Origin: Caballeronia turbans
GTDB lineage: Bacteria; Pseudomonadota; Gammaproteobacteria; Burkholderiales; Burkholderiaceae
Reading direction: 5' to 3'
NCBI GenBank assembly: GCA_001544655.2
Contig: FCOD02000004.1
Location: forward strand, 62,001-126,000
Length of the DNA: 64,000 nt
Shown here: positions 1 to 64,000 of the stretch, piece by piece
Layout: every line of letters begins with the position of its first letter
Numbering within the stretch: position 1 is the stretch's first letter
Program-made: the position numbers and the translations under genes
The notes under the pieces: generated by a model
Told to the model about the DNA's origin: nothing
The model's database searches: none
Seen by the model: the letters and a program-made list of their open reading frames with translations, nothing else

Positions 1-2269
1 GGTTGCCGGTCGATTCACGCTCGGCCATCGCCGAAAGCGACGCGCCGTGGAAGCACCAGAGCGCATCGACATCGTCGTGTTGCGCGAGCGTTTGCGCAAG
101 AGAACGCGCATCGCCGGTGACGATGTTCAGCGCGCCGCCCGGCACGTCCGACGTCTCGACGACCTGATAGAAGTCCGTCGCCATCAACGGGCACGTCTCG
201 CTCGGCACTACGACCACGCGGTTGCCCAGCGCAAGCGCGGGCGCAACGAGCGACACGAAACCGAGCAGCGGTGCTTCGTCCGGACACACGATGCCGATCA
301 CACCGAGCGGTTCGTGCATCGCGAGCGCGACGCCATGCAGCGGCGGCGCATGCACCGCGCCGTCGTACTTGTCGGCCCACGCGGCGTAGGTGAAGAAGCG
401 CGCGATGGACGCTTCCACTTCACGCTTCGCATCGCGCTCGCTCGAACCCGCGCGCGCGACGAGCTGCTTCGCGAACTCATCGGCGCGCGCGCTCAGATTT
501 TCCGCGAGGTAGTACAGCACCTGTGCGCGGTTGTGCGCGCTCGCCGACGACCACTTGGTCATGCCGCGCGCGGCGGCCACTGCATTGCGAATGTCCTTGC
601 GGCTGCCCTCGCCCACTTCGCCGACGATCTCGCCCGCGGGCGAATGCACGAGCCGCGAATAACCGCTGTCGGGCCGCGCCTGCTTGCCGCCGATGAAGAG
701 CTTCGCGGTGCGATCGAGCGCGCTGACGTTGCCGGCATCGACGAGCGAATCGGGTTGCGCCTGCAATGGCTTCGTTTCGCCGCGCACCGGGAGTCTGGCC
801 CAGGCGCGCGGCTTCAGGTATTCGTAGATGCCCTCGCGTCCGCCTTCGCGACCGAACCCCGACTCGCGATAGCCGCCGAAGCCGACAGCCGCATCGAAGA
901 GATTGGTCGCATTGATCCACACCACGCCGCATTGCAGGCGCGGCGCGACATCGAGCGCGCGGCTGATGTTCTCGCTCCACACGCTCGCGGCGAGACCGTA
1001 GCGCGTGTTGTTCGCGAGCGCGACGGCTTCTTCCGGCGTGCGGAAGCTCATCGTCACGAGCACCGGCCCGAAGATTTCTTCCTGCGCGAGCGTCGATGCG
1101 GGCGCGACGTTGGTAACGAGCGTCGGCGGAAAGAACGCGCCCCCCTCGGGGAACGTGGCACGCGCGGACTGATAGATTTCGCAGCCCTCGCTCTCGCCCT
1201 TGTCGACGAGCGCGCGAATGCGTTCGAGCTGCACGTCATCGACGACCGCGCTCATGTCGACGCCCTTGTCGAGCGAAGTCCCGACACGCAGGGTGTCCAT
1301 GCGGCGCTTGAGCTTCTCGATGAAACGCGCTTCGATGCCTTCCTGCACGAGCAGGCGCGAGCCCGCGCAGCACACTTGTCCCTGATTGAACCAGATCGCA
1401 TCGACGACACCTTCGACGGCGCTGTCGAGATCGGCATCGTCGAATACGATGAAGGGCGACTTGCCGCCGAGTTCGAGCGTCAGCGATTTGCCCGAACCGG
1501 CTGTCGTTGCGCGAATCTGGCGGCCCACTTCGGTCGAGCCCGTAAACGCGATCTTCGCGACACGATCATGCTCGACGAGCGCCGCGCCCGTGCGTCCATC
1601 GCCGGTGACGACGTTGAGCACGCCTTTGGGCAAGCCCGCGCGATGCGCCAGCTCCGCGAACAACAGCGCCGTCAGCGACGTGAATTCGGCGGGTTTCAGA
1701 ACGACCGTGTTGCCGAGCGCGAGCGCCGGCGCAATCTTCCACGCGAGCATCAGGAGCGGAAAATTCCATGGCACGATCTGCCCGATCACCCCGAGCGGCG
1801 CCCAGTCTGCAAACTCCTTGTCCTGCAACTGCGCCCATCCCGCGTGATGCAGAAAGTGCCTTGCCACAAGAGGTATATCGATATCGCGCGATTCGCGAAT
1901 GGGCTTGCCGTTGTCGAGCGATTCGAGCACGGCGAAAAGACGGCTATGCCGCTGCACCATGCGCGAGAGCGCATACAGATGCCGCGCGCGCCCCGCTCCG
2001 CCGATCGCCTGCCAGCCTTCGAGGGCGGCATGCGCGGCTTCTACGGCGGCATCGACGTCGGTCTGAGTGCCTTGCGCGATAGACGCGAGCGCGCGGCCCG
2101 TGGCCGGTTCGCGCGAATCGAATCGGTCGGCGTCGGCGCTGTCGCGCCATGCGCCGTTGATGAAGTGACCGAAGCGCCCGGCATGCTGATCGAGCCATGC
2201 GCGCGCGGCGCGATCGTCTTCCGGTGCGGGTCCGTATTCCATCGAGGAGAAGTATTCGGCAACGCTCAT
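1..2269 (-). CDS. Aldehyde dehydrogenase, long form with a second partial ALDH-like half (partial at window edge)
   Basis: NAD(P)-dependent aldehyde dehydrogenase, open at the left edge with 756 codons visible. The first ~470 residues form a complete ALDH: the PWNFP motif, the FTGSTEVG loop, LELGGKSP with the general-base Glu, and catalytic Cys near residue 299 in GQVCCAGSR. From about residue 510 a second ALDH N-terminal half begins (FIGGKQARPD, then a Rossmann-like region with EPLGVIGIVCP and PALALGNRVVVV). No second catalytic Cys motif is seen before the edge. The ATG at 2269 lies 25 bp after the deoC stop, so the two are cotranscribed. With DeoC it probably oxidises the acetaldehyde released from deoxyribose 5-phosphate; that role is inferred from context. 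The family is known to be close to 790 residues, so only a short tail should be missing. Confidence 0.88.
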   Translation of the reverse strand, partial: MSVAEYFSSMEYGPAPEDDRAARAWLDQHAGRFGHFINGAWRDSADADRFDSREPATGRALASIAQGTQTDVDAAVEAAHAALEGWQAIGGAGRARHLYALSRMVQRHSRLFAVLESLDNGKPIRESRDIDIPLVARHFLHHAGWAQLQDKEFADWAPLGVIGQIVPWNFPLLMLAWKIAPALALGNTVVLKPAEFTSLTALLFAELAHRAGLPKGVLNVVTGDGRTGAALVEHDRVAKIAFTGSTEVGRQIRATTAGSGKSLTLELGGKSPFIVFDDADLDSAVEGVVDAIWFNQGQVCCAGSRLLVQEGIEARFIEKLKRRMDTLRVGTSLDKGVDMSAVVDDVQLERIRALVDKGESEGCEIYQSARATFPEGGAFFPPTLVTNVAPASTLAQEEIFGPVLVTMSFRTPEEAVALANNTRYGLAASVWSENISRALDVAPRLQCGVVWINATNLFDAAVGFGGYRESGFGREGGREGIYEYLKPRAWARLPVRGETKPLQAQPDSLVDAGNVSALDRTAKLFIGGKQARPDSGYSRLVHSPAGEIVGEVGEGSRKDIRNAVAAARGMTKWSSASAHNRAQVLYYLAENLSARADEFAKQLVARAGSSERDAKREVEASIARFFTYAAWADKYDGAVHAPPLHGVALAMHEPLGVIGIVCPDEAPLLGFVSLVAPALALGNRVVVVPSETCPLMATDFYQVVETSDVPGGALNIVTGDARSLAQTLAQHDDVDALWCFHGASLSAMAERESTGN

Positions 2270-2294
2270 GAGGCTATGTATTGAAGTCCGTGAA

Positions 2295-3302
2295 TCAGGC
2301 GACGGGATGACGGTTGAACGCCGAATAGCGTCCGCTCACATGATGTTCGAGCTGGCGTTCGATATCCGCGAGCAGGCTCGATGCGCCGATGCGGAACATG
2401 TCCGCTTCGAGCCATTCGCGCCCGAGCTCTTCCTTCATGAGGATCTGATATTCGAGCACCGATTTCGCGGTGGACACGCCGCCCGCGGGCTTGAAGCCGA
2501 TCGCGACGCCGGTGCGGGCAAGGTATTCGCGAATCATGCGCACCATCACGAGCGACACATCGAGCGTCGCGTTGACGCTTTCCTTGCCCGTCGATGTCTT
2601 GATGAAGTCGGCGCCGGCCATCATGCAGATCATCGACGCCTTCGCGACGTTCGACAGCGTGCGGATATCGCCGGTCGCGAGAATCGCCTTCACGTGCGCA
2701 TCGCCGCATGCCGCGCGGAAATCGCGCATCTCGTCGTAAAGCGCCTGCCAGTTGCCCGTGAGCACATGCTCGCGCGTGACGACGATGTCGATCTCCGAGG
2801 CGCCGTCTCGCACCGAGGCCTCGATCTCGCGCAGCTTGAGCTCGTGCGGATTGAGTCCGGCGGGAAAGCCCGTCGACACGGCTGCAACAGGAATGCCGCT
2901 GCCTTCGAGCGCTTTCACCGCTGTTTTAACGTAGCGGTGATAGACACACACGGCGCCTGTCGTGATCGAACCGGGCGCCATGCCGAGCGCGTCGAGCAGA
3001 TCGTCGCGCAACGGACGGCGCGCTTTCGCGCACAGTCGTTCGACGCGACCGTGCGTATCGTCGCCGCTGAGTGTCGTGAGGTCGATGCAGGTAATCGCCT
3101 TGAGCAGCCACGCGGCCTGCGCATCTTTCTTCACCGCGCGGCGCGTGCCGAGCGTCGATGCGCGGCGTGCCACCGCCGACTGATTTACGCGCAACCCGTC
3201 GAGCCACGACAAATCGAACGGCACGCCGGGATTGCGCGCGCTGGCGTGAACCTGAGCCTTTCCGGGCCATGCGACGATGGACTTCGATGCAGTTTCCAGC
3301 AT
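2295..3302 (-). CDS. deoC: Deoxyribose-phosphate aldolase
   Basis: Cleaves 2-deoxyribose 5-phosphate to glyceraldehyde 3-phosphate and acetaldehyde. The 335-residue protein carries the Schiff-base lysine region (VKAILATGDI) and the second conserved lysine (IGFKPAGGV) of class I DeoC. It is longer than the ~260-residue E. coli enzyme because of an N-terminal extension. The ATG at 3302 (protein begins MLETASKS) was preferred to an in-frame start 33 bp upstream, because the extra residues are an Arg-rich stretch with no conservation signal. It is first in the operon with the aldehyde dehydrogenase, and a DeoR-like palindrome lies about 75 bp upstream. Confidence 0.92.
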   Translation of the reverse strand: MLETASKSIVAWPGKAQVHASARNPGVPFDLSWLDGLRVNQSAVARRASTLGTRRAVKKDAQAAWLLKAITCIDLTTLSGDDTHGRVERLCAKARRPLRDDLLDALGMAPGSITTGAVCVYHRYVKTAVKALEGSGIPVAAVSTGFPAGLNPHELKLREIEASVRDGASEIDIVVTREHVLTGNWQALYDEMRDFRAACGDAHVKAILATGDIRTLSNVAKASMICMMAGADFIKTSTGKESVNATLDVSLVMVRMIREYLARTGVAIGFKPAGGVSTAKSVLEYQILMKEELGREWLEADMFRIGASSLLADIERQLEHHVSGRYSAFNRHPVA

Positions 3303-3357
3303 GAGATCGGTATGCCGGCGTCTTGTGCGACGCACAACAGTTTTTGATAGATTGATC

Positions 3358-3724
3358 TCAGTTTATAACATCGTTGTTAGGATCGTAACATAGGGAAAGT
3401 TCGGAGGCGCTTTGTTGAATGTTGTGGAACACAAACATTGAAACTGCCGCAATAAGTCGGGAACGAGATGTACCGGCCAACAAAAAAATCGAAACGCCAG
3501 ATGCCATGGAGACGTGGAACAACCACGGCGTGGCAAACAATGGAGCAGCGAAGAGCTTCGCCATAGCCATACCGAGGAAGTACGAGGTTGCGCTCTTCTC
3601 CGTCACGTCAAGTGAACCGTAGAGAGACGAGCGGTCAATCTGTTGCCCACGCTGCCGTAGATTCGCGTACACGGCGTGCGTGCGCCACGCTCGAAATGTT
3701 ATTGATCGAGTATTCGATCTCCAT
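3358..3724 (-). pseudogene. Frameshifted hypothetical protein fragment
   Basis: The minus strand has an ATG at 3724 opening MEIEYSINNISSVA, which stops after 29 codons. The neighbouring frame continues with plausible protein sequence (THAVYANLRQRGQQIDRSSL, then EKSATSYFLGMAMAKLF and PWLFHVS). Splicing the two frames gives one coherent N-terminal region, so a frameshift has probably broken the gene. I do not recognise the family. The fragment ends at 3358, overlapping the deoC operator region, so it is likely relic sequence. Confidence 0.4.
3366..3390. promoter_or_regulatory. Candidate DeoR-type operator upstream of deoC
   Basis: The 16-bp element TGTTAGGATCGTAACA (3375-3390) has TGTTA/TAACA half-sites 6 bp apart. 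This is the geometry of the E. coli DeoR operator TGTTAGAATTCTAACA. A third half-site, TAACA at 3366-3370, makes a second overlapping palindrome (TAACA-TCGT-TGTTA). It lies 64-88 bp upstream of the deoC start, where a repressor would act. No cognate regulator is in the window. Confidence 0.55.
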
Positions 3725-3959
3725 GTCGCCACTGCTCGTCAAGCGGCAGGAGCCCTACGCGCTGTCGCTCGTGCAGCGTCTTGCGTCCGTGCTTTGCGGA
3801 CTCCGCTGACTCTCGCATTACCTCTTCGTACTTCAATCCGGTGCATCGCCGCGCGCGGCGGTGCATTCGTCCAGCCCTGCTCCCCTCTTTCAGTGCATGT
3901 CAGAAGGACGCAGTCCCGTACGTCGGGGTGCCTCACGCTGGCACGCTTCATGCCTAATG

Positions 3960-3988
3960 AATTTCATTCAAGTCACTTGAATGAGATT
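3960..3988. promoter_or_regulatory. Palindromic operator before the importer/ureohydrolase operon
   Basis: Inverted repeat with core TCATTCAAG-TCA-CTTGAATGA (3964-3984). It extends to 13-bp arms around a 3-bp centre with one mismatch. It ends 40 bp before the ATG of the substrate-binding protein, in the promoter region. The XRE-cupin regulator encoded in the same operon at 8996 is the obvious candidate ligand-responsive binder; this pairing is inferred from position only. Confidence 0.6.
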
Positions 3989-4028
3989 CTGGTTGTCTTC
4001 ACAATAGCTCACATGCAAGGGGAGTGTC

Positions 4029-4883
4029 ATGAACAAACGTCTTCGCCATTTGCTGACCGCGCTGACGGGCGCGCTCGCGCTCAACGCCGCCGCGCCGTCG
4101 TTTGCGCACGCGGACGATCTGCTCGCCCGCATCAAATCGAACAAGGAAATCACGATTGCGACCGAAGCGCGTTACGCGCCCTTCGAATACGTCGATAACG
4201 GCAAGATCGTCGGCTATGACGCCGATCTGATGGCCTACGTCCTCAAGTCTCTGCCCGATGTGAAAGTCAAGCAACTCGACCTGCCCTTTCAGGGTCTGCT
4301 GCCCGGTCTCGATGCAAAGCGCTTCGATGTCGTCGTGACAGCGGTGACCGTCAACAAGGACCGCGCGGATCATTTTGCCTTCACCGTGCCCGTTGCCGAT
4401 GCGACCACCGGCGTACTCACCCGCTCGGCCGATGCGTCCATCAAAACTCCCAACGATCTTAACGGCAAGGTGGTCGGCTCGCAGACCGGCTCCGCGCAGT
4501 TGCAGGCGTTGATGGCGCTCGACAAGAAGCTGAAGGAAGCGGGCGGTCCAGGCCTCAAGCAGGTCAAGCAATACGTCGCGTTCGACGAAGCCTATGCGGA
4601 CCTCGCCGTCGGCCGGCTCGATGCGGTCGCGCAATCCGTCGCCAATCTCGGGCCGTTGATAAAGTCGCGTCCGGGCGTGTTCGCGGTGCTGCCGCAGACA
4701 ATCGGTCCGAAAAGCTACTTCGCATGGGTCGCGCGCAAGGATGCCGACAGCGCCGCCCTGCTCAAGCTTTTCAGCGATGGCATCGCGAAAGCGAACAGCG
4801 ACGGGACCATGAAGAAGCTTCAGGAGAAATGGTTCGGCTCGACGATGGACGTTCCGGCCACGCTCCCCGCGCCTTCCATCTGA
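4029..4883 (+). CDS. ABC transporter substrate-binding protein, polar amino acid (family 3) type
   Basis: Periplasmic binding protein of a polar-amino-acid uptake (PAAT) system, 284 residues. Residues 1-27 form a Sec signal peptide: MNKRLRH, a hydrophobic LLTALTGALALNAAAPS core and an AHA-like cleavage site. The mature part has the family-3 features EARYAPFEYVDNGKIVGYDADL and the later GSQTGSAQ and DAVAQSVANL lobes. It starts at the ATG after a strong AAGGGGAG ribosome-binding site and heads an operon with two permeases and an ATPase. Downstream enzymes suggest a guanidino or ureido amino-acid-like ligand rather than a standard amino acid; that is inference. Confidence 0.9.
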   Translation: MNKRLRHLLTALTGALALNAAAPSFAHADDLLARIKSNKEITIATEARYAPFEYVDNGKIVGYDADLMAYVLKSLPDVKVKQLDLPFQGLLPGLDAKRFDVVVTAVTVNKDRADHFAFTVPVADATTGVLTRSADASIKTPNDLNGKVVGSQTGSAQLQALMALDKKLKEAGGPGLKQVKQYVAFDEAYADLAVGRLDAVAQSVANLGPLIKSRPGVFAVLPQTIGPKSYFAWVARKDADSAALLKLFSDGIAKANSDGTMKKLQEKWFGSTMDVPATLPAPSI

Positions 4884-4890
4884 CCTTGCC

Positions 4891-5553
4891 ATGAACGGTC
4901 CCGATCTGCTCACGCGCTGCATCGGCTACTTGCCGCAGTTGCTCGACGGCGCGCTGACAACGCTCGTGCTGTCGTCGGTCGCCGTGTGCTGCGGCTTCTT
5001 CGTCGGCGTATTCGTCTACACGATGTCGGTCAGCGACAGCCGCCTGATGCGCGCAACGGCGCGCGTGTACGTCAGCGTGCTGCGCGGTACGCCAGTGCTC
5101 GCGCAACTGCTGGTGTTCTATTACGTGCCGTCCGCGCTCGGGCTGGAATTGCCGGGGCTCGCGGCAGCGGTGATCGGGCTGTCGCTCAACACCGGCGCGT
5201 ATCAATCGCAGATTCTGGGCGCAGGTTTCCGCTCTATTGCGCCCGGACAGATCGAGGCGGCAACGACCTTCAATCTCACGCGGCGTCAGACCTTGTGGCA
5301 TATCGAAGTGCCGCAGGTCGTGCGTGCGACGCTGCCGGCGCTGGTGTCCGAGATGATCGATATCGTCAAGGCGTCGGCGGTGGTGTCGGTCATTTCCGTG
5401 ACGGATCTGATGCGCGTGGGACAGCAACTTTCGTCATCGACGTACCGGCCACTCGAGGTGTACGCAATGGCGGCGGTGTTTTATCTGGCGATCACGTCGC
5501 TGCTCGCGGGCGCGGGTCATGTGTACTCGCTGCGTGTAGCTCGGCGTCCGTGA
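4891..5553 (+). CDS. Polar amino acid ABC transporter permease (HisM type), first subunit
   Basis: Inner-membrane permease, 220 residues, of the PAAT importer. Hydrophobic spans alternate with the family EAA loop around residues 125-150 (EAATTFNLTRRQTLWHIEVP), which docks on the ATPase. The start ATG lies 7 bp after the binding-protein stop, so translation is probably coupled. It pairs with the next permease to form a heterodimeric channel. Confidence 0.9.
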   Translation: MNGPDLLTRCIGYLPQLLDGALTTLVLSSVAVCCGFFVGVFVYTMSVSDSRLMRATARVYVSVLRGTPVLAQLLVFYYVPSALGLELPGLAAAVIGLSLNTGAYQSQILGAGFRSIAPGQIEAATTFNLTRRQTLWHIEVPQVVRATLPALVSEMIDIVKASAVVSVISVTDLMRVGQQLSSSTYRPLEVYAMAAVFYLAITSLLAGAGHVYSLRVARRP

Positions 5554-5562
5554 GGCATCGGC

Positions 5563-6216
5563 ATGCACAACTTCATCGCACTCATTCCGCGCTTCATCGA
5601 AGCAATGGGCATCACGCTCGAAGTGAGCGTGCTTGCGGCGCTCATCGGCATCGTCGCGGGCTTCGCGCTCAACGCGATGCGTCTCGCGCTCGGCCGTCCG
5701 TTCGCGCTCGCTTATGGCGCGTTCGTGTGGCTGGTGCGCGGCACGCCTTATCTGTCTCAACTCGTGATCGTCTATTTCGGGCTGCCAGTCATCGGCATTA
5801 CCTTGTCGGCCGTGCAAGCCACGATTCTTTCGCTCGCGTTCTACTCGAGCGCTTACTTTGCAGAACTGTTTCGCGCTGCCTGGGCGTGCGTTCCGCGCGG
5901 CCAGCTCGAAGCCGCAGCCGCATTCGGCGTGAGCCGGCGCGACGCCTTTCGCTCCATCGAGTTGCCGCAGGCGCTCGCGTTCGCCGCGCCGCTGATCGCG
6001 AACCAGACCATTCTCGTCATTAAGGAGAGCGCGGTCGCGTCGATCATCACCGTGCCCGAATTGACGATGACGGCAAGCGATATCGTCGCATCGAGCTACA
6101 CGTATATCGGTCCGTATGCGCTGCTGATCGCATGTTACTGGCTGCTCACGCAAGCCGTGTCGCTGATCGCGCAGGCGGCCACTTCCCGCATTTCGTTTCT
6201 GAAGAAGACATCATGA
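5563..6216 (+). CDS. Polar amino acid ABC transporter permease, second subunit
   Basis: Second membrane subunit, 217 residues, homologous to the preceding gene. It carries its own EAA-type loop (EAAAAFGVSRRDAFRSIELP near residues 112-131) and about five hydrophobic segments. It begins 9 bp after the first permease and its stop overlaps the ATPase start (ATGA), as expected for a stoichiometric transporter operon. Confidence 0.9.
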   Translation: MHNFIALIPRFIEAMGITLEVSVLAALIGIVAGFALNAMRLALGRPFALAYGAFVWLVRGTPYLSQLVIVYFGLPVIGITLSAVQATILSLAFYSSAYFAELFRAAWACVPRGQLEAAAAFGVSRRDAFRSIELPQALAFAAPLIANQTILVIKESAVASIITVPELTMTASDIVASSYTYIGPYALLIACYWLLTQAVSLIAQAATSRISFLKKTS

Positions 6217-7022
6217 GCGACCTTCCCATTCTCAAGCTGCAAGCCGTCGGCAAGTCGTACGGGGAGAACCGCGTGCTCAAAGGCATCGACCTCGATGTCA
6301 TGCGCGGCGAGATTGTCACGCTGATCGGGCCGTCCGGTTCGGGCAAGACCACTGCGCTGCGCTGCATGAACTTTCTCGAGGCCTACGACGAAGGCGAAGT
6401 GTGGATCAAAGGCCAGTTGCTGGGCTATCGATCGAAAGGACGCACGGCGAAGGACCGTGACAGCGAAGCCAGCATTGCCGACGTGCGCCGTCCCATTGCG
6501 ATGGTCTTTCAGCAATTCAACCTCTGGCCGCACATGAGCGCGCTGGACAACGTCGCGACGCCGCTCGTGCTCGCCAAGAAGATGAGCAGGCGTGACGCGC
6601 GCGAGAGGGCGCAGGCCGCCCTCAGGCGCGTGGGCCTCGAACACAAGGCCGATGCCTATCCCGCGCGACTGAGCGGCGGACAGCAACAGCGCGTGGGCAT
6701 CGCGCGGGCGCTGGCCATCGAACCCGAAGTGATCCTGCTCGATGAGCCTACGTCCGCACTCGATCCCGAACTCGTCGAGGAAGTGCTCAACGTGATCCGT
6801 TCGCTCGCGCAGGATGGCATGACGATGGTGATGGTCACGCACGAAATGAGCTTCGCCGCCAAGATCTCCGACAAGGTTGTGTTCATGGAGGCGGGAAAAA
6901 TCGTTGAAGCCGGACCGCCCGCGCAACTGTTCGGCAATACGCGCACGCCGCGTTTGCAGCAATTCCTCAAACCGTGGCTCGAACGCAGCCTTGCGATTGC
7001 AGGCGAAGGAGCGACGTCGTGA
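6213..7022 (+). CDS. Polar amino acid ABC transporter ATP-binding protein
   Basis: Cytoplasmic ATPase of 269 residues. Visible motifs are Walker A GPSGSGKTT, Q-loop VFQQFNLWPHM, signature LSGGQQQR, Walker B VILLDEPTSALDP and the switch His in MVTHEM. The start ATG at 6213 overlaps the permease stop by 4 bp and gives MSDLPILKLQAVGKSYG; earlier in-frame starts would run into the permease gene. It ends in a GTGA overlap with the next gene. Confidence 0.92.
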   Translation: MSDLPILKLQAVGKSYGENRVLKGIDLDVMRGEIVTLIGPSGSGKTTALRCMNFLEAYDEGEVWIKGQLLGYRSKGRTAKDRDSEASIADVRRPIAMVFQQFNLWPHMSALDNVATPLVLAKKMSRRDARERAQAALRRVGLEHKADAYPARLSGGQQQRVGIARALAIEPEVILLDEPTSALDPELVEEVLNVIRSLAQDGMTMVMVTHEMSFAAKISDKVVFMEAGKIVEAGPPAQLFGNTRTPRLQQFLKPWLERSLAIAGEGATS

Positions 7023-8254
7023 TCGCAAGACAAATAGCGGACGCCGTGAACCAAGACCGTCTCCTCGAATCGATCGATACGCTCGCCACTTTCGGTGCAC
7101 GCGACGACGGCGGCGTGGACCGGCCCGCGCTCGGCGAACGCGATATCGAAGCGCGGCGCTTTCTGATCGAGCGTGCGCGCGCCCTCGGATGCGGCGTGCA
7201 CGTCGACGCCTGCGCGAATCTGTTCTTCCGGCGCGAAGGCGATGCAGCACTTGCGCCGGTGATGACCGGCAGCCACATCGACACGCAGCCGACCGGCGGC
7301 AAGCTCGACGGCTGTTACGGCGTGCTCGCGGGCTTCGAAGTGCTCGCCGCAATGAACGATGCGAACGTGCGCACGCGCCGCCCGCTCGAAGTCGCGATCT
7401 GGACCAACGAGGAAGGCACGCGCTTCTCTCCGGGCGCGATGGGATCGAGCGCGTTCGTTGAGCCGTCGCGTATGGCGCGTTATGCGGACGTGCGGGATTC
7501 CGAAGGCATGACCTTGAGCGCGGCGCTGGACCATCACCGAAGCGCGTTTCCCGGATTGCCCCAACGCGCCCAGCATGAAGTCGCACATGCTTTTGTCGAA
7601 CTTCACATCGAACAGGGCCCGCAACTCGAAGACGCCGATGTGCCGCTTGCCGTCGTCAGCGGCATTCAGGGCGTGCGCTGGTACGCGCTTCACGTGCAAG
7701 GCAGCGCAGCCCATGCAGGCACCACGCCGATGCCGCTGCGCCGCGACGCGATGACGCTCGCCATTGCGCTGCGTCAGGAGCTCGATGCCATCGCGCACGA
7801 ACTCGGCCGCGCCGATACGCGCGTCACTTTCGGCCGCTGGAGCATCGAGCCGAACTCGATCAACACGATCCCGTCGGCGGTGAGCTTCACCATCGACTTC
7901 CGTCATCCGGAAGCGAGCGTGCTGGCCGCGTTCGACGAGCACGCGCACGCCATCGTGCAACGTCATGGCGCGCGCATCGAAGCATTGTTCACGCATGCGC
8001 CCGTCGCTTTCGATGCGTCTGTATTGTCGTGCATCGACGGAGCGTGCCGCGCACTCGATGCCCGCGCGCTGCATCTGACCTCGGGCGCGTTCCACGACGC
8101 GATGTATCTCGCGACGCATTGCCCGAGCGGGATGATCTTTGTGCCGAGCATCGACGGCATCAGCCACAACCCCGCCGAAGCAACGGACGCCGGACATCTC
8201 GCGCTCGGCGCACGCGTGCTCGCCCATTGCCTCACCACACTCTGCAACGACTAA
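7019..8254 (+). CDS. M20-family hydantoinase/carbamoylase-type amidohydrolase
   Basis: Zinc amidohydrolase of the N-carbamoyl-L-amino-acid hydrolase / allantoate amidohydrolase / beta-ureidopropionase group, 411 residues. Metal-site motifs are GSHIDTQPTGGKLDG, WTNEEGTRF, ELHIEQGP and the C-terminal SGAFHDAMYLA. It should hydrolyse a C-N bond of a carbamoylated or ureido substrate in the cytoplasm, releasing ammonia and CO2 or urea. Exact substrate cannot be read from sequence. The GTG at 7019 was chosen because it overlaps the ATPase stop (GTGA) and stays in frame. Its place behind an importer suggests it acts on the imported compound. Confidence 0.85.
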   Translation: MIARQIADAVNQDRLLESIDTLATFGARDDGGVDRPALGERDIEARRFLIERARALGCGVHVDACANLFFRREGDAALAPVMTGSHIDTQPTGGKLDGCYGVLAGFEVLAAMNDANVRTRRPLEVAIWTNEEGTRFSPGAMGSSAFVEPSRMARYADVRDSEGMTLSAALDHHRSAFPGLPQRAQHEVAHAFVELHIEQGPQLEDADVPLAVVSGIQGVRWYALHVQGSAAHAGTTPMPLRRDAMTLAIALRQELDAIAHELGRADTRVTFGRWSIEPNSINTIPSAVSFTIDFRHPEASVLAAFDEHAHAIVQRHGARIEALFTHAPVAFDASVLSCIDGACRALDARALHLTSGAFHDAMYLATHCPSGMIFVPSIDGISHNPAEATDAGHLALGARVLAHCLTTLCND

Positions 8255-8264
8255 AGGAGCCCAT

Positions 8265-8963
8265 ATGAACGCCCCCGCAACCACCCTCGCAAGCGCCGAA
8301 GACAACGGCCAGGAAAACGGCGTGAACGCCACGCTGAACGAACCGATTTCGCCGGACGGGACGCCTGAAATCGGCAGGACGTACACGGTGCCCGCGCGTT
8401 GCGGCCGCGCGGTGCGCGTGAAGGCGGGCCAGACCATCCGCATCGCGAATCCGCACGGCACTCAAGTGTGCGATACGTGGATCTTCAACGCGCAACATCT
8501 GAACGAATTCCTGTCGTTCGAACATACGCGCGCGTTCATCGACAAGATCATTCCGCAGCCGGGCGATCCGCTCGTGACCAACCAGCGACGCCCGATCGCA
8601 GAACTGGTCGCAGATACTTCGCCCGGCGTGCACGATACGCTGATCGCCGCGTGCGATCTGTATCGCTATCGCAATCTCGGTGTCGAGCATTATCACGACA
8701 ACTGCGCGGACAATTTGCGGCTTGCGCTGAAGGCTATCGGTCTGCGCACGAAAGAAGTGCCCCAGCCGTTCAATCTGTGGATGAACATTCCAGTCAAGCC
8801 GGACTATTCGATCGACTGGCTGCCGCCCGTGTCGAAGTCCGGCGATTACGTGGATATCAAGGCCGCGATGGACTGCGTCGTGGTCATGTCGGCGTGCCCG
8901 CAGGATATCATTCCGATCAACGCGCTCAACCCGCTCGAAGTCGAGTTCACGGTGCTCCCGTAA
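8265..8963 (+). CDS. DUF1989 (urea carboxylase-associated) family protein
   Basis: 232-residue DUF1989 protein. Recognisable elements are NPHGTQVCDTW, the HDNCADN segment and the SACPQD motif close to the C terminus. In other bacteria DUF1989 pairs occur with urea/guanidine carboxylases, and such a pair has been described as a carboxyguanidine deiminase. Here only one DUF1989 gene is present and no biotin carboxylase is in the window. Conserved Cys and Asp residues fit a hydrolase or deiminase role on the compound handled by this operon. The start is the ATG after an AAAGGAG site, 10 bp after the previous stop. Confidence 0.85.
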   Translation: MNAPATTLASAEDNGQENGVNATLNEPISPDGTPEIGRTYTVPARCGRAVRVKAGQTIRIANPHGTQVCDTWIFNAQHLNEFLSFEHTRAFIDKIIPQPGDPLVTNQRRPIAELVADTSPGVHDTLIAACDLYRYRNLGVEHYHDNCADNLRLALKAIGLRTKEVPQPFNLWMNIPVKPDYSIDWLPPVSKSGDYVDIKAAMDCVVVMSACPQDIIPINALNPLEVEFTVLP

Positions 8964-8995
8964 GCGCGCCCTTCTCCTTTCGATGGTGTTCATTC

Positions 8996-9655
8996 GTGGC
9001 CAGCAAACGACCTTCCTCACCTGCAGCGCGTACTTCTCCTAAAGCCGACGCCGCGCCGGCCTCCGCCGCCGATGGCCTCGGCACGCGTCTGCGTCATGCG
9101 CGCATGGTGCGGCAGATGACGCTCAAGGTGCTCGCGGGAGCGGCGGGTTGCTCGGAAAGTCTTCTGTCGAAGGTCGAAGGCGGCCACGCGACGCCATCGC
9201 TCGCCACGCTGCACAAGCTCGCCATTGCGCTCGACACCAACATCGCGGCGCTGCTGTCCGCGCCGGCCCTCACGGCTTCGCCCGTTCAGCGCGCGAGCGA
9301 GCGGCCCTCGGTGCGCTTTCCGGGCACGCGAGCCGCTCCGGCGGCCGACAAACGCAGACGTGCCGAGGGCTCCATCCTGCTCGAACGACTCGTCGTGCCG
9401 AGTCCGGGCCAGTTGCTTCAGGGCGATATCCACGTTCTCGAACCGCTCGCGCGCAGCGACGAGCAGATTCATCACGTCGGCGAAGAGTTGGGTTATGTGC
9501 TCGAAGGCGAACTGGAACTCACGCTCGGCGATCAGAGCTATTCGCTCAAGGCGGGCGATTCGTTCTATTTTCCGAGCACCGAGCCGCACAGCTATCGAAA
9601 TCCGGGCGATACGGTCGCGCGCATTCTGTGGGTCAACACGCCACCCACGTTCTGA
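8996..9655 (+). CDS. XRE-family regulator with C-terminal cupin domain
   Basis: 219-residue ligand-responsive transcription factor. Residues ~27-82 are an XRE helix-turn-helix (LRHARMVRQMTLKVLAGAAG followed by SESLLSKVEGGHATPSLATL). The C-terminal ~75 residues are a cupin barrel (GYVLEGELELTLGD, then GDSFYFPSTEPHSYRN). The domain order is that of PuuR-like regulators of amine and amino-acid catabolism. GTG at 8996 is the only sensible start after the DUF1989 stop. It probably controls its own operon through the palindrome at 3960-3988. Confidence 0.85.
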   Translation: MASKRPSSPAARTSPKADAAPASAADGLGTRLRHARMVRQMTLKVLAGAAGCSESLLSKVEGGHATPSLATLHKLAIALDTNIAALLSAPALTASPVQRASERPSVRFPGTRAAPAADKRRRAEGSILLERLVVPSPGQLLQGDIHVLEPLARSDEQIHHVGEELGYVLEGELELTLGDQSYSLKAGDSFYFPSTEPHSYRNPGDTVARILWVNTPPTF

Positions 9656-9671
9656 TCACTGAACTCCTATC

Positions 9672-10625
9672 ATGGCCAGCACCGATCTTTCGCAGATGCA
9701 GTTGCCGCGCTTCGCGGGCATTCCCACTTTCATGCGCGTGCCGTTCGAGCGCGATCTCGCGGCGCTCGATATCGCGCTGGCGGGCGTGCCCTTCGATGGC
9801 GGCGTCACCGCGCGTCCGGGCGCGCGCTTTGGCCCGCGGGAAATCCGCAATATGTCGACGATGATGCGCGCCATCCATCACGTCACGCGCTTCAATCCGT
9901 TCGAAGCGTGCCGCGTGGCCGATATCGGCGATGTGCCCTTCGAGCATCTGTACGATCTCGAAGCCGCGCACGCCGATATCCGCCGCTTTTTCGAACCCGT
10001 GTTCCGTGCTGGAAAAATGGCGCTGATCGCGGGCGGCGATCACTCGATTACCTATCCGGTCTTCCAGGCCATCGCGCCGAAGCAACCGCTCGCGCTCGTG
10101 CATATCGATGCGCACACCGACACCTGGGACGCGTTCAAAGGCTCAAAGTTTACGCACGGCGCACCGTTCAGACGTGCGGTCGAAGCGGGTTTGCTCGATC
10201 CCACGCGTACTATTCAGATCGGCATACGCGGCGCGCAGAATACCGACGAAGGCTGGCGTTATTCTCTGGATCACGGCATGCGCGTGGTGTTCATCGAAGA
10301 GTTCGAGGAACGCGGGCCGGCGGCGATTGTAGAAGAAGCGCGACGGGTGGTGGGCGATGCGCCCGTCTATCTTTCGCTCGATGTCGATGGTCTCGATCCC
10401 GTCTTCACACCCGGCACCGGCACGCCGGAAATTGGTGGGCTGACGACGCGCGAAACGCTCGCGCTTTTGCGTGGGCTCGACGGGCTGAACTGGGTCGGCG
10501 GTGATGTGGTGGAAGTGTCGCCGCCGTATGATCCGAGCGGCAACACCGCGCTTGTCGCCGCAACCATGATGTACGAGATGCTGTGTCTGTTCGCGGCACG
10601 TCAGGCGCGATCGAGCCGACGCTAG
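9672..10625 (+). CDS. Agmatinase-like ureohydrolase (arginase superfamily)
   Basis: Binuclear-manganese ureohydrolase of 317 residues that hydrolyses a guanidino compound to an amine plus urea. The three metal motifs are present: GGDHS, DAHTD and SLDVDGLDP. Overall similarity is to agmatinase/SpeB-type enzymes, but this subfamily also includes guanidinobutyrase, guanidinopropionase and guanidine hydrolases. Coupling to an importer, a carbamoylase and a DUF1989 protein argues for a catabolic guanidino substrate instead of polyamine biosynthesis. It is last in the operon; no nickel chaperone gene accompanies it. Confidence 0.87.
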   Translation: MASTDLSQMQLPRFAGIPTFMRVPFERDLAALDIALAGVPFDGGVTARPGARFGPREIRNMSTMMRAIHHVTRFNPFEACRVADIGDVPFEHLYDLEAAHADIRRFFEPVFRAGKMALIAGGDHSITYPVFQAIAPKQPLALVHIDAHTDTWDAFKGSKFTHGAPFRRAVEAGLLDPTRTIQIGIRGAQNTDEGWRYSLDHGMRVVFIEEFEERGPAAIVEEARRVVGDAPVYLSLDVDGLDPVFTPGTGTPEIGGLTTRETLALLRGLDGLNWVGGDVVEVSPPYDPSGNTALVAATMMYEMLCLFAARQARSSRR

Positions 10626-10987
10626 CACAGCTTCTGCTCGGAAGTTTAGAGAGCGGGTCGGACCGTTGGCGGCGTAGGTTCTGTACATTGGCTCATCAAC
10701 AATGCCGTGCTCCTGTATCGAATCGAGTGAGCGGCTGGACCCCACGGGTAGCGTCGGTCTACCGGACTTCGTTTTGCTTTGCATGTCCCGGCGCCGCTTT
10801 TTCGGTACGAGTAACTCACGTAACGATTCCCACGTAATCGTGAACAGTTCAGCACGCGCTCGTCGAACGCAATTTTGGCTCGATCAATCTCTTTCGGCAT
10901 CTTGACAGCCTGTAGCCTCGCCAGGCGGACAAGGATAGAGTTTAGGCTCCGTCGCATTCTCCACATTTCAGCAAGGCGCGTCAGGAC
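10626..10987. other. Intergenic region without a recognisable gene
   Basis: 362 bp between the ureohydrolase and the SagB-type gene. No coding signal was recognised on either strand. A TTGACA hexamer at 10902-10907 could be a -35 element for the downstream gene, but no convincing -10 follows at 16-18 bp, so the promoter is not called. Confidence 0.4.
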
Positions 10988-12844
10988 ATGGTTTCAAAGA
11001 TCATTTGGGTCCTATTGCCGCTTTCGATGTATGCACTGTATGTCACCGTGTCGACGTGGCGCGGACGGACACCGTCGCGTCAGGCGCTCAATGTGCAAAC
11101 CAGCCTGCTGTTGATCGCCTACCTGTTGACGACGGCAAGTCTCGGTGTGTTCTGGGTGGCCAATCAGCAGTTGCCGGTGTTCGACTGGCACTACCTGTTT
11201 GGCTACTGCACGCTGCTGCTTGTCTCCGTGCACCTGGTTTTCAATCTGCCGGCCGTGTTCCGCTGGCTGCGGCTCGCACCGTCCCAGCCAGCGCAGCAGT
11301 CCACCCGCGGTGGCAGGCACGGCCCGGTCGCGGTCGGCAAGGCGCTGACCGTCCTCGCCGCTCTCGGCATGGCGTTCTTCCTCGGCACGCGTCACGGCGC
11401 CAGCGAAGTCGCCGTCCGCTGGACCAACGCCTCCGAAGCCGGATCTGGACCAGTCGACGCCGTGGCCCGTTATCACGAATTCTCGTCCGAGTCGCGCAGC
11501 CGCGTGTTCCAGCGCGCGCCGGGGGTCGAATGGGGTGCACCGCCGCCCGCTTTCAAGCGCTACCCCGACGTGCCGCACATCGCCCTCGCGCGCGACAGGA
11601 CCCACGAGCGCGGCCTGAGCGACGCGCTGCGCGCGCCCTCGTCGCGCGAACGGAGCCTGAGCGTTGCCGAGTTGGGCGAGATGCTATACCTCTCGGCCGG
11701 CATCACGGCGCGGCGCGGCGGCCTGGCGTTGCGCGCCTCTCCATCTTCCGGCGCGCTGTTTCCCAGCGAGCTCTATGTCCTGGCACACAAGGTCGAGGGC
11801 TTGCCGGCCGGGCTTTATCACTACGACCCGGAGCACGATCGGCTCGACGCGCTGGGCGCGGCTCCGCTCGCACTCGGCGCGCCTCAGGCAGACGGCGCCG
11901 ACGCGGTCGTGGTGCTGACTGCGGTGTTCCGCCGCACCGGCTACAAGTACCGTGACCGGGCCTACCGCTATGCGGTTGCGGACGCTGGCCACTTGCTCGA
12001 GAATCTGCGGCTCGCGGGGCATCAGGCAGGAATGCGCGCGACGCTCGTCGCGCGCTTTGACGAGATGCTGGCCGCCAAAACCATCGGTGTTGATGGCCTC
12101 GAGGAAGGCGTGCTCGCCGTCATGGATCTGCGGCCCGCACCCAGCGCCGTGGACTCCACCGGCGAAGCTTTGCGCGCGCGCTTCGCAGCGCCGCCGGTTC
12201 CCTCCGGCCTGACAATCGGGGTGACGGGCATGGTGCACCGGGCCACGTCGCTGCAGCTATTGCCCGACGAGGCGCGCGCCGGGCATATCGCGCTACCGGC
12301 GCCTGAGCCCGCCGCCGCAGGCGTGACCGACACGATAGTCCAGCGGCGGAGCCAGCGGCGCTTCCTCGACGATGCGGTGCCGCTCGCGACGATGTCATCG
12401 ATGCTGGCCGACATGGCGCTGCCGCCCCAGCTATCGGGCGCCATCCGTATCAATCTGGTCGTCAATCGTGTCGAAGGGCTTCGGCCGGGCGTGTATCGCT
12501 ACCTGCCTCAGCACGCGCTGGTACGGGTGCGCGACAACGATTCCGCCGCTGCGGCTCAGGCGGCCGCATTGTCGCAGGACGTGATCGGCAACGCCGCCGT
12601 CGTGCTGGTGCTTTCCGCCGATCGCGCGCACATGCTGGCGGAAGGTGCGCGTGGTTATCGCCATGCCTTTATCGAGGCGGGGATGCTGGGCGAGCGCTGG
12701 CTGCTAGGCGCGGTCGCGCGCGGCTTGGCCGCCTGCCCGGTGGGCGGGTTTTACGACGACGAAGCGGCGGCCCTGATCGATGTCGATGGGCAAAGGGAAT
12801 GGGTGTTGCACTTCGCGGCGCTCGGCGTGTCGACGGGAACGTAG
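10988..12844 (+). CDS. Membrane-anchored protein with two SagB/ThcOx-type nitroreductase domains
   Basis: 618 residues. The first ~140 residues contain about four hydrophobic segments (near 3-22, 38-57, 66-92 and 113-132) and resemble a small cytochrome-b-like anchor with His in FDWHYLFG and VSVHLVF. Two flavin nitroreductase-fold units of the SagB/ThcOx family follow: residues ~200-390 (RASPSSGALFPSELYVLAH, PAGLYHYDP) and ~430-615 (RRSQRRF, RPGVYRYLP, HAFIEAGMLGERWLL, CPVGGFYDD). SagB enzymes oxidise azolines in RiPP pathways, but no YcaO cyclodehydratase or precursor peptide is visible here. An FMN-dependent redox function at the membrane is likely; the substrate is unknown. Confidence 0.8.
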   Translation: MVSKIIWVLLPLSMYALYVTVSTWRGRTPSRQALNVQTSLLLIAYLLTTASLGVFWVANQQLPVFDWHYLFGYCTLLLVSVHLVFNLPAVFRWLRLAPSQPAQQSTRGGRHGPVAVGKALTVLAALGMAFFLGTRHGASEVAVRWTNASEAGSGPVDAVARYHEFSSESRSRVFQRAPGVEWGAPPPAFKRYPDVPHIALARDRTHERGLSDALRAPSSRERSLSVAELGEMLYLSAGITARRGGLALRASPSSGALFPSELYVLAHKVEGLPAGLYHYDPEHDRLDALGAAPLALGAPQADGADAVVVLTAVFRRTGYKYRDRAYRYAVADAGHLLENLRLAGHQAGMRATLVARFDEMLAAKTIGVDGLEEGVLAVMDLRPAPSAVDSTGEALRARFAAPPVPSGLTIGVTGMVHRATSLQLLPDEARAGHIALPAPEPAAAGVTDTIVQRRSQRRFLDDAVPLATMSSMLADMALPPQLSGAIRINLVVNRVEGLRPGVYRYLPQHALVRVRDNDSAAAAQAAALSQDVIGNAAVVLVLSADRAHMLAEGARGYRHAFIEAGMLGERWLLGAVARGLAACPVGGFYDDEAAALIDVDGQREWVLHFAALGVSTGT

Positions 12845-13010
12845 AAGGCTCGCGCATGCTGACGGACGCGCTCGGGCCCACGCGCAGGTGCGCGAAGCGC
12901 GTCTCGAGGGTATGACAGGAACCGCTCACACGCGCTGGGCGACACACGGGGCGCACTCCCCGACATGCGAGGCACGCCGAAAAGCGCTTCATAGGTGACC
13001 AGCGAACGAC

Positions 13011-13205
13011 GCCATTGAAGCCCCGCCCGAGCCGGAGCGTTGTGTCATTGTCGTGGACGAAGCGCTGCCGCCCGGCAAAGCCTCGAACGCCGCCGCAGTG
13101 GTGGCGTTCACGCTGGGCCAGCGCACAGCCATCTCGACCATTCCGTCAAAACCTTTCGAGCGGATGCACTGTGTCCCTGGTAGCCCGACGATCGTCGTCG
13201 AGTGA
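13011..13205 (+). pseudogene. Truncated DUF2000-type fragment
   Basis: The frame reads ERCVIVVDEALPPGKASNAA, then AVVAFTLGQRTAIST, and stops at 13205. The opening matches the N-terminal signature of DUF2000 proteins, which are normally about 140 residues. No proper start codon or ribosome site precedes it, and the family pattern is lost after about residue 40. It is best read as a decayed remnant. Confidence 0.5.
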
Positions 13206-13260
13206 GTCTCATTCGATGATCGCGGCCGCGAATTCAACAACGGGCGCAAGGGATCTTGAA

Positions 13261-13635
13261 ATGACGAATATCTTGGAGCTTCACGGTGCTCCGTCCGGCA
13301 ACTGCATCCGCGCAGTGATCGTTCTGGAAGAAGCCGATTTGCTCTACACGATTCGATTCGTCGATCTCGCGACTCACGAGCAGAAGCAATCCGCACATCT
13401 GGCGCTGAACCCGGCGACAAAAGCACCTGTTTTGGTCGAGCAGACACAGGACGAAGCACCGTTCGTCGCAACCCGGTCAAGCTCGATCGTCTGCTACGGT
13501 GGAAAAGCGGCCGGTCGCCTGCTACCGGAAGATCATCGAATTCGCGCGTCGTTGACGACGACGAGTCATTCGGTCGATTTCGACGATGACCAACCTGATC
13601 GTGAAACCGATGAAAAGCGTTGCATCGGTTGGTGA
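13261..13635 (+). pseudogene. Truncated glutathione S-transferase-like gene
   Basis: ATG at 13261 opens MTNILELHGAPSGNCIRAVI, a thioredoxin-fold N-terminal domain of the GST superfamily. It continues to ALNPATKAPVLVEQ and a ruined copy of the ...YLAEK.GRLLP motif (VCYGGKAAGRLLPED). The all-helical C-terminal domain is missing; the reading frame drifts into unrelated sequence and ends at 124 codons, whereas GSTs are ~200 residues. It is probably a non-functional relic next to the DUF2000 fragment. Confidence 0.6.
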
Positions 13636-13668
13636 AAGGCCTGGCCCGCAGCGCACGGCCATGCGCCA

Positions 13669-14256
13669 TCACATCCGAAAGCGGTCACGCGTCGTCACGT
13701 AGTCGCTCGCGCCGAAGCGTCCCACCGGAAAGTAATGCTCCAGGCGGACGCGCCATGTATCGATATCGATGAGTTCGTCACGCGCATGAAGCATCAGCAC
13801 GCGTCCGATGAAGATGTGGCGGCTCGCCGTTTCGAGCGTCTCCCATAACGCGCACTCGAACGCGACGGGCGCCTCGGCGATGCGCGGCGGCCTCACGCGC
13901 GTCGAGGCAAGCGTGCTCAAGCCCACCTGTTCGAGCTCGGAGACATCCGGGGCGAAGCGTTCGCCGCAGCGATGCATCTGCTGCGCGATGGCTTCATCGG
14001 CGAGATGCACGACGAACTCCTTTTCGCGCGGGACATTCACCGCGGTGTCCTTCAACGTCCCGTCCGCCAGCCGGTTGATGCTGATCATGACGATGGGCGG
14101 CTCTTCGCCCAGCATATTAAACATGGAGAACGGCGCGGCATTCACGGTGCCGTCCGCGCCGAGCGTCGTGACGAGCGATATGGGCCTCGGCACGATCAGA
14201 CTCGCCATTAGCTGGTAACGCTGGTACTCGGTAATTGCTTCGAAATCGATTTCCAT
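13669..14256 (-). CDS. Flavin reductase-like FMN-binding split-barrel protein
   Basis: 195-residue protein of the flavin reductase (FMN-binding split barrel) family, with LIVPRPISLVTTLGADGTVN near the N terminus, PFSMFNMLGEEPPIVMIS and REKEFVVHLADE. Such proteins reduce FMN for a partner oxygenase or act directly as flavin-dependent reductases. It sits 1 bp after the GntR gene stop, last of a three-gene unit with the deacetylase-fold hydrolase and GntR regulator. No monooxygenase partner is adjacent. Confidence 0.85.
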   Translation of the reverse strand: MEIDFEAITEYQRYQLMASLIVPRPISLVTTLGADGTVNAAPFSMFNMLGEEPPIVMISINRLADGTLKDTAVNVPREKEFVVHLADEAIAQQMHRCGERFAPDVSELEQVGLSTLASTRVRPPRIAEAPVAFECALWETLETASRHIFIGRVLMLHARDELIDIDTWRVRLEHYFPVGRFGASDYVTTRDRFRM

Positions 14257-14257
14257 G

Positions 14258-14962
14258 TCACTCCACTGCGGTTCGTTGCGCGGGATCGATGCCGAGCAGA
14301 TGCGCGAGTCCGTTTGCGCCCGGCATGCGCGATGTCTCGATGCGCGCCTCCAGGCTGCGCAGATGCGCCATCATGTGCGCGATCGCGCCCGCGGCATCGC
14401 GCGCTTCGAGGTGATCGAGGATGGCGGTGTGCTCGTCGTGCTCGCACGGCGCGTTGCCGGCCGGCTCGTAAGCGCCGACGATCAACGAGCAGCGTGAGAT
14501 CAGTTCGCTGAGATAGTGTTCGAGGATCGCATTGCCCGCAAGCGTCGCAATACGCAGATGAAAAGCGCTCGCAAGCCGCGCCCACGATGGCTGATCGAAG
14601 CGATGCATCGCCTCGTGTTCCTCGTCGAGTTGTCCGCGCAACGCGGCGATATCGGCGGCGCTCGCGCGCTCCGCCGCGAGTTCGACGAGCGCACGCTCGA
14701 CCGAACGCCGCGCCTCGAAAATCGCGCGCGTCTCCTCGCGGGTCGGCTGCGCGATCACCGCGCCCCTGTTCGGACGCAGCACGACGATGCCGTCGTATGC
14801 GAGCTTTTCCAGCGCGCGCCGCACCGCCGCGCGGCCCACGCCGAACAGCGCGCATAACTCGGGCTCGGGCAGTTTCGTGCCAGGCGCGAGCCTGCGATTG
14901 AGCACGCCTTCGAAAATCGACCGATAGACGCGCGCGTCCGCGCTCTCCTTCCCGCTCTTCAT
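14258..14962 (-). CDS. GntR-family (FCD) transcriptional regulator
   Basis: 234-residue regulator. Residues ~10-75 form the GntR winged helix (GTKLPEPELCALFGVGRAAV, RRALEKLAYDGIVVL). Residues ~90-215 form the all-helical FCD ligand domain with His residues typical of its metal site (AFHLRIA, EHDEHTAILDHL, HMMAHL). ATG at 14962 overlaps the upstream hydrolase stop by 4 bp. It likely represses the divergent importer at 16147 and its own operon in response to a carboxylate ligand. Confidence 0.88.
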   Translation of the reverse strand: MKSGKESADARVYRSIFEGVLNRRLAPGTKLPEPELCALFGVGRAAVRRALEKLAYDGIVVLRPNRGAVIAQPTREETRAIFEARRSVERALVELAAERASAADIAALRGQLDEEHEAMHRFDQPSWARLASAFHLRIATLAGNAILEHYLSELISRCSLIVGAYEPAGNAPCEHDEHTAILDHLEARDAAGAIAHMMAHLRSLEARIETSRMPGANGLAHLLGIDPAQRTAVE

Positions 14963-15876
14963 GCGGCCTGCGCCGGCATGGGCACGGCTTCTTCGACATG
15001 ACGCGCGACCGCCCCGGGCGTCGCGAGCCAGATGTCCTCGCGCGCCGCTGCGATATGCGCCAGCGCACGCCGCAAATGCCGCAACCGGTACGGCTGCCCG
15101 ACGATATACGGATGCAGCGCGATGCCCATCACGAGCGCCTGCGGCGTGCGCGCGCGCAGCGTCTGCTCGAGCATCTCGTCGAACTGGTCGATGATCATAT
15201 CCGCGAAGTCGCGCATGTCCATGTGACGCGCCATGATCATCGGCAGGTCGTTCAGCTCCTGCGGATACGGAATCGACCACAGCGGGCCGCCGCGCGTGTT
15301 CATGCGTACGGGCCGGTCGTCGTGACACCAGTTGAGCGTGTAACGGAAACCCGTCTCGGCGAGCAGGTCCGGCGTGCGATGCGATTCGGAGATCCACGGC
15401 GAGAGCCATCCCGAAGGCGCTGCGCCGGAGCATTCGAGCATGCGTGCGCGGCAGTGCGAGAGCAGCGCGCGTTCGCCGTCTTCGTCGAGATCGCTCTGGC
15501 GCTGCGCGTTCGTGTGACCGTGCGCGATGAGTTCGTCGCCACGCGCGGCGCATGCTTCGACGAGCGCGGGACAGTGATCATAAAGCGACGTATTGATGAG
15601 CGTGCCCGCGGGCAGGTCGAGCGCATCGAACAGTTCGATGCAGCGCCACGCGCCCACACGATTGCCATACTCGCGCCAGCTGTAATTGAGCACATCGGGC
15701 TGCGGCGACAACGGCCCGAGCGCAGCGCCCAGCCCCTCGCCGAACGCGAAGTGTTCGAGGTTGAAGCCGAGATAGACCGCGAGGCCCGCGCCGTTCGGCC
15801 AGCGATATCCATCGCTTTCGTGGATCGGCCGATAGTCGAAGCGTCCATGCGTCTTCAACGGAGCGAAGTCGTTCAT
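14959..15876 (-). CDS. Polysaccharide deacetylase-fold amidohydrolase (PuuE/allantoinase-like)
   Basis: 305 residues, NodB/polysaccharide-deacetylase fold of the cytosolic PuuE-like branch that acts on small cyclic amides and similar compounds rather than on glycans. Signals include the N-terminal VYLGFNLEHFAFGEG, HxxxxQ-type metal region ELIAHGHTNAQ, and WLSPWISESHRTPDLLAETG with the C-terminal GIALHPYIVGQPYR. No signal peptide. ATG at 15876 follows the divergent promoter region shared with the ABC importer at 16147, and the gene is first in its unit. Substrate is undetermined. Confidence 0.83.
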   Translation of the reverse strand: MNDFAPLKTHGRFDYRPIHESDGYRWPNGAGLAVYLGFNLEHFAFGEGLGAALGPLSPQPDVLNYSWREYGNRVGAWRCIELFDALDLPAGTLINTSLYDHCPALVEACAARGDELIAHGHTNAQRQSDLDEDGERALLSHCRARMLECSGAAPSGWLSPWISESHRTPDLLAETGFRYTLNWCHDDRPVRMNTRGGPLWSIPYPQELNDLPMIMARHMDMRDFADMIIDQFDEMLEQTLRARTPQALVMGIALHPYIVGQPYRLRHLRRALAHIAAAREDIWLATPGAVARHVEEAVPMPAQAA

Positions 15877-16146
15877 TGTCGAGTGTGATGAACCGGTTTG
15901 GTTATGTCGTGCCCCATAGCGGACCTGATCCGCACCTCGATCGCACACGCCAGGCGTCTGCAGATGCTGACGATCGGGGTCCGTGATCGTGTGCAATATG
16001 CGCGCCAATTCGTCGACACCTGCTGTCAGCGTATGTGGCAGCGTTCTGGTCGTGCGGCTCGACCGTGCGCCCGCGCACGAATGGCATATGTCTTGCAATG
16101 GCTTGCCCGCTGTATTCCATCAGCGTCTTCAACAGGACAAGCCTTC

Positions 16147-17202
16147 ATGGTTCAACCGGCATCCACGGTGGTTCGCGCGAGCCCGGCCGATATCGAGCTC
16201 GTGCATGTTTCGAAGCGCTATGGCGATGCGCTCGCCGTCGACGCCATCGACCTGCGCATTCCCGGCGGAGCGTATTGCTGTCTGCTCGGGCCGTCCGGCT
16301 GCGGCAAGACGTCGACGCTGCGCATGATCGCGGGCCACGAATGGGTCTCCGAAGGCGATGTGCTGATCGGCGGGCGCAATGTCACGCGCGAGCAGCCGGT
16401 CGCGCGCGGCACGGCCATGGTGTTTCAGAGCTATGCGCTCTTCCCGCATCTCTCGGCGCTCGACAACGTCGCTTTCAGCCTCAAGGTGCGCGGCGTCGCG
16501 AAGGAAGCCCGCAGGAAGCGCGCGGGCGAACTGCTGGAACTCGTCGCGATGTCGGCCTACGCGAGCCGCAAGCCTGCGCAACTCTCGGGCGGACAGCAGC
16601 AGCGCGTTGCGCTTGCGCGAGCGCTCCTCAACGAGCCGCGCTGCCTGCTGCTCGACGAGCCGCTGTCCGCGCTCGATCCCTTCCTGCGCGTGCAGATGCG
16701 CGCCGAACTCAAGCGCTGGCAGAAGGAACTCGGCATCACCTTCGTGCACGTCACGCATTCGCAGGAGGAAGCGATGGCGCTCGCGGATCTCGTCGTCGTG
16801 ATGAGTCACGGTCATATCGAGCAGAGCGGCACGCCTTTCGACGTATTCAACCGGCCGCGCACGGAATTCGTCGCGCGCTTTCTGGGCGGTCATAACGTGC
16901 TCGCCTCGAGCGGGCGGCTCTTCACGGTGCGCGCGGATCATCTGCGCATCGCGCCGCAGGGCGTCGCGCCCGGCACGAGCGCGGGCAACAGCGGTCTTCT
17001 GCGCATCGGCGGGCTCGCGTGCACGGTGCGCGAAGCGGAGTATCAGGGCACGCATCTGCGCATGACGCTCGATCCGCTCGACGGCTCTCCCGAGCTCGTC
17101 TCGATGATCAGCGACGCCGACTACGACGCGCAACGCGCCGGCCCCGGCGCGCGCGTGACGGTGTGGTGGGACGAGCAGAACGCGCATCCGCTCGCCGCGT
17201 GA
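16147..17202 (+). CDS. Polyamine-type ABC transporter ATP-binding protein
   Basis: 351-residue ATPase of the spermidine/putrescine-opine-iron importer group. Motifs: Walker [37 protein letters not shown], Walker [14 protein letters not shown] and H-switch [14 protein letters not shown]-terminal TOBE-like extension (~250-351) follows the nucleotide-binding domain. ATG at 16147 opens MVQPASTVV. It heads a four-gene importer operon divergent from the hydrolase/GntR unit. Confidence 0.9.
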
Positions 17203-17239
17203 ACTCAGGCATTCACAACTTTAAATTCGAGGAACGTCC

Positions 17240-18529
17240 ATGAACGACGAACAAGCCAGCGCACGCGAAGCAGACACCAAGAACGCAGGCATTTCACGCC
17301 GCACGTTCATCAAGGGCGCGGTGGCGGCGGCGGGCATCGCCGGGTTTCCGTATGTGCACGCGCAGGAGAAGATCACATTGCGCTATCTCGGCACCGCGGT
17401 GAACCAGAGCGCGGAGATCGCGAAGAAGTTCAAGGAAGATACGGGCATAGAGATTCAATACATTCCCGTCACGACCGACGACGTGACCAAGCGCATCATC
17501 ACGCAACCCAATTCGTTCGATATCGTCGACACCGAATACTTCTCGCTCAAGAAGCTGATTCCCGCCGGTACGCTCGCGGGCATGGATGCGAAGCGCATCA
17601 AGCTCGCCGACAAGATCACGCCCGTATTGACCAAGGGCGAGGTGAACGGCAAGAAGATCGGCGATCAGGGCACCGCGCCGAAGAAGGTGATGTTCCTCAA
17701 GGGCGCGCGCTCGACCGAGTTCAGCGCGACGCCCACCGAATGGATGACGCTCATCCCCACGACGTACAACGCGGACACGCTCGGCATCCGCCCGGATCTG
17801 ATCTCGCGGCCCGTGACGACATGGGCCGACCTGCTCGACCCGCAGTTCAAGGGGAAGGCCGCGCTGCTCAACATTCCGGCCATCGGCATCATGGATGCGG
17901 CCATGGCGATCGAGGCGACGGGTCACGTCAAGTACGGCGACAAGGGCAACATGACGAAGGCGGAGATCGACCAGACCATCAAGGTGCTGATCGAAGCAAA
18001 GCGCGCGGGACAGTTCCGCGCGTTCTGGCGCGACTTCAACGAGAGCGTGAATCTGATGGCGTCGGGCGAAGTGGTGATCCAGTCGATGTGGTCGCCCGCC
18101 GTCACCAAGGTCCGCACGATGGGCATCGCGTGCAAGTTCCAGCCGCTCAAGGAAGGCTATCGCTCGTGGGCCTCGGGCTTCGGCTTTCCCCGTTCGCTGC
18201 AGGGCAAGAAACTCGATGCCGCGTATGAATTCGTCAACTGGTTCCAGGACGGCTGGGCGGGCGCGTATCTGATGCGCCAGGGTTACTACCCCGGCGTGAC
18301 CGAAACGGCCAAGTCGCACATGCAGGCCTACGAGTGGGACTACTGGATGGAAGGCAAGCCCGCGGCGCAAGACATCAAGGCACCCGACGGCCAGTTGCTG
18401 GAGAAGGCCGGCACCGTGCGCGACGGCGGCTCGTACAGCCAGCGCATGGGCGCGATCGCCTGCTGGAACGCGGTGATGGACGAGAACATCTACATGGTCC
18501 AGAAATGGAACGAGTTCATCGCCGCATAA
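17240..18529 (+). CDS. Polyamine-type extracellular solute-binding protein (Tat signal)
   Basis: 429-residue periplasmic receptor of the PotD/PotF-like family. The N terminus has a Tat motif (ISRRTFIKGAV), a hydrophobic stretch and a likely cleavage after VHA. Mature features include YIPVTTDDVTKRII, WMTLIPTTYNADTLGIRPD and a Trp/Tyr-rich C terminus (FVNWFQDGWAGAYLMRQGYY). GAGGAAC precedes the ATG. A homologue without signal peptide is encoded at 21731-22981. The Tat signal implies folding, perhaps with a cofactor or ligand, before export. Confidence 0.9.
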   Translation: MNDEQASAREADTKNAGISRRTFIKGAVAAAGIAGFPYVHAQEKITLRYLGTAVNQSAEIAKKFKEDTGIEIQYIPVTTDDVTKRIITQPNSFDIVDTEYFSLKKLIPAGTLAGMDAKRIKLADKITPVLTKGEVNGKKIGDQGTAPKKVMFLKGARSTEFSATPTEWMTLIPTTYNADTLGIRPDLISRPVTTWADLLDPQFKGKAALLNIPAIGIMDAAMAIEATGHVKYGDKGNMTKAEIDQTIKVLIEAKRAGQFRAFWRDFNESVNLMASGEVVIQSMWSPAVTKVRTMGIACKFQPLKEGYRSWASGFGFPRSLQGKKLDAAYEFVNWFQDGWAGAYLMRQGYYPGVTETAKSHMQAYEWDYWMEGKPAAQDIKAPDGQLLEKAGTVRDGGSYSQRMGAIACWNAVMDENIYMVQKWNEFIAA

Positions 18530-18545
18530 GGGAGCGCCGCTCACG

Positions 18546-19460
18546 ATGGCTTCAGTCGAATATCTCGAGCAGGCGAAACAGACGCCGGTGCGTCACCGGC
18601 GCGTGAGCGCGTGGCTGCAGGCGACGCCCCTCACGCTGACCTTCCTGCTGTTCTTCATCGTGCCGCTTGTGATCACGCTGATCGTGAGCTTCTGGGACTT
18701 CAACGAATATCAGATCATCCCGGCCTTCACCCTGAAGAACTACGCGGCGATATTCGACGGCTGCGGTTCGTCCACGGACGTGTGCGTGACCTTCAAGACG
18801 TACTGGTCGACACTCAGGTTCTGCGCGATCGTGTGGGCGGTGACGCTCGTGCTCGGCTTCGCGCTCGCGTACTTCCTCGCCTTTCACGTGCGCACGACCG
18901 CGATGCAGACCGTGCTGTTCCTCGTCTGCACCATTCCGTTCTGGACCTCGAACGTGATCCGCATGATCTCGTGGATTCCGCTTCTCGGGCGCAACGGACT
19001 CGTAAATCAGGCACTGATGTCGGCGCATCTCGTCGACCGGCCGATCGAATGGCTGCTGTACTCGAACTTCTCGGTCGTGCTCGCGTTCGTGCATCTCTAC
19101 ACGTTCTTCATGATTGTGCCGATCTTCAACGCGATGATACGCATCGACCGTGCTCTGCTCGAAGCGGCGCGCGACGCCGGCGCGAGCGGCTGGCAGGTCA
19201 TCCGCGAGGTGGTGCTGCCGCTATCGAAGACGGGCATCGTGATCGGCTCGATCTTCGTCGTCACGATCGTGATGGGCGACTTCCTCACCGTGGGCGTGAT
19301 GGGCGGACAGCAGATCGCCTCGGTCGGCAAGATCATCCAGGTGCAGACCGGCTACCTGCAGTTCCCCGCCGCGGCGGCCAACGCGATCATCCTGCTTGCC
19401 GTCGTGCTGATGATCGTGTGGGCGCTCACGCGCGTCGTCGATATCAGAAAGGAGCTGTGA
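18546..19460 (+). CDS. Polyamine-type ABC transporter permease (PotB type)
   Basis: Inner-membrane permease of 304 residues with about six hydrophobic spans (first TPLTLTFLLFFIVPLVITLI). The family EAA loop is near residues 199-218 (EAARDAGASGWQVIREVVLP). It starts 16 bp after the binding protein and is followed 1 bp later by the second permease, forming the importer channel. Confidence 0.9.
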   Translation: MASVEYLEQAKQTPVRHRRVSAWLQATPLTLTFLLFFIVPLVITLIVSFWDFNEYQIIPAFTLKNYAAIFDGCGSSTDVCVTFKTYWSTLRFCAIVWAVTLVLGFALAYFLAFHVRTTAMQTVLFLVCTIPFWTSNVIRMISWIPLLGRNGLVNQALMSAHLVDRPIEWLLYSNFSVVLAFVHLYTFFMIVPIFNAMIRIDRALLEAARDAGASGWQVIREVVLPLSKTGIVIGSIFVVTIVMGDFLTVGVMGGQQIASVGKIIQVQTGYLQFPAAAANAIILLAVVLMIVWALTRVVDIRKEL

Positions 19461-19461
19461 C

Positions 19462-20358
19462 ATGGCGGGTGCAATCGCGCATCGGGAACATCGGCCCGCG
19501 AGCTTCTACTGGCTCTCGCTCCTCTTCGGGCTATTCGTGCTGTTCCTGTACGGGCCGGTCATCACGATCTTCATTCTGTCCTTCCAGGGTCCTGAAGGCG
19601 GTCTCACCTTCCCGATGCGCGGCGTGTCGCTGCACTGGTTCGCGGCGTTGCGCGACGGCGTCGGAGATATCGACATCTGGGCCGCGTTCGGACGCTCCGT
19701 GAAGCTCGCGCTCGCAGTAACGGTGCTGACCGTGCTGTTCTCACTGAGCGCGGGCCTTGCGTTCAGGCGGCGCTTTCGCGGCGATACCGCGGTGTTCTAT
19801 GTCTCCGTGGCGAGCCTCATCATGCCGTCGATCATCGTATCGCTCGGCATCGGCCTCACCTTTCGCCTGCTCGATACGCTCATCAAATATCTGGCGAACG
19901 AATGGGGCTTCCAGTCGTTCGCGGATGGCTGGGCCACGTCGATGGGTCTCTTCACCTCGGCGCTCGGTGCGCATCTCACGTGGACGCTGCCGTTCGGCCT
20001 GCTCGTGATGTTCGCCGTGTTCAACCGTTTCAATCCCGCATACGAGGAAGCGGCGCGCGATCTCGGCGCTTCGCCGTGGCAGTCGTTCAAACACGTGGTG
20101 CTGCCGATCATCGGGCCTTCCGTGATCGGTGTCGGCATGTTCGGCTTCACGCTGTCGTGGGATGAAATAGCGCGAACCTCGCAGGCGATAGGCGACCAGA
20201 ACACGCTGCCGCTCGAATTGCAGGGCTTGACGACATCCGTGACGACGCCCGTCATCTACGCGCTCGGCACGGTGACGACGCTGATGTCGCTTGCGGTGAT
20301 GGTCGGCGGCCTGTTGATCGTGAGATCGATTGCAAAGCGCCGAAAGCTCGTCAACTGA
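19462..20358 (+). CDS. Polyamine-type ABC transporter permease (PotC type)
   Basis: Second permease, 298 residues, six predicted spans and an EAA loop (EEAARDLGASPWQSFKHVVL). An AAGGAG ribosome site sits in the end of the previous gene. It ends the importer operon; downstream is only a minus-strand gene relic before the convergent GntR gene. Confidence 0.9.
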   Translation: MAGAIAHREHRPASFYWLSLLFGLFVLFLYGPVITIFILSFQGPEGGLTFPMRGVSLHWFAALRDGVGDIDIWAAFGRSVKLALAVTVLTVLFSLSAGLAFRRRFRGDTAVFYVSVASLIMPSIIVSLGIGLTFRLLDTLIKYLANEWGFQSFADGWATSMGLFTSALGAHLTWTLPFGLLVMFAVFNRFNPAYEEAARDLGASPWQSFKHVVLPIIGPSVIGVGMFGFTLSWDEIARTSQAIGDQNTLPLELQGLTTSVTTPVIYALGTVTTLMSLAVMVGGLLIVRSIAKRRKLVN

Positions 20359-20394
20359 AGGGCCTACGTCAGTTCGAGCACCCGCTCTCCCGCC

Positions 20395-20530
20395 ACAAAC
20401 GCGCTTCGGCCCGAACGCCTTCTGCGCGGCGAGCACGCCGTCGAGTCCGAATCCATCCAGCCCTTGTCCGTCTTCGAGCCGGGAATGAGCACGCCGACAC
20501 GCATCGCGCCATCGGCGACGTACGCATCGG
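20395..20530 (-). pseudogene. Remnant of a BMP-family (basic membrane protein) binding protein gene
   Basis: Read on the minus strand, one frame gives AMRVGVLIPGSKTDKGWMDS; the next frame continues FGLDGVLAAQKAFG. Joined, they match the mature N terminus of BMP-family nucleoside-type binding proteins (RVGVL.PGS..DKGW...). The frameshift falls inside this stretch, and neither signal peptide nor the rest of the ~330-residue protein is present. It is a small relic between two convergent operons. Confidence 0.6.
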
Positions 20531-20634
20531 AGAGAAGGTTGCAAGCTCAACCTTGCAGCTCGCGATACTGCTCGCCCGCTCGAATATCTGCGCAAGACCA
20601 GCCGAGCGTCAGGGATTGTTTTTACTTTTCGTCA

Positions 20635-21711
20635 CTAGGCGATTCTATGCATATAAGCCGGCAGGTCTGGATCGGGCAGCACAGCAAGCACTTTCAATCG
20701 CTGCCGCGTGCGTGTTTCGCCGTTCCTGAGGTGCGCCGCAAGCGCTTCGGACGCTGCGTCGAACTTTCCTTGCAACAACAGTTCAATGACCGTCCGGTGC
20801 TCGGTTAGCGTGCCCATTTCGGGATGCAAGCGGAACGCGTCATAGAAGGCGTGATTGACGATCAACGGCATGTGCGCATGGCTGATCGTCGCGAGCAGTT
20901 TGCGGTTCGATGCGCCCGCGAGAAACGTGTCGTGCAGCGTGGTTTCGAGGTGATGCAGCGCCGCGGCATGAACAGAGTCCGGATCGTCGATGGCGCGTTC
21001 GATATCGCGCAACGCCGCTTCGAGCTTCTCGCGCGGCAGCGTCGGACCGCTGGCGCGCAACGCGGCCGGTTCGAGCAGCACACGCAGTTCGTAATCCTGC
21101 CGCACGGCGCGCGCGGTGAGCGGTCCGCACAGCCAGTGCGAATACGCTGACTTTTCGACGAGTCCCCGATCGCGCAGACGGTTGAGCACTTCGCGCACAG
21201 TGCCGCGGCTCACGCCGAACGCTTCGGCCGCATGGCTCTCGTCGATGCGGAAATGCCCGAACACGATGCCCAACGAGATGGCGGCTTCGAGCGAGTCGTA
21301 GATGCGCTCGGCGTTGGTCGGAATATCGAGCGGCTCGGGCGGACGGTCGAAGCCCAGCGTTTCTTCGGAGATGGGCGCACGCAGCGGTTCCGGCGCGCTG
21401 CCGTCCGCACGCGCGACGAGATAGCCGCGCCCTTCGAAGGTGATGAGCAAGCCGCCCGCGTGCAGCATCTCGAACGCCTTTCGCACCGGCACGCGGCTCG
21501 TGCCGAAAATTCGTGCGACCGGCCCTTCCAGCAGCACGAGTCCCGGCGCGATATTGCCAAGTGCAATCGCCGATTTCAGTTGATCGTGAATCACGCGGTA
21601 ACGAAGACGGCTGTCGGCTTCGGGCGAGACATCGGTCGAGCCGATGTCGGGCAGCCGGCGCGTTGCCGCGTCGGGTCGTGAAGATCGGGTGGCGCCTGCG
21701 CGTCTTGTCAT
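20635..21711 (-). CDS. GntR-type regulator with two tandem winged-helix domains plus FCD domain
   Basis: 358 residues from the ATG at 21711. Two GntR-like winged helices lie in series: residues ~38-98 (LEGPVARIFGTSRVPVRKAF, FEGRGYLVA) and ~138-195 (AAEAFGVSRGTVREVLNRL). They are followed by an FCD-like helical domain (LEPAALRASG, HHLETTLHDTFLAG, HRTVIELLLQGKFD). Normal FCD regulators have one winged helix and ~230 residues. An earlier in-frame ATG at 21780 would overlap the upstream gene by 50 bp and add 23 non-conserved residues. It is last in the 29.6-20.6 kb minus-strand operon and presumably regulates it. Confidence 0.83.
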   Translation of the reverse strand: MTRRAGATRSSRPDAATRRLPDIGSTDVSPEADSRLRYRVIHDQLKSAIALGNIAPGLVLLEGPVARIFGTSRVPVRKAFEMLHAGGLLITFEGRGYLVARADGSAPEPLRAPISEETLGFDRPPEPLDIPTNAERIYDSLEAAISLGIVFGHFRIDESHAAEAFGVSRGTVREVLNRLRDRGLVEKSAYSHWLCGPLTARAVRQDYELRVLLEPAALRASGPTLPREKLEAALRDIERAIDDPDSVHAAALHHLETTLHDTFLAGASNRKLLATISHAHMPLIVNHAFYDAFRLHPEMGTLTEHRTVIELLLQGKFDAASEALAAHLRNGETRTRQRLKVLAVLPDPDLPAYMHRIA

Positions 21712-21730
21712 CGTCGAACGAACTTCGCCT

Positions 21731-22981
21731 TCAGGACCGCATGAATTCGGTCCAGCGGCGCACGAGGTAGTTGTGCTCATCCATCACCGAATCCCAGACC
21801 GCGATTCGGCTCATGCGCGCGAGGTAGCTGCCGCCGTCCCGCATCTGACCCACGGGCACCAGATGCTTGCTGGTGGGGCCGGGAAGGTCGGCGCTCGCGC
21901 GGGCACCATCGTACCAGTAGGACCATTCGGCGGCGTCCATGTGCGCGCGCGAGCGTTCCGGATTGGAGATGTAGAAGCCCTGCCGCGCCACCGTCGCGCC
22001 TGCCCAACCTTCCTGCCACCAGTTCAGATAATCGTACGCGGCATCCAGCACACGGCCATGCGCGAGCCGCGATATGCCGATACCCCCAAACCACGCGCGA
22101 TAACCCTCGCGCGGCCGAGCCAGCCGGAACTTCAAGCCCGCGCGCTCCAGTTCGATGGTCGCCGGCGACCAGATGCTTTGGATCGCCACCTTGTTCGCGA
22201 TCATCAGTTGCGCGGCTTCGGCGAAACTCGACCAGAAGCCCGCGAAGTGCCCTCGCCGCTTGTAGTCTTTGAGAATGGCGATCAGCCCGTCGATTTCCTC
22301 GATATCCAGATTGCCGATGTCGTCGAAGCGCATGAGCCCGCTCGCTTCGACAGCCAGCGCCGCATCGATCGCGCCGATGGCGGCATCCGCCTGCAATGCG
22401 ACGCGTCCTGACAACTCTGGCGCGAGTAACCACGCCCAGCTCTCGTCCGTTTCGGTGAGGGAGGCAGGCATGGCGTCTTCGAGATAAACGAAGCTGTCCG
22501 CGTTGTGCGTGAGGGGCAGCATGCTGATGCGCTCGCTCGCCTCGCGTCCGAGCGATCCGTCCGGCTGCACGTACAGCCGGTCGGCGGGCGCGCAGCCGGC
22601 GTTCGTGGCTTGATGTGCGGGATCCATCTGCCCCGTGCGCGGCAGGGCGTTGACTTCATTCCAGCGCCGGATGCGCGCCAGTTCGATGGGTTGCAGCGCG
22701 TGCGTCGGCCACACGCAGTCGAGGCTGTGGAACCACTGGTCGTAAAGCTCGTAGCGGTCGGGATGCATCGCGCCGTCGCGCTGTACCGCGCCGCCATCCT
22801 GCACGATAAAACGCAGCCGGATGCCGAGATCCTGCTCCGCGCGTTTGCGGATGTGCTCCTGCAGCGTCACGGTCGTGCCGAGCACCCGCAACTCGACTTT
22901 GGACGGATGCACGGCAGGCGCGGACGGACTTGGACGGACGGGTTTCAATCGACGGTTTCGGCTGTTCGGAGATGCCGGCAC
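21731..22981 (-). CDS. Extracellular solute-binding protein homologue lacking a signal peptide
   Basis: 416 residues, clearly homologous to the Tat-exported receptor at 17240: shared LDAAYDYLNWWQEGWAGATV, RDGGSY, RMSRIA.WDSVMDE and a C-terminal W.EFM. The GTG start at 22981 lies inside the CobW gene (37-bp overlap). The N terminus is Pro/Arg-rich (RNRRLKPVRPSPSAPAV) with no hydrophobic segment or Tat twin-Arg motif, so the product should stay in the cytoplasm. It is directly followed by the tandem-HTH GntR regulator. It may be a cytosolic ligand sensor or carrier; function is not established. Confidence 0.75.
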   Translation of the reverse strand: MPASPNSRNRRLKPVRPSPSAPAVHPSKVELRVLGTTVTLQEHIRKRAEQDLGIRLRFIVQDGGAVQRDGAMHPDRYELYDQWFHSLDCVWPTHALQPIELARIRRWNEVNALPRTGQMDPAHQATNAGCAPADRLYVQPDGSLGREASERISMLPLTHNADSFVYLEDAMPASLTETDESWAWLLAPELSGRVALQADAAIGAIDAALAVEASGLMRFDDIGNLDIEEIDGLIAILKDYKRRGHFAGFWSSFAEAAQLMIANKVAIQSIWSPATIELERAGLKFRLARPREGYRAWFGGIGISRLAHGRVLDAAYDYLNWWQEGWAGATVARQGFYISNPERSRAHMDAAEWSYWYDGARASADLPGPTSKHLVPVGQMRDGGSYLARMSRIAVWDSVMDEHNYLVRRWTEFMRS

Positions 22982-24003
22982 AGACGCCGGTAGGAATCGG
23001 CCACGGTCTCGCGCGTGAGACCCTGCGCGATGAAAACGAGCCGCGAACGACGCGCGCCTTCATCGGGCCACGCATCGAGATGCAAAACGGGGTGCACGAG
23101 ATGATGCACGGCATGCACGACGACCGGTTGTGCCACACCGGTCAAGGCGAGTATGCCCTTGACGCGCAGAATGTTATCACCGTGGCGGTTGAGCAGCAGC
23201 GTGAGCCAGAGCGTGAACACGGGCCAGTCGAGCGGTGCATCGAACTCGATGCAGAAAGCGTTGAGCGCCTCCAGGCCTTCGCGGTGCCCGGGCATTGCGT
23301 TCAGTCGCGCGAGCGGGTTTTCGACCTCGCCGCGCGCGTCGTGCTCGCGCATGCCGGCGCGCCGCACGAAATCGGCGAAGTCGTGCGCGTTCGCCGCTTC
23401 GTCCAGGACGATCGATGCATCGGCGTCGTTCGTTCGCCATGCGATCCGCGCTGCCGGATTCAGTTGCGCAAGAGTCTTTTCGAGCACGCAAGCATCGCCC
23501 GCGAGATCCGCCTTGCTGATGACGATACGATCCGCCGCCGTGACCTGTGCGAGCCATTCCGGATGCCGCATGCGTTGCTGCCCCGCGTTCACGGCATCGA
23601 CGACCGTGACGATCGCGGCAATCGAATAATGGCTCGACACGATACGGTCGCCCAGAAGCGTCGCGACGATCGGCGCGGGCGTCGCCAATCCCGTCGTTTC
23701 CAGTACGACGCGCGAGAACGGCGGCACTTCACCACGCGCGCGGCGCGAGAACAGCGCGGCGAGCGCATCCTTCAGTTCGCCGCGAATGGCGCAACAGACG
23801 CAGCCGTTGTCCAGTAATACGGTCTGCGCATCCACTTCGCCGATCAGCAGATGGTCCAGCCCGACCTCGCCGAATTCGTTGACGAGCACGGCGGTGTCGC
23901 GCGCGGCCTCGCCCTTCAGGACATCGGCGAGCAAGGTTGATTTACCGCTGCCCAGAAAGCCCGTCACGATGGTCACCGGAATCACGTCGTAGGCGAGGCT
24001 CAT
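22945..24003 (-). CDS. CobW/COG0523-family GTP-dependent metal chaperone
   Basis: 352-residue G3E GTPase. Walker A is GFLGSGKST; the metal-binding CxCC motif is in NGCVCCAIRGEL; NEFGEVGLD and a CobW C-terminal domain (VKGILALTG, HAVHHLVHP) follow. COG0523 proteins deliver metals, often zinc, to client metalloenzymes. Its ATG overlaps the stop of the small Cys/poly-Asp protein (ATGA). The deacetylase-fold hydrolase in this operon is a plausible metal-dependent client. Confidence 0.88.
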   Translation of the reverse strand: MSLAYDVIPVTIVTGFLGSGKSTLLADVLKGEAARDTAVLVNEFGEVGLDHLLIGEVDAQTVLLDNGCVCCAIRGELKDALAALFSRRARGEVPPFSRVVLETTGLATPAPIVATLLGDRIVSSHYSIAAIVTVVDAVNAGQQRMRHPEWLAQVTAADRIVISKADLAGDACVLEKTLAQLNPAARIAWRTNDADASIVLDEAANAHDFADFVRRAGMREHDARGEVENPLARLNAMPGHREGLEALNAFCIEFDAPLDWPVFTLWLTLLLNRHGDNILRVKGILALTGVAQPVVVHAVHHLVHPVLHLDAWPDEGARRSRLVFIAQGLTRETVADSYRRLCRHLRTAETVD

Positions 24004-24332
24004 GCGTGCGCCTCCTCAGCGTCCTCAGCGTCGTCATCGTCGTCATCGTCGTCATCGAACAGGGTCAAAGGATCGAGCGGACGCCCGAGCATGCCTTCCG
24101 CCGCCTTCCACACCTGCATGAAGTCCTCGACGATGACCTGCGCGCCCGTCGGCGACGACAGCACGAACGACTGTCCGTGAAAATCCACGAGCTTCAGCCG
24201 GAAGCCTTCCAGCACACGGTTCGCATGCGCGACCTGCACGTACCGCTGCTGCCGCGCGCTCGCGCCTTCGCCCGCCGCCACCGTGTTCGACCAGTGGCGC
24301 CCGCCGCCGAGCAAACCGCACATACCGCACAT
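24000..24332 (-). CDS. Small protein with N-terminal CxxC and poly-Asp C terminus
   Basis: 110 residues, family not recognised. It begins MCGMCGLLGGGRHW, a CxxC pair, and ends in a run of nine Asp residues followed by Glu/Ala. The Asp run is encoded by alternating GAT/GAC codons (about 24030-24056). A middle region (FRLKLVDFHGQSFVLSSPTG) looks like a normal folded segment. The start at 24332 has a GGAG-containing site upstream. Overlap with the CobW start suggests a metal-handling partner, with CxxC or the acidic tail as metal ligands; this is inference. Confidence 0.7.
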   Translation of the reverse strand: MCGMCGLLGGGRHWSNTVAAGEGASARQQRYVQVAHANRVLEGFRLKLVDFHGQSFVLSSPTGAQVIVEDFMQVWKAAEGMLGRPLDPLTLFDDDDDDDDDAEDAEEAHA

Positions 24333-24349
24333 TTCGCTGACTCCTTTCT

Positions 24350-25108
24350 TCAGGGCATGACATCGCCGGAATTGGGGCCGAGTGTCTGGCCGACGAACAG
24401 GTTGCCGCCGGGATCGGACGCGAGCAGCACGGCCGTCGGCGCGACTTCCTCCGCGCGGCCGAAGCGCCGCAACGGCAATTCCTTCGATTTCGCTTCCTTC
24501 CACGCTGCGCTGATGCCATCCACGAGCGGCGTCTCGATAGGACCCGGCGCAATCGCGTTCACGAGCACATTGTCGGGCGCGGCTTCGAGCGCGAGCGACT
24601 TGGTGAAGCCGATCACGCCCGCCTTCGCCGCCGAATAATGCGTGAGTTCCGCGCCGCCCTTGATGCCGAGCTGCGACGCCACGTTGATGATGCGCCCCCA
24701 GCGTTGCGCCGTCATCGACGGCAACGCGCGCCGCGAGCACAGGAACACGCTGCGCAGATCGACGCGCAGCATGTCGTCCCACATCCGCGTGGTGAGGTCG
24801 GTGCAGCGCGCCTGCGTCAGCATGCCCGCGTTGTTGACGAGAATGTCGATGCCGCCATACGCCGCAATGCAACGATCGACGATGCCGTGCGCGCCCGCTT
24901 CATCGCCCACATCGGCGATGACGGTGTCTACCTGCGCGCCGCTCGCGCGGCACAGGTCGGCGTGCGCGGCGAGACGCGCTTCGTTGAGGTCCGCGAGCAC
25001 GAGGCGCGCGCCCGACTGCGCGTACGCCAGCGCAATCGCCGCGCCGATGCCGCTTGCCGCGCCGGTGACGACGGCGCGGCGGCGATCGAGTGAAAATGCC
25101 GATGCCAT
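24350..25108 (-). CDS. SDR-family oxidoreductase
   Basis: 252-residue classical short-chain dehydrogenase/reductase: cofactor motif TGAASGIGAA, NNAGML, catalytic Ser and YxxxK in NVASQLG...HYSAAKAG. An Asp after the second strand (VLADLNEARL) favours NAD(H). It should oxidise or reduce an alcohol/carbonyl intermediate of the operon's pathway. It lies 27 bp after a paralogous SDR gene. Confidence 0.88.
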   Translation of the reverse strand: MASAFSLDRRRAVVTGAASGIGAAIALAYAQSGARLVLADLNEARLAAHADLCRASGAQVDTVIADVGDEAGAHGIVDRCIAAYGGIDILVNNAGMLTQARCTDLTTRMWDDMLRVDLRSVFLCSRRALPSMTAQRWGRIINVASQLGIKGGAELTHYSAAKAGVIGFTKSLALEAAPDNVLVNAIAPGPIETPLVDGISAAWKEAKSKELPLRRFGRAEEVAPTAVLLASDPGGNLFVGQTLGPNSGDVMP

Positions 25109-25135
25109 ATCGTTGAGCGTCCTGTATGCGATGAA

Positions 25136-25891
25136 TCAGCCTGGCCAGCGCACGGTCAGCCCGCCGTCCGCGATGATCGACTGGCCCGTGATGTACGACG
25201 CCTCCTCGCTCGTGAGATAGCGAATCAGCGAAGCGATTTCCTGCGGCCTGCCCACGCGCCCGAGCGGAATGCCCTTCGCGGCTTCGCGCAATCCGTCGGG
25301 TCCGAGCGAGTTCACGGCATCGAGCGATTGCGGCGTTTCGATGAGCCCCGGGATCACCGCGTTGCAACGGATGTTGCGGGGCGCAAGTTCCATCGCGATC
25401 GCGCGGCACAGGCCGGGCACGCCGGCCTTCGCCGCCGAATAGTGCGTGTGGTTCTCCCATCCGTACACGCCGCCCGCGATCGACGACACCGCCACCATCG
25501 CGCCGCCGTCCGGCATGTGACGCGCCGCCGCGCGGAAAGTGCGCATCACGCCGGACAGATCGACATCGAGCATCTGATGCCATTGCGCGTCACTCATCTC
25601 CGTCAGCGGCGACGCGCGCAGCAGCCCCGCATTCGCCACCGCGTAATCGATGCGCCCGAAGCGCTCCATCGCCGCGTTCGCGAAGGCTTCGACCTGCCCG
25701 GCCTGCGTGACGTCGACCGCATGCATCAGGCACTCGCCTCGCGCTTGCTCGACGGCATGCGCGGTGGCCTGCGGATCGTGCGGATCGCCGGGGAAATAAC
25801 CGCCCGCGACCGCCACGCCGATCTGCGCGTACGCCACCGCCAGCGCCTGCCCGATACCGCTCGCCGCACCCGTAATCAAAGCTACTCTCAC
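25136..25891 (-). CDS. SDR-family oxidoreductase (paralogue)
   Basis: 251-residue short-chain dehydrogenase with TGAASGIGQA, ANAGLL and the catalytic SSIAGGVYG...HYSAAKAG. The start is GTG at 25891 behind a TGGAGGA ribosome site. An AGGYFP segment after strand two lacks the Asp seen in the neighbour, so cofactor preference may differ. The two SDRs may act consecutively on one substrate. Confidence 0.86.
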   Translation of the reverse strand: MRVALITGAASGIGQALAVAYAQIGVAVAGGYFPGDPHDPQATAHAVEQARGECLMHAVDVTQAGQVEAFANAAMERFGRIDYAVANAGLLRASPLTEMSDAQWHQMLDVDLSGVMRTFRAAARHMPDGGAMVAVSSIAGGVYGWENHTHYSAAKAGVPGLCRAIAMELAPRNIRCNAVIPGLIETPQSLDAVNSLGPDGLREAAKGIPLGRVGRPQEIASLIRYLTSEEASYITGQSIIADGGLTVRWPG

Positions 25892-25909
25892 AGCATTCCT
25901 CCAGTCGGA

Positions 25910-27247
25910 TTATTTGTTTTCGGCGGGATCGACGTGCCGCGCGAACAGGATCAGCACGCCGGACAGGAAACACGGCACCGCGCCGAACCAGAGCGCCGCG
26001 TGCAGCCAGTCGCCGCCGTGGCTGAGCATGTAGGTGACGCCGACGCCCGCGAGGATCGCGCCGATGGGGCCCATCGCGTGGACGATCGAACTGCCGGTGC
26101 CGCGAATGGCCGTGTGATAGCTCTCGCCGATGAAAAACAGCGCCGCCGAATACGGTCCGATCAGGAAGAACAGCCCGAGGCTGTATAGGGCGACCACGAC
26201 GCCCGCGCTGCTCGGCCCGAACAGCATGCCCGCGAAAGCGAGCCCCCCGCACATCCAGCCGATGGCGAGCGTGTTGCGCCGCCCGATCTTGTCGCCGATG
26301 AAACCGTGGCTCAGATAGCCGCAATAGCCGATCACGTTCGACAGCACGAGAATCAGGAGCGAGTTTTCGAACGACACGTTATGTACCTGCGTGAGCACCG
26401 TGGTGCCGAGCACGCTGAACACCTGAATGGCCGACCAGTTCAGCAGAATGCCGCCGCCGAGCACGAGCGTCGCACGCAGCGCGCTGCCTCGGAACGCTTC
26501 GGCGAGACCGGCGCGGGCGTGCTCTTCGTAATCGACGGAATGGGTGCTCGCGAGCGAGCGCGCTTCGCCGTCCTGCCCTGCTTCGCGCAACTGCTTGATG
26601 CGCTTGTGCAGCAGGAATTGCGGGCTTTCCTTGAGCCGCCGTGTCATGAAGAAAATGACGATGGCCGGAAACGTCGCGAAGATGAAGCAGCCCTGCCAGC
26701 CGATGCGTGGCAACAGCAGCGCCGTCAGGCCCGAGGCGATCAGCGCGCCGATCGGCCAGCCGCCTTGCACGAGGCTATATATGAAGCCCTTGTTGCGATT
26801 GAGCTTCGGATCGTTCGCGGCCGAATACAGTTCGTTGAGATATGTCGCGTTGACGGTTTCCTCGGCGTAACCGAGACCCGACAGCGAGCGGATCAGCACC
26901 AGCGGCACCTGTCCCATCGCGCCGCCGACGACGGTCAGGCCCGAACATACCGCCGCCCCCGCGACCGTCCACAGGAGTCCCGCCTTGCGGCCCAGCCTGT
27001 CGAGTAACGGCCCGATGGCGAACGCGATCACCGCCGTGCCGATGGCGACCAGCGTGGCGATCTCCGCCTGCGCCGCCGCGTCCCAGTTGTAGTGCTTGCC
27101 GATTTCCGGCAACAGCGTGCCGAACAGAATGAAGTCGTAGACCGCAAAAACCCAGGCGAAGAACGCGACGACCGTCGCCCGCTTCACATCGGACGGCAGG
27201 ATCTGTTCGAGCCTGAAGCCCGAAGCAGATAACGGATTCTCTTTCAT
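25910..27247 (-). CDS. MFS transporter
   Basis: 445-residue major facilitator with about 12 hydrophobic spans, a long cytoplasmic loop near the middle (KRIKQLREAGQDGEARSLAS) and the sugar/aromatic-acid-porter-like motif GPLLDRLGRKAG between helices 2 and 3. ATG at 27247 follows AGAGGAG, preferred to an upstream in-frame start at 27280. It probably imports the substrate of the operon, possibly a carboxylate or amide. Confidence 0.88.
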   Translation of the reverse strand: MKENPLSASGFRLEQILPSDVKRATVVAFFAWVFAVYDFILFGTLLPEIGKHYNWDAAAQAEIATLVAIGTAVIAFAIGPLLDRLGRKAGLLWTVAGAAVCSGLTVVGGAMGQVPLVLIRSLSGLGYAEETVNATYLNELYSAANDPKLNRNKGFIYSLVQGGWPIGALIASGLTALLLPRIGWQGCFIFATFPAIVIFFMTRRLKESPQFLLHKRIKQLREAGQDGEARSLASTHSVDYEEHARAGLAEAFRGSALRATLVLGGGILLNWSAIQVFSVLGTTVLTQVHNVSFENSLLILVLSNVIGYCGYLSHGFIGDKIGRRNTLAIGWMCGGLAFAGMLFGPSSAGVVVALYSLGLFFLIGPYSAALFFIGESYHTAIRGTGSSIVHAMGPIGAILAGVGVTYMLSHGGDWLHAALWFGAVPCFLSGVLILFARHVDPAENK

Positions 27248-27315
27248 CGTGTTGCTCCTCTGGAGCTCGGGAGTGGACATGGTCGGGACTCGTGTCGGTC
27301 GGTTTGGGGGCGAGG

Positions 27316-28197
27316 TCAGGACTGGCGGGGATGACGCCGCAGGAAGTCATCGGCGATTTCGTCGCAGGTGCAAAAGCGCACGCCCGCGTGCTTGCGCAAG
27401 TGCGCGATCAGGCGTTCGAGCATCAGCAGCACCTGCGGCCGGCCGGAGACGTCGGGATGGATCGTGATAGGGAACACCGCGTAATCGTGTTCGCGGTATA
27501 CCCAGTCGAACTGGTCGCGCCACATTTCCTCGATATGACGCGGATTGACGAAGCCGTGGCTATTGGGCGCTTTCTTGATGAACATCATCGGCGGCAGGTC
27601 GTCGAGATACCAATTGGCGGGAATTTCGACGAGATCGGTTTCGCGGCCGCGTTGCAGCGGCTTCATCCATGTGTCGGGATGCTTGCTGTAGTCGATCTTC
27701 GTCCACGAATCGCCGACGCGCACGTAGTACGGGTGAAAGTCGTTGTGCATCAAACTGTGGTCGTACTTGATGCCTTTCTTCACCAGCAATTCGTTGGTCA
27801 CGTTGCTGAACTCCCACCAGGGCGCGACATAGCCGGTGGGCCGCTTCCCGCTCAGCTTCGTCACCAGTTCGATGCTGCGGTCGAGCACCGCTTCTTCCTG
27901 CTCGGGCGTCATCGCAATCGGGTTTTCGTGGCTGTAGCCGTGGATGCCGATTTCATGTCCCGCGTCGGCAACCGCCTTCATCTGCTCGGGAAAAGTTTCG
28001 ATCGAATGTCCGGGAATGAACCACGTCGTCCTGATCTTTTCGCGTTCGAAGAGCTTCAAGAGACGCAGCGAACCGACTTCGCCCGCGAACAGGCCGCGCG
28101 AGATGTCGTCGGGCGAATCCTCGCCGCCGTATGAGCCGAGCCAGCCCGCCACCGCATCCACGTCGATGCCGAATGCGACCAGAATTTCCTTAGCCAT
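27316..28197 (-). CDS. Polysaccharide deacetylase-fold amidohydrolase
   Basis: 293 residues, cytosolic NodB-fold hydrolase. Metal/catalytic motifs are the N-terminal FGIDVDA and the HxxxH motif in [12 protein letters not shown]; then [14 protein letters not shown] and late [11 protein letters not shown]. Relatives include PuuE-type allantoinases and other ring-opening amidohydrolases. AAAGGAG precedes the ATG. It is not a close duplicate of the enzyme at 14959, but shares the fold. With the adjacent amidase it suggests stepwise hydrolysis of a cyclic amide. Confidence 0.85.
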
Positions 28198-28228
28198 CTT
28201 GATGTTCTCCTTTGAGAGATTGAGCGAT

Positions 28229-29605
28229 TCAGTTCAGGCCGACCGTCTGCTCGACGGCCAGCGCGAGCGCGATGAGCGCATCGTCGTCGTTTTGTGCGCG
28301 CATGAGTTGCACGCTGGTGGGAAGGCCCGTCGCGTCGACGCCCGTGGGCATCGCGAAGGCGGGTGTATCGAGGAAGCTGCCGGGCATCGTCATCGACAGC
28401 GTCTCGAGGTTCACGCGGGCGAAGCGTTCCGGATCGGCTTCAAGGGACGCGCATTCCGGCGCAACGTGCGGCAGCGTCGGAAGGAGCAGCGTCGCGCCCG
28501 CGAGTTCGTCGCCGAACCGGGCGATGAGACGCTCCCGGTCCGCGAGCAACTCGCCGAGACGCGATGAAGGCACACCGCGGCTTAGTTCCAGTCGCGTGCG
28601 CACGCGCTGGTCGATGCGCTCGGCATCGGCGGAATCCAGCACGCCGCGGTACGTCTCGAAGGCTTCGAGCGATCCGAACCAGCCGCGCTCGCCAATGAGA
28701 TCGCAGGCGGCGTCGAAGGCGACGACCGGCGCCTCGTCCATGCGCGCGCCGGCTTTAGCCAGTCGAGCCAGGAAGCGCATGAAGTTGCCCGCGACTGCGT
28801 CGGTCACCGCGAAACGCGCCTGCCATCCGGTCGGCACGACGAAGCGCTGGCCACGCAGGTCGCGCAACGCGCCAACGGCTTCGCGGCCACGTACGACGGC
28901 GTCGAAGGCGGCGCAGTCGGCGGCTGTACGGGCGAGCGGGCCGATGGTGTCGGCGGACCGTGACAGGCCGGTCATGCCCTGCTGCGCATAGCGCGCCCGG
29001 CTCGCGCGGTAGCCGACGACGCCGTTCAGCGCGGCGGGCACGCGGATGGAGCCGGCGGTATCGGTGCCGACGGCGACCGGCACGACGCCCATCGCTACCG
29101 CGATCGCCGAGCCCGACGACGAGCCGCCCGGCGCGCGATGCCCGCCACCCTCGACGGTTGCGTCGAAGGCGGGATTGAAAGGCGTGCCGAAGTGCGGGTT
29201 CAGCCCAAGGCCCGAGTACGCGAATTCACTGAGGTTCGTCTTGCCGATGCCGACCAGTCCCGCGCGCACGCTCGCCGCGACCAGTGGCGCATCTACGGTT
29301 GCCGGAGCGCGGGCGCGGAACAGCGCCGACCCCGCCGTCGTGACGCTGCCCGCGATATCGAACAGGTCCTTCCAGGCGATCGGCACGCCGTCGAGCGCGC
29401 TCGCGGGGCATCCGTCGCGCCAGCGCGCGGCTGCGGCGCGGGCTTCATCGAGTGCGCGGGCTTCGTCGATGGAGACGAAGGCGCTGTTTGCGTCGCGCGC
29501 GGCGGCGAGCGATTGGCGCACGACCTCTTCGACATTTGCGCTTCCGTCCGCATACGCGGCGGCGAGCGTTACGGCGGACGCTGTTTGGGCAGGCTGAGTC
29601 GGCAA
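28229..29605 (-). CDS. Amidase-signature-family hydrolase
   Basis: 458 residues, amidase signature enzyme with the Ser-cisSer-Lys triad: Lys in [11 protein letters not shown], first Ser in GGSSSGSA, nucleophile in GTDTAGSIR. It hydrolyses a linear amide, such as a product of the adjacent ring-opening hydrolase. I place the start at the TTG (29605) 6 nt after a strong GAGGAG site; an in-frame ATG at 29644 has no ribosome site and lies only 20 bp past the terminator U-tract. First gene of the minus-strand operon. Confidence 0.85.
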
Positions 29606-29664
29606 TCGAAGCTCCTCGACCAAAATGTATTTCGTCAACAACATCCGTTTACGATGCAAACGCC

Positions 29665-29703
29665 AAAAAAAAACGGCAACCGAGGGATTACCCTTAGTTG
29701 CCG
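29665..29703 (-). terminator. Intrinsic terminator / possible attenuator ahead of the amidase operon
   Basis: On the minus strand a GC-rich stem (CGGCAAC / GTTGCCG arms, extending to 13 bp with one mismatch and one wobble, loop TAAT) at 29674-29703 is followed at once by nine T residues (29665-29673). This is a textbook Rho-independent terminator. It reads toward the amidase operon, ending 60 bp before its start. No intact minus-strand gene lies upstream for it to terminate. Confidence 0.75.
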
Positions 29704-29882
29704 CTGGCGCCCTGCGTCGCGGATCGGTAGGGCTTCCCAGGCCGATCGGGCGGCGATCCGTCCATGCGCGAAGATATATTCGGTGGTTAGAACGGGCGCG
29801 ATTTGGGCAAGGTTCCTCACGGGCCGGGCCAGGCGCCTGCAAAGAGAGTCAAATCGAAAGGAAACCTTAAGGAGACGGCAAC

Positions 29883-30090
29883 GTGGTTTGGCGGCAAGAG
29901 CGAACTGCTCTCTCTCTCATTAAGCGACATTGCCCCGACGAGGTAATGCCCGCCTCCAGCGACCATCGCACGCTGCGCAAGAACAGCATCGTTTATCGGC
30001 CTGACGAATCGAGCGAGCATGTCTATCTGCTCAAGAGCGGCAGCGTCAGGCTTTACCGTTCGACCGAGGACGGACAGGATGCCGAAGGAG
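29883..30090 (+). pseudogene. Truncated CRP/FNR-type cyclic-nucleotide-binding domain
   Basis: GTG at 29883 after a good AAGGAG site opens a protein with LRKNSIVYRPDESSEHVYLL and KSGSVRLYRSTEDGQ, the N-terminal beta-roll of CRP/FNR regulators. The similarity breaks off near 30090 exactly where an epimerase fragment begins in another frame; the helix-turn-helix half is absent. The intact start region suggests the promoter end of the gene survived a deletion. Confidence 0.6.
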
Positions 30091-30405
30091 TTCGACGAAG
30101 ACATCGAGCCGAAGCGGATCGACGCCATCGTGCATTTCGCGGCCATTGCGCGCCTTCTCGTCACGACGGACAACGAGGTGTTCCGCATTGCCGTGATGGG
30201 CACGTACAACATATTCGATGCGGCATCGAAGTACGGCATCCGCAAGGTGATCGTCGCCTCCAGCGAGACGACGTATGGCGCAGTGTTCGCGCGGACAGCT
30301 ATGCCACATCGAAGTCATCAACGAAGTCACGGCGAAGGCGTTTCATGTGCGCACGGGAGCGGACATTTACTGCCTTCGCATTGGCCACGTGCCTGTCCGC
30401 GAGCC
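30080..30405 (+). pseudogene. Deleted and frameshifted NAD-dependent epimerase/dehydratase fragment
   Basis: From 30080 one frame reads KEFDEDIEPKRIDAIVHFAA, then NEVFRIAVMGTYNIFDAASK and GIRKVIVASSETTYGAVFA, an extended-SDR epimerase segment lacking the N-terminal Rossmann motif. After a jump it resumes as DSYATSK in one frame and VINEVTAKAFHVRTGADIYC in another, up to LRIGHV. This is the active-site Tyr-x3-Lys region with a frameshift and internal deletion. The gene is dead. Confidence 0.65.
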
Positions 30406-30720
30406 GAGAAGATCTCTTCGCACTCAGTCTGTGCCCGCCACTATGCAAATGCCTGGCGCGTCGTATTAACAAACCAATCCGACGCATCTTTTATGGCGCT
30501 CCAAGCCATCGCGAAGCGTTTCCATAGCAGCGCTTCTCATCCGCCGCTGCGGCCGGGTTTGTCGTCACCGATCCATTGATCAATTCAGGATCAAAGCTGC
30601 CCCCGGCCCGTGCCGCGGCAGCACACGCGTCGGAAGCATTCACGCAACTTTGAGCAAGACTCGAGGCGCCCTGTGCTGACCGCGAAGTGCGAATCGCCCG
30701 ATGGCTTGTCACACACGAGA

Positions 30721-30738
30721 CATATCGACCGCGATATG
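30721..30738. promoter_or_regulatory. Palindrome upstream of the MbtH-NRPS operon
   Basis: CATATCG-N4-CGATATG, a perfect 7-bp inverted repeat, 200 bp before the MbtH start. A TTGCTA / TATTTA pair about 15 bp apart follows it and could be a weak promoter. Operator function is a guess from symmetry and position. Confidence 0.3.
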
Positions 30739-30938
30739 GCTCGCGCAATTTCCCTTGCTACCAATCCGAAGCCGATATTTAATAGCGATGGATTCCTCAC
30801 GTCTTTTTCAAGGTGCTCGTCGCATCGGGTGCGCGCCACGCTCGACGCACGCTATTGCTCTAGCGACACCTCATTCAATGCTAACTCCCGGCGCCTATAT
30901 TTCGTTGCATCCGAAGCACGAACGAAGGGAGCAACAGC

Positions 30939-31118
30939 GTGGACAACCCATTCGACGACGATCAGGGCACGTTCCGTGTCCTGATCAACGAATCGCAGCA
31001 GCGCTCGCTCTGGCCCGCTCATCTCGACGTTCCGGACGGCTGGACAGTGGAGTATCCAGACAGTTCGCGCAGGCAATGCCTGGACTACATCGAACAGAAC
31101 TGGACTGCACGGTCCTGA
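30939..31118 (+). CDS. MbtH-like protein
   Basis: 59-residue MbtH-like NRPS chaperone starting at GTG 30939, 8 nt after GAAGGGA. The frame reads VDNPFDDDQGTFRVLINESQ, then SLWPAHLDVPDGWTV, and ends CLDYIEQNWTARS. The family signature (N.e.QyslWP...vP.GW...., then CL.yI..nWtd.rp) is clear, including the Trp residues that grip the adenylation domain. It is slightly short at the C terminus compared with the usual 65-75 residues. MbtH proteins bind and activate adenylation domains; this one lies two genes before the giant NRPS. Confidence 0.88.
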   Translation: MDNPFDDDQGTFRVLINESQQRSLWPAHLDVPDGWTVEYPDSSRRQCLDYIEQNWTARS

Positions 31119-31142
31119 TGATTCTCGATCTGGGAGTGGGAA

Positions 31143-32039
31143 ATGGCCAAGCACATTGTGAAAGTGATCGACCTTGTTCCGGGACGCAGCGTACAGCTTC
31201 CGTCCATCGATAATGAAACGCTCGGCCGCGGGCAATTCTGGAGCGACTATGTCTGTGCTCAGAAACCCGTTGTCATCAGGCGGGCTGTGCGCAACTGGCC
31301 CGCTCTTCAGAAATGGAATGCACCGGGTTATCTGGAAGCATTGACGGATAGCGAAGTCGGCGTCTCCGATGCGTTCAACGCCTCGCCCACCGGCCTCTGG
31401 TATGCAAATCTCCCGAAGCTGAAACTCGGTCAGGCCATCACGCGTCTGCGCAATGCAGGGCCGGACGAGACACATGCGATTCGCGCGTTGCCTATTCCGG
31501 CGGAATGGAAGCCCGATCTCGGCCATTACGATTTTCTCGAAGCAGAGCGCGATCGACCGCCGCGCGCCTACGCGCAAGACCGGCTCTTCATCTATCGGAA
31601 TGCTTCAACCGAATGGCATTACCATACGACCGACGAGACGCTGACCACGCAACTCATCGGGACCAAGCGCATTTCCATGTTCAAGCTGTCCAGCGAAGAC
31701 TGGCAGGCGTATGCCGTGCCGATCAAGTCCAATCTTCATCACATGGATGACAGCGCGCGCTTTTTTCCCGCGGATGGTGCACTGACGAAGTTCGAAGCGA
31801 CGCTTGCGTCCGGCGACGTTCTCTATATTCCGCCGTTCTGGTGGCATGGCGTCGATCCCGCCGATAGCGATTTCGGCATCACACTCGCTCATTGTTTCAG
31901 AACGCCGCTCAATCGCATCGGTTCATTGAGCGATCCCGCCGTGAAAGACGTCATCCACGCGCAGCAAAGCGCGATGCTCGCGTTCCGCATGAGAGCGTTC
32001 GTCGCCCTCGGTTCGCTATCCCGACTCGTGACTTCGTGA
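31143..32039 (+). CDS. JmjC/cupin-8-like putative Fe(II)/2-oxoglutarate oxygenase
   Basis: 298-residue cupin-like protein of the JmjC (FIH-like) family. N terminus PVVIRRAVRNWPALQKW is typical, the core is TEWHYHTTDETLTTQLIGTK, and the distal metal His is in YIPPFWWHGV (His235). In the proximal motif the usual HxD appears as His159-Tyr-His161, with Asp164 three residues on, so the metal site may be altered or shifted. It lies between mbtH-like and NRPS genes (GGGAGTGGGAA before the ATG), suggesting hydroxylation of a residue of the peptide. That role is inferred. Confidence 0.75.
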   Translation: MAKHIVKVIDLVPGRSVQLPSIDNETLGRGQFWSDYVCAQKPVVIRRAVRNWPALQKWNAPGYLEALTDSEVGVSDAFNASPTGLWYANLPKLKLGQAITRLRNAGPDETHAIRALPIPAEWKPDLGHYDFLEAERDRPPRAYAQDRLFIYRNASTEWHYHTTDETLTTQLIGTKRISMFKLSSEDWQAYAVPIKSNLHHMDDSARFFPADGALTKFEATLASGDVLYIPPFWWHGVDPADSDFGITLAHCFRTPLNRIGSLSDPAVKDVIHAQQSAMLAFRMRAFVALGSLSRLVTS

Positions 32040-32205
32040 GTTTCATATCCGCACCCGCGGACGATCGAGGCGCATTTTCGTCCCTCCTCGCCGCCGGATC
32101 AGTCTGACGAACACGCAGGGATCTGTGCCAGGTGGACCCGCGCGCGAACGCGCGTGCGCTTCTTCCACCGCGTTCTGGTGACCCTGTCCTTGACCATCGC
32201 TTTCC

Positions 32206-32223
32206 AGAGCACGCGCGTGCTCT
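32206..32223. promoter_or_regulatory. 18-bp perfect palindrome just before the NRPS start
   Basis: AGAGCACGCGCGTGCTCT is a perfect palindrome ending 18 bp before the NRPS ATG. A TTGACC hexamer at 32190-32195 lies directly upstream. It could be an operator for a separate NRPS promoter or a translation-blocking hairpin in the operon mRNA. The 200-bp gap after the oxygenase gene allows either. Confidence 0.4.
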
Positions 32224-32241
32224 CAACTACGGATCGACGCC

Positions 32242-58473
<26,232 letters not shown>

Positions 58474-58479
58474 AGAACC

Positions 58480-58514
58480 AGCATCGCCACCGCTCAAGAG
58501 GCCGTGGCGATGCT
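58480..58514 (+). terminator. Hairpin downstream of the NRPS gene
   Basis: Perfect 11-bp arms AGCATCGCCAC and GTGGCGATGCT with a 13-nt loop, starting 7 bp after the NRPS stop. There is no T-tract, so it may be a transcript-stabilising or Rho-assisted structure. It also lies between the convergent NRPS and GAF-domain genes. Confidence 0.45.
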
Positions 58515-58575
58515 ATCGAACGAAGGCATGGAAGGAGTCAAACGAGTGCGCCGAGCCCGCCAATATGACGATCGC

Positions 58576-59235
58576 TCAACCTTCGCGCCGCTGCTTGCGA
58601 TCGCTGTGCTTGCGCACGTTGCTGGCGAGTTCAGAAATGATTTCGGTGGCCGCGCCGATGATCTGATTGAAGTCGAATCCCGCGCGCGTCATCTCTCGAT
58701 AGAACGATCGTGCAAGCATCTTGGAGAGCTGGCTCGGGTTCTGGACGGATTGCGCGACGATGTCGCCGATCGTCTGATCCGACGATCGCCTGATCGTTGC
58801 CTGGGCGAACGGCGAGGCGACGAGCTTCTCCAGCCGGTCCGCCTCGACGGATCGCGTGACGAACGTACCGAGAATCTGGAGCAGCTTCAGATCATGTTCA
58901 TCGAATTGCCGTCCGAGCCGCGGTCCCGATACTTGCACGACGCCTATCGTCTTTCCATTCAGCGCGAGGACGGCGAACATCTTGTCGTGCGCGTCCGAGT
59001 ATTCGACGATGGCCGTCTTCTCGCCAATATGGACTTCGCCGAATGCCTCGGTGTGCGCGGAGCACAACTCGGCGACGCGATCATCGACGGGTATCGAAAC
59101 GACGCATCGCTTCACGTGCATTGCCTCGGCGACCATCGCTGCGAGGGCTTCCGGCGAGACGTCGACCCTCTCGGTGTCTGCAAACTCGACGAGCTGAGAA
59201 TCCTGCTCTTCATAGGCATGTTCGGCGCTTTTCAT
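58576..59235 (-). CDS. GAF-domain protein of unknown function
   Basis: 219 residues. The N-terminal ~130 residues look like a GAF sensor domain (VSIPVDDRVAELCSAHTEAF, GEKTAIVEYSDAHDKMFAVL, LLQILGTFVTRSVEADRLEK). The helical C terminus (IGAATEIISELASNVRKHSD) is not recognised and carries no obvious kinase, cyclase or HTH motif. It is antiparallel to the NRPS and divergent from the hydrolase/exporter pair. It might be a regulatory sensor for the cluster; this is inferred from location. Confidence 0.65.
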   Translation of the reverse strand: MKSAEHAYEEQDSQLVEFADTERVDVSPEALAAMVAEAMHVKRCVVSIPVDDRVAELCSAHTEAFGEVHIGEKTAIVEYSDAHDKMFAVLALNGKTIGVVQVSGPRLGRQFDEHDLKLLQILGTFVTRSVEADRLEKLVASPFAQATIRRSSDQTIGDIVAQSVQNPSQLSKMLARSFYREMTRAGFDFNQIIGAATEIISELASNVRKHSDRKQRREG

Positions 59236-59277
59236 GAGGACTCCACCGGTAGGTTGCGATGTGCGTCAGGTTATGCG

Positions 59278-59356
59278 TCGAAAGTTAGTTCGCCCTTAGC
59301 CCATGACCACGATTCGAAACGACCCGCGCCCTCATCGCCCGCTAACTTTCGAAAGA
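59278..59356. promoter_or_regulatory. Paired inverted elements in the GAF/hydrolase divergent promoter
   Basis: TCGAAAGTTAG (59278-59288) reappears inverted as CTAACTTTCGA (59342-59352), 53 bp apart. The second copy is embedded in the perfect palindrome CTTTCGAAAG (59347-59356). The pair spans the region between the divergent starts at 59235 and 59390, so it could bind a dimeric regulator controlling both directions. Confidence 0.45.
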
Positions 59357-59389
59357 CACACTAAGCCTGGTTCCAGATAGGTGCTCAAG

Positions 59390-60265
59390 ATGAAACGTCC
59401 CTTATTCATGCAGCGGCGCAGTATCAAGGTTCGCGACGGCCGTTTTGATATCTCCGTTGAAGAGTCCGGAAGTATCGGCACGCCCTGCGTCTTGCTGCAC
59501 GGCCGCGGCGAGTGCAGCGGCGTATGGCGAACGTTGACCGACGTAGCGTCGGCCGAACATCGCTTCGTGTCGATCGATTTAAGGGGCCACGGCGATTCGA
59601 GCTGGGACCCGGAGCGCGCTTACGATTCACCAACCCTTGCTGGCGACGTGTTACAGGTTCTGCTTGCAATGAACATAAGAAAGCCCGTTCTTATCGGTCA
59701 TTCGCTCGGCGGCAGTGTCGCGTTGCAATTGGATGCCCTGCTCGGGCACCATGTTTCCGGACTGGTCATGGTGGACTTTGGACCGGAATCCGACGCATCG
59801 GGTTCACAACGCGTTCGTGCCGACATACGCGAGACGCCGGCTACGTTCGACACGATCGACGGATACGTATCGTGGTTGCTCGACCGGCGTCCGCTGGCGA
59901 ACGGCCGTGCACTTCGCAATCTCGCCCTGCATGCGTTGCGCCGAACGCCGGCCGGCATGTTCGAGCCGAAGCTAGACCGGCGCGTCGCTGATGAGTCGCC
60001 GCAAAACATGGAGCCGCGCGCGGAACAGCTGTGGCAGATGATGGCGTCCGTGCGCTGCCCGACGCTCGTCGTGAGAGGCGTCGGGTCAGCGGTGCTCAAA
60101 CCGCAGGATGCACAGCGCATGGCGCATCACGCGCTGCGCGAAGGACAGCTCGCCACGATATCCCGCGCCGGCCATGCGGTGATGACCGATAACCCCGATG
60201 AATTCAATCGCACGATCGAGGCATTCCTTGCTTCCCTGCCGCATGCCGCAAGCGGAGGTCAGTGA
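59390..60265 (+). CDS. Alpha/beta hydrolase
   Basis: 291-residue alpha/beta-hydrolase-fold enzyme: oxyanion region LLHGRGECSGVW, DLRGHGDS, nucleophile elbow GHSLGGS, and C-terminal His in RAGHAVMTDNPDEF. No signal peptide. ATG 59390 is favoured over GTG 59381 because AGGTG lies 6 nt upstream. It overlaps the exporter start by 1 bp and so belongs to the cluster. It may serve as a type-II editing thioesterase or as a tailoring/resistance hydrolase, though its sequence is closer to general hydrolases than to typical TEII enzymes. Confidence 0.82.
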   Translation: MKRPLFMQRRSIKVRDGRFDISVEESGSIGTPCVLLHGRGECSGVWRTLTDVASAEHRFVSIDLRGHGDSSWDPERAYDSPTLAGDVLQVLLAMNIRKPVLIGHSLGGSVALQLDALLGHHVSGLVMVDFGPESDASGSQRVRADIRETPATFDTIDGYVSWLLDRRPLANGRALRNLALHALRRTPAGMFEPKLDRRVADESPQNMEPRAEQLWQMMASVRCPTLVVRGVGSAVLKPQDAQRMAHHALREGQLATISRAGHAVMTDNPDEFNRTIEAFLASLPHAASGGQ

Positions 60266-61956
60266 TGTTCTCCATCATTCCCGCGCAGCTTCGCCGACAG
60301 TCCATGCCGCGACTGGTCATCGCAGTCATCGCCGGGTTCGCCGGGGCGCTGTGCAGTGCGGAGATCGCGCGTCTAATCAGCAAAGTCGCCGCCGGTCAGA
60401 TCGAAACGCGCGGACTGGTGATCGTTTTCTTCGCGGTGTGCGCGGCGCAACTGCTGTTCAGAACGAGTTCGCAGATCATCGTGCTGGATTTCGGTCAGCA
60501 GGTGATATGCAGTCTTCGAATCGAGCTATGCCGCAAGATTCTGCGCACGCCCTACAAGAAGCTGCAAACGCTTGGCAAGCCGCGCCTGCTCGCCATTCTT
60601 ACCACAGACATCAACACGTTCGCGCAAGCTTCGCAAATGCTGCCGCTCGCGTTCGGCAACGTGGTGCTCATCGCCGTATGCCTCGTGTATATGGCGTGGC
60701 TTTCGTGGCAGGCGTTCGCGTGCTTTTTCGTCTTTCTCGTCGTCGGAGGGGCGATTTATCATGTTATCGAGCGCTGGCCCTTGCGCGAAATGCAAGCGGT
60801 GAGAGATCAGCTCGATGCCATCTTCAGGCACTTTCGTTCCTTGCTGGAAGGCACGCGGGAATTGCAACTCAACGACGCGCGAGCCCGATACTTCACCGAG
60901 CACGTCGTTCATTCGACCGCACACGCATTCCGCCGATCGTTCACCCGCGCGATGCTCGTCTATTCGCTCGTCGCCAACGCGGGTGGCATGCTCTTCTATG
61001 TGGCGATCGGCCTGATTCTGCTCGTCGTGCCGCATTGGTTTCCACAATCGCACGGCGTGCTCGTGACGCTCACCCTCTTGCTTCTCTTCCTGATCCAGCC
61101 GGTCAGCGAAGTCATGACGACTTTGCCGATTCTTCGTCAGGCGTCGATTGCGCTGGGGCGCATCCGCATTCTCGATGCCGAGCTCACGCAGCAACCGGAT
61201 GATGATGCTCATGTCACGCCAGACGATCCCTTCGGGGACGCAGCCGAAGGCGTGCCGCTGATCCGGTTCTCCGCCGTATCGCATCGATATCCGGGGCTGA
61301 CGGAAGATCATCCGTTCACATTGGGGCCGATTGATCTATCGATTCGTCAGGGCGAAGTGGTCTACTTGATCGGCGGCAACGGCAGCGGCAAGACTACGCT
61401 CGCGATGCTGCTGCTCGGACTGTACGAACCCGAGCAAGGGCATGTGGAATTGAACGGCGTAAGAGTCGAGCGGGAGAACCTTGCGCATTATCGCGAGCGC
61501 TTCTCGGCCGTGTTCGCCGACTTTCATCTGTTCGATGAGGTGCTGTGTGAAGACCAGTCGCAGATTGCGAAGCAGGCGGCGCAGTATCTTCACAAGCTCG
61601 AACTCGATCACAAGGTCAGCATGAAGGGCAACCGGTTCAGCACGGTCAATCTCTCTTCCGGACAACGCAAGCGCATGGCGCTCATAGCGTCGTATCTGGA
61701 AGATCGCCCAATCTATCTGTTCGACGAATGGGCCGCCGATCAGGATCCCGTATTCAGGCGCGTGTTCTACACGCAGTTGATTCCCGAGCTCAAGCGCAAG
61801 GGGAAGACAGTCATCGTCATCTCTCACGACGATGCCTATTTCGAATGCGCCGATCGTCTCGTTCAGGTTGCGAACGGGCGCCTTACCGACGTATCCTCGG
61901 AAGCACTGAAAGAAGGCCTGTTCGCCGGACGCGGTGGCTCGGCAGTGGCGGAATGA
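60265..61956 (+). CDS. Cyclic-peptide-type ABC exporter (PvdE/SyrD family)
   Basis: 563-residue fused exporter: an N-terminal membrane domain with about six spans (residues ~10-300), then an ATPase with Walker A GGNGSGKTT, signature LSSGQRKRMAL and Walker B IYLFDEWAADQDPVFR. The FDEWAADQDP sequence is diagnostic of the cyclic peptide transporter family that moves pyoverdine precursors and lipopeptides across the inner membrane. ATG at 60265 follows GGAGG. It is the presumed exporter of the NRPS product. Confidence 0.92.
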   Translation: MFSIIPAQLRRQSMPRLVIAVIAGFAGALCSAEIARLISKVAAGQIETRGLVIVFFAVCAAQLLFRTSSQIIVLDFGQQVICSLRIELCRKILRTPYKKLQTLGKPRLLAILTTDINTFAQASQMLPLAFGNVVLIAVCLVYMAWLSWQAFACFFVFLVVGGAIYHVIERWPLREMQAVRDQLDAIFRHFRSLLEGTRELQLNDARARYFTEHVVHSTAHAFRRSFTRAMLVYSLVANAGGMLFYVAIGLILLVVPHWFPQSHGVLVTLTLLLLFLIQPVSEVMTTLPILRQASIALGRIRILDAELTQQPDDDAHVTPDDPFGDAAEGVPLIRFSAVSHRYPGLTEDHPFTLGPIDLSIRQGEVVYLIGGNGSGKTTLAMLLLGLYEPEQGHVELNGVRVERENLAHYRERFSAVFADFHLFDEVLCEDQSQIAKQAAQYLHKLELDHKVSMKGNRFSTVNLSSGQRKRMALIASYLEDRPIYLFDEWAADQDPVFRRVFYTQLIPELKRKGKTVIVISHDDAYFECADRLVQVANGRLTDVSSEALKEGLFAGRGGSAVAE

Positions 61957-61998
61957 GCTTGCCGTTCACTCGAACACCGCGTCTCCGCCCACGGCGTT

Positions 61999-62119
61999 GT
62001 GTCGCGACGCCTGCTGAATGCGGTGGCTACTAACGACACCGTGAGCCGCCCAGGCGGTGATGAGTTCACGGTACTGCTCGACGGCGTCGGTCACGCCAGC
62101 GAAGTCTGGAATAGCGGGA
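61999..62119 (+). pseudogene. GGDEF-domain fragment
   Basis: Frame reads RRLLNAVATNDTVSRPGGDE, then FTVLLDGVGHASEV, a short piece of a diguanylate cyclase around the GGDEF active-site loop. It is ~38 residues of a ~170-residue domain and runs into an unrelated fragment. Confidence 0.6.
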
Positions 62120-62122
62120 TCG

Positions 62123-62254
62123 ATGACGGGCTATGCCGACAAACTCGAACGCGCGAAACATGTCGGCGTGACGATTCTTTCCAAGCCGTTCAATATCGGC
62201 GACTTGCAGGCGCTGCTGCAGAGCGTGAAACTGTCGCGGCCGGCGGGTGCATAG
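62123..62254 (+). pseudogene. Response-regulator receiver-domain C-terminal fragment
   Basis: Starting MTGYADKLERAKHVGVTILS and continuing KPFNIGDLQALLQSV to a stop at 62254. This is the last ~40 residues of a CheY-like receiver, including the conserved Lys-Pro. The phosphoacceptor half is missing, and the piece directly abuts the GGDEF fragment. Confidence 0.6.
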
Positions 62255-62314
62255 CGTTGCGATCGTCCGTTATGGAATGCTGTGCTCGGAACCACATGGC
62301 TACAGGAAGCGAAT

Positions 62315-63547
62315 ATGGACTTTGATGTAATGGTGCTCGGCGCGGGTATCGTCGGAACCTCGATAGCCGTTCACTTGCAGCGCCGTGGAGCGAAGGTCGC
62401 GCTGATCGACCGAAAGGCGCCCGGTAACGAGACATCGCTGGGCAATGCCGGCATCATCCAGCGAGAAGGCGTCTACCCGTATGCCTTTCCGCGCGACCTT
62501 GCCACGATCTCGCGATACGCGTCGAACCGCGCAACCGACGTCAGATACCATGCGGCCGCCATGCCGAAGCTGCTGCCGTTCCTGCTTCGCTACTGGCATC
62601 ATTCCCGACCCGACCGTCACGCGAAGATCGCGCGTGCTTATTCGGCGCTGATCGGACATAGCGTTTCCGAACATCGGGAACTGATCGACGCAGCCGGTGC
62701 TGACGCGCTGCTGAGAACCGGAGGATGGATCAACGCTTTCCGGACAACCAAAGCGTTCGACATTGCCGTGAACGAGGCTTCGCGCTGGAAAGACGAATAT
62801 GGCATTCCGTTCGATGCCCTTTCCTACGAGGCCCTGCATGACGCGGAGCCTTCGCTCGGCCGCGCACTCAAAGCGGCTCTCCGATACACATCCGCAGATT
62901 CGGTGAGCGATCCGTCGGGCCTCGTGCGGGCGTATGCGAAGCTGTTCGAGACGCTTGGCGGCACCGTATTGATCGGCGATGCATCGACGCTCGAAACCGG
63001 ATGGCGGTTGACTACCGCATCAGGCGTCGTATCGGCGAAACAGGCCGTCGTCGCGCTGGGACCGTGGTCGACTGATGCGATTGCGAAGCTGGGCTATCGC
63101 TTTCCGCTCGAGGTCAAACGCGGCTATCACATGCACTACGCGGCGAAGCCCGGTGCAACGCTTAATCAACCTGTGCTCGATGCGGAAGTCGGCTATGTCA
63201 TCACGCCCATGACACGCGGCATCCGCTTGACGACAGGCGTCGAGCTCGGCCTCAGGGATTCGCCGAAGACGCCCGTGCAACTGGCGGCGGTGGAGCCTTT
63301 CGCTCGCGAAACGTTTCCGCTCGGCGAGCGCCTCGATGCGCAACCCTGGCTCGGGCGCCGACCGTGCACGCCCGACATGATGCCCGTGATCGGCCCGGCG
63401 CCGCGCCATGCAAATCTGTGGTTCGCCTTCGGTCATGCGCATCATGGGCTCACGCTCGGCCCGGTCACCGGACGCATCATCGCCGAGATGATGACCGGCG
63501 AGACTCCGCTCGTGGACCCTCGCCCGTTTCGTGCGGACCGGTTCTGA
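62315..63547 (+). CDS. FAD-dependent oxidoreductase, DadA-like amino acid dehydrogenase
   Basis: 410 residues. N-terminal dinucleotide motif VLGAGIVGTSIAVHLQRRGA with the Glu/Asp-equivalent IDRKAPG, then a DAO-fold body (EVKRGYHMHYA, LTTGVELGLRD) and C-terminal FAD contact GHAHHGLTLGPVTGR. Such enzymes oxidise D-amino acids or secondary amines. ATG at 62315 follows CAGGAAG. It lies outside the debris on the right flank, so involvement in the NRPS pathway is doubtful even though the predicted peptide contains D-residues. Confidence 0.85.
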   Translation: MDFDVMVLGAGIVGTSIAVHLQRRGAKVALIDRKAPGNETSLGNAGIIQREGVYPYAFPRDLATISRYASNRATDVRYHAAAMPKLLPFLLRYWHHSRPDRHAKIARAYSALIGHSVSEHRELIDAAGADALLRTGGWINAFRTTKAFDIAVNEASRWKDEYGIPFDALSYEALHDAEPSLGRALKAALRYTSADSVSDPSGLVRAYAKLFETLGGTVLIGDASTLETGWRLTTASGVVSAKQAVVALGPWSTDAIAKLGYRFPLEVKRGYHMHYAAKPGATLNQPVLDAEVGYVITPMTRGIRLTTGVELGLRDSPKTPVQLAAVEPFARETFPLGERLDAQPWLGRRPCTPDMMPVIGPAPRHANLWFAFGHAHHGLTLGPVTGRIIAEMMTGETPLVDPRPFRADRF

Positions 63548-63559
63548 TCGAGCGATGCG

Positions 63560-64000
63560 CTAAGCGCGATTCGCCATCAGCAACAGCGTTTGCCCGTCCT
63601 GCAGCACAGCTCCGTGCTGGTTCAGCACGGTCAGCCTCAACGTCGCGATGCCGCGGTCGGTTCGTTTGGTGACGCGCTTCTCCACGACTTCGATACGCAC
63701 CTGGATTCGATCGCCGATCATCAGCGGCGCGCGAAACGCCCAGTTCCAGCTCAACGTCGCGAGTGCGCTGAAGCGGACGTCGCTGCGCGTCTTGAGGCCG
63801 TCGGCCAGCGCGAGTCCCAGAAGTCCATGCGCGATGCGCCCGGGAAAGCCCGCCTCCTGCGCGGCGACATCGTCCATATGCAGGTCGTACAGATCGCCCG
63901 AGACGCCCGCGTAGTTGACGACGTGCGACTCCGTGACCGTCATCCCCGAGGTGACGTAGTGATCGCCGGGTTCGATGTCGTTGAGGTCGTATTTGCCCGC
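63560..64000 (-). CDS. MaoC-like hotdog-fold protein (partial at window edge)
   Basis: MaoC/R-specific enoyl-CoA-hydratase-like hotdog protein. The frame stays open to the window end, beginning visibly with KYDLNDIEPGDHYVTSG, so the start lies outside. Motifs are GDLYDLHMDDVAAQEAGFPG, with catalytic Asp and His, and RIAHGLLGLAL. It ends convergently 12 bp from the FAD enzyme stop. CoA-thioester hydration is likely; the pathway is unknown. Confidence 0.82.
   Translation of the reverse strand, partial: AGKYDLNDIEPGDHYVTSGMTVTESHVVNYAGVSGDLYDLHMDDVAAQEAGFPGRIAHGLLGLALADGLKTRSDVRFSALATLSWNWAFRAPLMIGDRIQVRIEVVEKRVTKRTDRGIATLRLTVLNQHGAVLQDGQTLLLMANRA

Follow-up and report, generated by a model that had tools for sequence, protein, structure and literature searches.

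Rhizomide-, holrhizin- and glidobactin-type lipopeptides come from Burkholderiales hosts, and their nonribosomal peptide synthetases (NRPSs) are not known to share the module order, residue set or length of the one described here. The closest solved relative of its first condensation (C) domain, among the best matches, is the acyl-CoA-using starter C domain of RzmA (PMC7804268). The laxaphycin cluster likewise links a Cupin_8 protein to an NRPS, with LxaF-G proposed to hydroxylate residues on the assembly line (PMC7524897), and duplicated modules homogenised by internal recombination within a cluster are described for daptomycin, A54145, CDA and syringopeptin (PMC4256081).

The locus lies at positions 30939–61956 of the window, a 64,000-nucleotide stretch of Caballeronia turbans contig FCOD02000004.1. 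It comprises mbtH, a Cupin_8 gene, an eight-module NRPS with thioesterase (TE), an alpha/beta hydrolase and a TIGR01194 cyclic-peptide exporter (Table 1). We consider it likely that this is a lipopeptide cluster restricted to the genus, whose acylated, eight-residue collinear product is released by the TE and exported by the ABC transporter. The cluster is of an ordinary kind, conserved and apparently uncharacterised, and the product is likely undescribed: among the matches listed from open-licence papers, none describes a product with Gln-Thr-His-Glu-Asp-Gly-Ala-Gly. Of the NRPS, the C-terminal half was scanned against the solanimycin SolG model (NF041803), and its score exceeds the cut-off. 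We rejected SolG membership because the repeated modules inflate that score, which is summed over four stretches against a model of one-module size (1163 positions); the proteins are not orthologous.

Table 1. Features of the cluster in window coordinates; module and TE boundaries are approximate and residues are predicted from codes.
Feature	Position	Strand	Basis
mbtH-like helper gene (59 aa)	30939..31118	+	PF03621, E 5.4e-25
Cupin_8/JmjC-like protein (298 aa), putative tailoring enzyme with HXHX2DE motif	31143..32039	+	PF13621, E 2.5e-16
Eight-module NRPS (8743 aa)	32242..58473	+	ORF, Pfam domains, motif counts
Module 1: starter-type C - A(Gln/Glu, DAQDLGVVDK) - T	32242..35466	+	C1 PDB matches, code, motifs
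Module 2: dual E/C - A(Thr, DFWNVGMVHK) - T	35467..38625	+	HHMLTTEGD at residue 1106; code
Module 3: C - A(His, DSALIAEVWK) - T	38626..41790	+	Code (PMC12283262)
Module 4: C - A(Glu-like, DSKDLGVVDK) - T	41791..44952	+	Code
Module 5: C - A(Asp/Asn, DLTKVGHVGK) - T	44953..48195	+	Code (PMC12283262)
Module 6: dual E/C - A(Gly, DILQLGLVWK) - T	48196..51351	+	HHMLTTEGD at residue 5348; code
Module 7: C - A(Ala, DLYNNALTYK) - T	51352..54549	+	Code
Module 8: dual E/C - A(Gly, DILQLGLVWK) - T	54550..57681	+	HHMLTTEGD at residue 7466; code
TE domain	57682..58473	+	PF00975, E 2.1e-29; GWSFGG at residue 8563
Exact direct repeat, copy 1 (A5 C-terminal subdomain - T5 - E/C6 - A6 - T6 core)	47462..51191	+	3730 bp, 100% identity to copy 2
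Exact direct repeat, copy 2 (A7 C-terminal subdomain - T7 - E/C8 - A8 - T8 core)	53816..57545	+	3730 bp, 100% identity to copy 1
Small hypothetical protein between NRPS and hydrolase genes	58576..59235	-	GAF match slightly under cut-off
Alpha/beta hydrolase, perhaps a type II thioesterase or a peptide hydrolase	59381..60265	+	PF12697, E 5.1e-22
Cyclic peptide export ABC transporter (SyrD/PvdE type)	60262..61956	+	TIGR01194, 467 bits (cut-off 286)

Gene set and distribution

A sequence-only reading had proposed a single 8743-residue NRPS, an MbtH-like helper and a PvdE/SyrD-type exporter, and all three are borne out: the NRPS reading frame has no internal stop and carries repeated NRPS domains, and the other two match their families (Table 1). 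The mbtH-like gene is the sole PF03621 match in the genome at E 0.001. Family searches gave no match for a forward ORF at 58504–59364. In C. zhejiangensis A33_M4_a the gene annotated at that position runs on the opposite strand, and a hypothetical protein is annotated at the site and strand equivalent to the small reverse-strand gene of Table 1. Among the neighbouring genes examined (in the window, those past its first 20 kb), neither an acyl-CoA ligase nor an acyl carrier gene was seen, so the acyl donor named below is an assumption.

With the cupin as marker, matches at E below 1e-160 came from 11 of 58 Caballeronia genomes, one of them the source of the window; at E 1e-40 the same 11 were found among 398 Burkholderiaceae genomes, and the 24 other genera of the family that were sampled gave no match. 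Two complete plasmids, one of Caballeronia sp. NK8 (NZ_AP024325.1) and the circular p2 of A33_M4_a, encode the same eight-residue order, with seven codes letter-identical to the window and a Thr code of DFWNIGMVHK. This order is therefore not chance; the NK8 NRPS DNA is about 80% identical to the window. C. arvi has the cupin gene; the His-Glu modules are missing from the NRPS pieces assembled for it. The cluster is carried by an isolate from Anasa tristis, and the words 'nonribosomal' and 'NRPS' are absent from two papers on Caballeronia insect symbionts (PMC9088363, PMC11075893). With this locus, a genus that includes squash-bug symbionts gains a lipopeptide family that is apparently uncharacterised, and the predicted structure is specific enough for a mass search.

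Assembly line and predicted lipopeptide

Pfam finds repeated Condensation, AMP-binding, AMP-binding_C and PP-binding domains and one Thioesterase domain in the NRPS; at a strict threshold, just 4 + 2 PP-binding stretches pass individually. Motif counts give eight T cores, eight C active sites and one GWSFGG. Dual E/C domains bear the signature HH[LIM]x4GD. Among the C domains it occurs, as HHMLTTEGD, in C2, C6 and C8 only, and a motif search of the NRPS for EGHGRE, the mark of a free-standing E domain, found none, as is expected of a dual E/C-containing Gram-negative lipopeptide synthetase. The domain of module 2 is predicted to epimerise residue 1.

Adenylation (A) domain codes were taken from a multiple alignment with GrsA. 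They agree with the codes previously read by hand. By code tables, we take DSKDLGVVDK of A4 to be Glu and DLYNNALTYK of A7 to be Ala. Codes 1 and 5 do not tell Gln from Glu or Asp from Asn. The residue formerly left unassigned, X3, has a code assigned to His in PMC12283262, a source in which the A5 code also occurs. The predicted product is acyl-D-Gln(Glu)-Thr-His-Glu-D-Asp(Asn)-Gly-D-Ala-Gly. With a 3-hydroxydecanoyl chain as the assumed acyl group, the calculated mass is 965.445 for the octapeptide lactone, 983.456 for the linear acid and 981.440 for the lactone bearing one extra oxygen; a hexapeptide lactone would have 837.387. The peptide, earlier described as acidic and Gly-rich, is less purely acidic than first read because position 3 is His.

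The best five PDB matches of C1 are 7c1k, 7c1h and 7c1p, which are RzmA-Cs entries, followed by 5du9 and 4jn3, which are CDA peptide synthetase I entries; ObiF1 and EntF match less strongly. RzmA-Cs structures were also obtained with octanoyl-CoA (PMC7804268). As in lipo-initiated NRPSs, the first domain is thus a starter C related to RzmA-Cs and CDA-Cs. The sequence-only proposal of a cyclic (lipo)peptide is well supported as a lipo-initiated, probably cyclised octapeptide by the codes, starter-type C1, E/C motifs, TE and exporter, while its composition changes at residue 3 and stays ambiguous at residues 1 and 5.

Genes, domains, codes, dual E/C motifs, the starter type of C1 and conservation are taken from sequence; for the acyl chain, D configuration, ring closure and cupin reaction we infer the following. 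The starter C would acylate residue 1 with a fatty chain, presumably drawn from the cell's general pool of acyl-CoA, and eight collinear modules would assemble the octapeptide, in which the dual E/C domains would turn residues 1, 5 and 7 to D. The Cupin_8 protein probably alters a residue while it is tethered to its carrier. The TE would free the chain, most likely as a macrolactone, for whose closure the sequence-only reading proposed Thr2, and the ABC transporter would export the finished lipopeptide, which may have a surface-active or antagonistic role.

Calcium-dependent lipopeptides carry an Asp-X-Asp-Gly motif, and CDA has a Thr2 lactone. An antibiotic of this kind, acting in the manner of daptomycin or CDA, would suit an acidic, Gly-containing peptide with an Asp-Gly step, a C1 related to the CDA starter C and a possible lactone at Thr2. 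By the codes, however, the order is Glu-Asp-Gly-Ala-Gly and the motif is absent, and we rejected this reading as very improbable.

The Cupin_8 protein and a possible metallophore

JmjC- and FIH-type 2-oxoglutarate hydroxylases bind metal through an HX[D/E]...H triad. The putative tailoring protein, called an oxygenase in the sequence-only reading, does belong to the Cupin_8 family (PF13621), but the oxygenase call is doubtful at the metal site: the protein falls in an NRPS/PKS-linked Cupin_8 clade with HXHX2DE where JmjC has HXD. H159, H161, D164, E165 and H235 are invariant in all 20 aligned sequences (the window and 19 of 32 loci, omitting L017, from a second Vibrio penaeicida strain, and weak loci L022–L033). 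All 20 lack the JmjC/FIH-type triad, with H-x-H-x2-D-E where 3al5 has HYD; H161 aligns with the Asp of HYD, and the distal His is retained. By contrast, 11 of the 12 weak-hit loci, mostly cyanobacterial, have an HXD-type motif; this comparison with the laxaphycin type is drawn from loci that exclude LxaF-G themselves. The HXHX2DE clade offers a testable putative tailoring enzyme.

We rejected His3 as the cupin's target. C. arvi retains the cupin without assembled His-Glu modules, and in a Massilia cluster beside a 46%-identical cupin none of seven extracted A domains has a His code, though extraction by a fixed motif may have missed some; Gln and Thr codes are among the seven.

The SyrD/PvdE-type exporter family takes in siderophore exporters. 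This would suit a metallophore that binds iron or a different metal through His3 and Asp5, perhaps after beta-hydroxylation by the cupin. The DSALIAEVWK code reportedly tolerates a beta-OH modification, and beta-OH residues are also among those that Asp/Asn codes can take (PMC12283262). Against this, a linked TonB-dependent receptor, as expected for an NRPS siderophore, is absent, since the genome's five TonB plug matches all lie on contigs other than that of the cluster, and annotated A33_M4_a neighbours include no receptor except a porin. The tailoring gene is Cupin_8 rather than TauD-like and lacks HXD, and the C. arvi cupin persists without assembled His-Glu modules. We rejected the siderophore reading on the missing plug and consider a metallophore unlikely.

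An exact repeat spanning module pairs

Apart from the 3730-bp repeat, the window has no exact direct repeat of 100 bp or longer. A33_M4_a has its own exact run of 3314 bp starting at the same residue, and the NK8 copies are 97.7% identical. In all five genomes having both copies, the two are closer to each other than to copies from other species. In a tree of 11 of the 13 extracted copies (two below 3.3 kb were omitted), copies pair by genome in four of four genomes, with a support value for three pairs, the window pair being identical; the fifth genome, A33_M4_a, is shown by identity. Branching is thus cluster-specific rather than position-specific, and by these comparisons the copies evolve in concert, a process already known for NRPSs. 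Recombination probably keeps the repeat in modules 5c-6 and 7c-8 alike. Unlike the systems covered in PMC4256081, the tract is exact over 3.7 kb, has its edges in the YRTGD region of the A domain and in the GGHSLLA core of the carrier, and is flanked by A cores of differing specificity (Asp, Ala). The two DNA-identical stretches are a clean example of assembly-line evolution and a clean natural test of module-pair gain or loss at defined points, which bears on NRPS engineering.

If 6354 bp were looped out, what remained would be a synthetase for a hexapeptide. In two drafts, G057 and G018, six modules are seen, which looks like the result of such a loop-out or of assembly collapse. We did not accept them as real losses: the intervening piece of about 2.6 kb could be missing because the genome collection excludes contigs below 3 kb, and in the fragmented genomes all contigs with a length shown exceed 3 kb. 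C. zhejiangensis OP-1 agrees with copy 1 of A33_M4_a at 42 of 42 diagnostic sites, after which its sequence runs into the flank of copy 2, a junction that fits either deletion or collapse. It is an unlikely proposal that the repeat is a natural and frequent site of RecA-type recombination that both homogenises modules 6 and 8 and can switch a population between octa- and hexapeptide by loop-out, with the peptide tailored by a Cupin_8 clade whose 3-His-1-Glu-like site would use chemistry outside FIH/JmjC.

It is very improbable that the repeat is an assembly artefact, a module pair duplicated or over-polished in a true six-module synthetase. Exact identity over 3730 bp in a 120-contig assembly and the two six-module drafts would agree with this. 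The six-module alternative is nevertheless largely refuted: the complete, circular A33_M4_a p2 has eight modules and its own exact run, NK8 has eight modules with copies that are 97.7% identical, and the C7-A7 segment between the copies is matched at 78–81% identity in NK8, C. arvi and a further genome (G020).

Cluster layout and predicted peptide

The window, from a 7.35 Mb genome in 120 contigs, holds an orphan lipopeptide cluster whose modules give an unusually clean example of concerted evolution. Its NRPS comprises eight C-A-T modules and one thioesterase (TE), with 8 carrier (T) cores, 8 condensation (C) active sites and 8 adenylation (A) domains by motif count. Pfam backs this domain reading (of the PP-binding stretches, only 4 + 2 pass 1e-10 individually). 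The NRPS, MbtH-like helper and exporter noted in the sequence-only reading are borne out by gene families, motif counts and Pfam. Its interpretation as an undescribed cyclic (lipo)peptide cluster is partly supported: an orphan lipopeptide cluster stands, and searches of open-licence papers for a described product found none.

Cluster features, repeat copies, adenylation codes and related regions (window positions unless a genome is named)
Feature	Position	Code
mbtH	30939-31118	
Cupin_8 gene	31143-32039	
NRPS	32242-58473	
Repeat copy 1	47462-51191	
Repeat copy 2	53816-57545	
ORF (+)	58504-59364	
alpha/beta hydrolase	59381-60265	
Exporter	60262-61956	
DAO-family gene	62282-63547	
A1		DAQDLGVVDK
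A2		DFWNVGMVHK
A3		DSALIAEVWK
A4		DSKDLGVVDK
A5		DLTKVGHVGK
A6		DILQLGLVWK
A7		DLYNNALTYK
A8		DILQLGLVWK
Second NRPS, NK8 (L095)	G035:C4:235674-236420	
Second NRPS, six-module draft	G018:C4:190412-191158	
Second NRPS, C. megalochromosomata	G020:C283:11257-12000	

The ORF between NRPS and hydrolase has no match in the family search; at the equivalent place, C. zhejiangensis plasmid p2 (A33_M4_a) has a hypothetical protein annotated on the opposite strand. The exporter is followed by an FAD-dependent DAO-family gene (D-amino acid dehydrogenase-like), which is probably outside the cluster because the next annotated gene downstream in A33_M4_a is a chemotaxis receptor.

Codes were read from a multiple alignment of the A domains to GrsA. 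We take code 4 to be Glu and code 7 to be Ala. Excerpts of PMC12283262 report code 1 for both Glu and Gln, code 5 for both Asp and Asn, and code 3 for His, whose beta-OH form can be taken; Thr codes there include DFWNIGMVHK, and the Gly code DILQLGMIWK shares 8 of 10 positions with codes 6 and 8. Together, the code alignment and these assignments predict acyl-D-Gln/Glu-Thr-His-Glu-D-Asp/Asn-Gly-D-Ala-Gly. The residue order proposed earlier holds, its unassigned third residue has a His code, and Gln1/Glu1 and Asp5/Asn5 are not told apart.

In a motif search of the NRPS, HHMLTTEGD was confined to C2, C6 and C8 among the C domains, presumably marking dual E/C domains, and the E-domain motif EGHGRE was absent. 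In the PDB, C1 matches RzmA-Cs most strongly (7c1k, 7c1h, 7c1p), followed by the CDA synthetase entries (5du9, 4jn3) and then by ObiF1 and EntF; the RzmA-Cs structure was solved with octanoyl-CoA (PMC7804268, in excerpt). The TE may release the chain as a Thr2 lactone, as another ring or as a linear acid.

Concerted evolution of a module repeat

The two repeat copies are identical along 3730 bp at an offset of 6354 bp (2118 codons); no other exact direct repeat in the window reaches 100 bp. The repeated tract starts close to the A5/A7 YRTGD region, and its end falls within the GGHSLLA core of T6/T8. Copies within a genome are 100% identical in the window, 98.9% in A33_M4_a, 97.7% in Caballeronia sp. 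NK8, 94.9% in C. megalochromosomata and 93.4% in C. arvi. Those of A33_M4_a share an exact run of 3314 bp with the same starting residue. Identity to the window copy is 93–94% in C. zhejiangensis and 81–84% in other relatives. A tree of 11 copies pairs them by genome in all four genomes, with support of 100/100 for three; the window pair is identical. The intervening C7-A7 segment has 78–81% identity matches in NK8, C. megalochromosomata and C. arvi. Read most simply, these sequences point to a single old duplication and to gene conversion, more than once, after it; separate duplications at identical points in different genomes are a less simple alternative. Such concerted evolution is a known process, since PMC4256081, in excerpt, describes it as general to NRPS/PKS genes; what is new is the repeat's exactness and its bounds.

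The C. zhejiangensis OP-1 draft is 99.7–99.9% identical to A33_M4_a along aligned stretches and is short of exactly one 6354-bp unit. It carries the copy-1 letter at 42/42 diagnostic sites, then the copy-2 flank. Either a genuine loop-out or a collapse during assembly would fit this, and we do not claim an octapeptide/hexapeptide switch.

Distribution among relatives

The window Cupin_8 protein, used as a marker, matches 11 of 58 Caballeronia genomes (window genome counted) at E below 1e-160; a twelfth has a weak match only. Of 398 genomes sampled from the family and spanning 25 genera, those 11 alone match at E 1e-40 or better, and all belong to a single genus. NK8 and A33_M4_a, both circular plasmid records, keep the eight-residue order, with seven codes letter-identical and the Thr code one letter off (DFWNIGMVHK). 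Both complete relatives carry the cluster on a secondary replicon: a 1.68-Mb plasmid (NZ_AP024325.1) in NK8 and a 440-kb plasmid (NZ_CP084288.1) in A33_M4_a. A33_M4_a was isolated from Anasa tristis (PMC9088363, in excerpt; sequence record). C. megalochromosomata has all eight modules' codes over four contigs (Glu code DSKDFGVVDK). In C. arvi, Gln-Thr-Asp-Gly and Ala-Gly-TE lie on separate contigs, and His-Glu is missing. OP-1 and another draft (G018) have six modules, without Ala-Gly; among the matches listed, none to the Ala domain reaches 78%, only 64–76% to other modules. The remaining marker genomes are too fragmented for module order to be read.

A second, two-module NRPS (codes DVAQVGAVCK + Thr), its first C domain similar, lies downstream of the cluster in three relatives; at E 1e-60, the window genome shows no related A domain beyond the eight.

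The Cupin_8 protein

Classic cupins carry an HXHX3-4E motif. The motif W-H-x-H-x2-D-E-T occurs in 20/20 aligned sequences (the window protein and 19 others, 26–92% identical to it), and HXD-type motifs in 11 of 12 more distant, mostly cyanobacterial loci, with none found in the twelfth. Profile matches in PDB are 3al5 (which we take to be TYW5), JMJD7, JMJD5 and FIH; H161 aligns with the Asp of HYD in 3al5. NRPS/PKS pieces lie within 10 kb of the cupin gene in 10 of 11 non-Caballeronia clade loci (L011-L021), two of the ten being from strains of one species; the other locus lies on a 9-kb contig (L015). In laxaphycin assembly, a Cupin_8 protein is proposed to hydroxylate (PMC7524897, in excerpt). 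We infer that the window protein tailors a residue, but its metal site differs from the canonical one.

The HXHX2DE cupin gene of Paraburkholderia acidicola ATCC 31363 (L012, 10001-10804) adjoins not an NRPS but a PKS whose acyl carrier domains are in tandem. The clade also occurs near NRPS genes in Vibrio penaeicida, Vibrio sp. and Marinomonas (L016-L020), with the unfamiliar codes DAACLGLIDK, DAACLGMVDK and DAACLGLVDK.
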